This document shows, piece after piece, positions 1 to 48,886 of a stretch of 48,886 nucleotides of DNA (within the stretch, counting starts at the first letter, position 1; every line of letters begins with the position of its first letter). Origin of the DNA: Bacteroidales bacterium. GTDB taxonomy: Bacteria; Bacteroidota; Bacteroidia; Bacteroidales; NBLH01. The translations under genes were made by a program, and so were the position numbers. The notes under the pieces were generated by a model, which ran no database searches, was not told the origin of the DNA, and saw only the letters and a program-made list of their open reading frames with translations. The stretch covers positions 1-48,886 of the forward strand of contig JAFGWC010000012.1 in the NCBI GenBank assembly GCA_016937695.1, given 5' to 3'.

Positions 1-146
1 TTATGAAAATGGGATTTAAAACAGTAAAGTCTTTAAAAGAAATAAAATCTGCAAAATTACATCAGGATTTATGTGGATTTAATAAGAAAAATAAACTTGG
101 ATATCAAAATCCGACATTGGATGATGTAAATAAATGGATTGAATAA
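1..146 (+). CDS. C-terminal end of a gene cut by the window edge, probably lysyl-tRNA synthetase
   Basis: The last ~47 codons of a reading frame that enters from the left edge. The tail contains KLHQDLCGFNKKNKLG followed by NPTLDDVNKWIE. This resembles the extra C-terminal segment I remember on class II lysyl-tRNA synthetases of Bacteroidota, which follows the catalytic core and carries no catalytic motif. The identification is from memory of that tail and the core is outside the window. A strong hairpin follows 16 bases after the stop, so this looks like the real gene end. An internal ATG at base 3 is more likely a methionine codon than a start. Confidence 0.5.
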   Translation, partial: MKMGFKTVKSLKEIKSAKLHQDLCGFNKKNKLGYQNPTLDDVNKWIE

Positions 147-162
147 AAAAAAGTGAAAAGAC

Positions 163-196
163 AAAATGCTGATAATTAATCAATTATCAGCATTTT
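163..196 (+). terminator. Rho-independent terminator, probably bidirectional
   Basis: A perfect 15-bp stem (163-177 paired with 182-196) with the 4-base loop AATC. Its right arm ends in TTTT and its left arm begins with AAAA. It follows the left-edge gene. Because it is symmetrical it can also stop transcription from the minus-strand ABC permease gene, which ends at 301. Confidence 0.8.
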
Positions 197-300
197 ATAA
201 TTATTAATTTAAAATCCGCAATACATATCCACAAGCCAAAGACAAATTTATTCATATTAATGTGCTAATTTCCAATGACTAATAAACTAATTACTAATTT

Positions 301-1623
301 TCACCCTTTAAATCTAAGCCATAACCATAAATCTTTGTAGCTGAATTTTTTACCGTAAACTAAAATTCCGATTCTGTATATTTTTCCGGCCATCCAAGTA
401 CTTGCAATAAAAGTAACAATAAGTGCTCCCATAGAAAGAGCTAATTCCCAAGCCGGAACTCCAAAAGGTACACGAAGCATCATAACAACAGGCGAAGTAA
501 ACGGAATTACAGAAAACCAAAATGCAACAGGTCCTTCCGGATCTTGAATTATTACTTGAGCTACCATCATCGATAAGATTAATGGAACTGTTAATGGCAG
601 CATAAATTGCTGAGTATCAGCCTCATTGTCGACAGCTCCGCCAATTCCAGCAAATAAAGATGCGTATAATAAATATCCGCCAATAAAATAAAAAACGAAT
701 GAAAATATTATCATTCCAATTGGCAAGTTTGATAATGAAGTGAAAATCTCATTAATCATTTGGCTTTTATTATCAATGCTTTGCATTTCATCACTTATTT
801 GATTATTCGGCATCATTTGTTCTGTAAGTTGTTGACTTTCAGAAAAAGAATTTCCCATAACTGATTGAGCTACTGAAACAATAGCTATACCTAAAACAAT
901 CCAAAGGAAAAATTGTGTTAACGCAACTAAGGCGATGCCAATTATTTTTCCCATCATTAATTGGAATGGTTTTACTGAAGAAATTAAAATTTCAACAACA
1001 CGATTAGTTTTTTCTTCGATAACTCCACGCATAACCATGGCGCCATACATAAAAATAAACATATAAATCAGAAGCCCAGAAATAAAACCAATTGCAATGG
1101 CAACTTCTGTAGAGCTTAATTCTTCGCTTCCATCTGATTTAATTTTAATTGTTTGTATATGAATATCAGGATTTACAGAATTAACAATCTCTTCTTCAAT
1201 TCCCAATTCTTTAAGCTTGTCGGTTCTTATTTTTGCTTCAATTTTTGAACTTATGTACATTTTTGTATTCATGTCTGGCTGGCCTTCAGAAAATATCTCT
1301 ACATTATCTTTTTCAGGATTTTCAGGAATTACAAGCAAAGCATAAAAATTATTTGAAAAAGTTTTTTTAAGCTCTTGTAAATCAGTGTTTTCAGCAAATG
1401 TGAAGTTTAGATTTTTTTCATTTTTCAGGCTTTCGGTGAATTTGCCCGATTCATCTTTAACAATTATATTTTTTATATTATCGTCTTTTATTCCTGAAAG
1501 TAAAACAGGAATAAAGAAAAGAGAAGCCATTAATACAGGACCTAAAATTGACATTATAATAAATATTTTTTTTCTAACTCTTGTCAGATATTCTCGTTTT
1601 ATAATTAAAAGTATTTTGTTCAT
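301..1623 (-). CDS. ABC-2 type exporter permease (NatB-like)
   Basis: Membrane subunit of an ABC exporter, 440 aa from the chosen start. One N-terminal membrane helix follows the KREYLTRVRKK segment typical of these permeases. A large extracytoplasmic domain comes next, then about five hydrophobic segments in the C-terminal half (IAIGFISGLLIYMFIFMYG, IIGIALVALTQFFLWIVLG and others). EEKTNRVVEILISSVKP is a hallmark of the ABC-2 (YhaP/NatB) family. An upstream in-frame methionine would overlap the ATPase gene. The ATG at 1623 lies 34 bases after the ATPase stop and gives the usual KREY beginning, so I chose it. It forms an operon with the ATPase. The substrate is unknown; sodium or peptide/toxin export is reported for relatives. 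Confidence 0.88.
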   Translation of the reverse strand: MNKILLIIKREYLTRVRKKIFIIMSILGPVLMASLFFIPVLLSGIKDDNIKNIIVKDESGKFTESLKNEKNLNFTFAENTDLQELKKTFSNNFYALLVIPENPEKDNVEIFSEGQPDMNTKMYISSKIEAKIRTDKLKELGIEEEIVNSVNPDIHIQTIKIKSDGSEELSSTEVAIAIGFISGLLIYMFIFMYGAMVMRGVIEEKTNRVVEILISSVKPFQLMMGKIIGIALVALTQFFLWIVLGIAIVSVAQSVMGNSFSESQQLTEQMMPNNQISDEMQSIDNKSQMINEIFTSLSNLPIGMIIFSFVFYFIGGYLLYASLFAGIGGAVDNEADTQQFMLPLTVPLILSMMVAQVIIQDPEGPVAFWFSVIPFTSPVVMMLRVPFGVPAWELALSMGALIVTFIASTWMAGKIYRIGILVYGKKFSYKDLWLWLRFKG

Positions 1624-1657
1624 TTTTTTGAATGTTTTATAAACGAATAAATTTTGA

Positions 1658-2584
1658 TTAAACTTTTTTATTGATGTCTTCAACAACTTTTATAAAAATA
1701 TCGTTAATTGAAGGCATAACTTCGTTTAAACCAATTATTTGCCCATATTGAAGCATTGAAGATAATAGTTGATTAGTGCTTGTGTTATTTAAAAGTTTAA
1801 CTCTGCAAATGGTATTTCCGTTGTTTTTACTAAGCTCTTTAATTTCATATTCAGTAGTTATTGAAGCAGAAAATTTATCGAAATTTCCTTTAAAATGTAT
1901 TTCAAATTCGTTTGATTTATATTTTTCTTTAATTTCCTGAACATTTCCGTCAAGTACTTTTTTTGATTTATTAATTAAAGCTATATTATCGCAAAGTTCT
2001 TCAACCGAAGCCATATTATGAGTTGAAAAAATGATTGTGTGTCCTTTTTCTTTTAAAGATAGGATTTCATTTTTCAATAAGTTTACATTTATCGGATCAA
2101 AACCGCTGAAAGGTTCGTCAAATATCAATAGTTTAGGTTCGTGAAGTATTGTAACAATAAATTGAACTTTTTGTTGCATTCCTTTCGAAAGTTCTTCAAC
2201 TTTTTTATTCCACCAAGTTTCAATTTCAAATTTTTGAAACCAGTATTTTAATTTTTTATATGCATCATTTTTCGAAAGGCCTTTTAATTGAGCAAAATAC
2301 ATTGCTTGTTCTCCGGTTTTCATTTTTTTATACAACCCTCGTTCTTCAGGTAAATATCCAATATGTTGAATATGAGAAGATTGCAGCGGATGACCATTGA
2401 AAATCACATGTCCGGAATCCGGTAAAGTAATATTATTTATAATCCTAATTAAAGTAGTTTTTCCTGCTCCATTCGGACCTAATAAACCAAAAATTTTACC
2501 TTCGGGTATTTCTAAATTAATATCGCTTAAAGCCTGATGGTTAACAAAAGCTTTGTTTACATTTTTAATTTCAATAAAATTCAT
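1658..2584 (-). CDS. ABC transporter ATP-binding protein (NatA-like, with DUF4162-type C-terminus)
   Basis: ATPase partner of the downstream permease, 308 aa. Visible motifs: Walker A GPNGAGKT (residues 36-43), signature LSKGM (132-136), Walker B LLIFDEP (152-158) and H-loop His189 in FSTHN. The last ~90 residues form the extra domain seen in the NatA/YhaQ group of exporters. The permease gene follows directly on the same strand, so the two should be co-transcribed and form a 2+2 exporter in the inner membrane. A TACATTTG box about 30 bases upstream may be the promoter. Confidence 0.92.
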   Translation of the reverse strand: MNFIEIKNVNKAFVNHQALSDINLEIPEGKIFGLLGPNGAGKTTLIRIINNITLPDSGHVIFNGHPLQSSHIQHIGYLPEERGLYKKMKTGEQAMYFAQLKGLSKNDAYKKLKYWFQKFEIETWWNKKVEELSKGMQQKVQFIVTILHEPKLLIFDEPFSGFDPINVNLLKNEILSLKEKGHTIIFSTHNMASVEELCDNIALINKSKKVLDGNVQEIKEKYKSNEFEIHFKGNFDKFSASITTEYEIKELSKNNGNTICRVKLLNNTSTNQLLSSMLQYGQIIGLNEVMPSINDIFIKVVEDINKKV

Positions 2585-2614
2585 ATTTATTATTTATAAT
2601 TTTTATGCTAATTG

Positions 2615-2622
2615 CAAATGTA
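2615..2622 (-). promoter_or_regulatory. Candidate -7 box (TACATTTG) for the ABC operon
   Basis: Matches the Bacteroidota sigma-A -7 consensus TAnnTTTG and is followed by C, 31 bases before the ATPase start codon. I see no clear TTG/TTTG -33 element at the expected 19-21 base distance, so this is a partial match. Confidence 0.45.
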
Positions 2623-2679
2623 AACAATAAATTATAAATATATTCTGTGAGATTTTTTTGTTTTGTTATAATTTAAAAA

Positions 2680-3183
2680 TTAATATGTAATTGCAAGGAA
2701 AGCACCAAAACCTGATTTTTTTGATAATAGATAAAGACCATCATCATTATTTGCCTTTATAACAAGATTTATTTTTTTTGCAGATTTTAAAATATTATTG
2801 TCAATAGAAATTTCAATTTTTGCATTTCTGTACACTTGAGAAATATTTCCAACTTTAGTATTGTTATAAAAAACAGAAAATCCACCTGATGATTCAGCAT
2901 ATTCAACATCCGCTGAATTAATAATTAAAGATATTGATTTTGGATTATTATAGAAATTTGGCACATCAAAATCAAGTTCTACATAACCTTTTGATTCGTT
3001 ACCATCAACAATGTAGCATTTGTCGCTTTTTGAAACAGAGTAATTTGGCCCTTCCTCAAGGGTAATGTTTTTGTCTGATTTTACTTCAAAGTATCTTATA
3101 ATGCCACTATTATTTTGCGAAAAAGAATGATTTAAAATTATAAATATAAATATTGGACTTAATAATAAAGATTTTGTTTTCAT
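2680..3183 (-). CDS. Small secreted protein of unknown function
   Basis: 167 aa with a clear signal peptide (MKTKSLLLSPIFIFIILNHSFSQ) and no lipobox. The mature part alternates short hydrophobic and polar stretches typical of an all-beta fold. Features such as YVELDFDVPNFYNNPKSISL and INLVIKANNDDGLYLLSKK faintly resemble DNRLRE/CBM-type beta-sandwich modules, but there is no decisive motif. It is a single gene between the ABC operon and the cyclase gene, with about 95-110 bases of AT-rich spacer on each side. I do not recognise a specific function. Confidence 0.7.
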   Translation of the reverse strand: MKTKSLLLSPIFIFIILNHSFSQNNSGIIRYFEVKSDKNITLEEGPNYSVSKSDKCYIVDGNESKGYVELDFDVPNFYNNPKSISLIINSADVEYAESSGGFSVFYNNTKVGNISQVYRNAKIEISIDNNILKSAKKINLVIKANNDDGLYLLSKKSGFGAFLAITY

Positions 3184-3291
3184 AACTTTAAGATTATTAA
3201 TTAATAATAAAAATTTAATACTGAAGATTGTTTAAACATGTTTTTTATATTAGTAACTCTTCTGTTTTAATATTCAAAAATTGTTATAAAA

Positions 3292-4704
3292 TTAATCTTC
3301 ATCCCAATTAATAATTTGTTTAATTCTTTCAATTTGAGCTTGTTTATTTACTTCTCTAAGTTTGTTTGCAGTTTTAGTGAAAAATTGATGAGAAGATAAA
3401 AATTTCACTTGAATTTTATTCCAAGTATTTAAACTTGACATTTTGTTTTGAGCTTTCAGTTCTTCATATAGTGTATTTGAAACAGGAATAAAATCACTTC
3501 GTCCAAGATAATCTAAATCAGAATCGCAAATAATTTCTTGAAGTAAAGTTTTAGGCTGTGGCGGAAGTTGAGTTGCCATAATTATATCACATATTGTATC
3601 TATCTGTTTATCAGTGTATTTGTATTTTGGCAACCATTCTTGAGCGATTTGTGTTCCGAAATATTCGTGATTGTCGTAACCAATTGTATGTCCTGCATCA
3701 TGAAAAAGAGCTGCAGTCATTAAAAGTAAAATAGCTTCATCGTCAACTCCTTCGCCATATCCGATTAATTCGGCTTGATTAACAACGTCAATAGTGTGTT
3801 TATAATTATGATAAAATAGATAATCAGGTAATTCTCTTTCTAATTTATCGAGTATAATTTCTTGTAAATCAGTAAATTGACGAATTAAGTATTTAACTGT
3901 AAAAATTCTGTTTGGTTTAATTCCAATTTGTCTGTCTTCCGAATATTTCTTTTTAATTCTTTTTATAAAATACATATCCATGTCGCCTTGATATTTAACC
4001 GGAATTGTACCGTGATATTCACAATCGAAATATTGTTTAACAAGTTCATAAGTCATTATGGAAATGTTAATTCTTCCAATATCGCTTGCCGAAGCCATTC
4101 TGGTTGCGATATTAACAGTGTCGCCTTTTAAATCGTATGATATTTTTTTTCTTCCTTGCGTAGTTGCAGTAACAGCGCCTGTATGAATTCCTAATCTTAA
4201 ATCCCAAAATTCACGACCTTGGTTTTCGTACTCAGTTTTTAAGTCTGCCAAATAGTCTTCCATTTCAAGTGCCGCAAGAACAACGTCAATTGGGTTTGTT
4301 ATATTTTTTACCGGAACACCGCCGGCACACATATATGCATCGCCAATAGTTTTTATTTTTTGGATTTTATATTTTTCTGCAATATGGTTAAACTGAAAAA
4401 ATATTTGGTCTAATTCATCAATAACCTGACCGGATTTCATAGATTCAGAAATTTTTTTAAATCCTTGAATATCAAGGTATAATACTGTCGCCATTCTAAA
4501 TCGCAAAGTTTTTGTTTGGTCGGCAGCTTTAAGGCCTTTTGGTAAAGCATCTTCAGGAATTTTGGCAATCAGATTTTTATAATTCTGATTATCATCATCT
4601 AATTTTTCATATTTAACTTTAATCTCTTTTAATTGAGATTTTAAATCTTTATTTTCATTAATTAATTTTTGAATACGAAAAACAAGTTCTTTTTTTTCTT
4701 CCAT
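3292..4704 (-). CDS. Class III adenylate cyclase fused to an HD phosphohydrolase domain
   Basis: 470 aa, no membrane segment. Residues 1-50 are a charged coiled coil. A class III cyclase domain follows (about 70-250), with metal-binding Asp78 (LYLDIQGF) and Asp122 (KTIGDAYM), and transition-state Asn198 and Arg202 (VNIATRM). The purine-selecting positions are Lys118 and Asp191, the adenylate-type pair rather than the Glu/Cys of guanylate cyclases, so cAMP is the predicted product. Residues ~270-410 form an HD domain (His299, His303, His335-Asp336, later acidic residues in CDSDLDYLG) like cyclic-nucleotide phosphodiesterases. One protein may therefore both make and break a nucleotide signal. 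The gene stands alone, and the effect on cAMP turnover is inferred. Confidence 0.88.
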   Translation of the reverse strand: MEEKKELVFRIQKLINENKDLKSQLKEIKVKYEKLDDDNQNYKNLIAKIPEDALPKGLKAADQTKTLRFRMATVLYLDIQGFKKISESMKSGQVIDELDQIFFQFNHIAEKYKIQKIKTIGDAYMCAGGVPVKNITNPIDVVLAALEMEDYLADLKTEYENQGREFWDLRLGIHTGAVTATTQGRKKISYDLKGDTVNIATRMASASDIGRINISIMTYELVKQYFDCEYHGTIPVKYQGDMDMYFIKRIKKKYSEDRQIGIKPNRIFTVKYLIRQFTDLQEIILDKLERELPDYLFYHNYKHTIDVVNQAELIGYGEGVDDEAILLLMTAALFHDAGHTIGYDNHEYFGTQIAQEWLPKYKYTDKQIDTICDIIMATQLPPQPKTLLQEIICDSDLDYLGRSDFIPVSNTLYEELKAQNKMSSLNTWNKIQVKFLSSHQFFTKTANKLREVNKQAQIERIKQIINWDED

Positions 4705-4864
4705 TTCAATGCGTTTTATAAAAAGATTTCTTTTAAATCTTGAAATTTTTATTTTATCTTATAAAAATAATAGAAAAATATTCAAAAAATGAAATTTTTT
4801 AAATCTAATTTGAAATGATTTTTAGAATAATGGAATTTTAGTGAATCTTTAGAACAAATAAATA

Positions 4865-5950
4865 TTAATTTTTAATGATTATATTATCAATTAAATCAAG
4901 TGTATAGCTTAAAATTTTGATATTTATTTCTGAACCTTCGTAGCTAATAGCAAAAAAGAAATTGCCTTTGTTTTTTAGTTCTGTCCTTTTCTTATTATTC
5001 AAATTTAGATTTTTTGTTGATAAATAATGCACATTGCCCAAATTTTTATTAAAATTTGTATCTGTATTTTGTGAAAGAACTAATTTTACATTATTTTTTT
5101 CAAATAATAAATTTAAAGAATCTAAATTTATTTCTGATTTTTTAGTCTTTTTTAAAGAGTTAATTAAAATAATTTTTGGTGTAATAAAATCTGCTGTTAA
5201 TTCATTTTTAAGCCATTTATATTGCACAGAATTTTGATTTAAATCTACCGAATTATCTAAAACAATAAATTTAATAAATCCGTAGTTAATCGTATAGTAA
5301 TCAGTGTTTTCTGATGTAAAATTATATTTTAGATATTTTCGGAACAAATCTGGTTTTGATGTTTTTTTTTCGCTTTTTGCAAGAATTATAGGAATATTCG
5401 AAAAAATATTTTTATCTAATAAATTTCCCTTTTTCGATAATAATTTATTCCAGCACTTTTCATTGTTTTCATCTTTTAAAATATTTCCTGTATGTAAAAA
5501 AACAGAATTATATTTCGGATTTTCTACAATAAATTTCTTTACTGATGTTTTTGCAGATTCTTTATTATTTGTTGAAAAATTATTTCCTGAAACCAAAAAA
5601 TATACTTTCCTGTCTTTTTTTTCTTTTGCAGAATAAAAATATCCTTTATACTCTTCGGTTTTATTTGATATTTTGTAAAAATATTTTGAGTTTGGTTTTA
5701 AATACTTAAAATTATATTCAAAAATATTTTCGTTTTCACCTTTTTTTTGTTGCGATATTTTTGCCACGCCAATTTCATATTCTTCTGTAAATCCATATGA
5801 AATATTATAAATTTGAGGACTTTCAGTCTGAAACATTATTTTCATTGTTTCAGGATTTCCCGTATATATTAAATAAGGAATTTTAACAATTTGCGCAAAA
5901 GATGCTGATGAAAAAGTAGTAAATAAACAAAATATAAAAAGCTTTTTCAT
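4865..5950 (-). CDS. Secreted calcineurin-like phosphoesterase relative with degenerate metal sites
   Basis: 361 aa with a signal peptide ending near SASFAQ. The layout is that of purple-acid-phosphatase-like proteins: an N-terminal fibronectin-like domain (KIMFQTESPQIYNISYG through YFYKISNKTEEYKGYF), then the phosphoesterase fold. The core is recognisable from FIVLDNSVDLNQNSVQYKWLKNEL. The usual metal-ligand motifs appear altered: SGNNF where GDxG is expected, HTGNILKD for HxGDxxY, LAKSEK for GNHE, INSLKK for the later His, and SQNTDTNF for GHxH. If the alignment is right this is a secreted pseudoenzyme. The family call rests on overall layout rather than catalytic residues. Confidence 0.65.
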   Translation of the reverse strand: MKKLFIFCLFTTFSSASFAQIVKIPYLIYTGNPETMKIMFQTESPQIYNISYGFTEEYEIGVAKISQQKKGENENIFEYNFKYLKPNSKYFYKISNKTEEYKGYFYSAKEKKDRKVYFLVSGNNFSTNNKESAKTSVKKFIVENPKYNSVFLHTGNILKDENNEKCWNKLLSKKGNLLDKNIFSNIPIILAKSEKKTSKPDLFRKYLKYNFTSENTDYYTINYGFIKFIVLDNSVDLNQNSVQYKWLKNELTADFITPKIILINSLKKTKKSEINLDSLNLLFEKNNVKLVLSQNTDTNFNKNLGNVHYLSTKNLNLNNKKRTELKNKGNFFFAISYEGSEINIKILSYTLDLIDNIIIKN

Positions 5951-5974
5951 TATTTTAGTATTTATTATAAATAA

Positions 5975-6012
5975 AAAGAGAGTTTGACTTTTATAAAGTT
6001 CAAACTCTCTTT
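5975..6012 (-). terminator. Rho-independent terminator of the 978-aa secreted protein gene
   Basis: A 12-bp stem (AAAGAGAGTTTG, 5975-5986, with CAAACTCTCTTT, 6001-6012) extended by five inner pairs across a one-base bulge. On the minus strand the stem is followed by a T-rich stretch, as expected for termination of the gene whose stop lies at 6029. Confidence 0.8.
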
Positions 6013-6028
6013 GATTAATTAAAATTAA

Positions 6029-8965
6029 TTACTTTAAAATGATTTTTTTAGAATAAGAATTTTCAGAAGAAATTATTTTAATAAAATATATTCCTTTAGC
6101 TTTTCCGCTTAAATCAATTTTTGTGTTTGATGAATTAATATTTCTTTTTAAAACTGTGTTTCCGCTTATATCAATTATCTGTAAATCAGCATTATTGATA
6201 TTAGAAGGCAAATCAATATTAAAAATTCCTGAAGTAGGATTTGGATAAATTTTGAAATCATCAGATATGAATTTTTCAATTGATGTAACAGACTCTTTAA
6301 TGTTTAGGGTATAATCTTCTGTTTCGCCGTAAGTTCCACCACCACAAGGAGTTGGGTCTGTATCGTATTCTTCTATTACTCTCATTCTTGTTTCGCCAAT
6401 GTATGAACCTTCGGGAACTAATATGTTTTTTGTAAGTGTTTTTGAAGCACCTTGTCCTAAATCGTAAGATTCTCCGGCATCAGTAAAATCACCATTATGA
6501 TTCCAGTCAATCCAAGCCCAAACATGTTCTGTATAGCTACTTGAACTAAATGTAACAGATAAATTGTAAGTTGAACCGATTTTAACGTCGGTAGATAATG
6601 AAGTATAGTCGCCATAACTTTCCGAGCCATCCTGTCCGGTAGAATTGTTAATAGTGTTGAAAGTTACATTTGAAATCCAGTCGTCGTTAGTGTCAGAGTA
6701 TGAAGGAGTACAATACGAAAGTACAGTTTCAGACTCTAATTCAGGAACAGAACCATCAGTTTTGTACAAAATAGATGAACCGCTATTTGTGTAAGGATAA
6801 ATTTTAAAATAATAAGTTTTTTGCGATTCTAATCCTGTAAAGTTTAGATTTTCTATTCCTTGAGCTACTTTATATGCACCTGCTCCATCTGAAAGGTCCA
6901 TATCGTTTGCTTCGTCTGTACCATCAACAGGTGCATTAATTGATGTTAAGTTAGTACTGCTTACTTTTATTAAATATCCAAAAGGTAAAGTTCCAGATGA
7001 AACATCAGTCCAGCTTAAAGGAATTGAATTATTGCCGGAAGTGCCTGCTGCAAAATTAGTTACATGGTTTGTTGGAGCTGTTGTACTTAAAGTTTTTGCA
7101 TTAGTAGTTACTCCTGTAGAATAATCAGGATTTGAACCTAAAATAGACCAAGCTTTGTAGTAATATTTAGTTGCTTCATTTAATGTTGTGTGATTAAAAC
7201 TTTCAGCAGAACCAATATATAAAACAGTTCCGCCGCCGGCGATAACATCCGAAACAGAATAAGTATTTCCATCTACAGGAGTTCCAAAGTTTTCGTCTGT
7301 TGAATATGCTAAAATAATATCATCATTATTTTCATTTAACGACCACGATAAGTTAATTTGTGAAGTGCTTTGAGCTGTAGCAGTAAAAGCTCCGGGATCG
7401 TCCGGTGAAGAAAGCTGAAAAGCAACAATTTTAGATGATTTTGTTGTACTAGCTCCAACATATTCAGTTGTAAACCAAAACGTATGATCGTCAGTAGGAT
7501 CAACAGAAAGTAAAGAATAGTCACCCCATCTTTCAGCACTTGTTTGTGATTTTGTCCCCGAATGAACAATTGTTTCTTCAATGTCTAAGGTTCCACTTGC
7601 ATTTGCATTCTCGCTGTTTGATTGTCCTACATACCTTATCCCGGGATATTCTGAAGTGCTGGAGATTGAATATCCCAAAGCTATTTCGTGTTTTGCATTC
7701 ATTGCAATGCTTGCCATCCATCTGCTGTGCTGGTCTGGTGCGTATGTGCCTTGTTGTCTTAATGACCAGCCACCACCTGTGTTTTCAAGTTCGTACCATC
7801 TTAATCCTGCATGGTCAGTATTGTCAACATCAACAGCGTGAACACAAACAATTGATTGGCTTGTTCCAAAATTTCTATATTGAGCTTTGTACATTAAAAT
7901 TTGAGGTATTGCATCCAATTTTTGAGAAGTTCCCGGTTGAACAATATCTTCCCAGTTTGTGCCGAAATTAGTGTCAAAATCAGCAACTTGTATTTGTTGT
8001 GTTCTTGCAAAAGTTGAGTTTGCCGGAGTATTCCAATCAACATCGCATTCAAATAACCAAATTTCATCATTTGTGCCTCCCCAAGCATTATCGTTTATTG
8101 TGATAAATTGTCCGGGAGTTCCATTTGGTGCATATTCGCCATCATTATCAAGAGGTTGAAGTGTATGAAATCCACTGTTTGGTCTGTTAGGATTATTGAA
8201 CTGAACCATTTTTGGACTTGCGCCTCCACTAATCATAGCATCTCTTTCAAAAATATAAATGTCATCACCGCTACTAGTATTTGTAGCCATATAATATCCG
8301 TCTTGCCAAACGCCAAATTTCATATAGTCCGGAGTTCCATTCATTAAAAATGACCATCTGTGCCATGCGCCTGTTGGATCATCAGTATCTGAAACCGCAA
8401 TTAACATATATTCTGTAGAACCTAATGAAAATTCTGCAGCTATCCATCTTCCTGCTTTGCTGTCATATAAAATTATTGGGTCGCCATCGTTTCTTGTAGC
8501 TCCTGTAACTCCATTGAAAAGAGTATTGTAATCAGTTGGTCCGGCTACCAATGTGCCGCTTTTGTTGTAAACGGCTAAAGTTGTATTAACGCCTTGAAAA
8601 AAATGATTTGGGCCAACTTCTCCATTACAATCTGAAGGCATTGAGTTTGTATTTTGTCCATTAAAATTTAATAATGGTGCTTTTGTTTGTGATTTATTTG
8701 AAGGATGATTTTTTTGCCAAACCGGGTCTTCTTTTAGTATAGGCACATTTCCTTTGTTTGGAAAAATTCTTTCTTTAAGTTTTGCATTTCTTATGATTTC
8801 TTCTCTTTCAAGCCTTCCTGTTGGTAAGTTTTTAAACGATTCAATTTTATCGTGAAAAATAGCTTGAGTAACTTTAGTTGGTTTTACAATTTCCTGTGCA
8901 TTTGTTTTAATATTAAATACAAAAAACACTAAAATTGAGATAAAAAAAAGTAAAATTTTGTTCAT
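6029..8965 (-). CDS. Large secreted protein with fibronectin type III and GEVED domains and a type A T9SS signal
   Basis: 978 aa with an N-terminal signal peptide. Residues ~80-510 look like a beta-propeller-type region rich in aromatic and Asp/Gly turns (for example DPIILYDSKAGRWIAAEF). Two fibronectin type III-like repeats follow (~525-750), then a GEVED domain (WAWIDWNHNGDFTDAGE through GETEDYTLNI, ~760-890). The last ~75 residues form a Por secretion tail: KIYPNPTSGIFNI, LQIIDISGNTVL, DLSGKAKGIYFIKI, SKKIILK. This directs export by the type IX system and attachment or release at the cell surface. No protease or glycosidase catalytic motif is visible, so an adhesion or binding role is likely. 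It has its own terminator. Confidence 0.88.
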   Translation of the reverse strand: MNKILLFFISILVFFVFNIKTNAQEIVKPTKVTQAIFHDKIESFKNLPTGRLEREEIIRNAKLKERIFPNKGNVPILKEDPVWQKNHPSNKSQTKAPLLNFNGQNTNSMPSDCNGEVGPNHFFQGVNTTLAVYNKSGTLVAGPTDYNTLFNGVTGATRNDGDPIILYDSKAGRWIAAEFSLGSTEYMLIAVSDTDDPTGAWHRWSFLMNGTPDYMKFGVWQDGYYMATNTSSGDDIYIFERDAMISGGASPKMVQFNNPNRPNSGFHTLQPLDNDGEYAPNGTPGQFITINDNAWGGTNDEIWLFECDVDWNTPANSTFARTQQIQVADFDTNFGTNWEDIVQPGTSQKLDAIPQILMYKAQYRNFGTSQSIVCVHAVDVDNTDHAGLRWYELENTGGGWSLRQQGTYAPDQHSRWMASIAMNAKHEIALGYSISSTSEYPGIRYVGQSNSENANASGTLDIEETIVHSGTKSQTSAERWGDYSLLSVDPTDDHTFWFTTEYVGASTTKSSKIVAFQLSSPDDPGAFTATAQSTSQINLSWSLNENNDDIILAYSTDENFGTPVDGNTYSVSDVIAGGGTVLYIGSAESFNHTTLNEATKYYYKAWSILGSNPDYSTGVTTNAKTLSTTAPTNHVTNFAAGTSGNNSIPLSWTDVSSGTLPFGYLIKVSSTNLTSINAPVDGTDEANDMDLSDGAGAYKVAQGIENLNFTGLESQKTYYFKIYPYTNSGSSILYKTDGSVPELESETVLSYCTPSYSDTNDDWISNVTFNTINNSTGQDGSESYGDYTSLSTDVKIGSTYNLSVTFSSSSYTEHVWAWIDWNHNGDFTDAGESYDLGQGASKTLTKNILVPEGSYIGETRMRVIEEYDTDPTPCGGGTYGETEDYTLNIKESVTSIEKFISDDFKIYPNPTSGIFNIDLPSNINNADLQIIDISGNTVLKRNINSSNTKIDLSGKAKGIYFIKIISSENSYSKKIILK

Positions 8966-8999
8966 AACTTGTTATTTTGGTTTATCTTTTTAAAAACTA

Positions 9000-9007
9000 C
9001 AAAATTA
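9000..9007 (-). promoter_or_regulatory. Candidate -7 box (TAATTTTG) for the 978-aa secreted protein gene
   Basis: TAnnTTTG match read on the minus strand, 34 bases before the start codon. There is no convincing -33 TTG at the normal distance, so this is a half-site only. Confidence 0.35.
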
Positions 9008-9052
9008 GTACTTTTTTATTAATTTGGATAAATAAAAAGTGTAAATTGAAAT

Positions 9053-9856
9053 TTATATCCGCTTTTTATGCTGATTTTCAATGAGAGAGTCAATTTTTTG
9101 ATTTAATAAGTCAATTTTTTTTTCTAATTCATCGTTGTTGTCCATAACCATTGAATCTACAAAAATTGAATTAACTAAAGATAAACCCATTATTCCACCT
9201 AAAATTAGGATAATAACAAAATAAATTTTAATTAAAGCACTTTGAATATGTCCGGTATTTTTAGATAGAGCATCAGGAATTTCGTACCAGCCTTCAACGG
9301 TGAATATTTTAAATATTGTATACATTGATTTTAAAGGATTTCCGAAAAAATGTGGCGAAACGTCTTTAAAAATATAACACGTTAAAATTGCAATAATGAA
9401 ATTGAGTATAAAGAAACCAAAAAGAACAAATATTGAAGCTTTTAATGCTCTTTGAACGCCTTTCATTAAAATGTCAATTCCAGGGATAAATTTAAAAAAC
9501 CTGAAAAATTTAAAAACTCTGGATATTCTAAAAATCAGTAAAAAACTTAATCCGTGATTTTGACTTTGAATAATAAGTAAAAATATTGAAGGTATAGATA
9601 AAATAACAAGTATTAAGTCTAATTTATTCCAGTTTGATGAATAGTAATTTTTCCATCCAAAATAATTTATTTTTGTAACAGCTTCGATTAAGAACAGGAT
9701 AGTTATTAGGCTGTCGATAGTGTTTATAAGTAAAAGCGCACTGGTACCTAATTCAGGGAATCCTTCGCTAAAAATTGTAAAGGAATTTAAAATTATTAAA
9801 AAAAGTATAAACCTATCGTTTAAAAATAGCTTTGTAAAACTTTTAATATCAGTCAT
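9053..9856 (-). CDS. Single-domain voltage-gated cation channel (BacNav/Cav-like)
   Basis: 267 aa, the normal size for homotetrameric bacterial six-helix channels. S1 to S3 span about residues 15-95. S4 is LIFRISRVFKFFRFFKF with a basic residue every third position (Arg110, Arg113, Lys116, Arg119, Lys122), the voltage sensor. S5 is about 138-165 and S6 about 210-235. The pore loop carries the selectivity filter TVEGW (186-190) followed by Tyr-Glu. Bacterial sodium channels usually read TLESW, while EGW occurs in animal calcium-channel repeats. The C-terminal ~22 residues (DELEKKIDLLNQKIDSLIE) form a heptad coiled coil, as in BacNav tetramers. Ion preference (Na+ or Ca2+) cannot be settled from sequence alone. 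Confidence 0.88.
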   Translation of the reverse strand: MTDIKSFTKLFLNDRFILFLIILNSFTIFSEGFPELGTSALLLINTIDSLITILFLIEAVTKINYFGWKNYYSSNWNKLDLILVILSIPSIFLLIIQSQNHGLSFLLIFRISRVFKFFRFFKFIPGIDILMKGVQRALKASIFVLFGFFILNFIIAILTCYIFKDVSPHFFGNPLKSMYTIFKIFTVEGWYEIPDALSKNTGHIQSALIKIYFVIILILGGIMGLSLVNSIFVDSMVMDNNDELEKKIDLLNQKIDSLIENQHKKRI

Positions 9857-9927
9857 TTAGTGAATTTTTAGGCTGTGATTTTAATATTCTGTTATATTTA
9901 TGATATCCAATGTGTTTATTTACAGTA

Positions 9928-9960
9928 AGTGATTAGTTTTCTGGTAATTTGTAATTAAAA
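9928..9960 (+). repeat. Copy of a dispersed AT-rich intergenic repeat
   Basis: Contains AGTGATTAG, then CTGGTAATTTGTAATTAA. A near match lies at 20145-20177 (AGTAATTAG, then CTGGTAATTAGTAATTAA) with the same spacing. Related, looser versions lie near 17907-17945 and, on the other strand, near 260-300. All lie between genes. Confidence 0.5.
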
Positions 9961-10049
9961 ATATTCGATATTAACTTCTAATTATTTGCCAATCAAAACA
10001 ATACGAATAATTACAAGTTTCACAGAACACTTAATTTAAAGCTGTTTTT

Positions 10050-11708
10050 TTATCTGAATAAATGAAAAGCGCCTTTAATTTCATAATCTCGTTTGTCAAA
10101 ACCTACTGCTTTAATATAATAAATATAGACACCTGGCGATGCTTCTCTTCCTCCGTTATTATTTAATGTTCCATCCCAACCTTTTATAGCATCTTCAACA
10201 GATAGCCATTCGCAAACTTTTGCTCCCCATCTTGTGTAAATCCATCCTTCTAGTTTCTCAATAGCATCAGTATTTACAAAAAAAATATCATTATTTCCAT
10301 CATTGTTTGGTGTAAATACATTTGGAGGATTTATAAAATTTGAAGCCGGTATTGTTACTGTTATTTTAGTGGTAAATGTATCGGTGCAACCAAAATCATT
10401 TCCTGCAACAAGAATCACATCATAAATTGTATCAGTTTCATATGTGAATGACGGATTTTCTAAATCGCTTGTGTTTGAATCATAGTCAAAATCCCATGAA
10501 AATGTTGTAGCCCAGCTTGTTGTATTGTTGAAATTTACTAATAATGGAAAATCGCCTTCAATTGTATCTGCTGTAAAACTAGCTTTTTCTACATTAACTA
10601 AAAGACTAGTATCTTGTTTACAACTAAAATTATCTTGAACTTCAAAAATGTATTCGTTATTTCCTTCGGGAAACGGTTTTGCGCTTGCTGCACCATTTAA
10701 AGTACCTGATATATCACTTCCATCCCATTGTCCTGTGTTATAGGTGTTTGTGAATTCCCAAATTGGTGGATTAAGTGCAGAATTAAATTTTAAATCAGTA
10801 GAAAAAATATATCCATTGTCATTAGCTTGATTATCAGTTATATTTAAAGTCCAAATTCCATTTAAAGAACAACCGATAAGCCCAGAGAAATCTTCATCAG
10901 GTTCATATTCGCCTGAAGTAAGAGTTGTGCCAATAGTTGTAGCCGAGTTTATTGTTCCTACAGCTGAATTTGTCCATGAATAATCATAGCCTACTCCATA
11001 TTCTGTAGAGCTTTCATTATCAATAGGTTCTCCCAAATATTTGTCTTCGCCACCAAAATTTTTAAGTATAATTGTGTGTAAATCGTGAGGACAAGTTAAT
11101 TCAATTTTAATATTACTTAGATTTGAATGTTCAATATTAATTCCAATTGAGCTGATATCTGCCGCATCAGTTATTACATCAGCTTTATCAAACTCTTTAA
11201 AATCAAATTGGCTTATATATGTTTTAGTATCAGAAACTTCTTGAGGTGTGTTTTCAATGTTTGTTTCAGTTAATTCGTATTTCCATGTAACAGGCGATAC
11301 TTTTCCTATTAAGTTTATTTGTTCGCCAGGGCATATAGGCTCTGTTTTGTCTGCAAAGGTTCCGTTAAAATTTGGTGTTAACGAGCTTTGTATTTTAATA
11401 GTAGCATAATCATAATCAGCACCTTTAGAAACTTTAACTCTTACAAAATAACCGCCACCATCGTTAAATTCATGAGTTCTATTTATAATGTCAAGGCCGG
11501 TTTCTTCTTGACTTCCATCACCAAAATTCCATATAAAAGAAACATCAGTAACTGGAGTAACACCATCTGATGTTGCTGCAGCTGTGAAATTTACAGTTTC
11601 ATTATTACAAACATTTATTTTATTTGAATTTAATGTTACTTGTAGCTGAGAATGAGCATTATAGCTAAAAAAGAGTAACGTAACAAAGAATAACTTTCTA
11701 ATATTCAT
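10050..11708 (-). CDS. Secreted PKD/P-domain protein with a type B (CHU_C) T9SS signal
   Basis: 552 aa. Signal peptide MNIRKLFFVTLLFFSYNAHSQ. A PKD domain follows (~25-110; FIWNFGDGSQEETG), then a region resembling the proprotein-convertase P domain (~165-310; IGINIEHSNLSNIKIELTC and GIWTLNITDNQANDNG). A second PKD domain lies at ~370-455 (SWDFDYDSNTSDLENP). The last ~90 residues are the gliding-motility-associated CHU_C domain: PPNVFTPNNDGNNDIF, then IYTRWGAKV, WDGTLNNNGG and SPGVYIYYIKAV. This is a type B type IX secretion signal. No catalytic domain is visible, so it is probably a surface or filament protein. It is a single gene. Confidence 0.9.
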   Translation of the reverse strand: MNIRKLFFVTLLFFSYNAHSQLQVTLNSNKINVCNNETVNFTAAATSDGVTPVTDVSFIWNFGDGSQEETGLDIINRTHEFNDGGGYFVRVKVSKGADYDYATIKIQSSLTPNFNGTFADKTEPICPGEQINLIGKVSPVTWKYELTETNIENTPQEVSDTKTYISQFDFKEFDKADVITDAADISSIGINIEHSNLSNIKIELTCPHDLHTIILKNFGGEDKYLGEPIDNESSTEYGVGYDYSWTNSAVGTINSATTIGTTLTSGEYEPDEDFSGLIGCSLNGIWTLNITDNQANDNGYIFSTDLKFNSALNPPIWEFTNTYNTGQWDGSDISGTLNGAASAKPFPEGNNEYIFEVQDNFSCKQDTSLLVNVEKASFTADTIEGDFPLLVNFNNTTSWATTFSWDFDYDSNTSDLENPSFTYETDTIYDVILVAGNDFGCTDTFTTKITVTIPASNFINPPNVFTPNNDGNNDIFFVNTDAIEKLEGWIYTRWGAKVCEWLSVEDAIKGWDGTLNNNGGREASPGVYIYYIKAVGFDKRDYEIKGAFHLFR

Positions 11709-11740
11709 GATCTTAAAGCATTATAACATATAAATAATTG

Positions 11741-11748
11741 CAAATCTA
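11741..11748 (-). promoter_or_regulatory. Candidate -7 box (TAGATTTG) for the CHU_C protein gene
   Basis: TAnnTTTG match followed by C on the minus strand, 32 bases before the start codon. It lies about 50 bases from the divergent helicase promoter. No -33 element is obvious. Confidence 0.45.
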
Positions 11749-11773
11749 TAAATTAAAATTATAATAAATAAAT

Positions 11774-11804
11774 TTTGGCTATTGACATGATGCTATTATC
11801 TTTG
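11774..11804 (+). promoter_or_regulatory. Sigma-A type promoter of the helicase gene
   Basis: TTTG (11774-11777), 19 bases of spacer, then TATCTTTG (11797-11804) followed by C. This matches the Bacteroidota pattern TTTG-N19-TAnnTTTG. Transcription would start near 11810 and leave a leader of about 80 bases before the GTG start. Confidence 0.7.
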
Positions 11805-11889
11805 CAAAAAATCAACAACTTACTTTTTAATATTTATTATTCAGTTACAATACCTAGTTTAAAATTTTAACTTTCATAAAAAAGCCTTA

Positions 11890-14223
11890 GTGTATCCATA
11901 CCTTAAAGAATTAAATGAAGTTCAACGCGAAGCTGTAGAACAAATTGCTGGACCTTTATTGGTTATTGCAGGAGCAGGTTCCGGAAAAACGAGAGTTTTG
12001 ACCTATCGTGTTGCTCATATGATAAATAAAGGAATACATCCTTCTTCAATTTTGGCTTTAACTTTCACAAATAAAGCTGCAAAAGAAATGAAAGACAGAA
12101 TTGCAAGTATTGTTGGCTATAAAACAGCAAGATATTTGTGGATGGGCACTTTTCATTCAATATTTGCGAAAATATTAAGAATTGAATCTAAAGCAATTGA
12201 TTATCCTACAAGTTTTACCATTTATGATTCTCAAGATTCTAAAAATTTAATTAAATCTATTTGCAAAGAATTTAATTTAGATCAGCAGGTTTATAAGCCA
12301 AATGAGATTTTAGGCAGAATTTCATTTGCAAAAAATAATTTAGTGACAGCAAATTCGTATTCAAATAATCAACAAATAATTCTTGCTGACAAACAATCAA
12401 GAAAACCTGAAATTTTTAGAATTTATCAGGCATATGAAAGGAAATGCAAAACGGCAGGCGCAATGGATTTTGATGATTTATTGATGAAAACAAATTTTCT
12501 TTTCGATAAATTTCCTGAAATTCTTGATAAATATCGCGATAAGTTTAAATATATTTTGGTTGATGAGTATCAAGACACTAACTTTTCGCAGTACTTGATA
12601 ATAAAAAAACTTGCAGATGCACATAAAAATTTATGTGTGGTTGGCGACGATGCTCAAAGTATTTATTCTTTTAGAGGCGCAAGAATTGAAAATATTTTAA
12701 ATTTTAAAAAAGATTATCCTCAAAATAAAGTATATAAATTAGAACAGAATTACAGATCAACTAAAAATATTGTTGATGCTGCAAATAGTGTCATCTCTAA
12801 AAATAAACATCAAATTAAAAAAAATGTGTTTTCTGAAAAAGAAACAGGAAATAAAATAAAAATAATTAATGCTTATACTGATTATGAAGAAGGATATTTA
12901 ATAGTAAACTCAATAAACGAAATAAGATTTTCTGAACATGATGTTTATAATGATTTTGCTGTTTTATATAGAACAAATGCTCAATCAAGAATTTTAGAAG
13001 AAGCTTTGCGTAAAAAAAATATTCCATATCGAATTTATGGAGGTATTTCTTTTTATCAAAGAAAAGAAATTAAAGATTTAGTATCGTATTTAAGACTAGC
13101 AATTAATCCGCTTGACGATGAAGCTTTTAAAAGAGTAATAAATTATCCTAAAAGAGGAATTGGAGATACAAGTTTAGATAAAATAATTCAATTTTCTAAT
13201 GAAAATTCTATAAGTATTTGGCAATCAGTGCTAAAATTAAACAAAACAAGTTTTGGACTAAGTGTTGCAGTAGTAAAAAAGATATTGTCGTTTGTTGAAA
13301 TGATATATAATTTTTCAAATATGGTAGTTAATACAGATGCATATGAACTAGCCAGACAAATTGCAGTAAGTAGTGGAATTTTAAAAGATTTGCATAACGA
13401 TAAATCGCCTGAAGGAGTTAGCCGATATGAAAATGTACAAGAGCTGTTAAACGGTATTAAAGATTTTTCAATAAGAGCTGTTGAAGAGGATGATGAAAAA
13501 AGCCTAGTTACATTAAATGAATACATAGAAAATGTTTCTTTATTAACAAATGATGATAAAATAAGTGACGGCGATAATGATAAAGTGTCATTAATGACAA
13601 TACACTCGGCAAAGGGATTAGAGTTTAAAAATGTTTTTTTATGTGGATTAGAAGAAGAATTATTTCCTTCAAAATTTTCAGTAAGTAATATTTCTGAACT
13701 TGAAGAAGAACGCCGATTATTTTATGTTGCAATAACCAGAGCTGAAAAGAATTTATTTATATCATTTGCAAAAACACGATACAAATGGGGACAGCTTACA
13801 AGTTCTAGTCCGAGTAGGTTTATAAAAGACATTGATGGCGAATTTATTGATTATCAGGATATTATATTGCAAAAAGAAAAATTCAGTAATTATAAAAAAG
13901 ATGATAACTTCGATAAAATAATTAATCAAGATAAATATACATCTTTTCAAATAGGAAAATCACAAAATTCTAATCTCGAAAAAAACAGATTTAAAAAAAT
14001 AAGCGAAACAAAAAATCAAACAGAAAACAAAAGTATTCCTGTTTATTCAGATTTAAATAATTTAAATATAAACAGCATAGTTGAACATTCGAGATTTGGA
14101 AAAGGAAAAGTACTGTCAATTGAAGGTGAATTTCCAAATACAAAAGCATTGATTGATTTTGAAATAAATGGAAAAAAACAATTACTATTAAAATTTGCAA
14201 AATTAAAAGTAATTAAAGTTTGA
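11890..14223 (+). CDS. pcrA: UvrD/PcrA-type ATP-dependent DNA helicase
   Basis: 777 aa superfamily 1 helicase for repair and replication restart. Q-motif region LNEVQREAV (8-16), Walker A GAGSGKT (28-34), motif Ia LTFTNKAAKEMK, Walker B VDEYQDTN, motif III VVGDDAQSIYSFRGA, motif IV YRSTKNI, motif V TIHSAKGLEF and motif VI VAITRAEKNLF are all present. The C-terminus has the Tudor-like segment of PcrA (VEHSRFGKGKVLSIEG). The start is GTG at 11890; the frame upstream reaches a stop at 11860 without an ATG. A good promoter lies about 85 bases upstream. PcrA or UvrD would both be reasonable names. Confidence 0.95.
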   Translation: MYPYLKELNEVQREAVEQIAGPLLVIAGAGSGKTRVLTYRVAHMINKGIHPSSILALTFTNKAAKEMKDRIASIVGYKTARYLWMGTFHSIFAKILRIESKAIDYPTSFTIYDSQDSKNLIKSICKEFNLDQQVYKPNEILGRISFAKNNLVTANSYSNNQQIILADKQSRKPEIFRIYQAYERKCKTAGAMDFDDLLMKTNFLFDKFPEILDKYRDKFKYILVDEYQDTNFSQYLIIKKLADAHKNLCVVGDDAQSIYSFRGARIENILNFKKDYPQNKVYKLEQNYRSTKNIVDAANSVISKNKHQIKKNVFSEKETGNKIKIINAYTDYEEGYLIVNSINEIRFSEHDVYNDFAVLYRTNAQSRILEEALRKKNIPYRIYGGISFYQRKEIKDLVSYLRLAINPLDDEAFKRVINYPKRGIGDTSLDKIIQFSNENSISIWQSVLKLNKTSFGLSVAVVKKILSFVEMIYNFSNMVVNTDAYELARQIAVSSGILKDLHNDKSPEGVSRYENVQELLNGIKDFSIRAVEEDDEKSLVTLNEYIENVSLLTNDDKISDGDNDKVSLMTIHSAKGLEFKNVFLCGLEEELFPSKFSVSNISELEEERRLFYVAITRAEKNLFISFAKTRYKWGQLTSSSPSRFIKDIDGEFIDYQDIILQKEKFSNYKKDDNFDKIINQDKYTSFQIGKSQNSNLEKNRFKKISETKNQTENKSIPVYSDLNNLNINSIVEHSRFGKGKVLSIEGEFPNTKALIDFEINGKKQLLLKFAKLKVIKV

Positions 14224-14364
14224 AATAAATAATTTGTTGATATTTATTAAAATAAAGCTGAAAGTTTAAAGTGAGCAAATAATTTATTTTATTCTAAAGA
14301 CATTAAATAACAATTGGTTTTAAGATAAAAATTTCATAAAATTGTATAAATATAAATAAACAAA

Positions 14365-14970
14365 ATGATGGATTATAATACAAGAAGAAATATGCTTATT
14401 CTTCCTGAATATGGAAGAAATATTCAAAAAATGGTTGAACATGCTACCTCATTAGAAAATAGAGAAGAAAGGAATAAAGCTGTAAATGAGATTATTAACG
14501 TAATGGGAAATATGAATCCGCATTTAAGAGATGTAAATGATTTTAAACATAAATTGTGGGATCAAGTTGCACAAATGGCAAATTTCGAGATAGATTTAGA
14601 CTCACCTTATCCAACACCAAAAAAAGAGACTTTTACTGCAAAGCCTAATATAATTCCATATTTGCATAATAATTTGAAATACAGATATTTAGGAAGAACA
14701 ATTGTTCAATTAATTAAGGCAGCTAGCGAGTTTGAAGAAGGAGAAAAAAAAACAGAACTGATTAAAATAATTACAAACCATATGAAAAAATCTTACATCA
14801 TGTGGAATAAAGATACCGTTGATGATTCTGTCATTTTTGAAAAATTAAGTGAGTTATCAAATGGCAAACTTAAAGTCGAAGGCGATGCAAAATTAACCGA
14901 AACAAAAGACATCTTTGGTAAAAAAAGAAAAAAGAAAAAAATTGTTTTCGAAAAAGTAAAAAAACAATAA
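14365..14970 (+). CDS. DUF4290 family protein
   Basis: 201 aa, no signal peptide or membrane segment. It begins MMDYNTRRNMLILPEYGRNIQKMVEHA, typical of DUF4290, a Bacteroidota family of unknown function. NMNPHLRDVNDFKHKLWDQ and the ending KKRKKKKIVFEKVKKQ are also visible, the latter a strongly basic tail. It sits just upstream of murA in the same direction, a common arrangement in the phylum that hints at a link with envelope or division. Either of the two starting methionines is possible. Confidence 0.88.
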   Translation: MMDYNTRRNMLILPEYGRNIQKMVEHATSLENREERNKAVNEIINVMGNMNPHLRDVNDFKHKLWDQVAQMANFEIDLDSPYPTPKKETFTAKPNIIPYLHNNLKYRYLGRTIVQLIKAASEFEEGEKKTELIKIITNHMKKSYIMWNKDTVDDSVIFEKLSELSNGKLKVEGDAKLTETKDIFGKKRKKKKIVFEKVKKQ

Positions 14971-15123
14971 TCTAAATTCAATTTAACTTCTTTAGAGAAT
15001 AAATACGAACAAATAGTTATATTTTATAAATTATTTTGTTCCAACTTTTAGATGAATAAATTAATAAAATAGCATATAAAATTTCATTCTCGTTATTAAG
15101 TATCACATATTAATTAACTTATT

Positions 15124-16431
15124 ATGAGCTCATTCCGAGTTGTTGGCGGTAATAAATTAAAAGGTGAATTAGTTCCTCAGGGCGCTAAAAATGAAGTTCT
15201 TCAAATAATTTGCGCAACTCTTCTAACAAAAGAAAAAGTAATAGTAAAAAACGTTCCCGAAATTGACGATGTAATTAATCTGATATCAATCATTAAAGGA
15301 CTTGGTGTATTAGTTGAAAAAATTTCAGAAAGTACTTTTTCATTTGAAGCAAAAGAAGTAAATTTTGAATTCTTAAAATCTGAGGAGTTTAAAGCCAAAG
15401 GCGCAAAGATTAGAGGTTCTGTTATGATTTTAGGACCACTATTAGGCAGATTTGGAAAAGCATTTGTGCCAAAACCAGGAGGCGATAAAATAGGTAGACG
15501 AAGAATAGATACGCATCTTCAAGGATTTGAAGATTTAGGAGCAAAGTTTGAATATGACGAAAAAAACAGTTCATATATATTAACTGCAGATAAATTAAAA
15601 GGCACTTACATGCTTTTAGATGAATCTTCAGTAACAGGAACTGCAAATATTCTTATGGCAGCTGTTCTGGCCGAAGGCAAAACAACAATATACAATGCCG
15701 CATGTGAACCATATATTCAGCAATTGTGCATAATGCTTATTAATATGGGCGCAAAAATAGAAGGTGTAGGCTCAAATTTATTAATTATTTACGGAGTAGA
15801 TGAATTAAATGGATGTACACACACTGTTCTTCCCGATATGATTGAAATTGGCAGCTTTATTGGCTTAGCTGCAATGACTCAATCAGAAATAAGAATTAAA
15901 AACGTAAATTATCAGCAGCTTGGTATAATACCGGCGTCATTTAACCGTTTAGGTATTAGAATAGAACGAGAAGGCGATGACATTTTAATTAAAGAACACC
16001 AAAATTATGCTATTGAAACTTTTATTGATGGATCAATAATGACAATTTCTGATGCGCCTTGGCCTGGATTAACTCCCGACCTTTTGAGCATTTTCCTAGT
16101 TGTTGCGACTCAGGCAAGAGGAAGTGTATTAATTCATCAAAAAATGTTCGAAAGTAGATTGTTCTTTGTAGATAAACTTATAGATATGGGAGCTCAAATA
16201 ATACTTTGTGATCCTCACAGAGCAACAATTATTGGCTTAGATAGAAAGTTTCAGCTAAGAGGAACAACAATGACATCTCCGGATATCAGAGCAGGTGTAG
16301 CTTTATTAATTGCAGCTCTTTCTGCAAAAGGAACAAGCATAATTAATAATATTGAGCAAATTGATAGAGGATATCAAGATATTGATTTGCGTTTGAATAG
16401 AATTGGAGCACAAATCGAAAGAATAGATTGA
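15124..16431 (+). CDS. murA: UDP-N-acetylglucosamine 1-carboxyvinyltransferase (Asp-type active site)
   Basis: 435 aa, full length for MurA, which transfers enolpyruvate to UDP-GlcNAc in the first committed step of peptidoglycan synthesis in the cytoplasm. The GAKNE motif lies at residues 20-24. The active-site loop reads KPGGDKIGRRR, so the usual catalytic Cys is Asp121. Asp at this site is known to make MurA insensitive to fosfomycin, as in mycobacteria and chlamydiae. Later conserved stretches DMIEIGSFIGLAAM, PWPGLTPDLLS and RGYQDIDLRL are intact. It follows DUF4290 in the same direction with a 153-base gap. Confidence 0.95.
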   Translation: MSSFRVVGGNKLKGELVPQGAKNEVLQIICATLLTKEKVIVKNVPEIDDVINLISIIKGLGVLVEKISESTFSFEAKEVNFEFLKSEEFKAKGAKIRGSVMILGPLLGRFGKAFVPKPGGDKIGRRRIDTHLQGFEDLGAKFEYDEKNSSYILTADKLKGTYMLLDESSVTGTANILMAAVLAEGKTTIYNAACEPYIQQLCIMLINMGAKIEGVGSNLLIIYGVDELNGCTHTVLPDMIEIGSFIGLAAMTQSEIRIKNVNYQQLGIIPASFNRLGIRIEREGDDILIKEHQNYAIETFIDGSIMTISDAPWPGLTPDLLSIFLVVATQARGSVLIHQKMFESRLFFVDKLIDMGAQIILCDPHRATIIGLDRKFQLRGTTMTSPDIRAGVALLIAALSAKGTSIINNIEQIDRGYQDIDLRLNRIGAQIERID

Positions 16432-16491
16432 AATTTTTATATACTCAAACGAGAGATTTTTTTATAATAAAATAAATTAAATTTTTAAGTT

Positions 16492-17010
16492 ATGTTTAAA
16501 TCAAATATTATTTTATTAATTACTTTTTTATTGCTGAGTTTCGTTTATTTACCTGATAAACAGACACCTAAAATTGGCGACATTGCACCAGAAATTAATC
16601 TGCCAGCTGTAGATCGGTCAAAATCATATAAATTATCTGAATTAAGAGGCAAAATGGTGTTAATATATTTTTGGGCATCATTTGCACCTCCTTGTAGATT
16701 TGAAAACGACCATGTTGTTCGGATTTATAATAAATATAAAGACAAATCATTTAAAAATGCAGAGGGCTTTACTGTTTATGCAGTTTCTTTAGACCGAGAT
16801 GTTGAAAAATGGAAAGCAGCAATAAAAAAAGACAATATGCAATGGCCATATCATGTTAGTGATATGAAAAGTTACGAATCGGAAGTTGTTAATAATTATG
16901 GAATTATAAATGTGCCTTTCAATTTTCTTATTGATGGGAGCGGAAAAGTTATCGCAATAAATTTAAAAAGTCCGGATTTAGCAAATACAATTGAGAAGCA
17001 TTTAAAATAA
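16492..17010 (+). CDS. TlpA/ResA-like thioredoxin-fold protein lacking the first active-site cysteine
   Basis: 172 aa. An N-terminal hydrophobic segment (SNIILLITFLLLSFVYL) anchors or exports the protein. The fold is that of AhpC/TSA-Redoxin TlpA proteins: GDIAPEINLP, KLSELRGKMVLIYFWAS, and the cis-proline loop NVPFNFLIDGSGKVIA. The active site reads FAPPC (Ala65 to Cys68) where family members have CxxC, so it cannot form the normal intramolecular disulfide. It might act as a one-Cys redoxin or a binding protein. It lies 60 bases after murA and has a strong terminator. Confidence 0.88.
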   Translation: MFKSNIILLITFLLLSFVYLPDKQTPKIGDIAPEINLPAVDRSKSYKLSELRGKMVLIYFWASFAPPCRFENDHVVRIYNKYKDKSFKNAEGFTVYAVSLDRDVEKWKAAIKKDNMQWPYHVSDMKSYESEVVNNYGIINVPFNFLIDGSGKVIAINLKSPDLANTIEKHLK

Positions 17011-17028
17011 TTAAAGAATATTTTTTTT

Positions 17029-17068
17029 AAATGACAAAGACAGGCATTTTTTCCTGTCTTTGTCATTT
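17029..17068 (+). terminator. Rho-independent terminator after the TlpA-like gene
   Basis: A perfect 16-bp stem (17029-17044 with 17053-17068; AAATGACAAAGACAGG and its complement) with an 8-base loop, running into a T-tract. Confidence 0.9.
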
Positions 17069-17262
17069 TTTATATCTGAAAAAGCATAAAAATGCCAAAA
17101 TGTCTTGTTTTATATTTATGGCAAATAATTTGAGAAAACAAGCAAAGTTCTAATAATTTTAATAAAGTTATATCTGTTATTTATAGCTTTCAATTACAAT
17201 AAATAAAAATTGTATAAAAGAAGCGATAAAAGTTATATGAGAAACTTGAAAATTTAATAATA

Positions 17263-17904
17263 ATGGCAAAAAAGAGCAAAAAAGAAATCGTAAAAGATAA
17301 AAAGTTAAAACCTAATAATAAAGTGGAAGAAATTAATAATTCAGTTGAAAACTCAGTAGAACTTGATGAAAAACACCAAGAGCAAGAAAATAATGAAATT
17401 AATATTGAAGAGCAGCAAATAATTGAAAGCACTGAAAATAGCGAAGAACAAATAAAAGAAGCTCCAAGTTTTGAACAAAAGTTTAGTGAAATAAATGATA
17501 AATATTTAAGGCTTTCGGCTGAATTTGATAACTATAGAAAAAGAAGCTTAAAAGAAAAAATGGACTTAATTAAGTCGGCAGGTGAAGATATATTAATTAA
17601 TATTTTACCTGTTATGGATAATTTCGAAAGAGCTTTAGAATCGATAAAAGAAAATGCTGATGCAAATTCTACAAAAGAAGGTATTGAGTTGATTTACAGC
17701 AACTTTAACGAGTTTTTAAAGCAAAGAGGTGTTCAGGAAATAGAGGCAAAAGGTAATAGTTTTGATACAGATTATCATGAAGCGATATCAAAAATTCCAT
17801 CAACTGATGAAGAGCAAAAAGGAAAAGTTATTGATGTAATAGAAAAAGGATACTTGCTACACGGTAAAGTTATTCGATTTGCTAAAGTTGTAGTTGGCGA
17901 ATAA
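17263..17904 (+). CDS. grpE: GrpE, nucleotide exchange factor of DnaK
   Basis: 213 aa. A long, acidic, low-complexity N-terminal arm of about 70 residues is followed by the GrpE coiled coil and the C-terminal beta domain. Hallmarks are EFDNYRKRSLKEK, LPVMDNFERAL, FDTDYHEAISKIP and the ending GYLLHGKVIRFAKVVV. It releases ADP from DnaK. dnaJ lies 99 bases downstream in the same direction; dnaK is not in the window. Confidence 0.95.
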   Translation: MAKKSKKEIVKDKKLKPNNKVEEINNSVENSVELDEKHQEQENNEINIEEQQIIESTENSEEQIKEAPSFEQKFSEINDKYLRLSAEFDNYRKRSLKEKMDLIKSAGEDILINILPVMDNFERALESIKENADANSTKEGIELIYSNFNEFLKQRGVQEIEAKGNSFDTDYHEAISKIPSTDEEQKGKVIDVIEKGYLLHGKVIRFAKVVVGE

Positions 17905-18003
17905 AAATTAGTATTTAGTAATTTGGAATTAGTAATTGGAAATATAAAAATCATAATCGTCTAATATACTAATAACTATAAATGAGAACAAAAAAAAAGG
18001 AAC

Positions 18004-19134
18004 ATGTCCAAAAGAGATTTTTATGAAATATTAGGCGTTTCGAAAAGTGCAACGAAAGAAGAGCTGAAAAAGGCATATCGCCAAAAAGCTATTCAATATC
18101 ATCCGGATAAAAACCCTGATGACAAAGATGCAGAGCATAAGTTTAAAGAAGCAGCTGAAGCATACGAAGTATTAAGCAATGACCAAAAAAGGCAAAGATA
18201 CGATCAATTTGGACATGCCGGACTAGGAGGTGCGTCAGGTGGTGGTGCAGGAATGAATATGGACGATATTTTCTCTCATTTCGGAGATATTTTTGGTGGA
18301 TTTGGTGGATTTGGCGGCGGTAGCAGGCGTGGAGGAACAAGAGTAAATAAAGGCTCAAACTTAAGAGTTAGAGTAGAACTTACTTTAGACGAAATTGCTA
18401 ATGGAGTTGAAAAAAAGATAAAAGTAAAAAAATACGTTTCCTGTAAAACTTGTAATGGCTCCGGAGCCGCCGATAGTAATTCAATATCTAATTGTACTAC
18501 TTGTAATGGTTCCGGTCAAGTTACACGAATTGCAAATACAATTTTAGGTCAGATGCAAACTACATCTACTTGTCCTTCATGCGGAGGAAGCGGAAAAGTT
18601 ATTACAAAAAAATGTACTTCTTGTTATGGCGAAGGAATTGTAAAAGAAGAAGAACTGATAAAAATTGATATTCCTGCAGGTGTAATGGAAGGAATGCAAC
18701 TTTCAGTTTCGGGAAAAGGCAATGCAGCACGTGGAGGTGGAATTAATGGTGATTTGCTTGTTGTTATTGAAGAAAAGCCACATCCAGAATTAATTCGTCA
18801 TGATAATGATTTGCTGTATATTTTAAATATAAGTGTTCCTGATGCTATTTTAGGCGAAACTGTTGAAATTCCTACTTTAAGTGGTAAAGTTAAAGTTAAA
18901 ATTGAAAGTGGAACTCAATCAGGTAAAATACTGAGGCTCAGAGGTAAAGGATTGCCTGATGTTCAAGGATATGGAAAAGGAGATATACTTGTAAAAGTAA
19001 ATATTTATATTCCAAAAACTATTTCTAAAGATGAAATGAAAATAATGGAAAAGCTTAAGGAATCTGAAAACTTTTTGGCTAAAGCTGAGATGGACAAAGG
19101 TTTTTTTAATAAAGTTAGAGACTTTTTCGAATAA
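18004..19134 (+). CDS. dnaJ: Chaperone DnaJ (Hsp40, type I)
   Basis: 376 aa, full length. J domain with HPD at residues 33-35, then a Gly/Phe-rich linker (~68-115). Four zinc-binding repeats follow ([32 protein letters not shown]; the last is slightly divergent), then the C-terminal substrate-binding domain ([15 protein letters not shown] and [16 protein letters not shown]). It stimulates DnaK ATPase and works with GrpE just upstream. The gene ends at a terminator shared with the opposing tRNA-His gene. Confidence 0.97.
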
Positions 19135-19151
19135 GAATTTAGACTTAAAAT

Positions 19152-19189
19152 AAAAAAAAGAGCTCGTTTTTTAACCAGCTCTTTTTTTT
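19152..19189. terminator. Bidirectional terminator between dnaJ and tRNA-His
   Basis: A 13-bp stem (A8 GAGCT at 19152-19164 with AGCTC T8 at 19177-19189). It has an A-tract on the left and a T-tract on the right, so it can end dnaJ on the plus strand and the tRNA on the minus strand. Confidence 0.88.
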
Positions 19190-19191
19190 TG

Positions 19192-19266
19192 GGTGAAAGA
19201 CGGGGGTCGAACCCGCGACCCTCGGTACCACAAACCGATGCTCTAACCAACTGAGCTACATTCACC
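19192..19266 (-). tRNA. tRNA-His (GTG)
   Basis: A full cloverleaf can be folded on the minus strand: D arm GCTC...GAGC, anticodon stem TCGGT/ACCGA with loop TTGTGGT (anticodon GTG), and T arm GCGGG-TTCGACC-CCCGT with one G-T pair. The extra 5' G (position -1) opposite C73 that marks tRNA-His is encoded. CCA is not encoded in full. The acceptor stem has one T-T mismatch (pair 6-67), where relatives I remember have T-A. Confidence 0.95.
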
Positions 19267-19326
19267 ATTTAAAGGATTGCAAAGATATAGAAATATTGAA
19301 AATTGGAAAAATAATTTTGAAAATAT

Positions 19327-20070
19327 TTATATAAATTTCACTTCTTTAAATGTAAATGACTGTAAATCACCATTTTCATGCTCTAAAATTAATTTACCTA
19401 TTTTGTCAATTTCAATTATTTTAGCTTTAAAAGTGTTATTTCCTGCTTCAAAAAAATGAAATTCATTAATTCTATATAAATTTTCCAGATAATCATTATT
19501 TATTTTATTAAAATCTTTTAAGATTAAAGAATTAAATCTGGCATTCAAAAAACCAATAAGTTTTTTGAAAATTTCATTAACATCATAGTTTATTTTAGTT
19601 TCAAGAAATAAAGAAGTTGGATTTGGGATTTCTTTTTTGAAATTTAATTGATTGATATTCAGTCCAATACCAATAATGGAATTTGAAATTACACTTCCTC
19701 TTAAAGAGTTTTCTATTAAAATTCCGGCAATTTTTTTGTCGCTTATATAAATATCATTCGGCCATTTAATTTTTACTTTATTTGTATATTCAGATAATAA
19801 ATCAAAAATAGACAAGCTAGCAGCCTTTGAAATTAGAAATTGATTTTCGGCAGAAATAAATTCAGGTATAAAAACGAAACTCATCAAAATATTTTTTCCT
19901 TCTTCGCTTTCCCAAGTGCTTCCTCTTTGTCCACGCCCCAAAGTTTGCTTATTTGCATAAACAATTGTTCCATTATTTAAATTCTCTGAATTTATCAGTT
20001 TTCTTAAATAATAATTTGTAGAATCCACTGACTTTAAGCTAATTATATTATTCCCAATTAAATTTATCAT
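19327..20070 (-). CDS. birA: Biotin--[acetyl-CoA-carboxylase] ligase (BirA, catalytic type)
   Basis: 247 aa. Joins biotin to carrier proteins through biotinyl-AMP. SVDSTNYYLR (14-23), the adenylate-binding loop GRGQRG (45-50), KWPNDIY (102-108) and KKIAGILIE (112-120) are in place, followed by GIGLNIN. The DNA-binding N-terminal domain of dual-function BirA is absent, so this is a ligase without repressor function (group I). It is divergent from rsfS across a 487-base spacer. Confidence 0.93.
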   Translation of the reverse strand: MINLIGNNIISLKSVDSTNYYLRKLINSENLNNGTIVYANKQTLGRGQRGSTWESEEGKNILMSFVFIPEFISAENQFLISKAASLSIFDLLSEYTNKVKIKWPNDIYISDKKIAGILIENSLRGSVISNSIIGIGLNINQLNFKKEIPNPTSLFLETKINYDVNEIFKKLIGFLNARFNSLILKDFNKINNDYLENLYRINEFHFFEAGNNTFKAKIIEIDKIGKLILEHENGDLQSFTFKEVKFI

Positions 20071-20144
20071 CGTCCTAAAATGTTTTATTTGTTGATTATT
20101 AATATTTTGTAAAATTTAAATATTTGTACTGCTTGTTTTTTGCA

Positions 20145-20177
20145 AGTAATTAGCATACTGGTAATTAGTAATTAAGA
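20145..20177 (+). repeat. Second copy of the dispersed AT-rich intergenic repeat
   Basis: AGTAATTAG, a short gap, then CTGGTAATTAGTAATTAA. It matches 9928-9960 in order and spacing with a few substitutions. Confidence 0.5.
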
Positions 20178-20399
20178 AAATTAGAATTTTATATAATTAC
20201 CAATTACACGTCAATTTATACAAAACAAATAATATTAAGTGTCATAGCTATTTTAAACCAGATACTATTTTAACAATCAACTTTTCTATTATTAACAACT
20301 ATAAGCTATTATTATAAAATTCACGACTAATTTCTGGTTAAACAAAGTTAAAATTGAATATAGATATCTAAAAAGCCAATTTTATTAAGTTAAAAATGT

Positions 20400-20407
20400 T
20401 AAATTTG
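20400..20407 (+). promoter_or_regulatory. Candidate -7 box (TAAATTTG) upstream of rsfS
   Basis: TAnnTTTG match followed by C, 150 bases before the rsfS start. There is no clear -33 TTG, so the leader and promoter are uncertain. Confidence 0.4.
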
Positions 20408-20557
20408 CATCTTAAAAGTAATATTTATTTCAATATTATTGATTTTTGCCAATTTTCTTATGCAAATTTCATGATATTTTTGAAATATTATTTACAAATA
20501 AATATTAATTAAATAATTTACAATTTTTAAAATTGCCCAATTGGGTCGAATCGATAT

Positions 20558-20923
20558 ATGGAAATAGAAAAAAATTATACTACAGAAAAATTAGTGGATT
20601 CTGTAATTTTAGGAATGCAAGAAATAAAAGCAGAAAATATTTTAGTATTAAACTTAAAAAAAATAGAATCATCATTTTGTGATTATTTTGTAATTTGTGA
20701 TGCCGAATCTTCAACCCAAGTTGATGCAATTGCAAATTCAGTTGAAGTTACAGTTAAGAAAGAGCTGAACGATAAATTATTGCATAAAGAAGGTTTTGAA
20801 AATGCAAGTTGGATATTATTAGATTTTAGCGATGTTATAGTTCACGTATTTCAAAAGAGTTCAAGAGAATTTTATGATCTTGAAGGGTTTTGGGCAGATG
20901 CAGAAAAAAAGATAATAGAGTAA
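20558..20923 (+). CDS. rsfS: Ribosome silencing factor RsfS
   Basis: 121 aa, normal size. Binds ribosomal protein L14 and blocks subunit joining when nutrients are low. SSFCDYFVICDAESSTQVDAIA, then GFENASWILLDFSDVIVHVF and REFYDLEGFWADA are the family core. It precedes ftsH in the same direction, as often in Bacteroidota, though with a 282-base AT-rich gap in which I see no other gene. Confidence 0.93.
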   Translation: MEIEKNYTTEKLVDSVILGMQEIKAENILVLNLKKIESSFCDYFVICDAESSTQVDAIANSVEVTVKKELNDKLLHKEGFENASWILLDFSDVIVHVFQKSSREFYDLEGFWADAEKKIIE

Positions 20924-21205
20924 AAACAAACTATTAGATTATTTAAAAAAATAGCATTATTATACAGTCTCAAATAATGTAAATTATTATTAAGTTTATT
21001 GTATTAAAAGCGAACTTAAAACTTCATCTGAGATAAACAATTACTCTTGTTTATAATAGCATATTGAAAATTATAAAACTGACATTTTAGCATAGATTGT
21101 TAAAAAAATGCTAAAATTTGACAAAAAATGTATTATTTTAGAGCTGGTATAAGAATTGATTAAAACTAAGTTTGAAAATATTTTTGATGATAATAAAATA
21201 TTAAA

Positions 21206-23272
21206 ATGGAAGAGAAAAAAAAGAAAGAAAATATTAATAACAATAATAATTTAAAAGAAAAAGATAACAAACCGAAATTTAATATATATTGGATTTATGG
21301 TATAATTGCAGTATTGTTTATCGGGATTCAATTTATGGATTTCAGTTCAAATTTGCAAGAAATAACTTGGCAACAATTTGAAAAGGAAATGCTTAATCAA
21401 CATGATGTTGAAAAAATTATTGTTGTAAATAGAGATAAAGCAGAAGTTTATATTAAGCCGGAAAAATTTTCCTCACCTAAATATGATGAGTATAAAGACA
21501 AAGGAATGAGCTCAATAACAAGCTCAGGGCCACAATTTTACTTTACAATAGGTTCCGTAGAAACTTTTGACAAGAAAATGGAAAATGCTCAAAAAGATTT
21601 TCCTGAAACCGAAATTGTACCAGTTAGTTTTGAAACCAGAAAAGATCATTTAAGCGATTTGTTTAGTTGGCTAATGCCAATTATAATACTTGTTGCTGTT
21701 TGGATATTTATTTTCAGACGAATGGGAGGTGGCGGTTCAATGGGCGGCTCAAATATTTTTTCTATCGGTAAATCAAAAGCTAAAATTTTTGATAAAGAAG
21801 AAGCAAATATTAAAACCAAATTTAATGATGTTGCAGGTTTAGAAGAAGCTAAAGTTGAGATAACAGAAATTGTAGATTTCTTAAAAAGTCCAACAAAATA
21901 TACAAAACTTGGAGGTAAAATACCAAAAGGTGCATTATTAATTGGCCCTCCCGGAACAGGTAAAACATTGTTGGCCAAAGCTGTGGCTGGCGAAGCTGAT
22001 GTTCCATTTTTTTCAATGTCGGGTTCCGATTTTGTTGAAATGTTTGTTGGAGTTGGTGCTTCAAGAGTTAGAGACTTGTTTTCGCAAGCAAAGCAAAAAG
22101 CACCTTGTATTATTTTTATTGATGAGATTGACGCAATTGGTAGAGCAAGAGGGAAAAATCCAAATTTCGGTTCAAACGACGAAAGGGAAAATACTTTAAA
22201 TCAACTACTTACGGAAATGGATGGTTTTGATACTAATACCGGAGTAATTATATTAGCAGCAACAAACCGTGCTGATGTTTTAGATAGTGCACTTTTAAGA
22301 GCCGGCAGATTCGATAGACAAATTCATGTTGAACTTCCAGATTTAAGAGAAAGAGAAGATATTTTTAAAGTACACCTTAAACCAATTACTGTTGATAAAA
22401 CTTTTGATATAGCTTTTCTAGCTAAACAAACACCTGGTTTTTCAGGCGCTGATATTGCTAATGTTTGTAACGAAGCTGCTTTAATTGCAGCAAGAAAAAA
22501 TAAAACTAAAGTTGAAAAACAAGATTTTTTAGATGCTGTAGATAGAATTATTGGTGGTTTAGAGAAAAAGAAGAAATTAATTACGCCGTCTGAGAAAAAA
22601 ACAATCGCTTATCATGAAGCAGGACATGCAACAATTAGCTGGCTGCTTGAATATGCGCATCCACTTATAAAAGTTACAATTGTGCCGCGAGGTCAAGCAT
22701 TAGGAGCAGCATGGTATTTGCCAAAAGAACGTCAAATAACAACTTACGAACAAATACTTGATGAAATGTGTTCTGCTCTTGGTGGTCGAGTTTCAGAAGA
22801 AATTAATTTTGGAAAAATATCAACTGGTGCACTTAACGATTTAGAGAAAGTTACAAAACAAGCATATGCAATTGTCTCATATTTTGGAATGAGTAGCAAA
22901 ATTGGTAATCTTAGTTTTTACGATTCATCAGGAAATAACGAATATTCTTTTAACAAACCTTATAGCGATAAAACAGCAGAACTTATTGACAGTGAGGCTT
23001 CTGAAATAGTTGCTGAACAATATGAAAGAGCTAAAAAATTGCTTCTTGAAAATAAAAAAGGCGTAACCGAATTAGCAGAATTATTACTTGAAAAAGAAGT
23101 TATTTTTACTGAAGATGTAGAACGAATTTTTGGAAAAAGAGAATTTATTGATGAAGAACCAGTTTCTAATTATAAATTATCATCAGAAAAACCAATTGTT
23201 GAATTAACTGAAACTGAAGATGTAAAAGAAACAGAAGAAAATATTGAAAATCAAAAAGGTAATATACATTGA
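21206..23272 (+). CDS. ftsH: ATP-dependent zinc metalloprotease FtsH
   Basis: 688 aa inner-membrane AAA+ protease. An Asn/Lys-rich N-terminus precedes membrane helix 1 (~27-43), a periplasmic domain and helix 2 (~155-170). Walker A GPPGTGKT (247-254), Walker B FIDEID (304-309), the second region of homology and arginine fingers around [10 protein letters not shown], the zinc site HEAGH (470-474) and the third ligand Asp545 in [12 protein letters not shown] are visible. It degrades misassembled membrane proteins and some regulators. The C-terminus is acidic and variable. Confidence 0.97.
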
Positions 23273-23296
23273 AATACTAACACTAAATTGAACATT

Positions 23297-23832
23297 ATGA
23301 TTAAAAAATTATTAACTGTATCTTTAATTATTGCTTTATTTGCTTCATGTAATAATTCTGATAGAAATACAGAAGATATCGATAACGATTCTACTGTAGT
23401 AGATGTAATTAGCGAAGAAATTCCTGAAATATTACTTGCCGATTTTGACACAAAAGCAGGTAGTTTCGTTGATAAAAAAGTAACAGTTTCAGGCATTGTT
23501 GACCATGTTTGTAAGCATGGAGGAAAAAAATATTATTAGTTTCCGACAATAATAATCTGCATGTATATTCAGAAAACAGATTTGAAGATAATTTAACTGG
23601 TACAGAAATTACTGTTACAGGTATTGTAAAAGAACAAAAAATCGACGAAGCATATTGTTTGCAACAAGAAGAAGATAATATCAAAAAACATAGTGAAGGC
23701 GCAGCAACAGCTGAAATATTTGAGATGAAAAAGCATGAAATTTCTTCTTACAGAGATTCTATGAAAACTGCTGGTGTTGATCATCTTTCATTTTATTCGT
23801 TAGATTATGTTTCTCATGTTATGAAAAAATAA
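23297..23832 (+). pseudogene. OB-fold-like lipoprotein gene interrupted by a -1 frameshift at an A7 run
   Basis: The first frame starts at ATG 23297 with a lipoprotein signal (LFASC, Cys18) and runs to HVCKHGGKKYY, then stops at 23537. The next frame continues sensibly from the same place as GGKKILLVSDNNNLHVYSE and runs to YVSHVMKK at 23832. Joined, they give ~178 aa with two related beta segments (VTVSGIVDHVCKH and ITVTGIVKEQK), an OB-fold-like pattern. The shift falls in A AAA AAA, in the reading phase of a classic -1 slippery heptamer. Possibilities are a homopolymer indel (biological or sequencing) or programmed slippage. It follows ftsH by 24 bases. Confidence 0.75.
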
Positions 23833-23859
23833 AAAGCAAAATATTATTTTAATATATTT

Positions 23860-23896
23860 AAAATTCAGTGTTTCATTAATTGGAATACTGAATTTT
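23860..23896 (+). terminator. Probable terminator after the OB-fold lipoprotein gene
   Basis: A 10-bp stem AAAATTCAGT / ACTGAATTTT (23860-23869 with 23887-23896) enclosing 17 bases, followed by a T-rich stretch. Confidence 0.65.
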
Positions 23897-23961
23897 ATTT
23901 TAGATATAGTTTGAAAAATAATTGTTTAAATAAACATTAGAAATATAAAATTTTAGAATTG

Positions 23962-24519
23962 ATGAAGCTTTTAAGAAGATGGAGTAGAATTTTACATAGA
24001 GATATTGGTTTTCTTTTTATCGGAACTAGTCTAATTTATGGTTTGTCAGGCATAGCTTTAAATCATTTAAATGATTGGAATCCTAATTATTCTGTTGAAA
24101 CAAAAAGTTTTAAAACCGAACTTAATTTAAAAAAGGAAAATATAAGCAAAGAAAACATTCTTGAACTTGTTGATAATCTTGATGATAAGGATAATTATAG
24201 AAAACACTATTTTCCGCAAAATAACATTTTAAAGATTTTTTTAAACGGAGGTTCTTCAATTGTTATTAATACTCAAACAGGAGAAGGAAATGCTGAATTT
24301 TTAAAAAAACGGGCAATGTTTTACCAAGTAAATTTTTTACATTACAATCCTAACAATTGGTGGAAATGGTTTTCAGATATTTATGCGTTTGCATTGATTT
24401 TTTTGGCTTTAACATCTTTATTTATGATAAAAGGTAAAAAAGGCCTTGTAGGAACAGGTGGAATTTATTTGTTTGTTGGAATTTTAATTCCAATTTTATT
24501 CTTGATATTTAGTCTTTGA
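23962..24519 (+). CDS. PepSY-associated membrane protein
   Basis: 185 aa from the ATG; a TTG one codon earlier is less likely. An N-terminal helix HRDIGFLFIGTSLIYGLSG with the paired His/Arg start, a soluble loop, then YAFALIFLALTSLFMI and a final helix GGIYLFVGILIPILFLIFSL make a short PepSY-TM type protein. Relatives are found with iron uptake or redox systems, but no such partner is next to it. It stands alone between two terminator-like regions. Confidence 0.75.
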   Translation: MKLLRRWSRILHRDIGFLFIGTSLIYGLSGIALNHLNDWNPNYSVETKSFKTELNLKKENISKENILELVDNLDDKDNYRKHYFPQNNILKIFLNGGSSIVINTQTGEGNAEFLKKRAMFYQVNFLHYNPNNWWKWFSDIYAFALIFLALTSLFMIKGKKGLVGTGGIYLFVGILIPILFLIFSL

Positions 24520-24654
24520 TATTCTGTAATTTTTTTTTATTGATTTTAAAATCGAATTCAAAAGATTTTGGTTAATTTAAAATACTAATTTAAAAAGTGT
24601 TAAGAACTTTACTCTTTAAATAAACATTTATATTTGTAAATAAAATAGTCTTAA

Positions 24655-24736
24655 CTTTAATCTTTTATATTGTTTTTGTAACATCAAAGATTAAAAGCTT
24701 TATTTTCTCCATAATCAAACACTTTGTTTGAGAAAA
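24655..24736 (+). other. Structured intergenic segment upstream of the LUD gene
   Basis: Two consecutive stem-loops. CTTTAATCTTTT pairs with AAAGATTAAAAG (24655-24666 with 24686-24697, one-base bulge). CAAACA-CTT-TGTTTG (24716-24730) is flanked by TTTTCT/AGAAAA (24703-24708 with 24731-24736). There is no T-tract, so a plain terminator is unlikely. It may be a leader structure; a TATATTTG box lies just upstream at 24629-24636. Confidence 0.4.
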
Positions 24737-24803
24737 TAATTCCATGTATGTTTCATATTATTAAATATATTTCTACTTTTAAGCTGTAAAAAAACGCTGT
24801 TTA

Positions 24804-25448
24804 ATGAAAAACGATATATCTAAAGAAAATATCCTTAAAAAAATAAGGGAAGGTCTTAAAACATCTCAATTCAAAGATGACTTTATATCTGATTATAAAA
24901 ACGATGAGATTTTCAATACTTCAGAAAAATCGTTGGTAGAAATTTTTGGCGAAGAACTTAATAAAATTAATGGAGAATTTTATTATTGTGAGAACGAAGA
25001 AGAATTAATCAAAAATCTTCAAAAACTAAATACTGAAAAATCTTTAGCAAAACTTTTTAGTCCGGACAAAGATTTGTCAATATTTTTAGAAAAATCAGGA
25101 ATAAGCTATATTTCAGAATTTGTAGATTCTGAAAATATTAATTCTGCATTAAGTGCATGTGAATTTTTGGTTGCTCGTTTTGGAAGCGTTACTGTAAGCT
25201 CAGCTCAAGCAGGCTCAAGAAAAATATTTTCATTTCCGCCAATTCATTTGGTTATTGCATACGAAAGTCAATTGGTTTTAGAGTTGGATGATGCTATTGA
25301 TGGTGTTTTCAAAAAATATGAAAATAATTTACCATCTCAGATTACAAATATAACCGGACCATCAAGAACAGCAGATATAGAAAAAACATTAATTTTAGGT
25401 GCACACGGACCAAAAGAATTGATCGTTTTATTGTTGAAAGGGAAATAG
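24804..25448 (+). CDS. LUD domain protein (LutC/YkgG-like)
   Basis: 214 aa. The LUD fold is recognisable from FLVARFGSVTVSS, IHLVIAYESQLVLELDDAI and NITGPSRTADIEKTLILGAHGPKEL. In the LutABC lactate oxidation complex this type is the LutC subunit, but no LutA or LutB is here and there is no iron-sulfur motif. In Bacteroidota a solitary copy often lies near phospholipid genes. Function is therefore uncertain. It heads a run of four genes in the same direction (this, the DUF2007-repeat gene, cdsA, psd). Confidence 0.85.
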   Translation: MKNDISKENILKKIREGLKTSQFKDDFISDYKNDEIFNTSEKSLVEIFGEELNKINGEFYYCENEEELIKNLQKLNTEKSLAKLFSPDKDLSIFLEKSGISYISEFVDSENINSALSACEFLVARFGSVTVSSAQAGSRKIFSFPPIHLVIAYESQLVLELDDAIDGVFKKYENNLPSQITNITGPSRTADIEKTLILGAHGPKELIVLLLKGK

Positions 25449-25548
25449 TTGTTTTTTAAAATTGAAATATCTTCAATAATAAAAAATTGGGAGAAATTAT
25501 TTATTTGTTAATTTAGTAAGATTAAATATATCTAAAAAACTAAAAAAA

Positions 25549-26490
25549 ATGAAAGACTGGATAAAAATACAAAGTTTTGAAAGAATACATCAAGCAGAAT
25601 TGCGAAAAGATATTCTTGAAAAAAATGGAATCCCATCTGTAATAATAAATGAAAAAGATAGTCTTTTCCTTTTAGGTGAAATTGAACTATATGTTAAAAA
25701 AAATGATGAAGCAAAAGCAAAAGAACTTATTGATGAGTTTAGTGGTTTAACAAAAATTAATTCATATGTTGGCGAAAAGCAGATGAGGTTATTTCGCTCA
25801 TTAATTCCAAAAAATGAAATTCATGTTGTAATTAAAGAAAAAAAAGATTCGAAATTTGTTCTTGATAATTACGAATTATATATCAATAATGAAGATTTAG
25901 ACCTTATTTTACCATATTTAACAACTGAAAAATTACCAGATTGGGAAAAAATCGAAACATGTAACTCTGTTAGCCAAACTAAATACAGAACGGATATTTT
26001 GGACGAAAATAAAATAGAAAATTTTATTGTTAAAAGGAAAGATTCTGAATATCATTTAGATAGAGTAGAAATTTATGTTAACAAAACTAATAAAGATAAA
26101 GCAATAAATTTACTTAAAAATTTAAATGGTTGGCATACAATTAGAAAATATAGTGAATTAAATTGGGCTGAAATTGACGGAAATATTTTAAATGAAAATA
26201 ATGTAAAAGCTATTATTTTTAAGAATAATGAAAATGAGTTTGAAATATTGGTTGAAGCAGATAAAGAAGAAAAGGCAATAGATATTATAAATACTACGAA
26301 AGAATGGGTAATATTAAAAAATTACTCAAATATTGAAAATGCAATGATTGCAAAACGAATATTAGAAAAAAATAATATTTATTCAGTTATAATTAATGAA
26401 AAAGATAGTGCTTTTCTTATTGGTGATTTAGAATTGTATGTTGAAATTGATAAAAAAAATATTGCCGAAAACATTTTAAAAAATTTTTAG
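25549..26490 (+). CDS. Protein made of five tandem DUF2007-like repeats
   Basis: 313 aa, no signal peptide or membrane segment. I count five ~57-61-residue repeats (about 4-64, 68-124, 132-192, 195-250, 253-313). Each begins with a W/K-x-x-I/L-x-x-Y/F pattern, has a central stretch such as SVIINEKDSLFLLGEIELYV, and ends in a helix like AKAKELIDEF. Repeats 1 and 5 are the closest pair. DUF2007 (proposed signal-transducing domain) is normally present once or twice, so five copies is unusual. The gene ends one base before the cdsA start codon, so translation is probably coupled. Confidence 0.75.
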   Translation: MKDWIKIQSFERIHQAELRKDILEKNGIPSVIINEKDSLFLLGEIELYVKKNDEAKAKELIDEFSGLTKINSYVGEKQMRLFRSLIPKNEIHVVIKEKKDSKFVLDNYELYINNEDLDLILPYLTTEKLPDWEKIETCNSVSQTKYRTDILDENKIENFIVKRKDSEYHLDRVEIYVNKTNKDKAINLLKNLNGWHTIRKYSELNWAEIDGNILNENNVKAIIFKNNENEFEILVEADKEEKAIDIINTTKEWVILKNYSNIENAMIAKRILEKNNIYSVIINEKDSAFLIGDLELYVEIDKKNIAENILKNF

Positions 26491-26491
26491 T

Positions 26492-27316
26492 TTGAAAAAT
26501 AATTTTGCACAAAGAGTAATAACGGCAATTATATTTGCAATTATATTAATAGGTGGTGTTTTTTGGAATCCGATAAGTTTTTTTCTGGTTTTTTTAACTG
26601 TTGTCATTGTCGGAATATACGAATTTTTTAAATTATCAGTTAAAGGAGGTATAAAACCTCAAATAATTCCGGGAATTTTATTGGGCATAGTTATATATTT
26701 GTCAAATTTTCTTGTAGCTTCTTCATATTGCGAACAAAAGATTTTTACAGCCTATATTCCATTAATGATATTGATAATAATAAACGAACTTTACAGAGAA
26801 AAAGCAAAACCCTTTACAAATATTGCATTTACAATTTTTGGCGCATTTTATGTTGCAGTTCCTTTCGGATTATTAAGCTATTTTGTGTTTGAACCAATTT
26901 TCTCAGAAAATTATATGCCATATATTTTACTTGGATATTTTTTTTTAATCTGGTCAAGCGATTCTGGAGCCTATATTGTTGGTTCATTAATAGGAAAACA
27001 CAAATTATTTGAACGAATTTCACCAAAAAAAACATGGGAAGGATTTTTTGGAGGTGCAGCATTTTCTTTGCTTGCAGCCTATATATTGTCTTTGTTCATT
27101 AAACAAGTAAGTTTAGTCGATTGGATAGTAATATCTTTATTAACAGTTGTGTTTGGAACTTTTGGCGATTTAGTTGAATCACTATTAAAAAGAATGGTAG
27201 ATGTTAAAGATTCTGGACATATTTTGCCCGGCCATGGAGGAATATTAGATAGATTTGATAGTATTTTAATATCAGCACCAATTATTTTTATATATTTACT
27301 TTACGTTTTAAATTAG
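26492..27316 (+). CDS. cdsA: Phosphatidate cytidylyltransferase
   Basis: 274 aa, several membrane helices. Makes CDP-diacylglycerol from phosphatidic acid and CTP in the inner membrane. The C-terminal signature SDSGAYIVGSLIGKHKL, SPKKTWEGF and GDLVESLLKRMVDVKDSGH, then LPGHGGILDRFDS, is complete. The start is TTG, one base after the previous stop; the next ATG is far inside. With psd directly downstream and pssA at 29.6 kb it supplies phosphatidylethanolamine synthesis. Confidence 0.95.
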   Translation: MKNNFAQRVITAIIFAIILIGGVFWNPISFFLVFLTVVIVGIYEFFKLSVKGGIKPQIIPGILLGIVIYLSNFLVASSYCEQKIFTAYIPLMILIIINELYREKAKPFTNIAFTIFGAFYVAVPFGLLSYFVFEPIFSENYMPYILLGYFFLIWSSDSGAYIVGSLIGKHKLFERISPKKTWEGFFGGAAFSLLAAYILSLFIKQVSLVDWIVISLLTVVFGTFGDLVESLLKRMVDVKDSGHILPGHGGILDRFDSILISAPIIFIYLLYVLN

Positions 27317-27337
27317 ATAATTAATAATTAATTAATA

Positions 27338-27994
27338 ATGAAAATTCATAGAGAAGGATATCCTACAATTTTAATTACATTTATTATTTTGTTTGTTGTT
27401 AATTTGTTATTTATTTATTTATTAAATTTTGGATTAATAATAAACATCTTTTTTAGTACAATAGCTTTAGCTTTTTGGTTCTTCTTTATTATGTTTTTCA
27501 GATATCCAGACAGAACAGCGAAAGTTGTTGGTAATCAGATTGTTTCGCCGGCAGATGGAGAAGTTGTTGTTATAGAAAAGACTATAGAAGAAGAATATTT
27601 TAAAGATGAAAGAATTCAAGTTTCTATATTTATGTCGCCATTAAATGTACATGTAAATTGGTATCCAGTTTCAGGAATTGTGAAATTATTTAAATATCAT
27701 CCGGGAAAATTTTTAGTTGCATGGCATCCAAAATCATCAAAACTTAACGAAAGAACAACAGTTGTTTTAAAAATGGATAACGGAACCGAAATACTTGTTC
27801 GACAAATTGCCGGTGCAATGGCAAGAAGAATAGTTACTTACTCAAAAGAAAATGATAAAGCCGAAATAGGTAAAGAATTTGGTTTTATTAAATTTGGTTC
27901 AAGATTAGATGTGTTTTTACCAATTGGAACCGATATTAAAGTAAATTTAAAACAATTAGTAAAAGGTGCAGAAACTGTAATTGCTGAATTATAA
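27338..27994 (+). CDS. psd: Phosphatidylserine decarboxylase (short, PSD-A type)
   Basis: 218 aa. Two N-terminal membrane helices, then SPADGEVVVIE, SIFMSPLNVHVNWYPVSG and the self-cleavage site FIKFGSRLDVFLP; the Ser of GS becomes the pyruvoyl group. It converts phosphatidylserine to phosphatidylethanolamine. It lies 21 bases after cdsA. It is convergent with the PorV/PorQ-like gene, with one base between the stops. Confidence 0.95.
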   Translation: MKIHREGYPTILITFIILFVVNLLFIYLLNFGLIINIFFSTIALAFWFFFIMFFRYPDRTAKVVGNQIVSPADGEVVVIEKTIEEEYFKDERIQVSIFMSPLNVHVNWYPVSGIVKLFKYHPGKFLVAWHPKSSKLNERTTVVLKMDNGTEILVRQIAGAMARRIVTYSKENDKAEIGKEFGFIKFGSRLDVFLPIGTDIKVNLKQLVKGAETVIAEL

Positions 27995-27995
27995 T

Positions 27996-29117
27996 TTATT
28001 TTTTGTATTTTTTTAAATTAAATTTGTAATTAAGCGAAAAAATATGAGAAAGTGGAGCTATTGTCATATCGCCAAGATCAGTTAATGCATAATCTAAAGA
28101 AAAATCAAAAACACTAAACCCAATTCCTATTGTAGGCTGAAAATTTAATTTTTTGCTGTTGTCAAAATCTTCAATAAATTGGAAATTATTAACTCCGCCT
28201 CTAATAAAAACACTTTTTAAATAACTGAATTCGAATCCAAAATGCGGCTCAATACTAATTGGATTAAAAGAAATGATAGAGTGTGTTTGTCCGCTAAAAC
28301 TAAAATCTATATCTATTTCAGTAATAAAACTGATTTTTTTATTTAAATTGAAATTTCTGGCAATACCTAATAATAATTTCGGTAAAGTTAGTTCTAAAGA
28401 ATTTTTCGGAATTTCATTATTTGTTTCGGTAAAAACATCTTTAAACAGTTTTTCATTAAAAATCCAGATGTTAAATGTAGAACTTGCGTCTCTTAAAACA
28501 GCAGCAGTTTGCCAATTATTAATTTTATATTGTACTCCTATATCGAAACCAATACCGTATGCATTAGCAAAATCACCTTGTCTTCTGTAAATTAACTTTA
28601 AATTAGCACCAACCGATAAGTTTTTAATTGCTAATTTTTTATTTATCGAAAATAAAAAAGCATAATCAGCAACCGAAAAATAAGAGATTCTGTCGTAATC
28701 AACATGTCCATTTTCATCTATTAAATTTAGAGTATTTTGAATATCATCAACTCCAAATCTTATAATTGAAAAAGCTATTGCTAAACTGTCGTTTATTTTA
28801 TAAGAACTACTTAAAAAATCGTATTGAGCAAGTCCGGAAAAATAATTAGAATGCATCAAGGCAACTGAAAGTTGCTTATCCGAATTTAATAAACCGGCCG
28901 GATTCCAATAAGTTGAATTTACTCCTGAAATACTAGCAACAACTGAATTTGCTTTTGAAATGCTGGCAGCATCAACACCTATGTTTAAAAATTCGTTGCT
29001 ATAATTAGATATCTGAGCATTTAAATTATTAAAATTTAATGATAAATATACCAAAAAGGCTACAAATTTATAAATGTAAAATAATTTTATATTAAGATAT
29101 AATCTATTCGTTTTCAA
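27996..29117 (-). CDS. PorV/PorQ family outer-membrane beta-barrel protein
   Basis: 373 aa with a signal peptide (about 35 residues, ending near LNAQ). The start of the mature part, SNEFLNIGVDAASISKANSVVASISG and VNSTYWNPAGL, is the PorV/PorQ signature (FLNIGVDA, then ATYWNPAGL). The remainder is alternating beta-strand sequence ending NYKFNLKKYKK, a FadL-like barrel. PorV and PorQ work in type IX secretion; this paralogue could be an auxiliary component. T9SS cargo proteins lie elsewhere in the window. Subtype (PorV, PorQ or other) is not certain. Confidence 0.8.
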   Translation of the reverse strand: MKTNRLYLNIKLFYIYKFVAFLVYLSLNFNNLNAQISNYSNEFLNIGVDAASISKANSVVASISGVNSTYWNPAGLLNSDKQLSVALMHSNYFSGLAQYDFLSSSYKINDSLAIAFSIIRFGVDDIQNTLNLIDENGHVDYDRISYFSVADYAFLFSINKKLAIKNLSVGANLKLIYRRQGDFANAYGIGFDIGVQYKINNWQTAAVLRDASSTFNIWIFNEKLFKDVFTETNNEIPKNSLELTLPKLLLGIARNFNLNKKISFITEIDIDFSFSGQTHSIISFNPISIEPHFGFEFSYLKSVFIRGGVNNFQFIEDFDNSKKLNFQPTIGIGFSVFDFSLDYALTDLGDMTIAPLSHIFSLNYKFNLKKYKK

Positions 29118-29565
29118 TTTATATTAATATCAATTTTATTAAGTAATAACTAAGCTTTTCCCTTTTTATTTTATGTGTTTGTATTTTAATGTTTTTTCAA
29201 AATAATAAGAATGTAAAAGTACAATCAAAGCTTTATTCAAAAAACTTTTTTAAGGATAAAATATTTGATAAATATTTATTTACATTTGAGAAATAATTTT
29301 GCCATATTTAAAAAGCATTAATTAAAAGAATTATATAGCGAATAATAGTAAAATTTTAATATATATTCAACATTTATTGGCCTAAAACTTGTTAGTAATC
29401 TATAAATTAATTTAAAAATTGAAAAGTTTACTATTAAATATTAATTAAATAATTGACGCTAATATATAAAATAGTAACAAAAAATAATAAACTTTGTGTT
29501 TATGAAAATAAATATTGTATTTTTGTTAAACATAAGTGATATTTTTCTAATAAAACACTACTCGA
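29118..29565. other. 448-base spacer between the PorV/PorQ-like gene and pssA
   Basis: Very AT-rich divergent region. Apart from the pssA promoter near its right end I see no gene, RNA or repeat in it. Confidence 0.6.
29493..29525 (+). promoter_or_regulatory. Promoter of the pssA-purS pair
   Basis: TTTG (29493-29496), 21 bases, then TATTTTTG (29518-29525), a Bacteroidota sigma-A promoter match about 40 bases before the pssA start codon. Confidence 0.6.
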
Positions 29566-30375
29566 ATGCTAAGAAACAATTTTTTTTATAAAAATATTCC
29601 CAACTTTTTTACATTAACTAATTTATTTTTTGGTGTAATTTCTATAGTTCTAGCTTCTGAAGGAAATGAAAATCTAGTATTAGCTTCATACTTTATATAT
29701 TTTGCAGCAGTTTTTGATTTTTTTGATGGCTTTGCTGCAAGAACACTAAAAGTAAGTTCTATTGTTGGAAAAGAATTAGACTCATTAGCAGATATGGTAA
29801 GTTTTGGATTAGCGCCATCATTCTTAGTTTATCAAATATTAAAACACAGTTTACAGATAAAACAATTTAGTTTTTCATTACCTTTTACAGATATTCTTAT
29901 GTTAATGTCAGCATTTTTAATTGCAATTTTTTCTGCAGTTAGGCTTGCTAAATTTAATGTAGATGAAAGGCAAAAAGAAACTTTTCTTGGACTTGCAACT
30001 CCTGCCTGTGCAATGTTAATAGCTTCAATTCCTTTTATTTCACAATTTAATACAAACGATTTAATTGCATTTCCTGCGCTTTCAAATAATATTTATTTCT
30101 TTTTAGGCACGGTAATGTTTGGAATTTTTATTATTAAACCAATTGTTTTGATTCCTTTAGTTTTTTTATTGTCTGCTTTATTGGTGGTTGAAATGCCAAT
30201 GTTCTCAATGAAATTTAAAACCTATAATTTTGAAGAAAATAAGTTGAAATATTTTTTCATTATTTTTTCATTAGTATTGTTTATTACTTTGCAAGTATTA
30301 GCAGTTCCAATAATTTTTATACTATATATTTCGTTTTCAATATTTAATAATATTTTAGACAAAAAAATATTGTGA
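29566..30375 (+). CDS. pssA: CDP-diacylglycerol--serine O-phosphatidyltransferase
   Basis: 269 aa, membrane protein of the CDP-alcohol phosphatidyltransferase family. The catalytic motif is complete: DGFAARTLKVSSIVGKELD followed by SLAD (pattern DG-x2-AR-x8-G-x3-D-x3-D). It forms phosphatidylserine, the substrate of Psd at 27.3 kb. purS follows by 52 bases in the same direction. Confidence 0.93.
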   Translation: MLRNNFFYKNIPNFFTLTNLFFGVISIVLASEGNENLVLASYFIYFAAVFDFFDGFAARTLKVSSIVGKELDSLADMVSFGLAPSFLVYQILKHSLQIKQFSFSLPFTDILMLMSAFLIAIFSAVRLAKFNVDERQKETFLGLATPACAMLIASIPFISQFNTNDLIAFPALSNNIYFFLGTVMFGIFIIKPIVLIPLVFLLSALLVVEMPMFSMKFKTYNFEENKLKYFFIIFSLVLFITLQVLAVPIIFILYISFSIFNNILDKKIL

Positions 30376-30427
30376 GGTTGTTGATAATCAGTGTTTTAAT
30401 GAAAAAGAAATTTAAATTATTATAATA

Positions 30428-30682
30428 ATGAAATTTATTGCTGAAATAAATGTAATGCCATTAAAGGCTTTGTTAGATCCACAAGGAAAAGCTGTAACTT
30501 TAAGCATGCACAATATTGGATATAAATCTGTTGAAAATGTTAGAATTGGTAAACATATTACTCTAGAAATTGATGCAGATACAAAAGAGCAAGCAACTAA
30601 AAAAGTAAATAAAGCTTGTAAGGAAATACTTTCAAATCCAATAATGGAAAGTTATGAATTTGAAATAAAAGAATTAAAATAA
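30428..30682 (+). CDS. purS: Phosphoribosylformylglycinamidine synthase subunit PurS
   Basis: 84 aa, the normal PurS size. It starts MKFIAEINVMPLKALLDPQGKAV and has SVENVRIGKHITLEID, both typical. PurS joins PurQ and PurL to convert FGAR to FGAM in purine synthesis; neither partner is in the window. The presence of PurS suggests the split small-PurL system, unless a long PurL exists elsewhere. Confidence 0.92.
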   Translation: MKFIAEINVMPLKALLDPQGKAVTLSMHNIGYKSVENVRIGKHITLEIDADTKEQATKKVNKACKEILSNPIMESYEFEIKELK

Positions 30683-30687
30683 AAAAA

Positions 30688-31800
30688 TTAGGACTCTTTT
30701 TTTAAATTAAAGATTCTTTTTTGCTTTTTTATCGATTCTGTATGAACTAATTCAAGAAGGGTTTTTACAAAATCTTTATCTAAATTATGCTCGTCTGCAA
30801 ATTTTAATCTGTTTGAAATAATTTCACGCCATCTTTTTAATTGTAAAATAGAAACATTATTCTCTGCTTTATATTTGGCTATATTTTCAACTATATCCAT
30901 TCTGTATGATAATAATTCTAAAATTTGATGGTCTATAGAATCTATTTTATAACGAAATTGCTCTAAATTATTATTGAAGTTTGGATTATCGTTTTCAGGA
31001 AGTCTATATTCTAGCTTCTTTAATAATTCCGAAAGTTCCTTTGGAGTTATTTGTTGTTTGGCATCGCTTAAAGCAGCTTTTGGATTTATATGAGTTTCAA
31101 TCATTAATCCGTTCATATTTAAATCTAAAGCATATTGTGCAATTTCAGCAATATATTCTGGCTTTCCTGCAATATGACTTGGGTCGTTAATTATAGATAA
31201 ATCAGGGAATTGTATTTTAAGCTCAATAGGTATTTCCCATTTAGGAATATTTCTTAACTTACTTGGTTCAAAAGCCGAAAAACCTCTATGCACAGCTGCT
31301 ATTTTTTTAATTCCTGATTTGTAAATTCTTTCAATAGCGCCAATCCATAAATTTAAATCCGGATTTACAGGATTTTTTATCATAATAGGCTTATTGCAAT
31401 TCAATAAAACATCAGCAAGTTCTTGAACAGAAAAAGGATTAACAGTTGTTCTTGCGCCAATCCATAAAATATCCACACTGTCTTTATGCTCTTTACATAA
31501 TTTTATATGTTCAACAGTTGCAACTTCCACACAAGTTAACAAACCGGTTTTTTCTTTTACTTTTTTCAACCATTCAAGTCCAATTTCTCCAACTCCTTCA
31601 AAAGATCCAGGTCTGGTTCTGGGTTTCCAAATTCCGGCTCTAAATATTTCTGCTTCAGGGATTTTTGAAATTGCAATTGCTGTATTTAAAACTTGTTCTT
31701 CGGTTTCGGCACTACATGGCCCAGCTATTAAAATGTTGTTTTTGTCATTTAATTGTGGAAACCAATTTTGTATTGATAATATATCGTTGTAATTGTTCAT
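30688..31800 (-). CDS. Bifunctional 3-deoxy-7-phosphoheptulonate synthase / chorismate mutase
   Basis: 370 aa. The N-terminal ~260 residues are a DAHP synthase of the AroA-beta/KDO8P-synthase type (GPCSAE, GIWKPRTRPGSFEG, VHRGFSAFE, NDPSHIAG). After a short linker comes an AroQ-type chorismate mutase (FRYKIDSIDHQILELLSYRM, IAKYKAENNVSI). The two ends of the common aromatic pathway are thus fused, which usually lets prephenate inhibit the first step. An in-frame TTG 18 bases upstream is inside the -7 box of the promoter, so I use the ATG at 31800. The predicted leader is only about ten bases. Confidence 0.93.
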   Translation of the reverse strand: MNNYNDILSIQNWFPQLNDKNNILIAGPCSAETEEQVLNTAIAISKIPEAEIFRAGIWKPRTRPGSFEGVGEIGLEWLKKVKEKTGLLTCVEVATVEHIKLCKEHKDSVDILWIGARTTVNPFSVQELADVLLNCNKPIMIKNPVNPDLNLWIGAIERIYKSGIKKIAAVHRGFSAFEPSKLRNIPKWEIPIELKIQFPDLSIINDPSHIAGKPEYIAEIAQYALDLNMNGLMIETHINPKAALSDAKQQITPKELSELLKKLEYRLPENDNPNFNNNLEQFRYKIDSIDHQILELLSYRMDIVENIAKYKAENNVSILQLKRWREIISNRLKFADEHNLDKDFVKTLLELVHTESIKKQKRIFNLKKES

Positions 31801-31815
31801 ATTCAAAATTTGACG

Positions 31816-31846
31816 CAAAAGTATATTTTATATTTTTTTGAGGCAA
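31816..31846 (-). promoter_or_regulatory. Promoter of the DAHP synthase/chorismate mutase gene
   Basis: TTG (31844-31846), 20 bases, then TACTTTTG (31816-31823) followed by CG, read on the minus strand. It sits so close to the gene that the leader should be very short. It rules out the TTG at 31818 as the translation start. Confidence 0.65.
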
Positions 31847-31866
31847 CTTATTATTTTTAAATAAAT

Positions 31867-32379
31867 TTATTTTTTTATTTCTATAGGAGTTCCAATTTCA
31901 ACATTGTTATATAATTCCTGAATCTCAGAATTTGTCAATGCAATACAACCTTCTGTCCAGTCGAAAAAACGATGAAATTTTCCAATAAACCCAAAACCAT
32001 TTTTAAAACCATGTATTTTTATATCGCCACCAGGTTTTTTTTTGTGAAACTTAGCATAATTAATATCTTTTATCGAAGGATATGAAATTCCTAAATTTAA
32101 AAAATAATTACTTTTCGGATTTTTATCAATAATATAATATAAGCCTTCGGGAGTTTTTCCATCTCCCTCAAAATGTTTTGCGCCTTTGGGATTAAATCCT
32201 AAAGATATTTTATATGATTTTATAATTTTGTTATTATTTAATAAAAATAGTTTTCTTTCGCTTTTCAAAACAAGTATTTTCTCAATTTTAGTATTATTAT
32301 TTAATGCTTTAGAAGGTAAAAAATAATAAAAGCTTAATAATATTATTATTAAAAATAGTATTTTTATAAATAACTTCAT
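31867..32379 (-). CDS. L,D-transpeptidase family (YkuD) protein
   Basis: 170 aa with an N-terminal membrane/signal segment (LFLIIILLSFYYFLPSKA). The YkuD core is clear: ILVLKSERKLFLLNNNKIIKSY, GDGKTPEGLYYI, IKIHGF and the catalytic WTEGCIALTNSEI with its Cys. It acts in the periplasm on peptidoglycan, either cross-linking peptides or attaching/cleaving lipoprotein links. The DWTxGCIA form differs from the common SHGC motif but is a known subgroup. It is divergent from the cytochrome c gene. Confidence 0.9.
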   Translation of the reverse strand: MKLFIKILFLIIILLSFYYFLPSKALNNNTKIEKILVLKSERKLFLLNNNKIIKSYKISLGFNPKGAKHFEGDGKTPEGLYYIIDKNPKSNYFLNLGISYPSIKDINYAKFHKKKPGGDIKIHGFKNGFGFIGKFHRFFDWTEGCIALTNSEIQELYNNVEIGTPIEIKK

Positions 32380-32497
32380 TAACTTAAATCTTTAGTTATT
32401 ATATGATGCTTTTTTGATAAATTTATAAAATAAAAAGTACTATAATTCATTAAAATATCGTTTTTTTTATTGAACAATGTTAAAAAAATCAAAATAA

Positions 32498-32968
32498 ATG
32501 GATAAAATAAATATTTTAAAATATTTGCTGATAGTTTTTGGCTTTTTAATTTTTTCGTGCAATAATTCTGAAATTGCAGAAACAGTTCAAATAGAAGTCA
32601 AAGGTATTGATACAGACGAAACAAAATCAATTGAAAATACTGATTTTTCTCTTGGCGAACAAATTTATAGAGATAATTGTATGATTTGCCATCAGGAAAA
32701 TGGAATGGGAGTTGATGAAACATATCCGCCATTAGCCGCTTCTGATTATATGCTTGCAGATAAAATCAGGTCGATAAAATTAAGTGTGTATGGATCAAAA
32801 GATTCAATTATTGTAAATGGAATTAAATATTCAGGCGGTTCGATGACTTTCTCAGATCTTGAAAACGAACAAATAGTTAGTGTCGTAAATTATATTAGAA
32901 ATTCTTGGGGAAATGAAGGCGGAATTGTTACCATAGAAGATGTAAATAAAGCTATTGAAAAGAAGTAA
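32498..32968 (+). CDS. Mono-heme cytochrome c lipoprotein
   Basis: 156 aa. Lipoprotein signal with LIFSC (Cys21), then a ~35-residue linker. A class I cytochrome c fold follows: heme site CMICH (61-65), YPPLAAS, and probable axial Met116 in YSGGSMTFSDL, then NEQIVSVVNYIRNSWGN. It is anchored in the periplasm or outer membrane and likely carries electrons to an oxidase or reductase not in the window. Confidence 0.92.
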   Translation: MDKINILKYLLIVFGFLIFSCNNSEIAETVQIEVKGIDTDETKSIENTDFSLGEQIYRDNCMICHQENGMGVDETYPPLAASDYMLADKIRSIKLSVYGSKDSIIVNGIKYSGGSMTFSDLENEQIVSVVNYIRNSWGNEGGIVTIEDVNKAIEKK

Positions 32969-33091
32969 TTATCACAAATAAATTTTCATTAAAAAAGTAT
33001 AATTATTTATTTTATTTAAAAGCCGAATTTAAACAAATGTGTTTTATAACATAAAAAATTCATATGAATTTATTTGCCTTTGAACAGCCTA
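32969..33091. other. AT-rich spacer between the cytochrome c gene and the first leader element
   Basis: First part of the 458-base gap before the peptide genes. I see no gene, terminator with a T-tract, or full promoter here; TTTGCC near 33074 lacks a correctly spaced TA. Confidence 0.5.
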
Positions 33092-33370
33092 TTTAACCTA
33101 TGATACCTAAAAACGAATATATTAAATGTATTCCAAAGCCTATAAATAACTTGTTTATAGAGCAGAAACTGCACACTTATATTCTTAAGTTACTTAAATT
33201 ATCTCTTATTAGTATATATATATACTAATAAGCAATTTAAAGCTGACTTTAGAAAAGGAAACAAAAAATAATTTATTGCCTTTTTATATTAAAAACGAAA
33301 GGGGCATTTACAAACACCTTTATCCATTCGAATTTAAACTCCAGCATTGGTAGCCCCCCACTTCGGGAGC
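33092..33370 (+). repeat. Leader element copy A, candidate structured RNA before the peptide genes
   Basis: Shares four blocks in the same order with copy B at 45491-45738: CCTATGATACCTAAAA (33097-33112, identical); a hairpin CTATAAATA-ACT-TGTTTATAG (33140-33160) whose counterpart is CTGCAAACA-TCC-TGTTTGTAG; TTAAAGCTGACTTTAG (33237-33252); and TTGGTAG with a C-run/GGGAGC hairpin (33347-33370). The 9-bp stems differ at three pairs, all keeping pairing, including T-A to C-G. A second small hairpin, GCAG-AAA-CTGC (33162-33172), follows. Both copies precede Cys-rich peptide genes, so a regulatory RNA or other conserved leader is likely. It is not a family I recognise. Confidence 0.65.
33205..33232. 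repeat. Perfect 28-bp palindrome
   Basis: CTTATTAGTATATA followed by its exact complement TATATACTAATAAG, inside leader element A. It could be a protein-binding site or a cruciform-forming sequence. The other leader copy has an AG repeat and a different hairpin at the equivalent place. Confidence 0.85.
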
Positions 33371-33426
33371 AAAGATAAAAAATGAGGAGATAGTAAATCA
33401 AAATTATAATATTCAAATGTATTAAA

Positions 33427-33663
33427 ATGAAAAAACTTATTCTATTAGGAGTTTCAATATTAGTTATTGGCTTTATAAGTGGTGTTAATCTAAAAACACC
33501 TACAAATAACAATAAAAATATTTTGGTAATTGAAAACAGACAAGCAATTGCCACAATGCAATATAATTGCAACTGGAGAGGGTGGCTTGGAATTAGACGT
33601 TGTGAGGCTCATTGTTCTACAGATACTGCAAGTTGTACTAGAAGTGGTGGTTGCCATTGCTGA
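33427..33663 (+). CDS. Cys-rich NVEALA-like secreted peptide 1
   Basis: 78 aa precursor. Residues 3-20 are hydrophobic (LILLGVSILVIGFISG), then an Asn/Lys-rich linker, then ENRQAIA (36-42), which resembles the NVEALA motif and ends in an A-x-A type cleavage site. The remaining ~36 residues hold six cysteines (48, 59, 63, 70, 76, 78) and begin CNWRGWLGIRRCE. Peptides 2 and 3 share C-x-W-x-G-W and the Cys48 position, and all six Cys could form disulfides. No modification enzyme is adjacent. Role unknown: bacteriocin, signal or surface peptide are all possible. It is the first gene after leader A. Confidence 0.85.
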   Translation: MKKLILLGVSILVIGFISGVNLKTPTNNNKNILVIENRQAIATMQYNCNWRGWLGIRRCEAHCSTDTASCTRSGGCHC

Positions 33664-33772
33664 TAATTAATTAAAAAGCCATAGCTACTTGTAAAAAGAT
33701 GGACAATTTCATATGTCAATAGGTAAATTGCTGGGTTTTAACAAAAATATCTAAATTTTAAATTTATAAAAA

Positions 33773-34003
33773 ATGAAAAAACTTTTTTTAACACTACTAT
33801 TATTAATATCTATAGGAATTATTGGCGGTATTAATATTCAATCAACTACTGAAAACAACAAAAATGAATTGGTAATAGATAATGTTGTGGCTTTTGCTGA
33901 AATGGAGTCTTCATGCAGCTGGACTGGCTGGTTTAGAAGTTGTGAAATTACTAATTGCGATGGAAATGCTGAATGTCATAGACGTGGATGCATATGTCGA
34001 TAA
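33773..34003 (+). CDS. Cys-rich NVEALA-like secreted peptide 2
   Basis: 76 aa. Same plan as peptide 1: hydrophobic start, TENNKNELVIDNVVAFA (26-42, with NVVAFA closest to the NVEALA motif), then six Cys (48, 57, 62, 68, 73, 75) starting CSWTGWFRSCE. The mature peptide is basic at its end (HRRGCICR). It lies 109 bases after peptide 1 and 30 bases before peptide 3, so the three probably form one transcript. The paralogues differ mainly in the mature part, typical of peptides under diversifying use. Confidence 0.85.
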   Translation: MKKLFLTLLLLISIGIIGGINIQSTTENNKNELVIDNVVAFAEMESSCSWTGWFRSCEITNCDGNAECHRRGCICR

Positions 34004-34033
34004 TATAAAATAAAAATCTTAAATTTTGAAAAC

Positions 34034-34276
34034 ATGAAAAAAATTATTTTATTAAGTGTATCAATAATAATTTTTGGTCTTATTGTTGGGACAAATGTCA
34101 AAACAAATATTGATAATAGCAATAGTGCTTTAATAATTGAGAATACAGATGCATTTGCTACAATGGCGAAATCATGCTCTTGGACTGGGTGGTTTGGGAT
34201 AAGACATTGTGAAATATCATGCTCTGCTTGTAGTTATGTTGAATGTTCTCGTAGAGGTGGTTGCGTAGCCGGTTAA
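34034..34276 (+). CDS. Cys-rich NVEALA-like secreted peptide 3
   Basis: 80 aa. ENTDAFA at 36-42, then CSWTGWFGIRHCE and six Cys (48, 59, 63, 66, 71, 77). It is closest to peptide 1 in the GIR-x-CE segment and to peptide 2 in CSWTGWF, so the three look like recent duplicates with exchange or recombination among them. The ~100-base gap after it contains no further gene. Confidence 0.85.
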   Translation: MKKIILLSVSIIIFGLIVGTNVKTNIDNSNSALIIENTDAFATMAKSCSWTGWFGIRHCEISCSACSYVECSRRGGCVAG

Positions 34277-34376
34277 TTATTTTATATACTTAAAAATTGA
34301 ACGCTCTTGATGTAACATTTAAGTTTATTCACATTTTTAGGGTGTTCATTTTATTAAATTAAAATATCTTTTACAA

Positions 34377-35600
34377 ATGAAAAAAACACTTTTACAAATA
34401 TCTATTTTTGCTTTTTTATTATTATCTTTTGTAGTTAGTTGTACTGAAACAACTAAAATAGAGACTATATCAATAAACCCTGATGATGCCCGAGATATTT
34501 CATTATCCGAATTTGTTGATTCTGTAAAATATATTAAATTGCAAACTGACTCTAATTGCTATACAGGAAGAATACTTGAAATAATAATAAGAAATAAATA
34601 CATATACTTAAACGATTATAGCCAAAAAGCTATTATTGTTTTTGATAAAAAAGGTAAATTTATTACCAAACTTGTCAAACAGGGTAATGGTCCTGAAGAG
34701 TATAATGCTATTGATGGTTTTTTTGTCGATAGTACTGAGAATTATATTGAAATTCATGACAATACAAAAAGTAAAGTAATTAAATATAAAAATATATCTT
34801 TTTCATTTGAAAGTAAAATAGATATAAAAAGAATATCATCCAATACTATTAGACAAATTGATAATTATGTTTATCATTCAACACATAGAATTGATAATGT
34901 TGTAGATGAAAAAACAAAAGAAGTGAATAATGCAGATATTATAATTTGTAAAGATGGGAAAATTGAAAAATTACTATTTCCTAAAAAAATAGTTACTAAT
35001 AATAATTATTATAGTGTTTTCTCTGAAAGCTTTATTATTAATGATGAAAATTAATTATTTGCTTCTTTGATGTTTGATAATACGTTTTATGAAATTGATA
35101 AGTTGGAGTCAATACCTATCTTAAAAGTTGATTTCAAGAATAAAGGAATTAAAAACGATGATATTGGTTTAAGTTCAACAGAAAAACAAATTCGATTTAT
35201 TACATCATCAGCAAATAAAGGTTTAGCGATGCTTCCTTTTTTAACATTAAACAATAAAGATATATTATCTTTTTCATATTGCGTAAATGTAGCTGAGAAT
35301 GCAAACAGTGAATATAGTTTCCCTATTGTATTCAAGCATTTTTTACTTTTAAAGCATAGTGGAAAAACATTTAATGCAAATAAAATAATAAATGATGTTA
35401 CAGAATTTCCAAAAGATATATGGATTAGAAATTTCAATAAATCTGACATCGTATGTGAACCATGGCATAAAGATTATTTAGTTAGAGTAATTAGTCCTTC
35501 TGCTGAGTTAGGTGAAGAAGACGAGATTGAAATTGAAGGATTAGGTAAAATAAATGTTAATGATAATCCTATTATTATGTTATTAAAACTAAAAAAATAA
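34377..35600 (+). pseudogene. Six-bladed beta-propeller lipoprotein gene with an in-frame stop
   Basis: Lipoprotein signal SFVVSC (Cys22), then DARDISLSEFVDSVKYIKLQ, FDKKGKFITKLVKQGNGPEEY and blade-like repeats of the 6-bladed beta-propeller (DUF5128-type) family. A TAA at 35052-35054 splits it into 225 codons and a second part. The same frame continues at once as LFASLMFDNTFYEIDK and runs to MLLKLKK. Reading AAA for TAA would give a ~407-residue complete protein. So this is either a nonsense pseudogene or a gene that needs readthrough. A complete relative lies at 47752. Confidence 0.85.
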
Positions 35601-35629
35601 TGTATAATTAATTTACAAAAATTGATATT

Positions 35630-36007
35630 ATGAGAAATCTATTAATTGTTATTTTTATTTCATTTTTTTTAATTTCTGCAAAAAGTCAAGATCAATCAGA
35701 CATTTGTAAAAAAATGGGTAAAGTAAAAGTTGTTTTTACAAATAAACTGAATAAAGATTCTTTAATTGAAATAAAAAAAAAGATGCTTAAAAAGGGAATT
35801 AAACTCGACTATATAAAGTATTCCTTTGACAAAGAAGGTGGGTTAAAATATATAGATTTAAAAGTTAAATGTATAGGCTGTGGCACAGGTGGTAGCATGT
35901 CAATTAGGAAAAGAGAAGGTTTTAAAAAAGGTGTACCACCATGGGGCTTTTATTTTAATCATGGGCATAGTCCTAGTTTTAAAATTGGTGAGGTTGCCGA
36001 TATGTAG
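35630..36007 (+). CDS. Small secreted protein resembling the C-terminal module of BlaR1/M56-type proteins
   Basis: 125 aa with a signal peptide (MRNLLIVIFISFFLISAKSQ). The body KKMLKKGIKLDYIKYSFDKEGGLKYIDLKVKC and the ending with GTGGS resemble the small periplasmic domain found after the M56 peptidase in some Bacteroidota proteins. Two Cys (CIGC) lie in the middle. Function unknown. It lies between broken genes but is itself intact. Confidence 0.65.
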   Translation: MRNLLIVIFISFFLISAKSQDQSDICKKMGKVKVVFTNKLNKDSLIEIKKKMLKKGIKLDYIKYSFDKEGGLKYIDLKVKCIGCGTGGSMSIRKREGFKKGVPPWGFYFNHGHSPSFKIGEVADM

Positions 36008-36029
36008 TTCTTGACTTAATAATTAAAAA

Positions 36030-36573
36030 ATGAAATATATATATATTAGTAATAATTTTGATGGTTTTTTCATGTAGTAATGATTAAAATAAAGAAAAAG
36101 AGAAAATTACTCAAATCTTAAATGAACTTTATCAAAAAAAAGTAGTATGCAATGAAAACTTACAGGCAAAAAGACTAGGTAAAGATACCATTAGTTACAA
36201 TTTTTATGAAAAGAAAGCAAAAATTGTAATATACACAGATTCAACTGGCTGTACAGGATGTAGAATGAAATTAGAAAATTGGCAAGTTTTTATAAGCGAA
36301 TTAAGAGAATTAAAACCAAATATTGATTTTATATTTATATATCACCCTAAAGATATTATTGCTTTAGATAGAGAATTTATGTTTGCTGAATTTTCTGAAA
36401 TTGTATATTATGATGTAAATGGTGAATTTGCAAAGGAAAACAATTTGCCTGAAGACTATCAATTTCACACATTTCTATTAGGAAATGATAATGAAATTAT
36501 ATTGGTTGGTAATCCTCTAAATAATATAAAGATTAAAGAATTGTATATAAGAGAGATTGGTAAGCTAATGTAG
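36030..36573 (+). pseudogene. Thioredoxin-like CxxC lipoprotein gene with a frameshift and a stop
   Basis: From 36265 it reads MKLENWQVFISELRELKP; just upstream in frame is YTDSTGCTGCR, a thioredoxin-like CxxC site of a Bacteroidota lipoprotein family found with beta-propeller genes. Further upstream the frame holds a TAA at 36085-36087, preceded by VIILMVFSCSND, a lipobox. The only sensible ATG (36030) is in a different frame. The (TA)n run between them appears to have lost one TA unit. Two lesions therefore remove the signal peptide. It is probably a dead gene, although the downstream part could be translated from an internal start. Confidence 0.75.
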
Positions 36574-36625
36574 ATTATTGTTTTAATAGATATTAGAATA
36601 TTTTTCTAAAAGTTCCAACAAAGGT

Positions 36626-37804
36626 TTGCAAAAAGCTGCTATATATTTGGTTATTTTGATTGTTTCGATAATATTTTTTATTATTCTAAATCTATATTGG
36701 CTAATTCCTCTTTTTTTGCTTTTAAGTTTAGCATATTTGTTTATTAAATCTAAAAGCAAGTTAGTTTTATTTATCGTTAAGATTCGTATTTTACATTATC
36801 TTTTAGTGATTATCAGTGTTTTATTGTTGGGTGTATTTTCGAGACTTTTCTTTTTTGAAATATTTACTATACCTTCTGCCTCAATGGATAATACAATGAA
36901 GGTAGGGGATAAAATAATTGTAAGTAAATTACAATATGGACCTCGTTTGCCACGGTCAGGTTTTGAAATTCCTTGGTTAAATTTGTTTTGGTATTTAAAT
37001 AATAATGCAAGATTAGATTTGGGTAAAAATGAGTGGGGTAACAAACGTTTATCTGGGTATTCGAAAATAAATAGAGGTGATATTGTTGTTTTTAACAACC
37101 CTGGTAATATGTTTGAGTTTTACATAAAACGTTGTGTTGGTTTGGCGGGGGATAGTTTGCAAATTACAAATAGCAAATTGTATATTAACAAAAAAATACA
37201 AATATTGCCTGAAAAAGCCAAATCAGAATATAAAATATATTGTCCAGATCAAACATTAGTTCTTAAACAATTAGACAGTTTAAATATTTATGTAACTAAT
37301 TTTTTCATACAAAAACAAAAAGTAAAATATTTATTATGTAATATTAGTAAGCGAAAAAAAAACATTATTGAAAGTTTATCAACTGTTGATTCTATAATTA
37401 TTTCTATTAAGGGAATTGAATATCACCAAGGTATTTTTCCAAAAGACAGTTCTTATAAATGGACACAGGATAATTTTGGTATATTATGGATACCTAAAAA
37501 AGGTTCAAAAATAAAACTAAATGATAGAAATTATGTATTTTATGCGGACATAATCAATAAATTTGAAAATAGTACCATAATAAAAACCGATAATGGGTTT
37601 TTTATTGGTAATAAACGTATAAAAAACTACCGTTTTAAGCAAAATTATTATTTCATGATGGGCGATAACCGACACCAATCGATGGATTCACGTTATTGGG
37701 GTTTTGTGCCTGAAAGTCAGATAGTTGGCAAGGCAGTTTTGGTGCTATTTTCAAATGATCATGACGGAATAAAGTGGAATAGGATATTGAAATCAGTGAA
37801 TTAG
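36626..37804 (+). CDS. lepB: Signal peptidase I, atypical, inside the peptide locus
   Basis: 392 aa. About three hydrophobic segments precede the S26 domain: IPSASMDNTMKVGD with catalytic Ser86, then YIKRCVGLAGDS with general-base Lys168, and MGDNRHQSMDSRYWGFVPES (345-364), all canonical boxes. A ~170-residue insertion lies between the last two, larger than in standard LepB. There is no in-frame ATG before the conserved part, so TTG at 36626 is the likely start. Housekeeping LepB genes normally lie elsewhere. Its place between peptide and transporter genes suggests it cleaves the A-x-A sites of the peptide precursors. Confidence 0.85.
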   Translation: MQKAAIYLVILIVSIIFFIILNLYWLIPLFLLLSLAYLFIKSKSKLVLFIVKIRILHYLLVIISVLLLGVFSRLFFFEIFTIPSASMDNTMKVGDKIIVSKLQYGPRLPRSGFEIPWLNLFWYLNNNARLDLGKNEWGNKRLSGYSKINRGDIVVFNNPGNMFEFYIKRCVGLAGDSLQITNSKLYINKKIQILPEKAKSEYKIYCPDQTLVLKQLDSLNIYVTNFFIQKQKVKYLLCNISKRKKNIIESLSTVDSIIISIKGIEYHQGIFPKDSSYKWTQDNFGILWIPKKGSKIKLNDRNYVFYADIINKFENSTIIKTDNGFFIGNKRIKNYRFKQNYYFMMGDNRHQSMDSRYWGFVPESQIVGKAVLVLFSNDHDGIKWNRILKSVN

Positions 37805-37940
37805 AGATTGATTAAATACTTTAATTTTAGTGATTCTTATTGCAGAAAAGTCCATCTTTAACTTATATTACTAAAATTCTAATATTTATAAAATCAATTT
37901 TTATGATAAGTAATAATTAGTAAATAGCACGATAAAAAAA

Positions 37941-38333
37941 ATGAAAAAACTATATTGTTTAATTTTATTTTCATTAATTTTGCGTGTTCAGAAGCTTCTA
38001 TTCAAAGCAATGATGCTATAATAGAATTTGAAAATATAGAATTTGATTTTAAACAGCTTAAATATGAAGAAAATGCTGAATGCTTTTTTGAGTTTTCAAA
38101 CTCAAGTAATTCTATACTAATAATACAAAATGTTAGTACTTCATGCGGTTGTACCGTTTCAGAATGGCCCAAAGAACCAATTATTCCAAAACAAAATGGA
38201 AAAATTAAAATTAAGGTATGATACATCATATTATGGAAATTTTTCTAAAACCATAAAAGTTTATTATAATGGTAAAGATTCACCTGTAGAATTAATTATA
38301 AAAGGAAGTGTAAATTATCCAAATGATTTATAA
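37941..38333 (+). pseudogene. DUF1573 lipoprotein gene with two frameshifts
   Basis: ATG 37941 opens MKKLYCLILFSLI in one frame. The continuation ACSEASIQSNDAII is in the next frame and would make the lipobox LIFACS if one T were added at 37977-37981. The DUF1573 core follows (IEFENIEFDFKQLKYEENAECFFEF, NVSTSCGCTVSEWPKEPI). At 38215-38216 one extra G breaks the frame again, and the rest (YDTSYYGNFSKTIKVYYNG to the end) is in a third frame. The combined length ~130 aa fits the family. With two independent shifts it is a pseudogene. Confidence 0.88.
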
Positions 38334-38405
38334 TTTAGCTATCGATAATTGTAATTTGTAAATTAATATATTGGTTTTTCCTTTATTAAATAAAACCACA
38401 GTTTT

Positions 38406-39517
38406 ATGAACAAAATAATTTTAATCTTGTTTCTATTATTCTTGATTATCCGATGTAATAATAACTCTCATGATGAAGAGCACAAAACTAATAACCAAAT
38501 TAGTGATAGCTTAATTAATATGGAATCTACCGTTTCTGAATTAAAGGAAGGTACAATAAATATATATGAAGATGATTTTGGCGAAATAATAGAATTAATT
38601 GGTAAAGCTTTTGATTTGCATCAAATATTTAAACCAAAAGAAGTGGAAATGATCCTTAAAGATGACTATTTGATTCTTAAAACAATTCAGAATAAAAACA
38701 TGTTTATGGTTTTTTCAATTCCTGAATTTAAATTAGTACATTCTTGCGGTGTGCAAGGAGTAGGCCCCGATGAATTTGTTTATCCAAATCTTGTACAAAC
38801 CGAGGAGGAGGATAAATTATGCTACGTATACGCGCCAACTAACGAAAAGCTCTATTACCTTACAAATGACTTTAAATTAATTAATTGCACTTTTGGTTTT
38901 CCAAAAGGCAAAATTCGAGCATCAGCAGAAAAACAAATCCATGTTTTATCAAAAAATGAATTATTATATGTTAGGGCATCAGATAAGGGTAAAAAAATAA
39001 TTAGGTTATTACCAGATTCTGTGGAACCCGAAACTGAAATGAAAACCTAGCTCTTGATAAGAAATATAAAAATTGGGCAGCCTATATTGGCAGTTTTGGG
39101 GTAAATTTTAATAAAGACTGTATGGTTTATGCATGTAAGTATTTTAGACAAATAAAATTCCTAAGTCTGGATGGCAAAAAAGAACGTCATCTGATATTTG
39201 ACCAAAATAAGACTAAATCTGGTAATACTAAAGCTATGCTAGCACCCACAAATATAACTTATTACTGGAAAATATCTCAAACCAGTGAAAATGTTTATCT
39301 CTCTTACAGTGGGCGTACTCCTATTGAAGTAGGAAACGACTTTAAAAAAGGGATAGATTATATTCATATTGAAGAGTTTGATTGGAATTGAAACCCAAAA
39401 CGCAAGTTTAAACTTGATAAGTGGGGCTATTTTTGTGTGGATGAAAAAAGGGGTAAAATTTATTTGGTAACAACTAATGATGAAAATCCATTTTATGTAT
39501 TTGATATTCCAGAATAA
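38406..39517 (+). pseudogene. TolB-like six-bladed beta-propeller lipoprotein gene with a frameshift and a stop
   Basis: Lipoprotein start MNKIILILFLLFLIIRC. HSCGVQGVGPDEFVYPNL is the propeller hallmark (G-x-GP-x-E/D-F). One A is missing in the run at 39042-39045, so the frame moves from MKT-stop to NLALDKKYKNWAAYIG. Further on, TGA at 39389-39391 interrupts HIEEFDWN-stop-NPKRKFKLDKWGYF, where relatives have a Gly codon (GGA). The gene then reads to FYVFDIPE and ends at TAA 39515. Total would be ~370 aa. Two lesions make it a pseudogene. Confidence 0.87.
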
Positions 39518-39577
39518 TGATTTGAATAATTTTTAAAGGATTTTACATCTTTATAATTACCCATAAATAAAAAAATC

Positions 39578-40657
39578 ATGAAAAAAATATTGACAAATAT
39601 TTTATTTATAGCATTGATATCCAGCTTGTTTTCTTGCAAGTTTCAGAATGGCAATGCTGCTGACAATTCTGAAAAAAGACAATATCAGGATGAAAAAAAC
39701 ATTGTTGATGTTATTGTTTTAAAAAAAGCAGTTTTTAATAAAGAACTTGTCAGTAATGGTAAACTCAAAGCTTTTCAAAAGAGTATTTTAAAATTTGAAA
39801 CAAGTGAAAGACTTACAGAATTGTATGTAAAAAACGGCTCTTGGGTAAAAAAGGGAAGTATAATTGCTAGCGCCAACAAAATAAAAGCTCAGCAAAAGCT
39901 AGACCAGGCTATTCTGCAATTTAAAAAAGCAAATCTAACCCGGCAGGAATTATTAATTGGGCAAGGTTTTGAAGTAGATAGTGCTTCTAAAATACCTAAA
40001 GATATTTTAGAAATTGCTAATATCCGTTCAGGTTATAGTTCTTCTGAAAATGAATTGAATGTTGCACGTTATAACTATAATACTTTAACTCTTATAGCAC
40101 CTTTTTCAGGTATTATAGCTAATCTTAAATGTAAAATACACGAAAATGTAAATTCCGGCGAAGAATTTTGCTCTTTAATTGATGATAGTAAATTTGAAGT
40201 AGAATTTTCTTTAATTGAAAAAGAGTTGCAGCAAATAAAAATTAAACAAGCTGTAAAAATACATTCTTTTTCTAGTGGGAAAATCTACAGCGGATTTGTT
40301 AATGAAATTAACCCGGTGGTGGAAGAAAACGGAATGGTAAAAATAAAAGCTCTAATTTCGAACTCAGGTGATTTAATGGAAGGAATGAACGTAGAAGTCA
40401 TTATTGAAAACAAAATTCCAAATCAAATGGTTGTGCCAAAATCAGCTGTAGTATTAAGGCAAAACAAGGAAGTCCTATTCCGCTACATCAACGGTAAAGC
40501 ATTCTGGACTTATGTAAAAACTGAATTTGAAAATAGTAATTCCTATACAATAAATGCAAACATAGACAGGGGAGCAGAAATAAATGTTGGCGATACAATT
40601 ATTATATCAGGCAATCTTAATTTAGCTCATGATTCAGAAGTTGAAATTGGGAATTAG
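39578..40657 (+). CDS. Periplasmic adaptor (membrane fusion protein) of an RND efflux system
   Basis: 359 aa lipoprotein (ISSLFSC, Cys20). Layout: barrel-sandwich half (KLKAFQKSILKFETSERLTELYVKNGSWVKKGSII), a short coiled-coil hairpin, second half motif (YNTLTLIAPFSGIIANLKCKI), beta-barrel domain (KIHSFSSGKIYSGFVNEINPVV) and membrane-proximal domain. It bridges the RND pump encoded 126 bases downstream to the TolC-like channel. With the adaptor, pump and channel in one direction this is a complete tripartite set. Confidence 0.9.
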   Translation: MKKILTNILFIALISSLFSCKFQNGNAADNSEKRQYQDEKNIVDVIVLKKAVFNKELVSNGKLKAFQKSILKFETSERLTELYVKNGSWVKKGSIIASANKIKAQQKLDQAILQFKKANLTRQELLIGQGFEVDSASKIPKDILEIANIRSGYSSSENELNVARYNYNTLTLIAPFSGIIANLKCKIHENVNSGEEFCSLIDDSKFEVEFSLIEKELQQIKIKQAVKIHSFSSGKIYSGFVNEINPVVEENGMVKIKALISNSGDLMEGMNVEVIIENKIPNQMVVPKSAVVLRQNKEVLFRYINGKAFWTYVKTEFENSNSYTINANIDRGAEINVGDTIIISGNLNLAHDSEVEIGN

Positions 40658-40783
40658 TTTATTAGTCATATTAAATCTAAGAAAAAGTTAATTTTTATAA
40701 TTAACAAATTACAAAAATCAAACAGCTTTTAATTATTAAAATGATTAATATACCAACCACCAATATCCCAATTTACTAAAATC

Positions 40784-43700
40784 ATGGTAAAATTCCTAAT
40801 TAACCGTCCTATAGCAGTTTCAATGAGCTTTTTGGCTATTGTAATACTTGGTATAATAGCGATGTTTCAAATACCAGTTTCTTTATTACCTTCTATTGAT
40901 ATTCCCAAAATTACTGTTCAAGTAGTTAAACAAGACAGTCCGGCGCGCGAACTTGAAAATACTATGATAAACCCACTACGCCAACAATTAATGCAGCTTG
41001 GTGGTTTACATGATATTAGGAGCGAAACTAAGGATGGAAACGGGCTAATCCATCTTGATTTTGAACATGGTATTAATATAGATTTTGCTTTTATTGAAGT
41101 AAATGAAAAAATTGATAGAGCAATGGGGCATTTACCCAATAGTACCACTCGGCCAAAAGTAATAAAAGCAAGTGTAACCGATATTCCTGTTTTTTATCTT
41201 AACCTAACTTTAAAAGAAGAACTTGAAATTGATAATACAAATAAAGATTTATTTCCTGTTACAGAACAATTTATGGAACTAAGTCGTTTCTCTGGGCAGG
41301 TTATCAAAAAAAGAATAGAGCAACTACCTGAAGCTGCCATGGTTGACATTAGCGGGCAAGTGTTTTCCGAAATATTAATAATACCAAATATTAAAATACT
41401 TGAAAGCCTTGAAATAAGCTTGTTTGAACTTGAAGCAATCATTAAAAAAAACAATGTAAATTTTGGAAGTTTATTGATAAGAGATGGTCAATATCAGTAC
41501 AACATCAGATTTACTAATTCTTTAAAGAATAAAAAAGATATTGAAGACATTTTTTTTAATAAGAACGGACGATTATTTCAACTAAAAGATATTGCAGATA
41601 TTGTTGAACATCCTCAGAAATCTAAGGGATTAATTACATCTGACGGTAAGCATTCAATTTCGATGGCAATAATTAAACAGTCTGATGCAAAAATACAAAA
41701 TATTGAAAATAATTTACACGAATTAATAAAAATATTTGAAATTGATTATCCATTAATCGAATTTAAAGTTACTCGCGATCAAACAAAATTGCTGGACTAT
41801 ACCTTATCTAACCTTCAACAAAGCCTTGTTTTAGGTTCATTACTGGCATTTTTAGTTATGTTTTTCTTTCTCAAAGATTTTAAATCGCCACTCTTAATAG
41901 GTATTGGTATTCCTGTATCGCTTATTATTACATTGTTGTTGTTTTTCCTTGCAGGAATTTCCATTAATATTATTTCGCTTTCAGGTCTTATACTTGGTAT
42001 TGGCATGATGATAGATAACTCTATTATAGTTATAGATAATATTACGCAGCACTACCAAAGATCAAACAAGCTTGAAGAGTCGTGCATAAACGGCACGAAT
42101 GAGGTATTTCGTCCTATGCTTAGCTCGGTACTTACAACTTGTGCAGTTTTTATTCCTTTAATTTTTATTGGTGGTATTTCAGGAGCTTTGTTTTATGAAC
42201 AGGCAATTGCTATTTCTATTGGTTTAATAATTTCATTGGTTGTGTCAATCTCCTTATTACCAGTTTATTATAAACTATTGTATAAAAAAAAGGATAAGAA
42301 AAAAAATATTAAATTGCTTGAGAAAATTAATCGAATAAATTATGAAAAACTATACTCAAAAGGTTTTAGGTTAATTATGAGGAATCAGCTTTTTGCATTT
42401 TTGCTATTTGTAGTTTTTATTCTTGCTGCAATTGCTTTATATCCATTTATTGATAAATCGCAATTACCTGAAATTACAAAAGACGAAATTATGTTAAAGA
42501 TTGACTGGAATCAAAGAATACACATTGATGAAAATAATAAACGGGTAAAACTATTAATGGGTGCTTTGGAGGAATATACCGAACATTATACTGCAATGGT
42601 TGGTAATCAGCAATTTCTTCTCGATTTTAATAATGAAGCATCTTCAGCAGAATCTTTAATCTACATTAAATCAAAATCATCTAAAAATCTGAATAAGATA
42701 AAAAAATATATTCGTGATTTTTTACATGATAATTACAAAACGGCTTCGTATTCTTTTGAAGACGCTGGAAATATATTTAATGTTATTTTTGCTGACAATG
42801 AAGCGCCATTGATTGCTCGACTAAGGCCAGTTCAAGAATTTGGAAATGAACAAAATTATTTTCTTGAAGAAAATATTAAACTGCTTCGCAAAAAACTACC
42901 GGATTATACTATCCCTAATCCAGTTTTTAAGGAATTTATGATATTACAAACAAATCCGGCGCAATTATTATTGTATGATATTTCTTTTAACGAAGTTTAT
43001 AGTACATTAAAAAGTGCTTTTAACGAACGCAATGTGTTTCTAATTGCCGATAATAATGAATTTGTTCCAGTTATTATGGGTAAAAGGTCTGAGCTTATAA
43101 AAGATATTATCAAAAAAACGATGATCCCAAATAGCAAAGGTGAACTAATACCAATACGAAATCTTTTATCAGAACAAAGAGCTTATGATATAAAAACTAT
43201 TATTGCAGGACAGGAAGGTGAATACTACCCAATTGAATTATATGAACTTAAAAGTGATATTAAAATATTGCAAAAAACTATCAGAAAAACATTAAAGCAA
43301 AGCAAACAGTTTGAAGTAAGTTTTACAGGCAGCATTTTTTCTAATGATAAGTTAATTAAGCAATTAATAATTATTTTATTAATATCCTTATTGCTTTTAT
43401 ATTTTATTTTAGCCTCACAATTTGAGTCTCTAAGTCTGCCTCTTATTGTATTATTTGAAGTACCAGTAGATATTTTTGGAGCATTCCTGTTTCTGAAAAT
43501 ATTTGGAGCAACAATAAACCTAATGTCCCTTATTGGCATTGTTGTGATGAGTGGTATCATTATTAATGATTCGATCCTAAAAATAGATACCATAAATCAA
43601 TTAATGACAAAAGGTTATTCATTAATACATGCACTGGTTGAAGCTGGGCACAGAAGATTAAAACCAATTTTAATGACCAGCTTAACAACTATTTTAGCTC

Positions 43701-43867
43701 TAACACCTTTTTTGTTTACTAGTGGACTTGGCTCTGATTTACAAAGACCACTGGCTTTAGCAATTATTGGAGGTATGGTTATAGGGACACTAGTAAGTCT
43801 ATATTTTATTCCTTTGTTCTATTATTTATTGAAAAGAAATAGAAGAGGGAGTAATGTAATTATATAA
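40784..43867 (+). CDS. RND family efflux transporter (inner-membrane pump)
   Basis: 1027 aa, full length, with 12 predicted helices and two large periplasmic loops. It starts FLINRPIAVSMSFLAIVILG, a typical RND opening, and has PVSLLPSIDIP, a porter-domain mark. The helix-4 motif is GIGMMIDNSIIVIDN (Asp411-Asn412 where AcrB has two Asp). The helix-10 motif is VVMSGIIINDSIL, with Asn where AcrB has Lys940. Only one of the three classic proton-relay residues is therefore kept. Substrate is unknown; peptides, lipids and small drugs are all possible. It is intact, unlike several genes upstream. Confidence 0.93.
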   Translation: MVKFLINRPIAVSMSFLAIVILGIIAMFQIPVSLLPSIDIPKITVQVVKQDSPARELENTMINPLRQQLMQLGGLHDIRSETKDGNGLIHLDFEHGINIDFAFIEVNEKIDRAMGHLPNSTTRPKVIKASVTDIPVFYLNLTLKEELEIDNTNKDLFPVTEQFMELSRFSGQVIKKRIEQLPEAAMVDISGQVFSEILIIPNIKILESLEISLFELEAIIKKNNVNFGSLLIRDGQYQYNIRFTNSLKNKKDIEDIFFNKNGRLFQLKDIADIVEHPQKSKGLITSDGKHSISMAIIKQSDAKIQNIENNLHELIKIFEIDYPLIEFKVTRDQTKLLDYTLSNLQQSLVLGSLLAFLVMFFFLKDFKSPLLIGIGIPVSLIITLLLFFLAGISINIISLSGLILGIGMMIDNSIIVIDNITQHYQRSNKLEESCINGTNEVFRPMLSSVLTTCAVFIPLIFIGGISGALFYEQAIAISIGLIISLVVSISLLPVYYKLLYKKKDKKKNIKLLEKINRINYEKLYSKGFRLIMRNQLFAFLLFVVFILAAIALYPFIDKSQLPEITKDEIMLKIDWNQRIHIDENNKRVKLLMGALEEYTEHYTAMVGNQQFLLDFNNEASSAESLIYIKSKSSKNLNKIKKYIRDFLHDNYKTASYSFEDAGNIFNVIFADNEAPLIARLRPVQEFGNEQNYFLEENIKLLRKKLPDYTIPNPVFKEFMILQTNPAQLLLYDISFNEVYSTLKSAFNERNVFLIADNNEFVPVIMGKRSELIKDIIKKTMIPNSKGELIPIRNLLSEQRAYDIKTIIAGQEGEYYPIELYELKSDIKILQKTIRKTLKQSKQFEVSFTGSIFSNDKLIKQLIIILLISLLLLYFILASQFESLSLPLIVLFEVPVDIFGAFLFLKIFGATINLMSLIGIVVMSGIIINDSILKIDTINQLMTKGYSLIHALVEAGHRRLKPILMTSLTTILALTPFLFTSGLGSDLQRPLALAIIGGMVIGTLVSLYFIPLFYYLLKRNRRGSNVII

Positions 43868-43884
43868 TAACTAATTAAAAATTA

Positions 43885-45384
43885 ATGACTAATACACTAA
43901 TTATAATGACTAAACATGTGCTGGTTATTTTGTTTTTAATCGCTTACATTTCAATGTCTTCTCAGGAAACAGAAAAAATAAGCCTTGATCAAATAATAAA
44001 TCTCGCTGAAAAGCAATCACTTGATGCTTTCAAGGCAAAAAATATGTATTTGGCTAACTATTGGGAGTATCGATCTTTTAAAGCAACACAATTGCCTTCG
44101 CTCGACTTAAATTTACAGCCTATAGAATTTCGTAGAATGATGACAAAACGTTATGATTTTGACCAAAATATTGATATTTTTAGAGAACAAAAGACAATGG
44201 AAAGTTATGCTAATCTAGCTTTAAGTCAATACATTCCATATACTGGTGGAACTGTTTATATCGACAGTGATCTATCACGACTTGTAAATTACACCGAAGA
44301 TGAAGTAACAACTTTTAGTGCTACATTGGTCAGGATAGGATTAAATCAACCTATTTTTGGGTTTAATGAACAAAAATGGGCGAAAAAGTTATCTCCTCTA
44401 AAATTTGAAAAGGCAAAGCAAGAGTATATTCAATCAATGCAAGAAACAAAACTTAAAGCTTTAGATTTATTTTTTAATTTATTATTGGTAAAAATTCAAA
44501 AAGAGATAGCTGAAAGTAATGTGGCAACAGCAGATACACTTTATAAGGTTGGTAAGCGAAAATTTGCAATTCTATCTACTCAAAGAGAAGAACTTTTAGA
44601 TTTAGAATTAAGTAAATTTAATGCTGAAATTGAAGTTGTAAAGGCAAACCAAAACCTCGAAAAAGCCAAGTTTAGTTTGAACTCATTTCTAGGATTGGAA
44701 AATACTACAAATAAGACACCAATTACTCCTTCTATAATAAATGACCTTTATATTAATCAACAACAAGCCATTGAAATTGCCTTGAAATCTAATCCCGATA
44801 TTATTGGTATCAAACAAAATCAAATTGAGGCAGATCGTAATTTAGATAAAGCAATTAAAGAAAATCGTTTTAGTGCTAGCCTTATGGCAAGTTTTGGACT
44901 TAATCAAAATGCTGAAGTATTACCAGAAGCATATATAAATCCTTTAGACCAACAAGTGCTTGTGTTCGGTATAAAAATTCCGATATTAGACTGGGGTAAT
45001 AGAAAAGGTAAAAAGCAAATGGCACAGAGTAACAGAGAGGTAACTTATATAGAATCCAAACAACAGCTTAGCGATTTTAAACAAAATATATCATTAAAAA
45101 TTCTTGATTTTAATTTACAAGCAAAAATTGTTCAAAGTGCTGCTAAAGCAAATGATTTGGCAAATGAATCTTATCAGTTGACAAAAAAAAGATTTCTTCT
45201 TGGTGAAGCAGACGTATTAAAAGTTACTAATTCGATGCAAGCCAGGCAGTCAGCGCAAGAAAAGTATATTATAAGTATATATACCTTTTGGAAATATTAT
45301 TATGAAATTCAGCAACTTACTTTGTATGATTTTAAGGAGAATAAAAACATAAGTATTGAATTTGAAAAACTAATTGAGAAATAG
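43885..45384 (+). CDS. TolC-family outer-membrane channel
   Basis: 499 aa. Signal peptide (MTKHVLVILFLIAYISMSSQ from the second ATG; the first ATG at 43885 adds seven residues). Two repeated halves of long helices and short strands follow: ISLDQIINLAEKQSLDAFKAK, then QQAIEIALKSNPDI, both typical OEP repeats. ILDWGNRKGKK is the usual mid-protein mark. It forms the outer-membrane duct for the adaptor and pump encoded just before it, only 17 bases apart. Confidence 0.92.
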   Translation: MTNTLIIMTKHVLVILFLIAYISMSSQETEKISLDQIINLAEKQSLDAFKAKNMYLANYWEYRSFKATQLPSLDLNLQPIEFRRMMTKRYDFDQNIDIFREQKTMESYANLALSQYIPYTGGTVYIDSDLSRLVNYTEDEVTTFSATLVRIGLNQPIFGFNEQKWAKKLSPLKFEKAKQEYIQSMQETKLKALDLFFNLLLVKIQKEIAESNVATADTLYKVGKRKFAILSTQREELLDLELSKFNAEIEVVKANQNLEKAKFSLNSFLGLENTTNKTPITPSIINDLYINQQQAIEIALKSNPDIIGIKQNQIEADRNLDKAIKENRFSASLMASFGLNQNAEVLPEAYINPLDQQVLVFGIKIPILDWGNRKGKKQMAQSNREVTYIESKQQLSDFKQNISLKILDFNLQAKIVQSAAKANDLANESYQLTKKRFLLGEADVLKVTNSMQARQSAQEKYIISIYTFWKYYYEIQQLTLYDFKENKNISIEFEKLIEK

Positions 45385-45490
45385 TTTAATTGTTTCTAAT
45401 TCCTAAAAATTACTATTCAAAGACTCATTTAAGATATAAAAAAAATGAGTTTGATTATAAAAAAATATTTACTTACATTTATATCGTCAA
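45385..45490. other. Spacer after the TolC gene
   Basis: First part of the 459-base gap before peptide 4. It has a weak hairpin ACTCATTT/AAATGAGT (45423-45450) without a T-tract, and otherwise AT-rich sequence with no gene. Confidence 0.5.
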
Positions 45491-45738
45491 TTTAAACCTA
45501 TGATACCTAAAACAGAATATTATAACCATAGATATTCAATGTCTGCAAACATCCTGTTTGTAGAGAGAGAGAGAGAAATCAGCCAGCAGTTTTCTCTATA
45601 CTTTTTAGTGCTTACAAATCTCTTGAAAATTTTCAAACACGATACATAAACCTAGCTTTTAAGCGGACTGAAGCCGTTAAAAAGAGCACACAAATTTTTA
45701 CAATTAAATTGCAATTTTGGTAGTTCCCTTTTGGGAGC
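45491..45738 (+). repeat. Leader element copy B, candidate structured RNA before peptide 4
   Basis: Homologous to copy A at 33092-33370. CCTATGATACCTAAAA (45497-45512); hairpin CTGCAAACA-TCC-TGTTTGTAG (45543-45563); an AG-repeat (45562-45576) feeding a second stem; TTAAGCGGACTGAAG (45659-45673); and TTGGTAG with GTTCCC-TTTT-GGGAGC (45717-45738). Spacing between blocks is similar to copy A up to the first hairpin and looser later. Compensatory stem changes between the copies support an RNA structure. No protein-coding frame is shared. Confidence 0.65.
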
Positions 45739-45843
45739 GGTGTATTATTTATTTGAGATACTATGACTTTTTTGCTGTTTACTTCATAGATTAAAATATA
45801 AAAACAGGCATAAAATTAATTTATAAACTTAAAATAAATAAAA

Positions 45844-46083
45844 ATGAAAAAGAATATAAAAAAAATCATAATAACTAGTATATTAACTATAGCTGCAATG
45901 TTATTAAATTTTCAAGGAAATAATGAAAATAATTCTTTTATTGGATTTGAAACAGTTCAGGCAGAAAAGGATGGGATTTCATTTTGTGTTCATGGTGGAA
46001 CAAAATGTTGTTATCCAATAAGTGTAGGATTCGCCTGTGGCGAAGGACCTTGGTTAGATTGTAGAGGGACTTGGATTATGTAA
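45844..46083 (+). CDS. Cys-rich secreted peptide 4 (distant NVEALA-like)
   Basis: 79 aa. Hydrophobic N-terminus, Asn-rich linker (QGNNENNSFIGFE), then TVQAE (37-41) with an A at 40, and a mature part with five Cys (48, 55, 56, 65, 73): CVHGGTKCCYPISVGFACGEG. The first Cys is at 48, as in peptides 1-3. The mature sequence is otherwise unrelated, so it is a separate peptide type with the same leader plan. It is preceded by leader B and followed by a strong hairpin. Confidence 0.8.
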   Translation: MKKNIKKIIITSILTIAAMLLNFQGNNENNSFIGFETVQAEKDGISFCVHGGTKCCYPISVGFACGEGPWLDCRGTWIM

Positions 46084-46095
46084 TTTTAATAATAA

Positions 46096-46129
46096 AAGCA
46101 TTCAATAATTTAAAAATTATTGAATGCTT
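46096..46129 (+). terminator. Strong hairpin between peptide 4 and the downstream operon
   Basis: A near-perfect 16-bp inverted repeat, AAGCATTCAATAATTT with its complement (46096-46111 and 46114-46129), loop AA. There is no clear T-tract, so it may be a partial terminator or an mRNA-stabilising end that lets the small peptide gene be expressed more than the genes after it. Confidence 0.6.
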
Positions 46130-46151
46130 AATTAATTCAAATATAAATAAA

Positions 46152-47279
46152 ATGAATATATATTCAAAAAAGCATATTTTAAAATTCATAATTATAATTA
46201 TTTTTTATAACACTATAGGATGTGAAGGACAGTCCGTTAGTTCAAATTTTAATAAAAAGTCAAAAGTCAAAATTGAGGAAATATTTAGCCAATCATTACA
46301 ACAGGGCTCTTTTTTTTCAAGTAGTGGGAAAAATTTAATTTGTTGGTCACCAGGTAACAATATTATAAAAAAATATGATATTAAAAAAAGAAAATTCTAC
46401 GATGAATATAAAACCGAAATTAAAGATTCAAAACAATACATTGATTTTGCAAATATAGGTAAAGATTCATTAGTTTTTTTTCATTGGATGGATAATTATA
46501 CAATGTATTTAACTTATAGAGGTAAAATAATTAAAACATATAATTTAACTCCAAAAAAATCTGAAAATATTTTATCATGTATAAAATCAGGTCACCCTAC
46601 ATGTAATTTAGATGGAACTGATAGAAATACTCTTATTGGCGATTATTTTTATTTTTCTGCATATAAAATGGGTGAAAAATTTATTGACAAACTGTATAGT
46701 GGCGGTAAAATTAATTTAAAAACAGGTAAATTTGAATACTTTACCGAGTTTCCTGAGATTTACCGTAATTATAATTGGGGTGCTATGCGTTATTATTTTC
46801 CATACATAACAATAAACAAATTAAAACAAATTGTGGTAAGTTATCCTGCCTGTCATGATATATTTGTTTATGATACAAAAAAAGGAACAAAAAAAAGAAT
46901 TAAAAGTGGCAGTTCTTTATTTAAAACAATAAAACCATATTCTGATAAAAAAGAAATAGTTTTAGAGTTAAAGTCTGAATATATGAAGTATTATGAACAA
47001 AATTATGCTTATGGAGATATATCTTATGATAGGAGAAGAAAACTATATTACAGACTTGCTGTTTTCCCAAATATAAATTATGGAAAATCAAGTGATAATA
47101 CCCGAAAAAAATCATTAATAGTTTTGGATAAAAACTTTAAATTTATTGGTGAAGTAGTATTACCTACTGATAAAAATTATCATAATTTAACAGATACTGA
47201 TTATGAGTTAGTTGTTATTTATTATGATTTTAGTAAAAGCACTTATGGTTTTACATTGTTTAAAATAAATATTTTATGA
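46152..47279 (+). CDS. DUF4221-like lipoprotein
   Basis: 375 aa from the ATG at 46152; an earlier in-frame ATG would start inside the hairpin region. Lipoprotein-like signal with TIGC (Cys24). The body has repeated beta-strand blocks (YFPYITINKLKQIVVSYPAC, KLYYRLAVFPNIN, LIVLDKNFKFIGEVVLP) like DUF4221, a propeller-type Bacteroidota family found with six-bladed propeller genes. The stop overlaps the next start codon (ATGA), so the two are translationally coupled. Family call is moderate. Confidence 0.65.
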   Translation: MNIYSKKHILKFIIIIIFYNTIGCEGQSVSSNFNKKSKVKIEEIFSQSLQQGSFFSSSGKNLICWSPGNNIIKKYDIKKRKFYDEYKTEIKDSKQYIDFANIGKDSLVFFHWMDNYTMYLTYRGKIIKTYNLTPKKSENILSCIKSGHPTCNLDGTDRNTLIGDYFYFSAYKMGEKFIDKLYSGGKINLKTGKFEYFTEFPEIYRNYNWGAMRYYFPYITINKLKQIVVSYPACHDIFVYDTKKGTKKRIKSGSSLFKTIKPYSDKKEIVLELKSEYMKYYEQNYAYGDISYDRRRKLYYRLAVFPNINYGKSSDNTRKKSLIVLDKNFKFIGEVVLPTDKNYHNLTDTDYELVVIYYDFSKSTYGFTLFKINIL

Positions 47280-47746
47280 AACAAATTGGCATATTTATAA
47301 TTTTACTTCTATTTGTTAAATGCAAAAATGATATTGAAGTTGACAATATGATGTTTGTGAAGAATATTAGAGCAAACGAAAAGCAAAATTTGAAAAAATA
47401 CAAAGCGTATTATATAATACCACCTGCAATTTGTATTAGTTGTAATACACATCCTATGGTAAGTGCTTATCAAATGCTGCATCAAAACTATCCTGTAAAG
47501 GTAGTTTTTGAGTGTTTTCCTGAAAATTACAAAGTAATATTAACTAAATTAAAGAACGAAGAAATCATAAATTCGGAAAATTATTTTATTGATACATTGG
47601 TTAAATATAATAATTATAATAGCTTGACACTTGTAAATAAACCAATAGTAATTTATATTGAGAAAGGAAATATAGGAAAGGTTGAATTTTTAGATAATGA
47701 AAATCCAAATGCTATTTACGATTTAATTCTTTACTTACAGAAATAA
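47276..47746 (+). CDS. Lipoprotein with a thioredoxin-like CxxC segment
   Basis: 156 aa. Lipobox LLFVKC (Cys16). After KKYKAYYIIPPAICISCNTHPM, a hydrophobic beta-strand leads to CISC, similar in place to the CTGC of the broken lipoprotein gene at 36030, though the rest is not clearly alike. It could be a redox or cysteine-handling partner for the Cys-rich peptides. It overlaps the DUF4221-like gene by four bases and is 5 bases before the next gene. Confidence 0.6.
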   Translation: MKQIGIFIILLLFVKCKNDIEVDNMMFVKNIRANEKQNLKKYKAYYIIPPAICISCNTHPMVSAYQMLHQNYPVKVVFECFPENYKVILTKLKNEEIINSENYFIDTLVKYNNYNSLTLVNKPIVIYIEKGNIGKVEFLDNENPNAIYDLILYLQK

Positions 47747-47751
47747 AAAAT

Positions 47752-48886
47752 ATGGAAAAGATATTTAAAAAAGCACTTATAATTTTTAGTGTTATCATAT
47801 TATTTAATTGCAACACAAGCAATGGTAATTTTAATACAAAATTAATTGAAATAGATATTGAAGAAGCAATAATTAATGATAATAGTATAAAGCTGAGTCA
47901 AATAACATCAAAAGTAGATTATGTCGCACTTGAAACCAATGATAGTTGTCTTTTAGGCTCAATAGAAGCGATAATTACTCAAAAGTATATTATAATTATT
48001 TCTAATATGAATAATAAAGGTTTGTATTTGTTTAGTTTAGATGGAAAATTTGTAAAAAAAATTGGAAAATCAGGAAATGGACCAGGAGAATACGGTAATA
48101 TTGGAAGTGTATCATTTAATGAGAATACAGAGGAAATATTAATTAGTACCGATAATAAAGAACATATTATAAAATTTAAATACGATAATAGCTATTCTAA
48201 AGGAATAAAGTTAAAATCAAATGTAGGTTTTGTTTATAACAACTCAAAAATATATGCTCATAAACCTTCATGTTTTTTTAAAGGAAATAGCGTTGATACA
48301 AATCAGTTATCTATTTTTAACGAGGAAGGAAAAATTATTAATAAATTTCATCCTGTCGATTTTGCAAAAACTGAATATATTGATATGTTCATAGAAATAC
48401 CTGACTTTTCTATTTTTAACAATAATGTATTTTATTTTGTTCCTAAAGAAGATATAATTTTCAATATTTCAGAAAATAATTGTAAGCCATACTACAATTT
48501 ATTGCTTGGAAAGTATAAATTTCCAAAAGATTATCGATGGGATTATATTGGATATGCAGAATCAAGATCGATGGATAAAGCTTGGATTGAAAGATCTTTT
48601 GTAATTGATGCTTATATTATGCTTGTAGTTTCACAAAAAGGCAGAAGAAACATTATTGTTTACGATAAAACAAGCAAAAAAACATACCATTCATTAACAG
48701 ATGATATTGACAATATATCAATATCTTATTTAAATAGTGTGAATAACAATAAAATAGTACAGTGTTTTGAAGCTGTTAATCTCTTAAATTCAGAGGACAA
48801 AGATAAACACTCAGATAAATTAAAAACAGTATTAAAGAAAGTAAAAGAAACAGATAACCCAATACTGAGAATAATAACATTAAAAA
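47752..48886 (+). CDS. Six-bladed beta-propeller lipoprotein, cut by the window end
   Basis: Open from ATG 47752 to the window edge (378 codons, no stop). Lipobox ILFNC (Cys20). SLDGKFVKKIGKSGNGPGEYGNIGSV is the family hallmark, followed by repeated blades. It is the intact counterpart of the stop-containing gene at 34377. It belongs to the second locus (peptide 4, DUF4221-like, CxxC lipoprotein, this gene), all in one direction with overlaps or very short gaps, so an operon is likely. Confidence 0.85.
   Translation, partial: MEKIFKKALIIFSVIILFNCNTSNGNFNTKLIEIDIEEAIINDNSIKLSQITSKVDYVALETNDSCLLGSIEAIITQKYIIIISNMNNKGLYLFSLDGKFVKKIGKSGNGPGEYGNIGSVSFNENTEEILISTDNKEHIIKFKYDNSYSKGIKLKSNVGFVYNNSKIYAHKPSCFFKGNSVDTNQLSIFNEEGKIINKFHPVDFAKTEYIDMFIEIPDFSIFNNNVFYFVPKEDIIFNISENNCKPYYNLLLGKYKFPKDYRWDYIGYAESRSMDKAWIERSFVIDAYIMLVVSQKGRRNIIVYDKTSKKTYHSLTDDIDNISISYLNSVNNNKIVQCFEAVNLLNSEDKDKHSDKLKTVLKKVKETDNPILRIITLK

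Follow-up and report, generated by a model that had tools for sequence, protein, structure and literature searches.

Bacteroidota secrete numerous peptides, most of them uncharacterised, and the timing of their production is little understood. The locus described here raises the question of whether genes of this kind share a control element placed in front of them. It lies in a Bacteroidales bacterium (assembly GCA_016937695.1, contig JAFGWC010000012.1), of which a stretch of 48,886 nucleotides, called the window below, was analysed. An earlier note, made from the letters alone, had pointed to two related intergenic copies, A and B, each preceding a gene for a Cys-rich peptide, and had read compensatory changes in one of their hairpins as selection on RNA structure. 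The peptide genes are indeed where it put them, with three after copy A and one after copy B.

33427..33663, + strand, secreted Cys-rich peptide gene 1, 78 aa
33773..34003, + strand, secreted Cys-rich peptide gene 2, 76 aa, with a weak NVEALA match below the Pfam cut-off
34034..34276, + strand, secreted Cys-rich peptide gene 3, 80 aa
34377..35054, + strand, 6-bladed beta-propeller gene (DUF5128)
36626..37804, + strand, signal peptidase gene (Peptidase_S26)
39578..40657, + strand, gene for a HlyD-family export protein
40784-43867, after the HlyD gene, RND-like gene, by inspection of sequence and order
43885-45384, after the RND-like gene, TolC-like gene, by inspection of sequence and order
45844..46083, + strand, secreted Cys-containing peptide gene, 79 aa, after leader B
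46071..47279, + strand, propeller-like gene (DUF4221)

The window is thus ordered as leader A, three peptides, propeller, signal peptidase, HlyD/RND/TolC-like exporter, leader B, peptide and DUF4221 gene. The peptides are NVEALA-like by layout only: against Pfam PF14055, with its curated cut-off of 27 bits, they reach 17.1 and 12.0 bits, and the others give no match. A DUF1573-like frame and a propeller gene (37955-38333 and 38406-39391) each seem to be split in two frames, and these splits appear to be gene decay or assembly errors.

The sequences in front of the two sets of peptide genes contain the following features in their 5' parts.

33083..33426, + strand, leader A, about 345 nt, 5' of the first peptide gene, with a putative 5' end
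45492..45843, + strand, leader B, with an uncertain 5' end
33095..33112, + strand, block 1, AACCTATGATACCTAAAA, identical in B at 45495-45512
33115..33133, + strand, small hairpin GAATATAT-TAA-ATGTATTC from predicted folds, with a B counterpart at 45515-45537
33140..33160, + strand, hairpin quoted by the earlier note, copy A, CTATAAATA-ACT-TGTTTATAG
45543..45563, + strand, the same hairpin in copy B, CTGCAAACA-TCC-TGTTTGTAG

That two copies stand about 12.4 kb apart is clear from block 1, which is exact in both at a distance of 12,400 nt; the rest of the source genome holds no further copy of it, except for one match with three mismatches. The two intergenic regions align with a local score of 66, compared with a maximum of 39 in 500 dinucleotide shuffles, and the likeness is confined to the first ~110 nt; 3' of the quoted hairpin, pairwise likeness is by itself not significant. 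Folding of both leaders beats that of shuffled sequences (z of -3.5 for A and -3.1 for B). A second hairpin common to A and B, GAATAT..RTATTC, follows block 1 directly, ahead of the quoted one, and had not been listed before. Among the features that differ, leader A has a perfect A+T palindrome, TTATTAGTATATATATATACTAATAA, at 33206-33231 that copy B does not share. Copy B has a (GA)6-8 run after the quoted hairpin (45562-45577), which two leaders of genome G004 (L166 and L165) also have at that position and which, as a dinucleotide run, could change in length through slippage.

The quoted hairpin was described correctly, in that each copy forms nine pairs, three of which differ, one of them by a double change from T-A to C-G. 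It does not carry the conclusion that was drawn from it. Between the stems there are four differences, all of them transitions, and when every placement of four transitions was enumerated, 16% kept the nine pairs and 10% kept them with a double change included. No counterpart of this hairpin was found beyond A and B in 7 genomes of the genus and 393 of the order. With a 16% chance of survival and two copies only, the stem at 33140-33160 is on its own no argument for selection on RNA. The A/B 5' part as a whole, searched as model R1 and as a 17/18-mer, has no real relatives in the same 7 and 393 genomes or in 84,980 species genomes; of the database matches, those that were inspected overlap reading frames, with the others scattered across other phyla, as expected by chance.

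Owing to the A+T-richness of the region, BLAST with the leaders themselves gave nothing above background in 295 genomes of the order. A profile built from the window's four peptides led to a locus with peptide and propeller in the same-genus genome G002; its truncated upstream sequence resembles leader A over the 3' part, with a score of 82 (maximum of 500 shuffles, 66). A covariance model, R2, was built on the 46 nt shared by A, B and one G002 copy. Within the genus it finds 11 copies of 27-56 bits in five of seven genomes, namely A and B, five in G002, two in G004 (one weak), one in G003 and a weak one in G001. Beyond the genus, among 393 genomes of the order, the best two matches are in G244 (36.7 bits) and G180 (36.4 bits) and the third is in G360 (29.8 bits), so that the core is found in four families of one order, its own and three others. 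The noise floor lies at about 29-30 bits; R3 matches of ~30 bits in G117 and G119, inside or beside unrelated genes, define this level. R2 matches at or below 29.0 bits (such as those in G371, G155, G197, G179, G231 and G310) were not accepted and are without peptide context: that of G371 overlaps a tRNA-Met gene, and the others overlap coding sequences or have unrelated neighbours. The G360 copy was taken in on gene context, not on score. Phages, plasmids and viral contigs gave no relatives, and the peptide and propeller loci of G259, G293 and G315 do not contain the element, which therefore belongs to a subset of such operons.

What is widely conserved is the last block of the earlier note (TTGGTAG-hairpin-GGGAGC), as part of a core of 46-48 nt that reads UUnAAnnnCAG..UUUUGGUA-hairpin-AAAGAUA. 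Near the 3' end of the leader, it is laid out as a single strand (UUnAAnnnCAG), a UUUU strand, a GGUA bulge, a hairpin of 5-6 bp and, usually, AAAGAUA.

33330..33377, + strand, core of leader A, from models R2 and R3
45700..45744, + strand, core of leader B, from the models
33353..33370, + strand, covarying core hairpin of A, GCCCCC-CACTTC-GGGAGC
45723..45738, + strand, covarying core hairpin of B, GTTCCC-TTTT-GGGAGC

The idea of a leader with compensatory stem changes thus survives at a different place: the covariation is real in the hairpin at 33353-33370 and 45723-45738, and not at 33140-33160. Over 13 distinct sequences, many of them from one genus, the upper stem is 97.1% paired, a figure helped by an alignment fitted to a model that holds the same hairpin, and four of its six pairs have changed on both sides. 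Its covariation is 0.363, compared with 0.202 +/- 0.031 for shuffled versions and at most 0.135 for versions slid along the alignment. A hand-made alignment of the stem agrees, and of its wobble cells, four fit the sense RNA and one the antisense. A lower stem of UUUU with AAAG across the GGUA bulge is plausible, though paired at only 76%.

Wherever the downstream gene can be read, the copy lies 49-195 nt 5' of secretion genes on the same strand; counted from the end of the motif to the start codon, the distance is 49-99 nt in ten copies and 195 nt in G001. Nine of the 11 copies in the genus precede small signal-peptide genes, which begin with MKK or MRK and a signal-peptide-like start and usually encode Cys. 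One, in G003, precedes a secreted C10 (streptopain-type) protease with a Spi pro-domain instead of a peptide (L167:187-1395), and one, in G004, runs into the contig end. A propeller-type gene comes after the peptide in G002 and G001, followed in G002 mostly by one more small, lipoprotein-like CxxC gene (by inspection). Other families vary the theme. For example, in G244 a 57-aa Cys-rich peptide lies ~140 nt 3' of the element and is followed by a DUF4221 gene, and in G180 a 68-aa double-glycine bacteriocin-like peptide lies 62 nt 3' of it, ahead of an exporter of the C39-peptidase ABC type. In G360 the element stands 140 nt before a HlyD gene, whose product is 49% identical to the HlyD protein of the window, with an RND-like gene adjoining. 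The leader candidate of the earlier note is borne out in so far as other genomes also contain the element, in front of genes for NVEALA-like and other secreted peptides. At the G180 locus (L194:7653-10373), the peptide weakly matches Bacteriocin_IIc, and a small membrane-type protein is encoded alongside.

Leaders in G002 and G004 have sense promoters of the form TTG-N19/20-TAnnTTTG, 230-400 nt 5' of the motif, a pattern that fits the published sigma-ABfr consensus (PMC7366714). This promoter type, like the protein families, points to Bacteroidota. Region A aligns to the canonical TATATTTG promoter of one of the G004 leaders. On this alignment the start of leader A is placed near 33083, where its transcript would begin, behind a candidate box with one mismatch to TAnnTTTG.

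33069..33076, + strand, candidate -7 box of leader A, TTTATTTG

The element would then be transcribed together with the downstream operon. Its position on the same strand 5' of related genes and the covariation of its upper stem, albeit in a small set and a partly fitted alignment, are those of a cis-regulatory leader RNA. Since it recurs before several operons per genome and across families, it is most likely a control point shared by their mRNAs and acting in cis, and we consider it reasonably probable from these comparisons that it represents a new family of cis-acting 5' leader RNA common to secreted-peptide operons.

How well does this account for the data compared with a signal in the DNA itself? 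On the minus strand, the 3' end of the core reads TAnnTTTGC, which is the -7 box recognised by the principal sigma factor of Bacteroidota, and it could belong to a promoter or operator, with an antisense transcript driven from the core or a regulator bound to the inverted repeat. We judge this unlikely and keep it mainly because TAnnTTTG occurs there in nine of 14 copies; it is also in its favour that two G002 copies differ in nn while TA and TTTG are unchanged. Against this, the full box is missing in B, C139, G244, G360 and G001, and by inspection only A has a -33 TTTG at usable spacing. An antisense transcript would start within the hairpin, and the wobbles favour the sense strand; an antisense promoter is only partly consistent with the data. 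The same hairpin, short and G+C-rich within an A+T-rich intergenic region, invites comparison with a terminator or the 3' end of a separate intergenic small RNA. It is followed in almost all copies by an AAAGATA-like sequence and by no T run on the sense strand, and it keeps its short distance from the downstream peptide gene in ten copies while the upstream genes vary, which makes such a role improbable.

Two further readings concern the history and coding capacity of the leaders. Upstream DNA without function might have been copied along with the peptide genes and have stayed similar through gene conversion, as could be supposed from G002 copies that are 98-100% identical over 119-150 nt, up to the hairpin, and from the absence of the A/B 5' part in the other genomes searched. 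The core, in contrast, is retained across families with compensatory changes after the surrounding sequence has been lost, and stands before unrelated types of peptide and exporter; we give duplication alone little credence. A leader peptide that attenuates the operon would be suggested by the ATG of block 1, which opens frames of 42 aa in A and 49 aa in B, both starting with MIPK and with a 3-nt gap that preserves the frame. However, A and B differ at 8, 8 and 4 of the 22 first, second and third codon positions, respectively, so constraint does not act on codons. In G002 the only short frame is a different one that is not constant, and the conserved core does not code for protein. This is the least credible of the explanations.

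Under the cis-acting leader RNA that we favour, the core within the ~345-nt leader would serve the peptide operons as a common point of control at the mRNA level. It might be bound by a small RNA, a metabolite or a protein, or the hairpin might exchange with a longer pairing between its 5' arm and a purine strand upstream; either would alter the translation of the peptide mRNA, its stability or its read-through. We infer alternative pairing or protein binding as the mode of action.

33297..33305, + strand, purine strand GAAAGGGGC, by complementarity a possible alternative partner for the core hairpin's 5' arm, suggestive only

In most copies a purine strand 35-55 nt 5' of the hairpin can pair with the 5' arm and loop. 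The predicted minimum-energy fold contains this pairing in two G002 copies and the hairpin in two others, and a test for coevolution of purine strand and 5' arm gave p = 0.08; the predicted alternative pairing in the leaders is suggestive only. A more specific version, which we put forward tentatively, is a riboswitch-like or protein-binding leader class of one Bacteroidota order, in which a switch from the bulged hairpin to the longer purine-strand pairing, or back, would govern peptide secretion across the unrelated RND and C39 ABC routes. It is just as speculative that the peptides under such a class would be antimicrobial or signalling and their secretion co-ordinated.

To our knowledge, no equivalent of this element has been described. 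No Rfam family matches it at gathering or relaxed thresholds in the window, both leaders or six related contigs. It resembles the 'Cis-reg' leaders of Rfam, such as riboswitches and ribosomal-protein leaders, in its conserved, covarying structure, its presumed 5' leader position and its several copies before functionally related operons of one genome; it differs in having no Rfam match and in being restricted, as far as seen, to one lineage. Bacteroidales structured RNA candidates from human microbiomes (PMC8040213) are likewise from Bacteroidota, some of them near radical-SAM or secretion genes; the element may coincide with one of them, although the main text of that study names none before secreted-peptide operons. 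Bacteroidetocin and other Bacteroidales peptide clusters (PMC6671954, PMC10352776) also combine small secreted peptides with dedicated exporters, and the G180 locus, with its GG-leader peptide and C39 ABC exporter, is of their kind; a shared leader element does not appear there under the terms looked up. A literature search returned no description of a shared leader for Bacteroidota peptide operons and no mention of NVEALA. On sequence grounds, this is probably an RNA element, not described before, that controls peptide secretion. A leader common to many peptide operons and two export routes would provide a sequence handle for such operons, and would offer a direct route to the signal that switches them on.

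Several of the G002 contigs (L160, L162, L163 and L164) end in identical stretches of 141 bp. Repeats of the peptide operon probably broke the assembly at these points, and G002 may contain a multi-copy or variable array.
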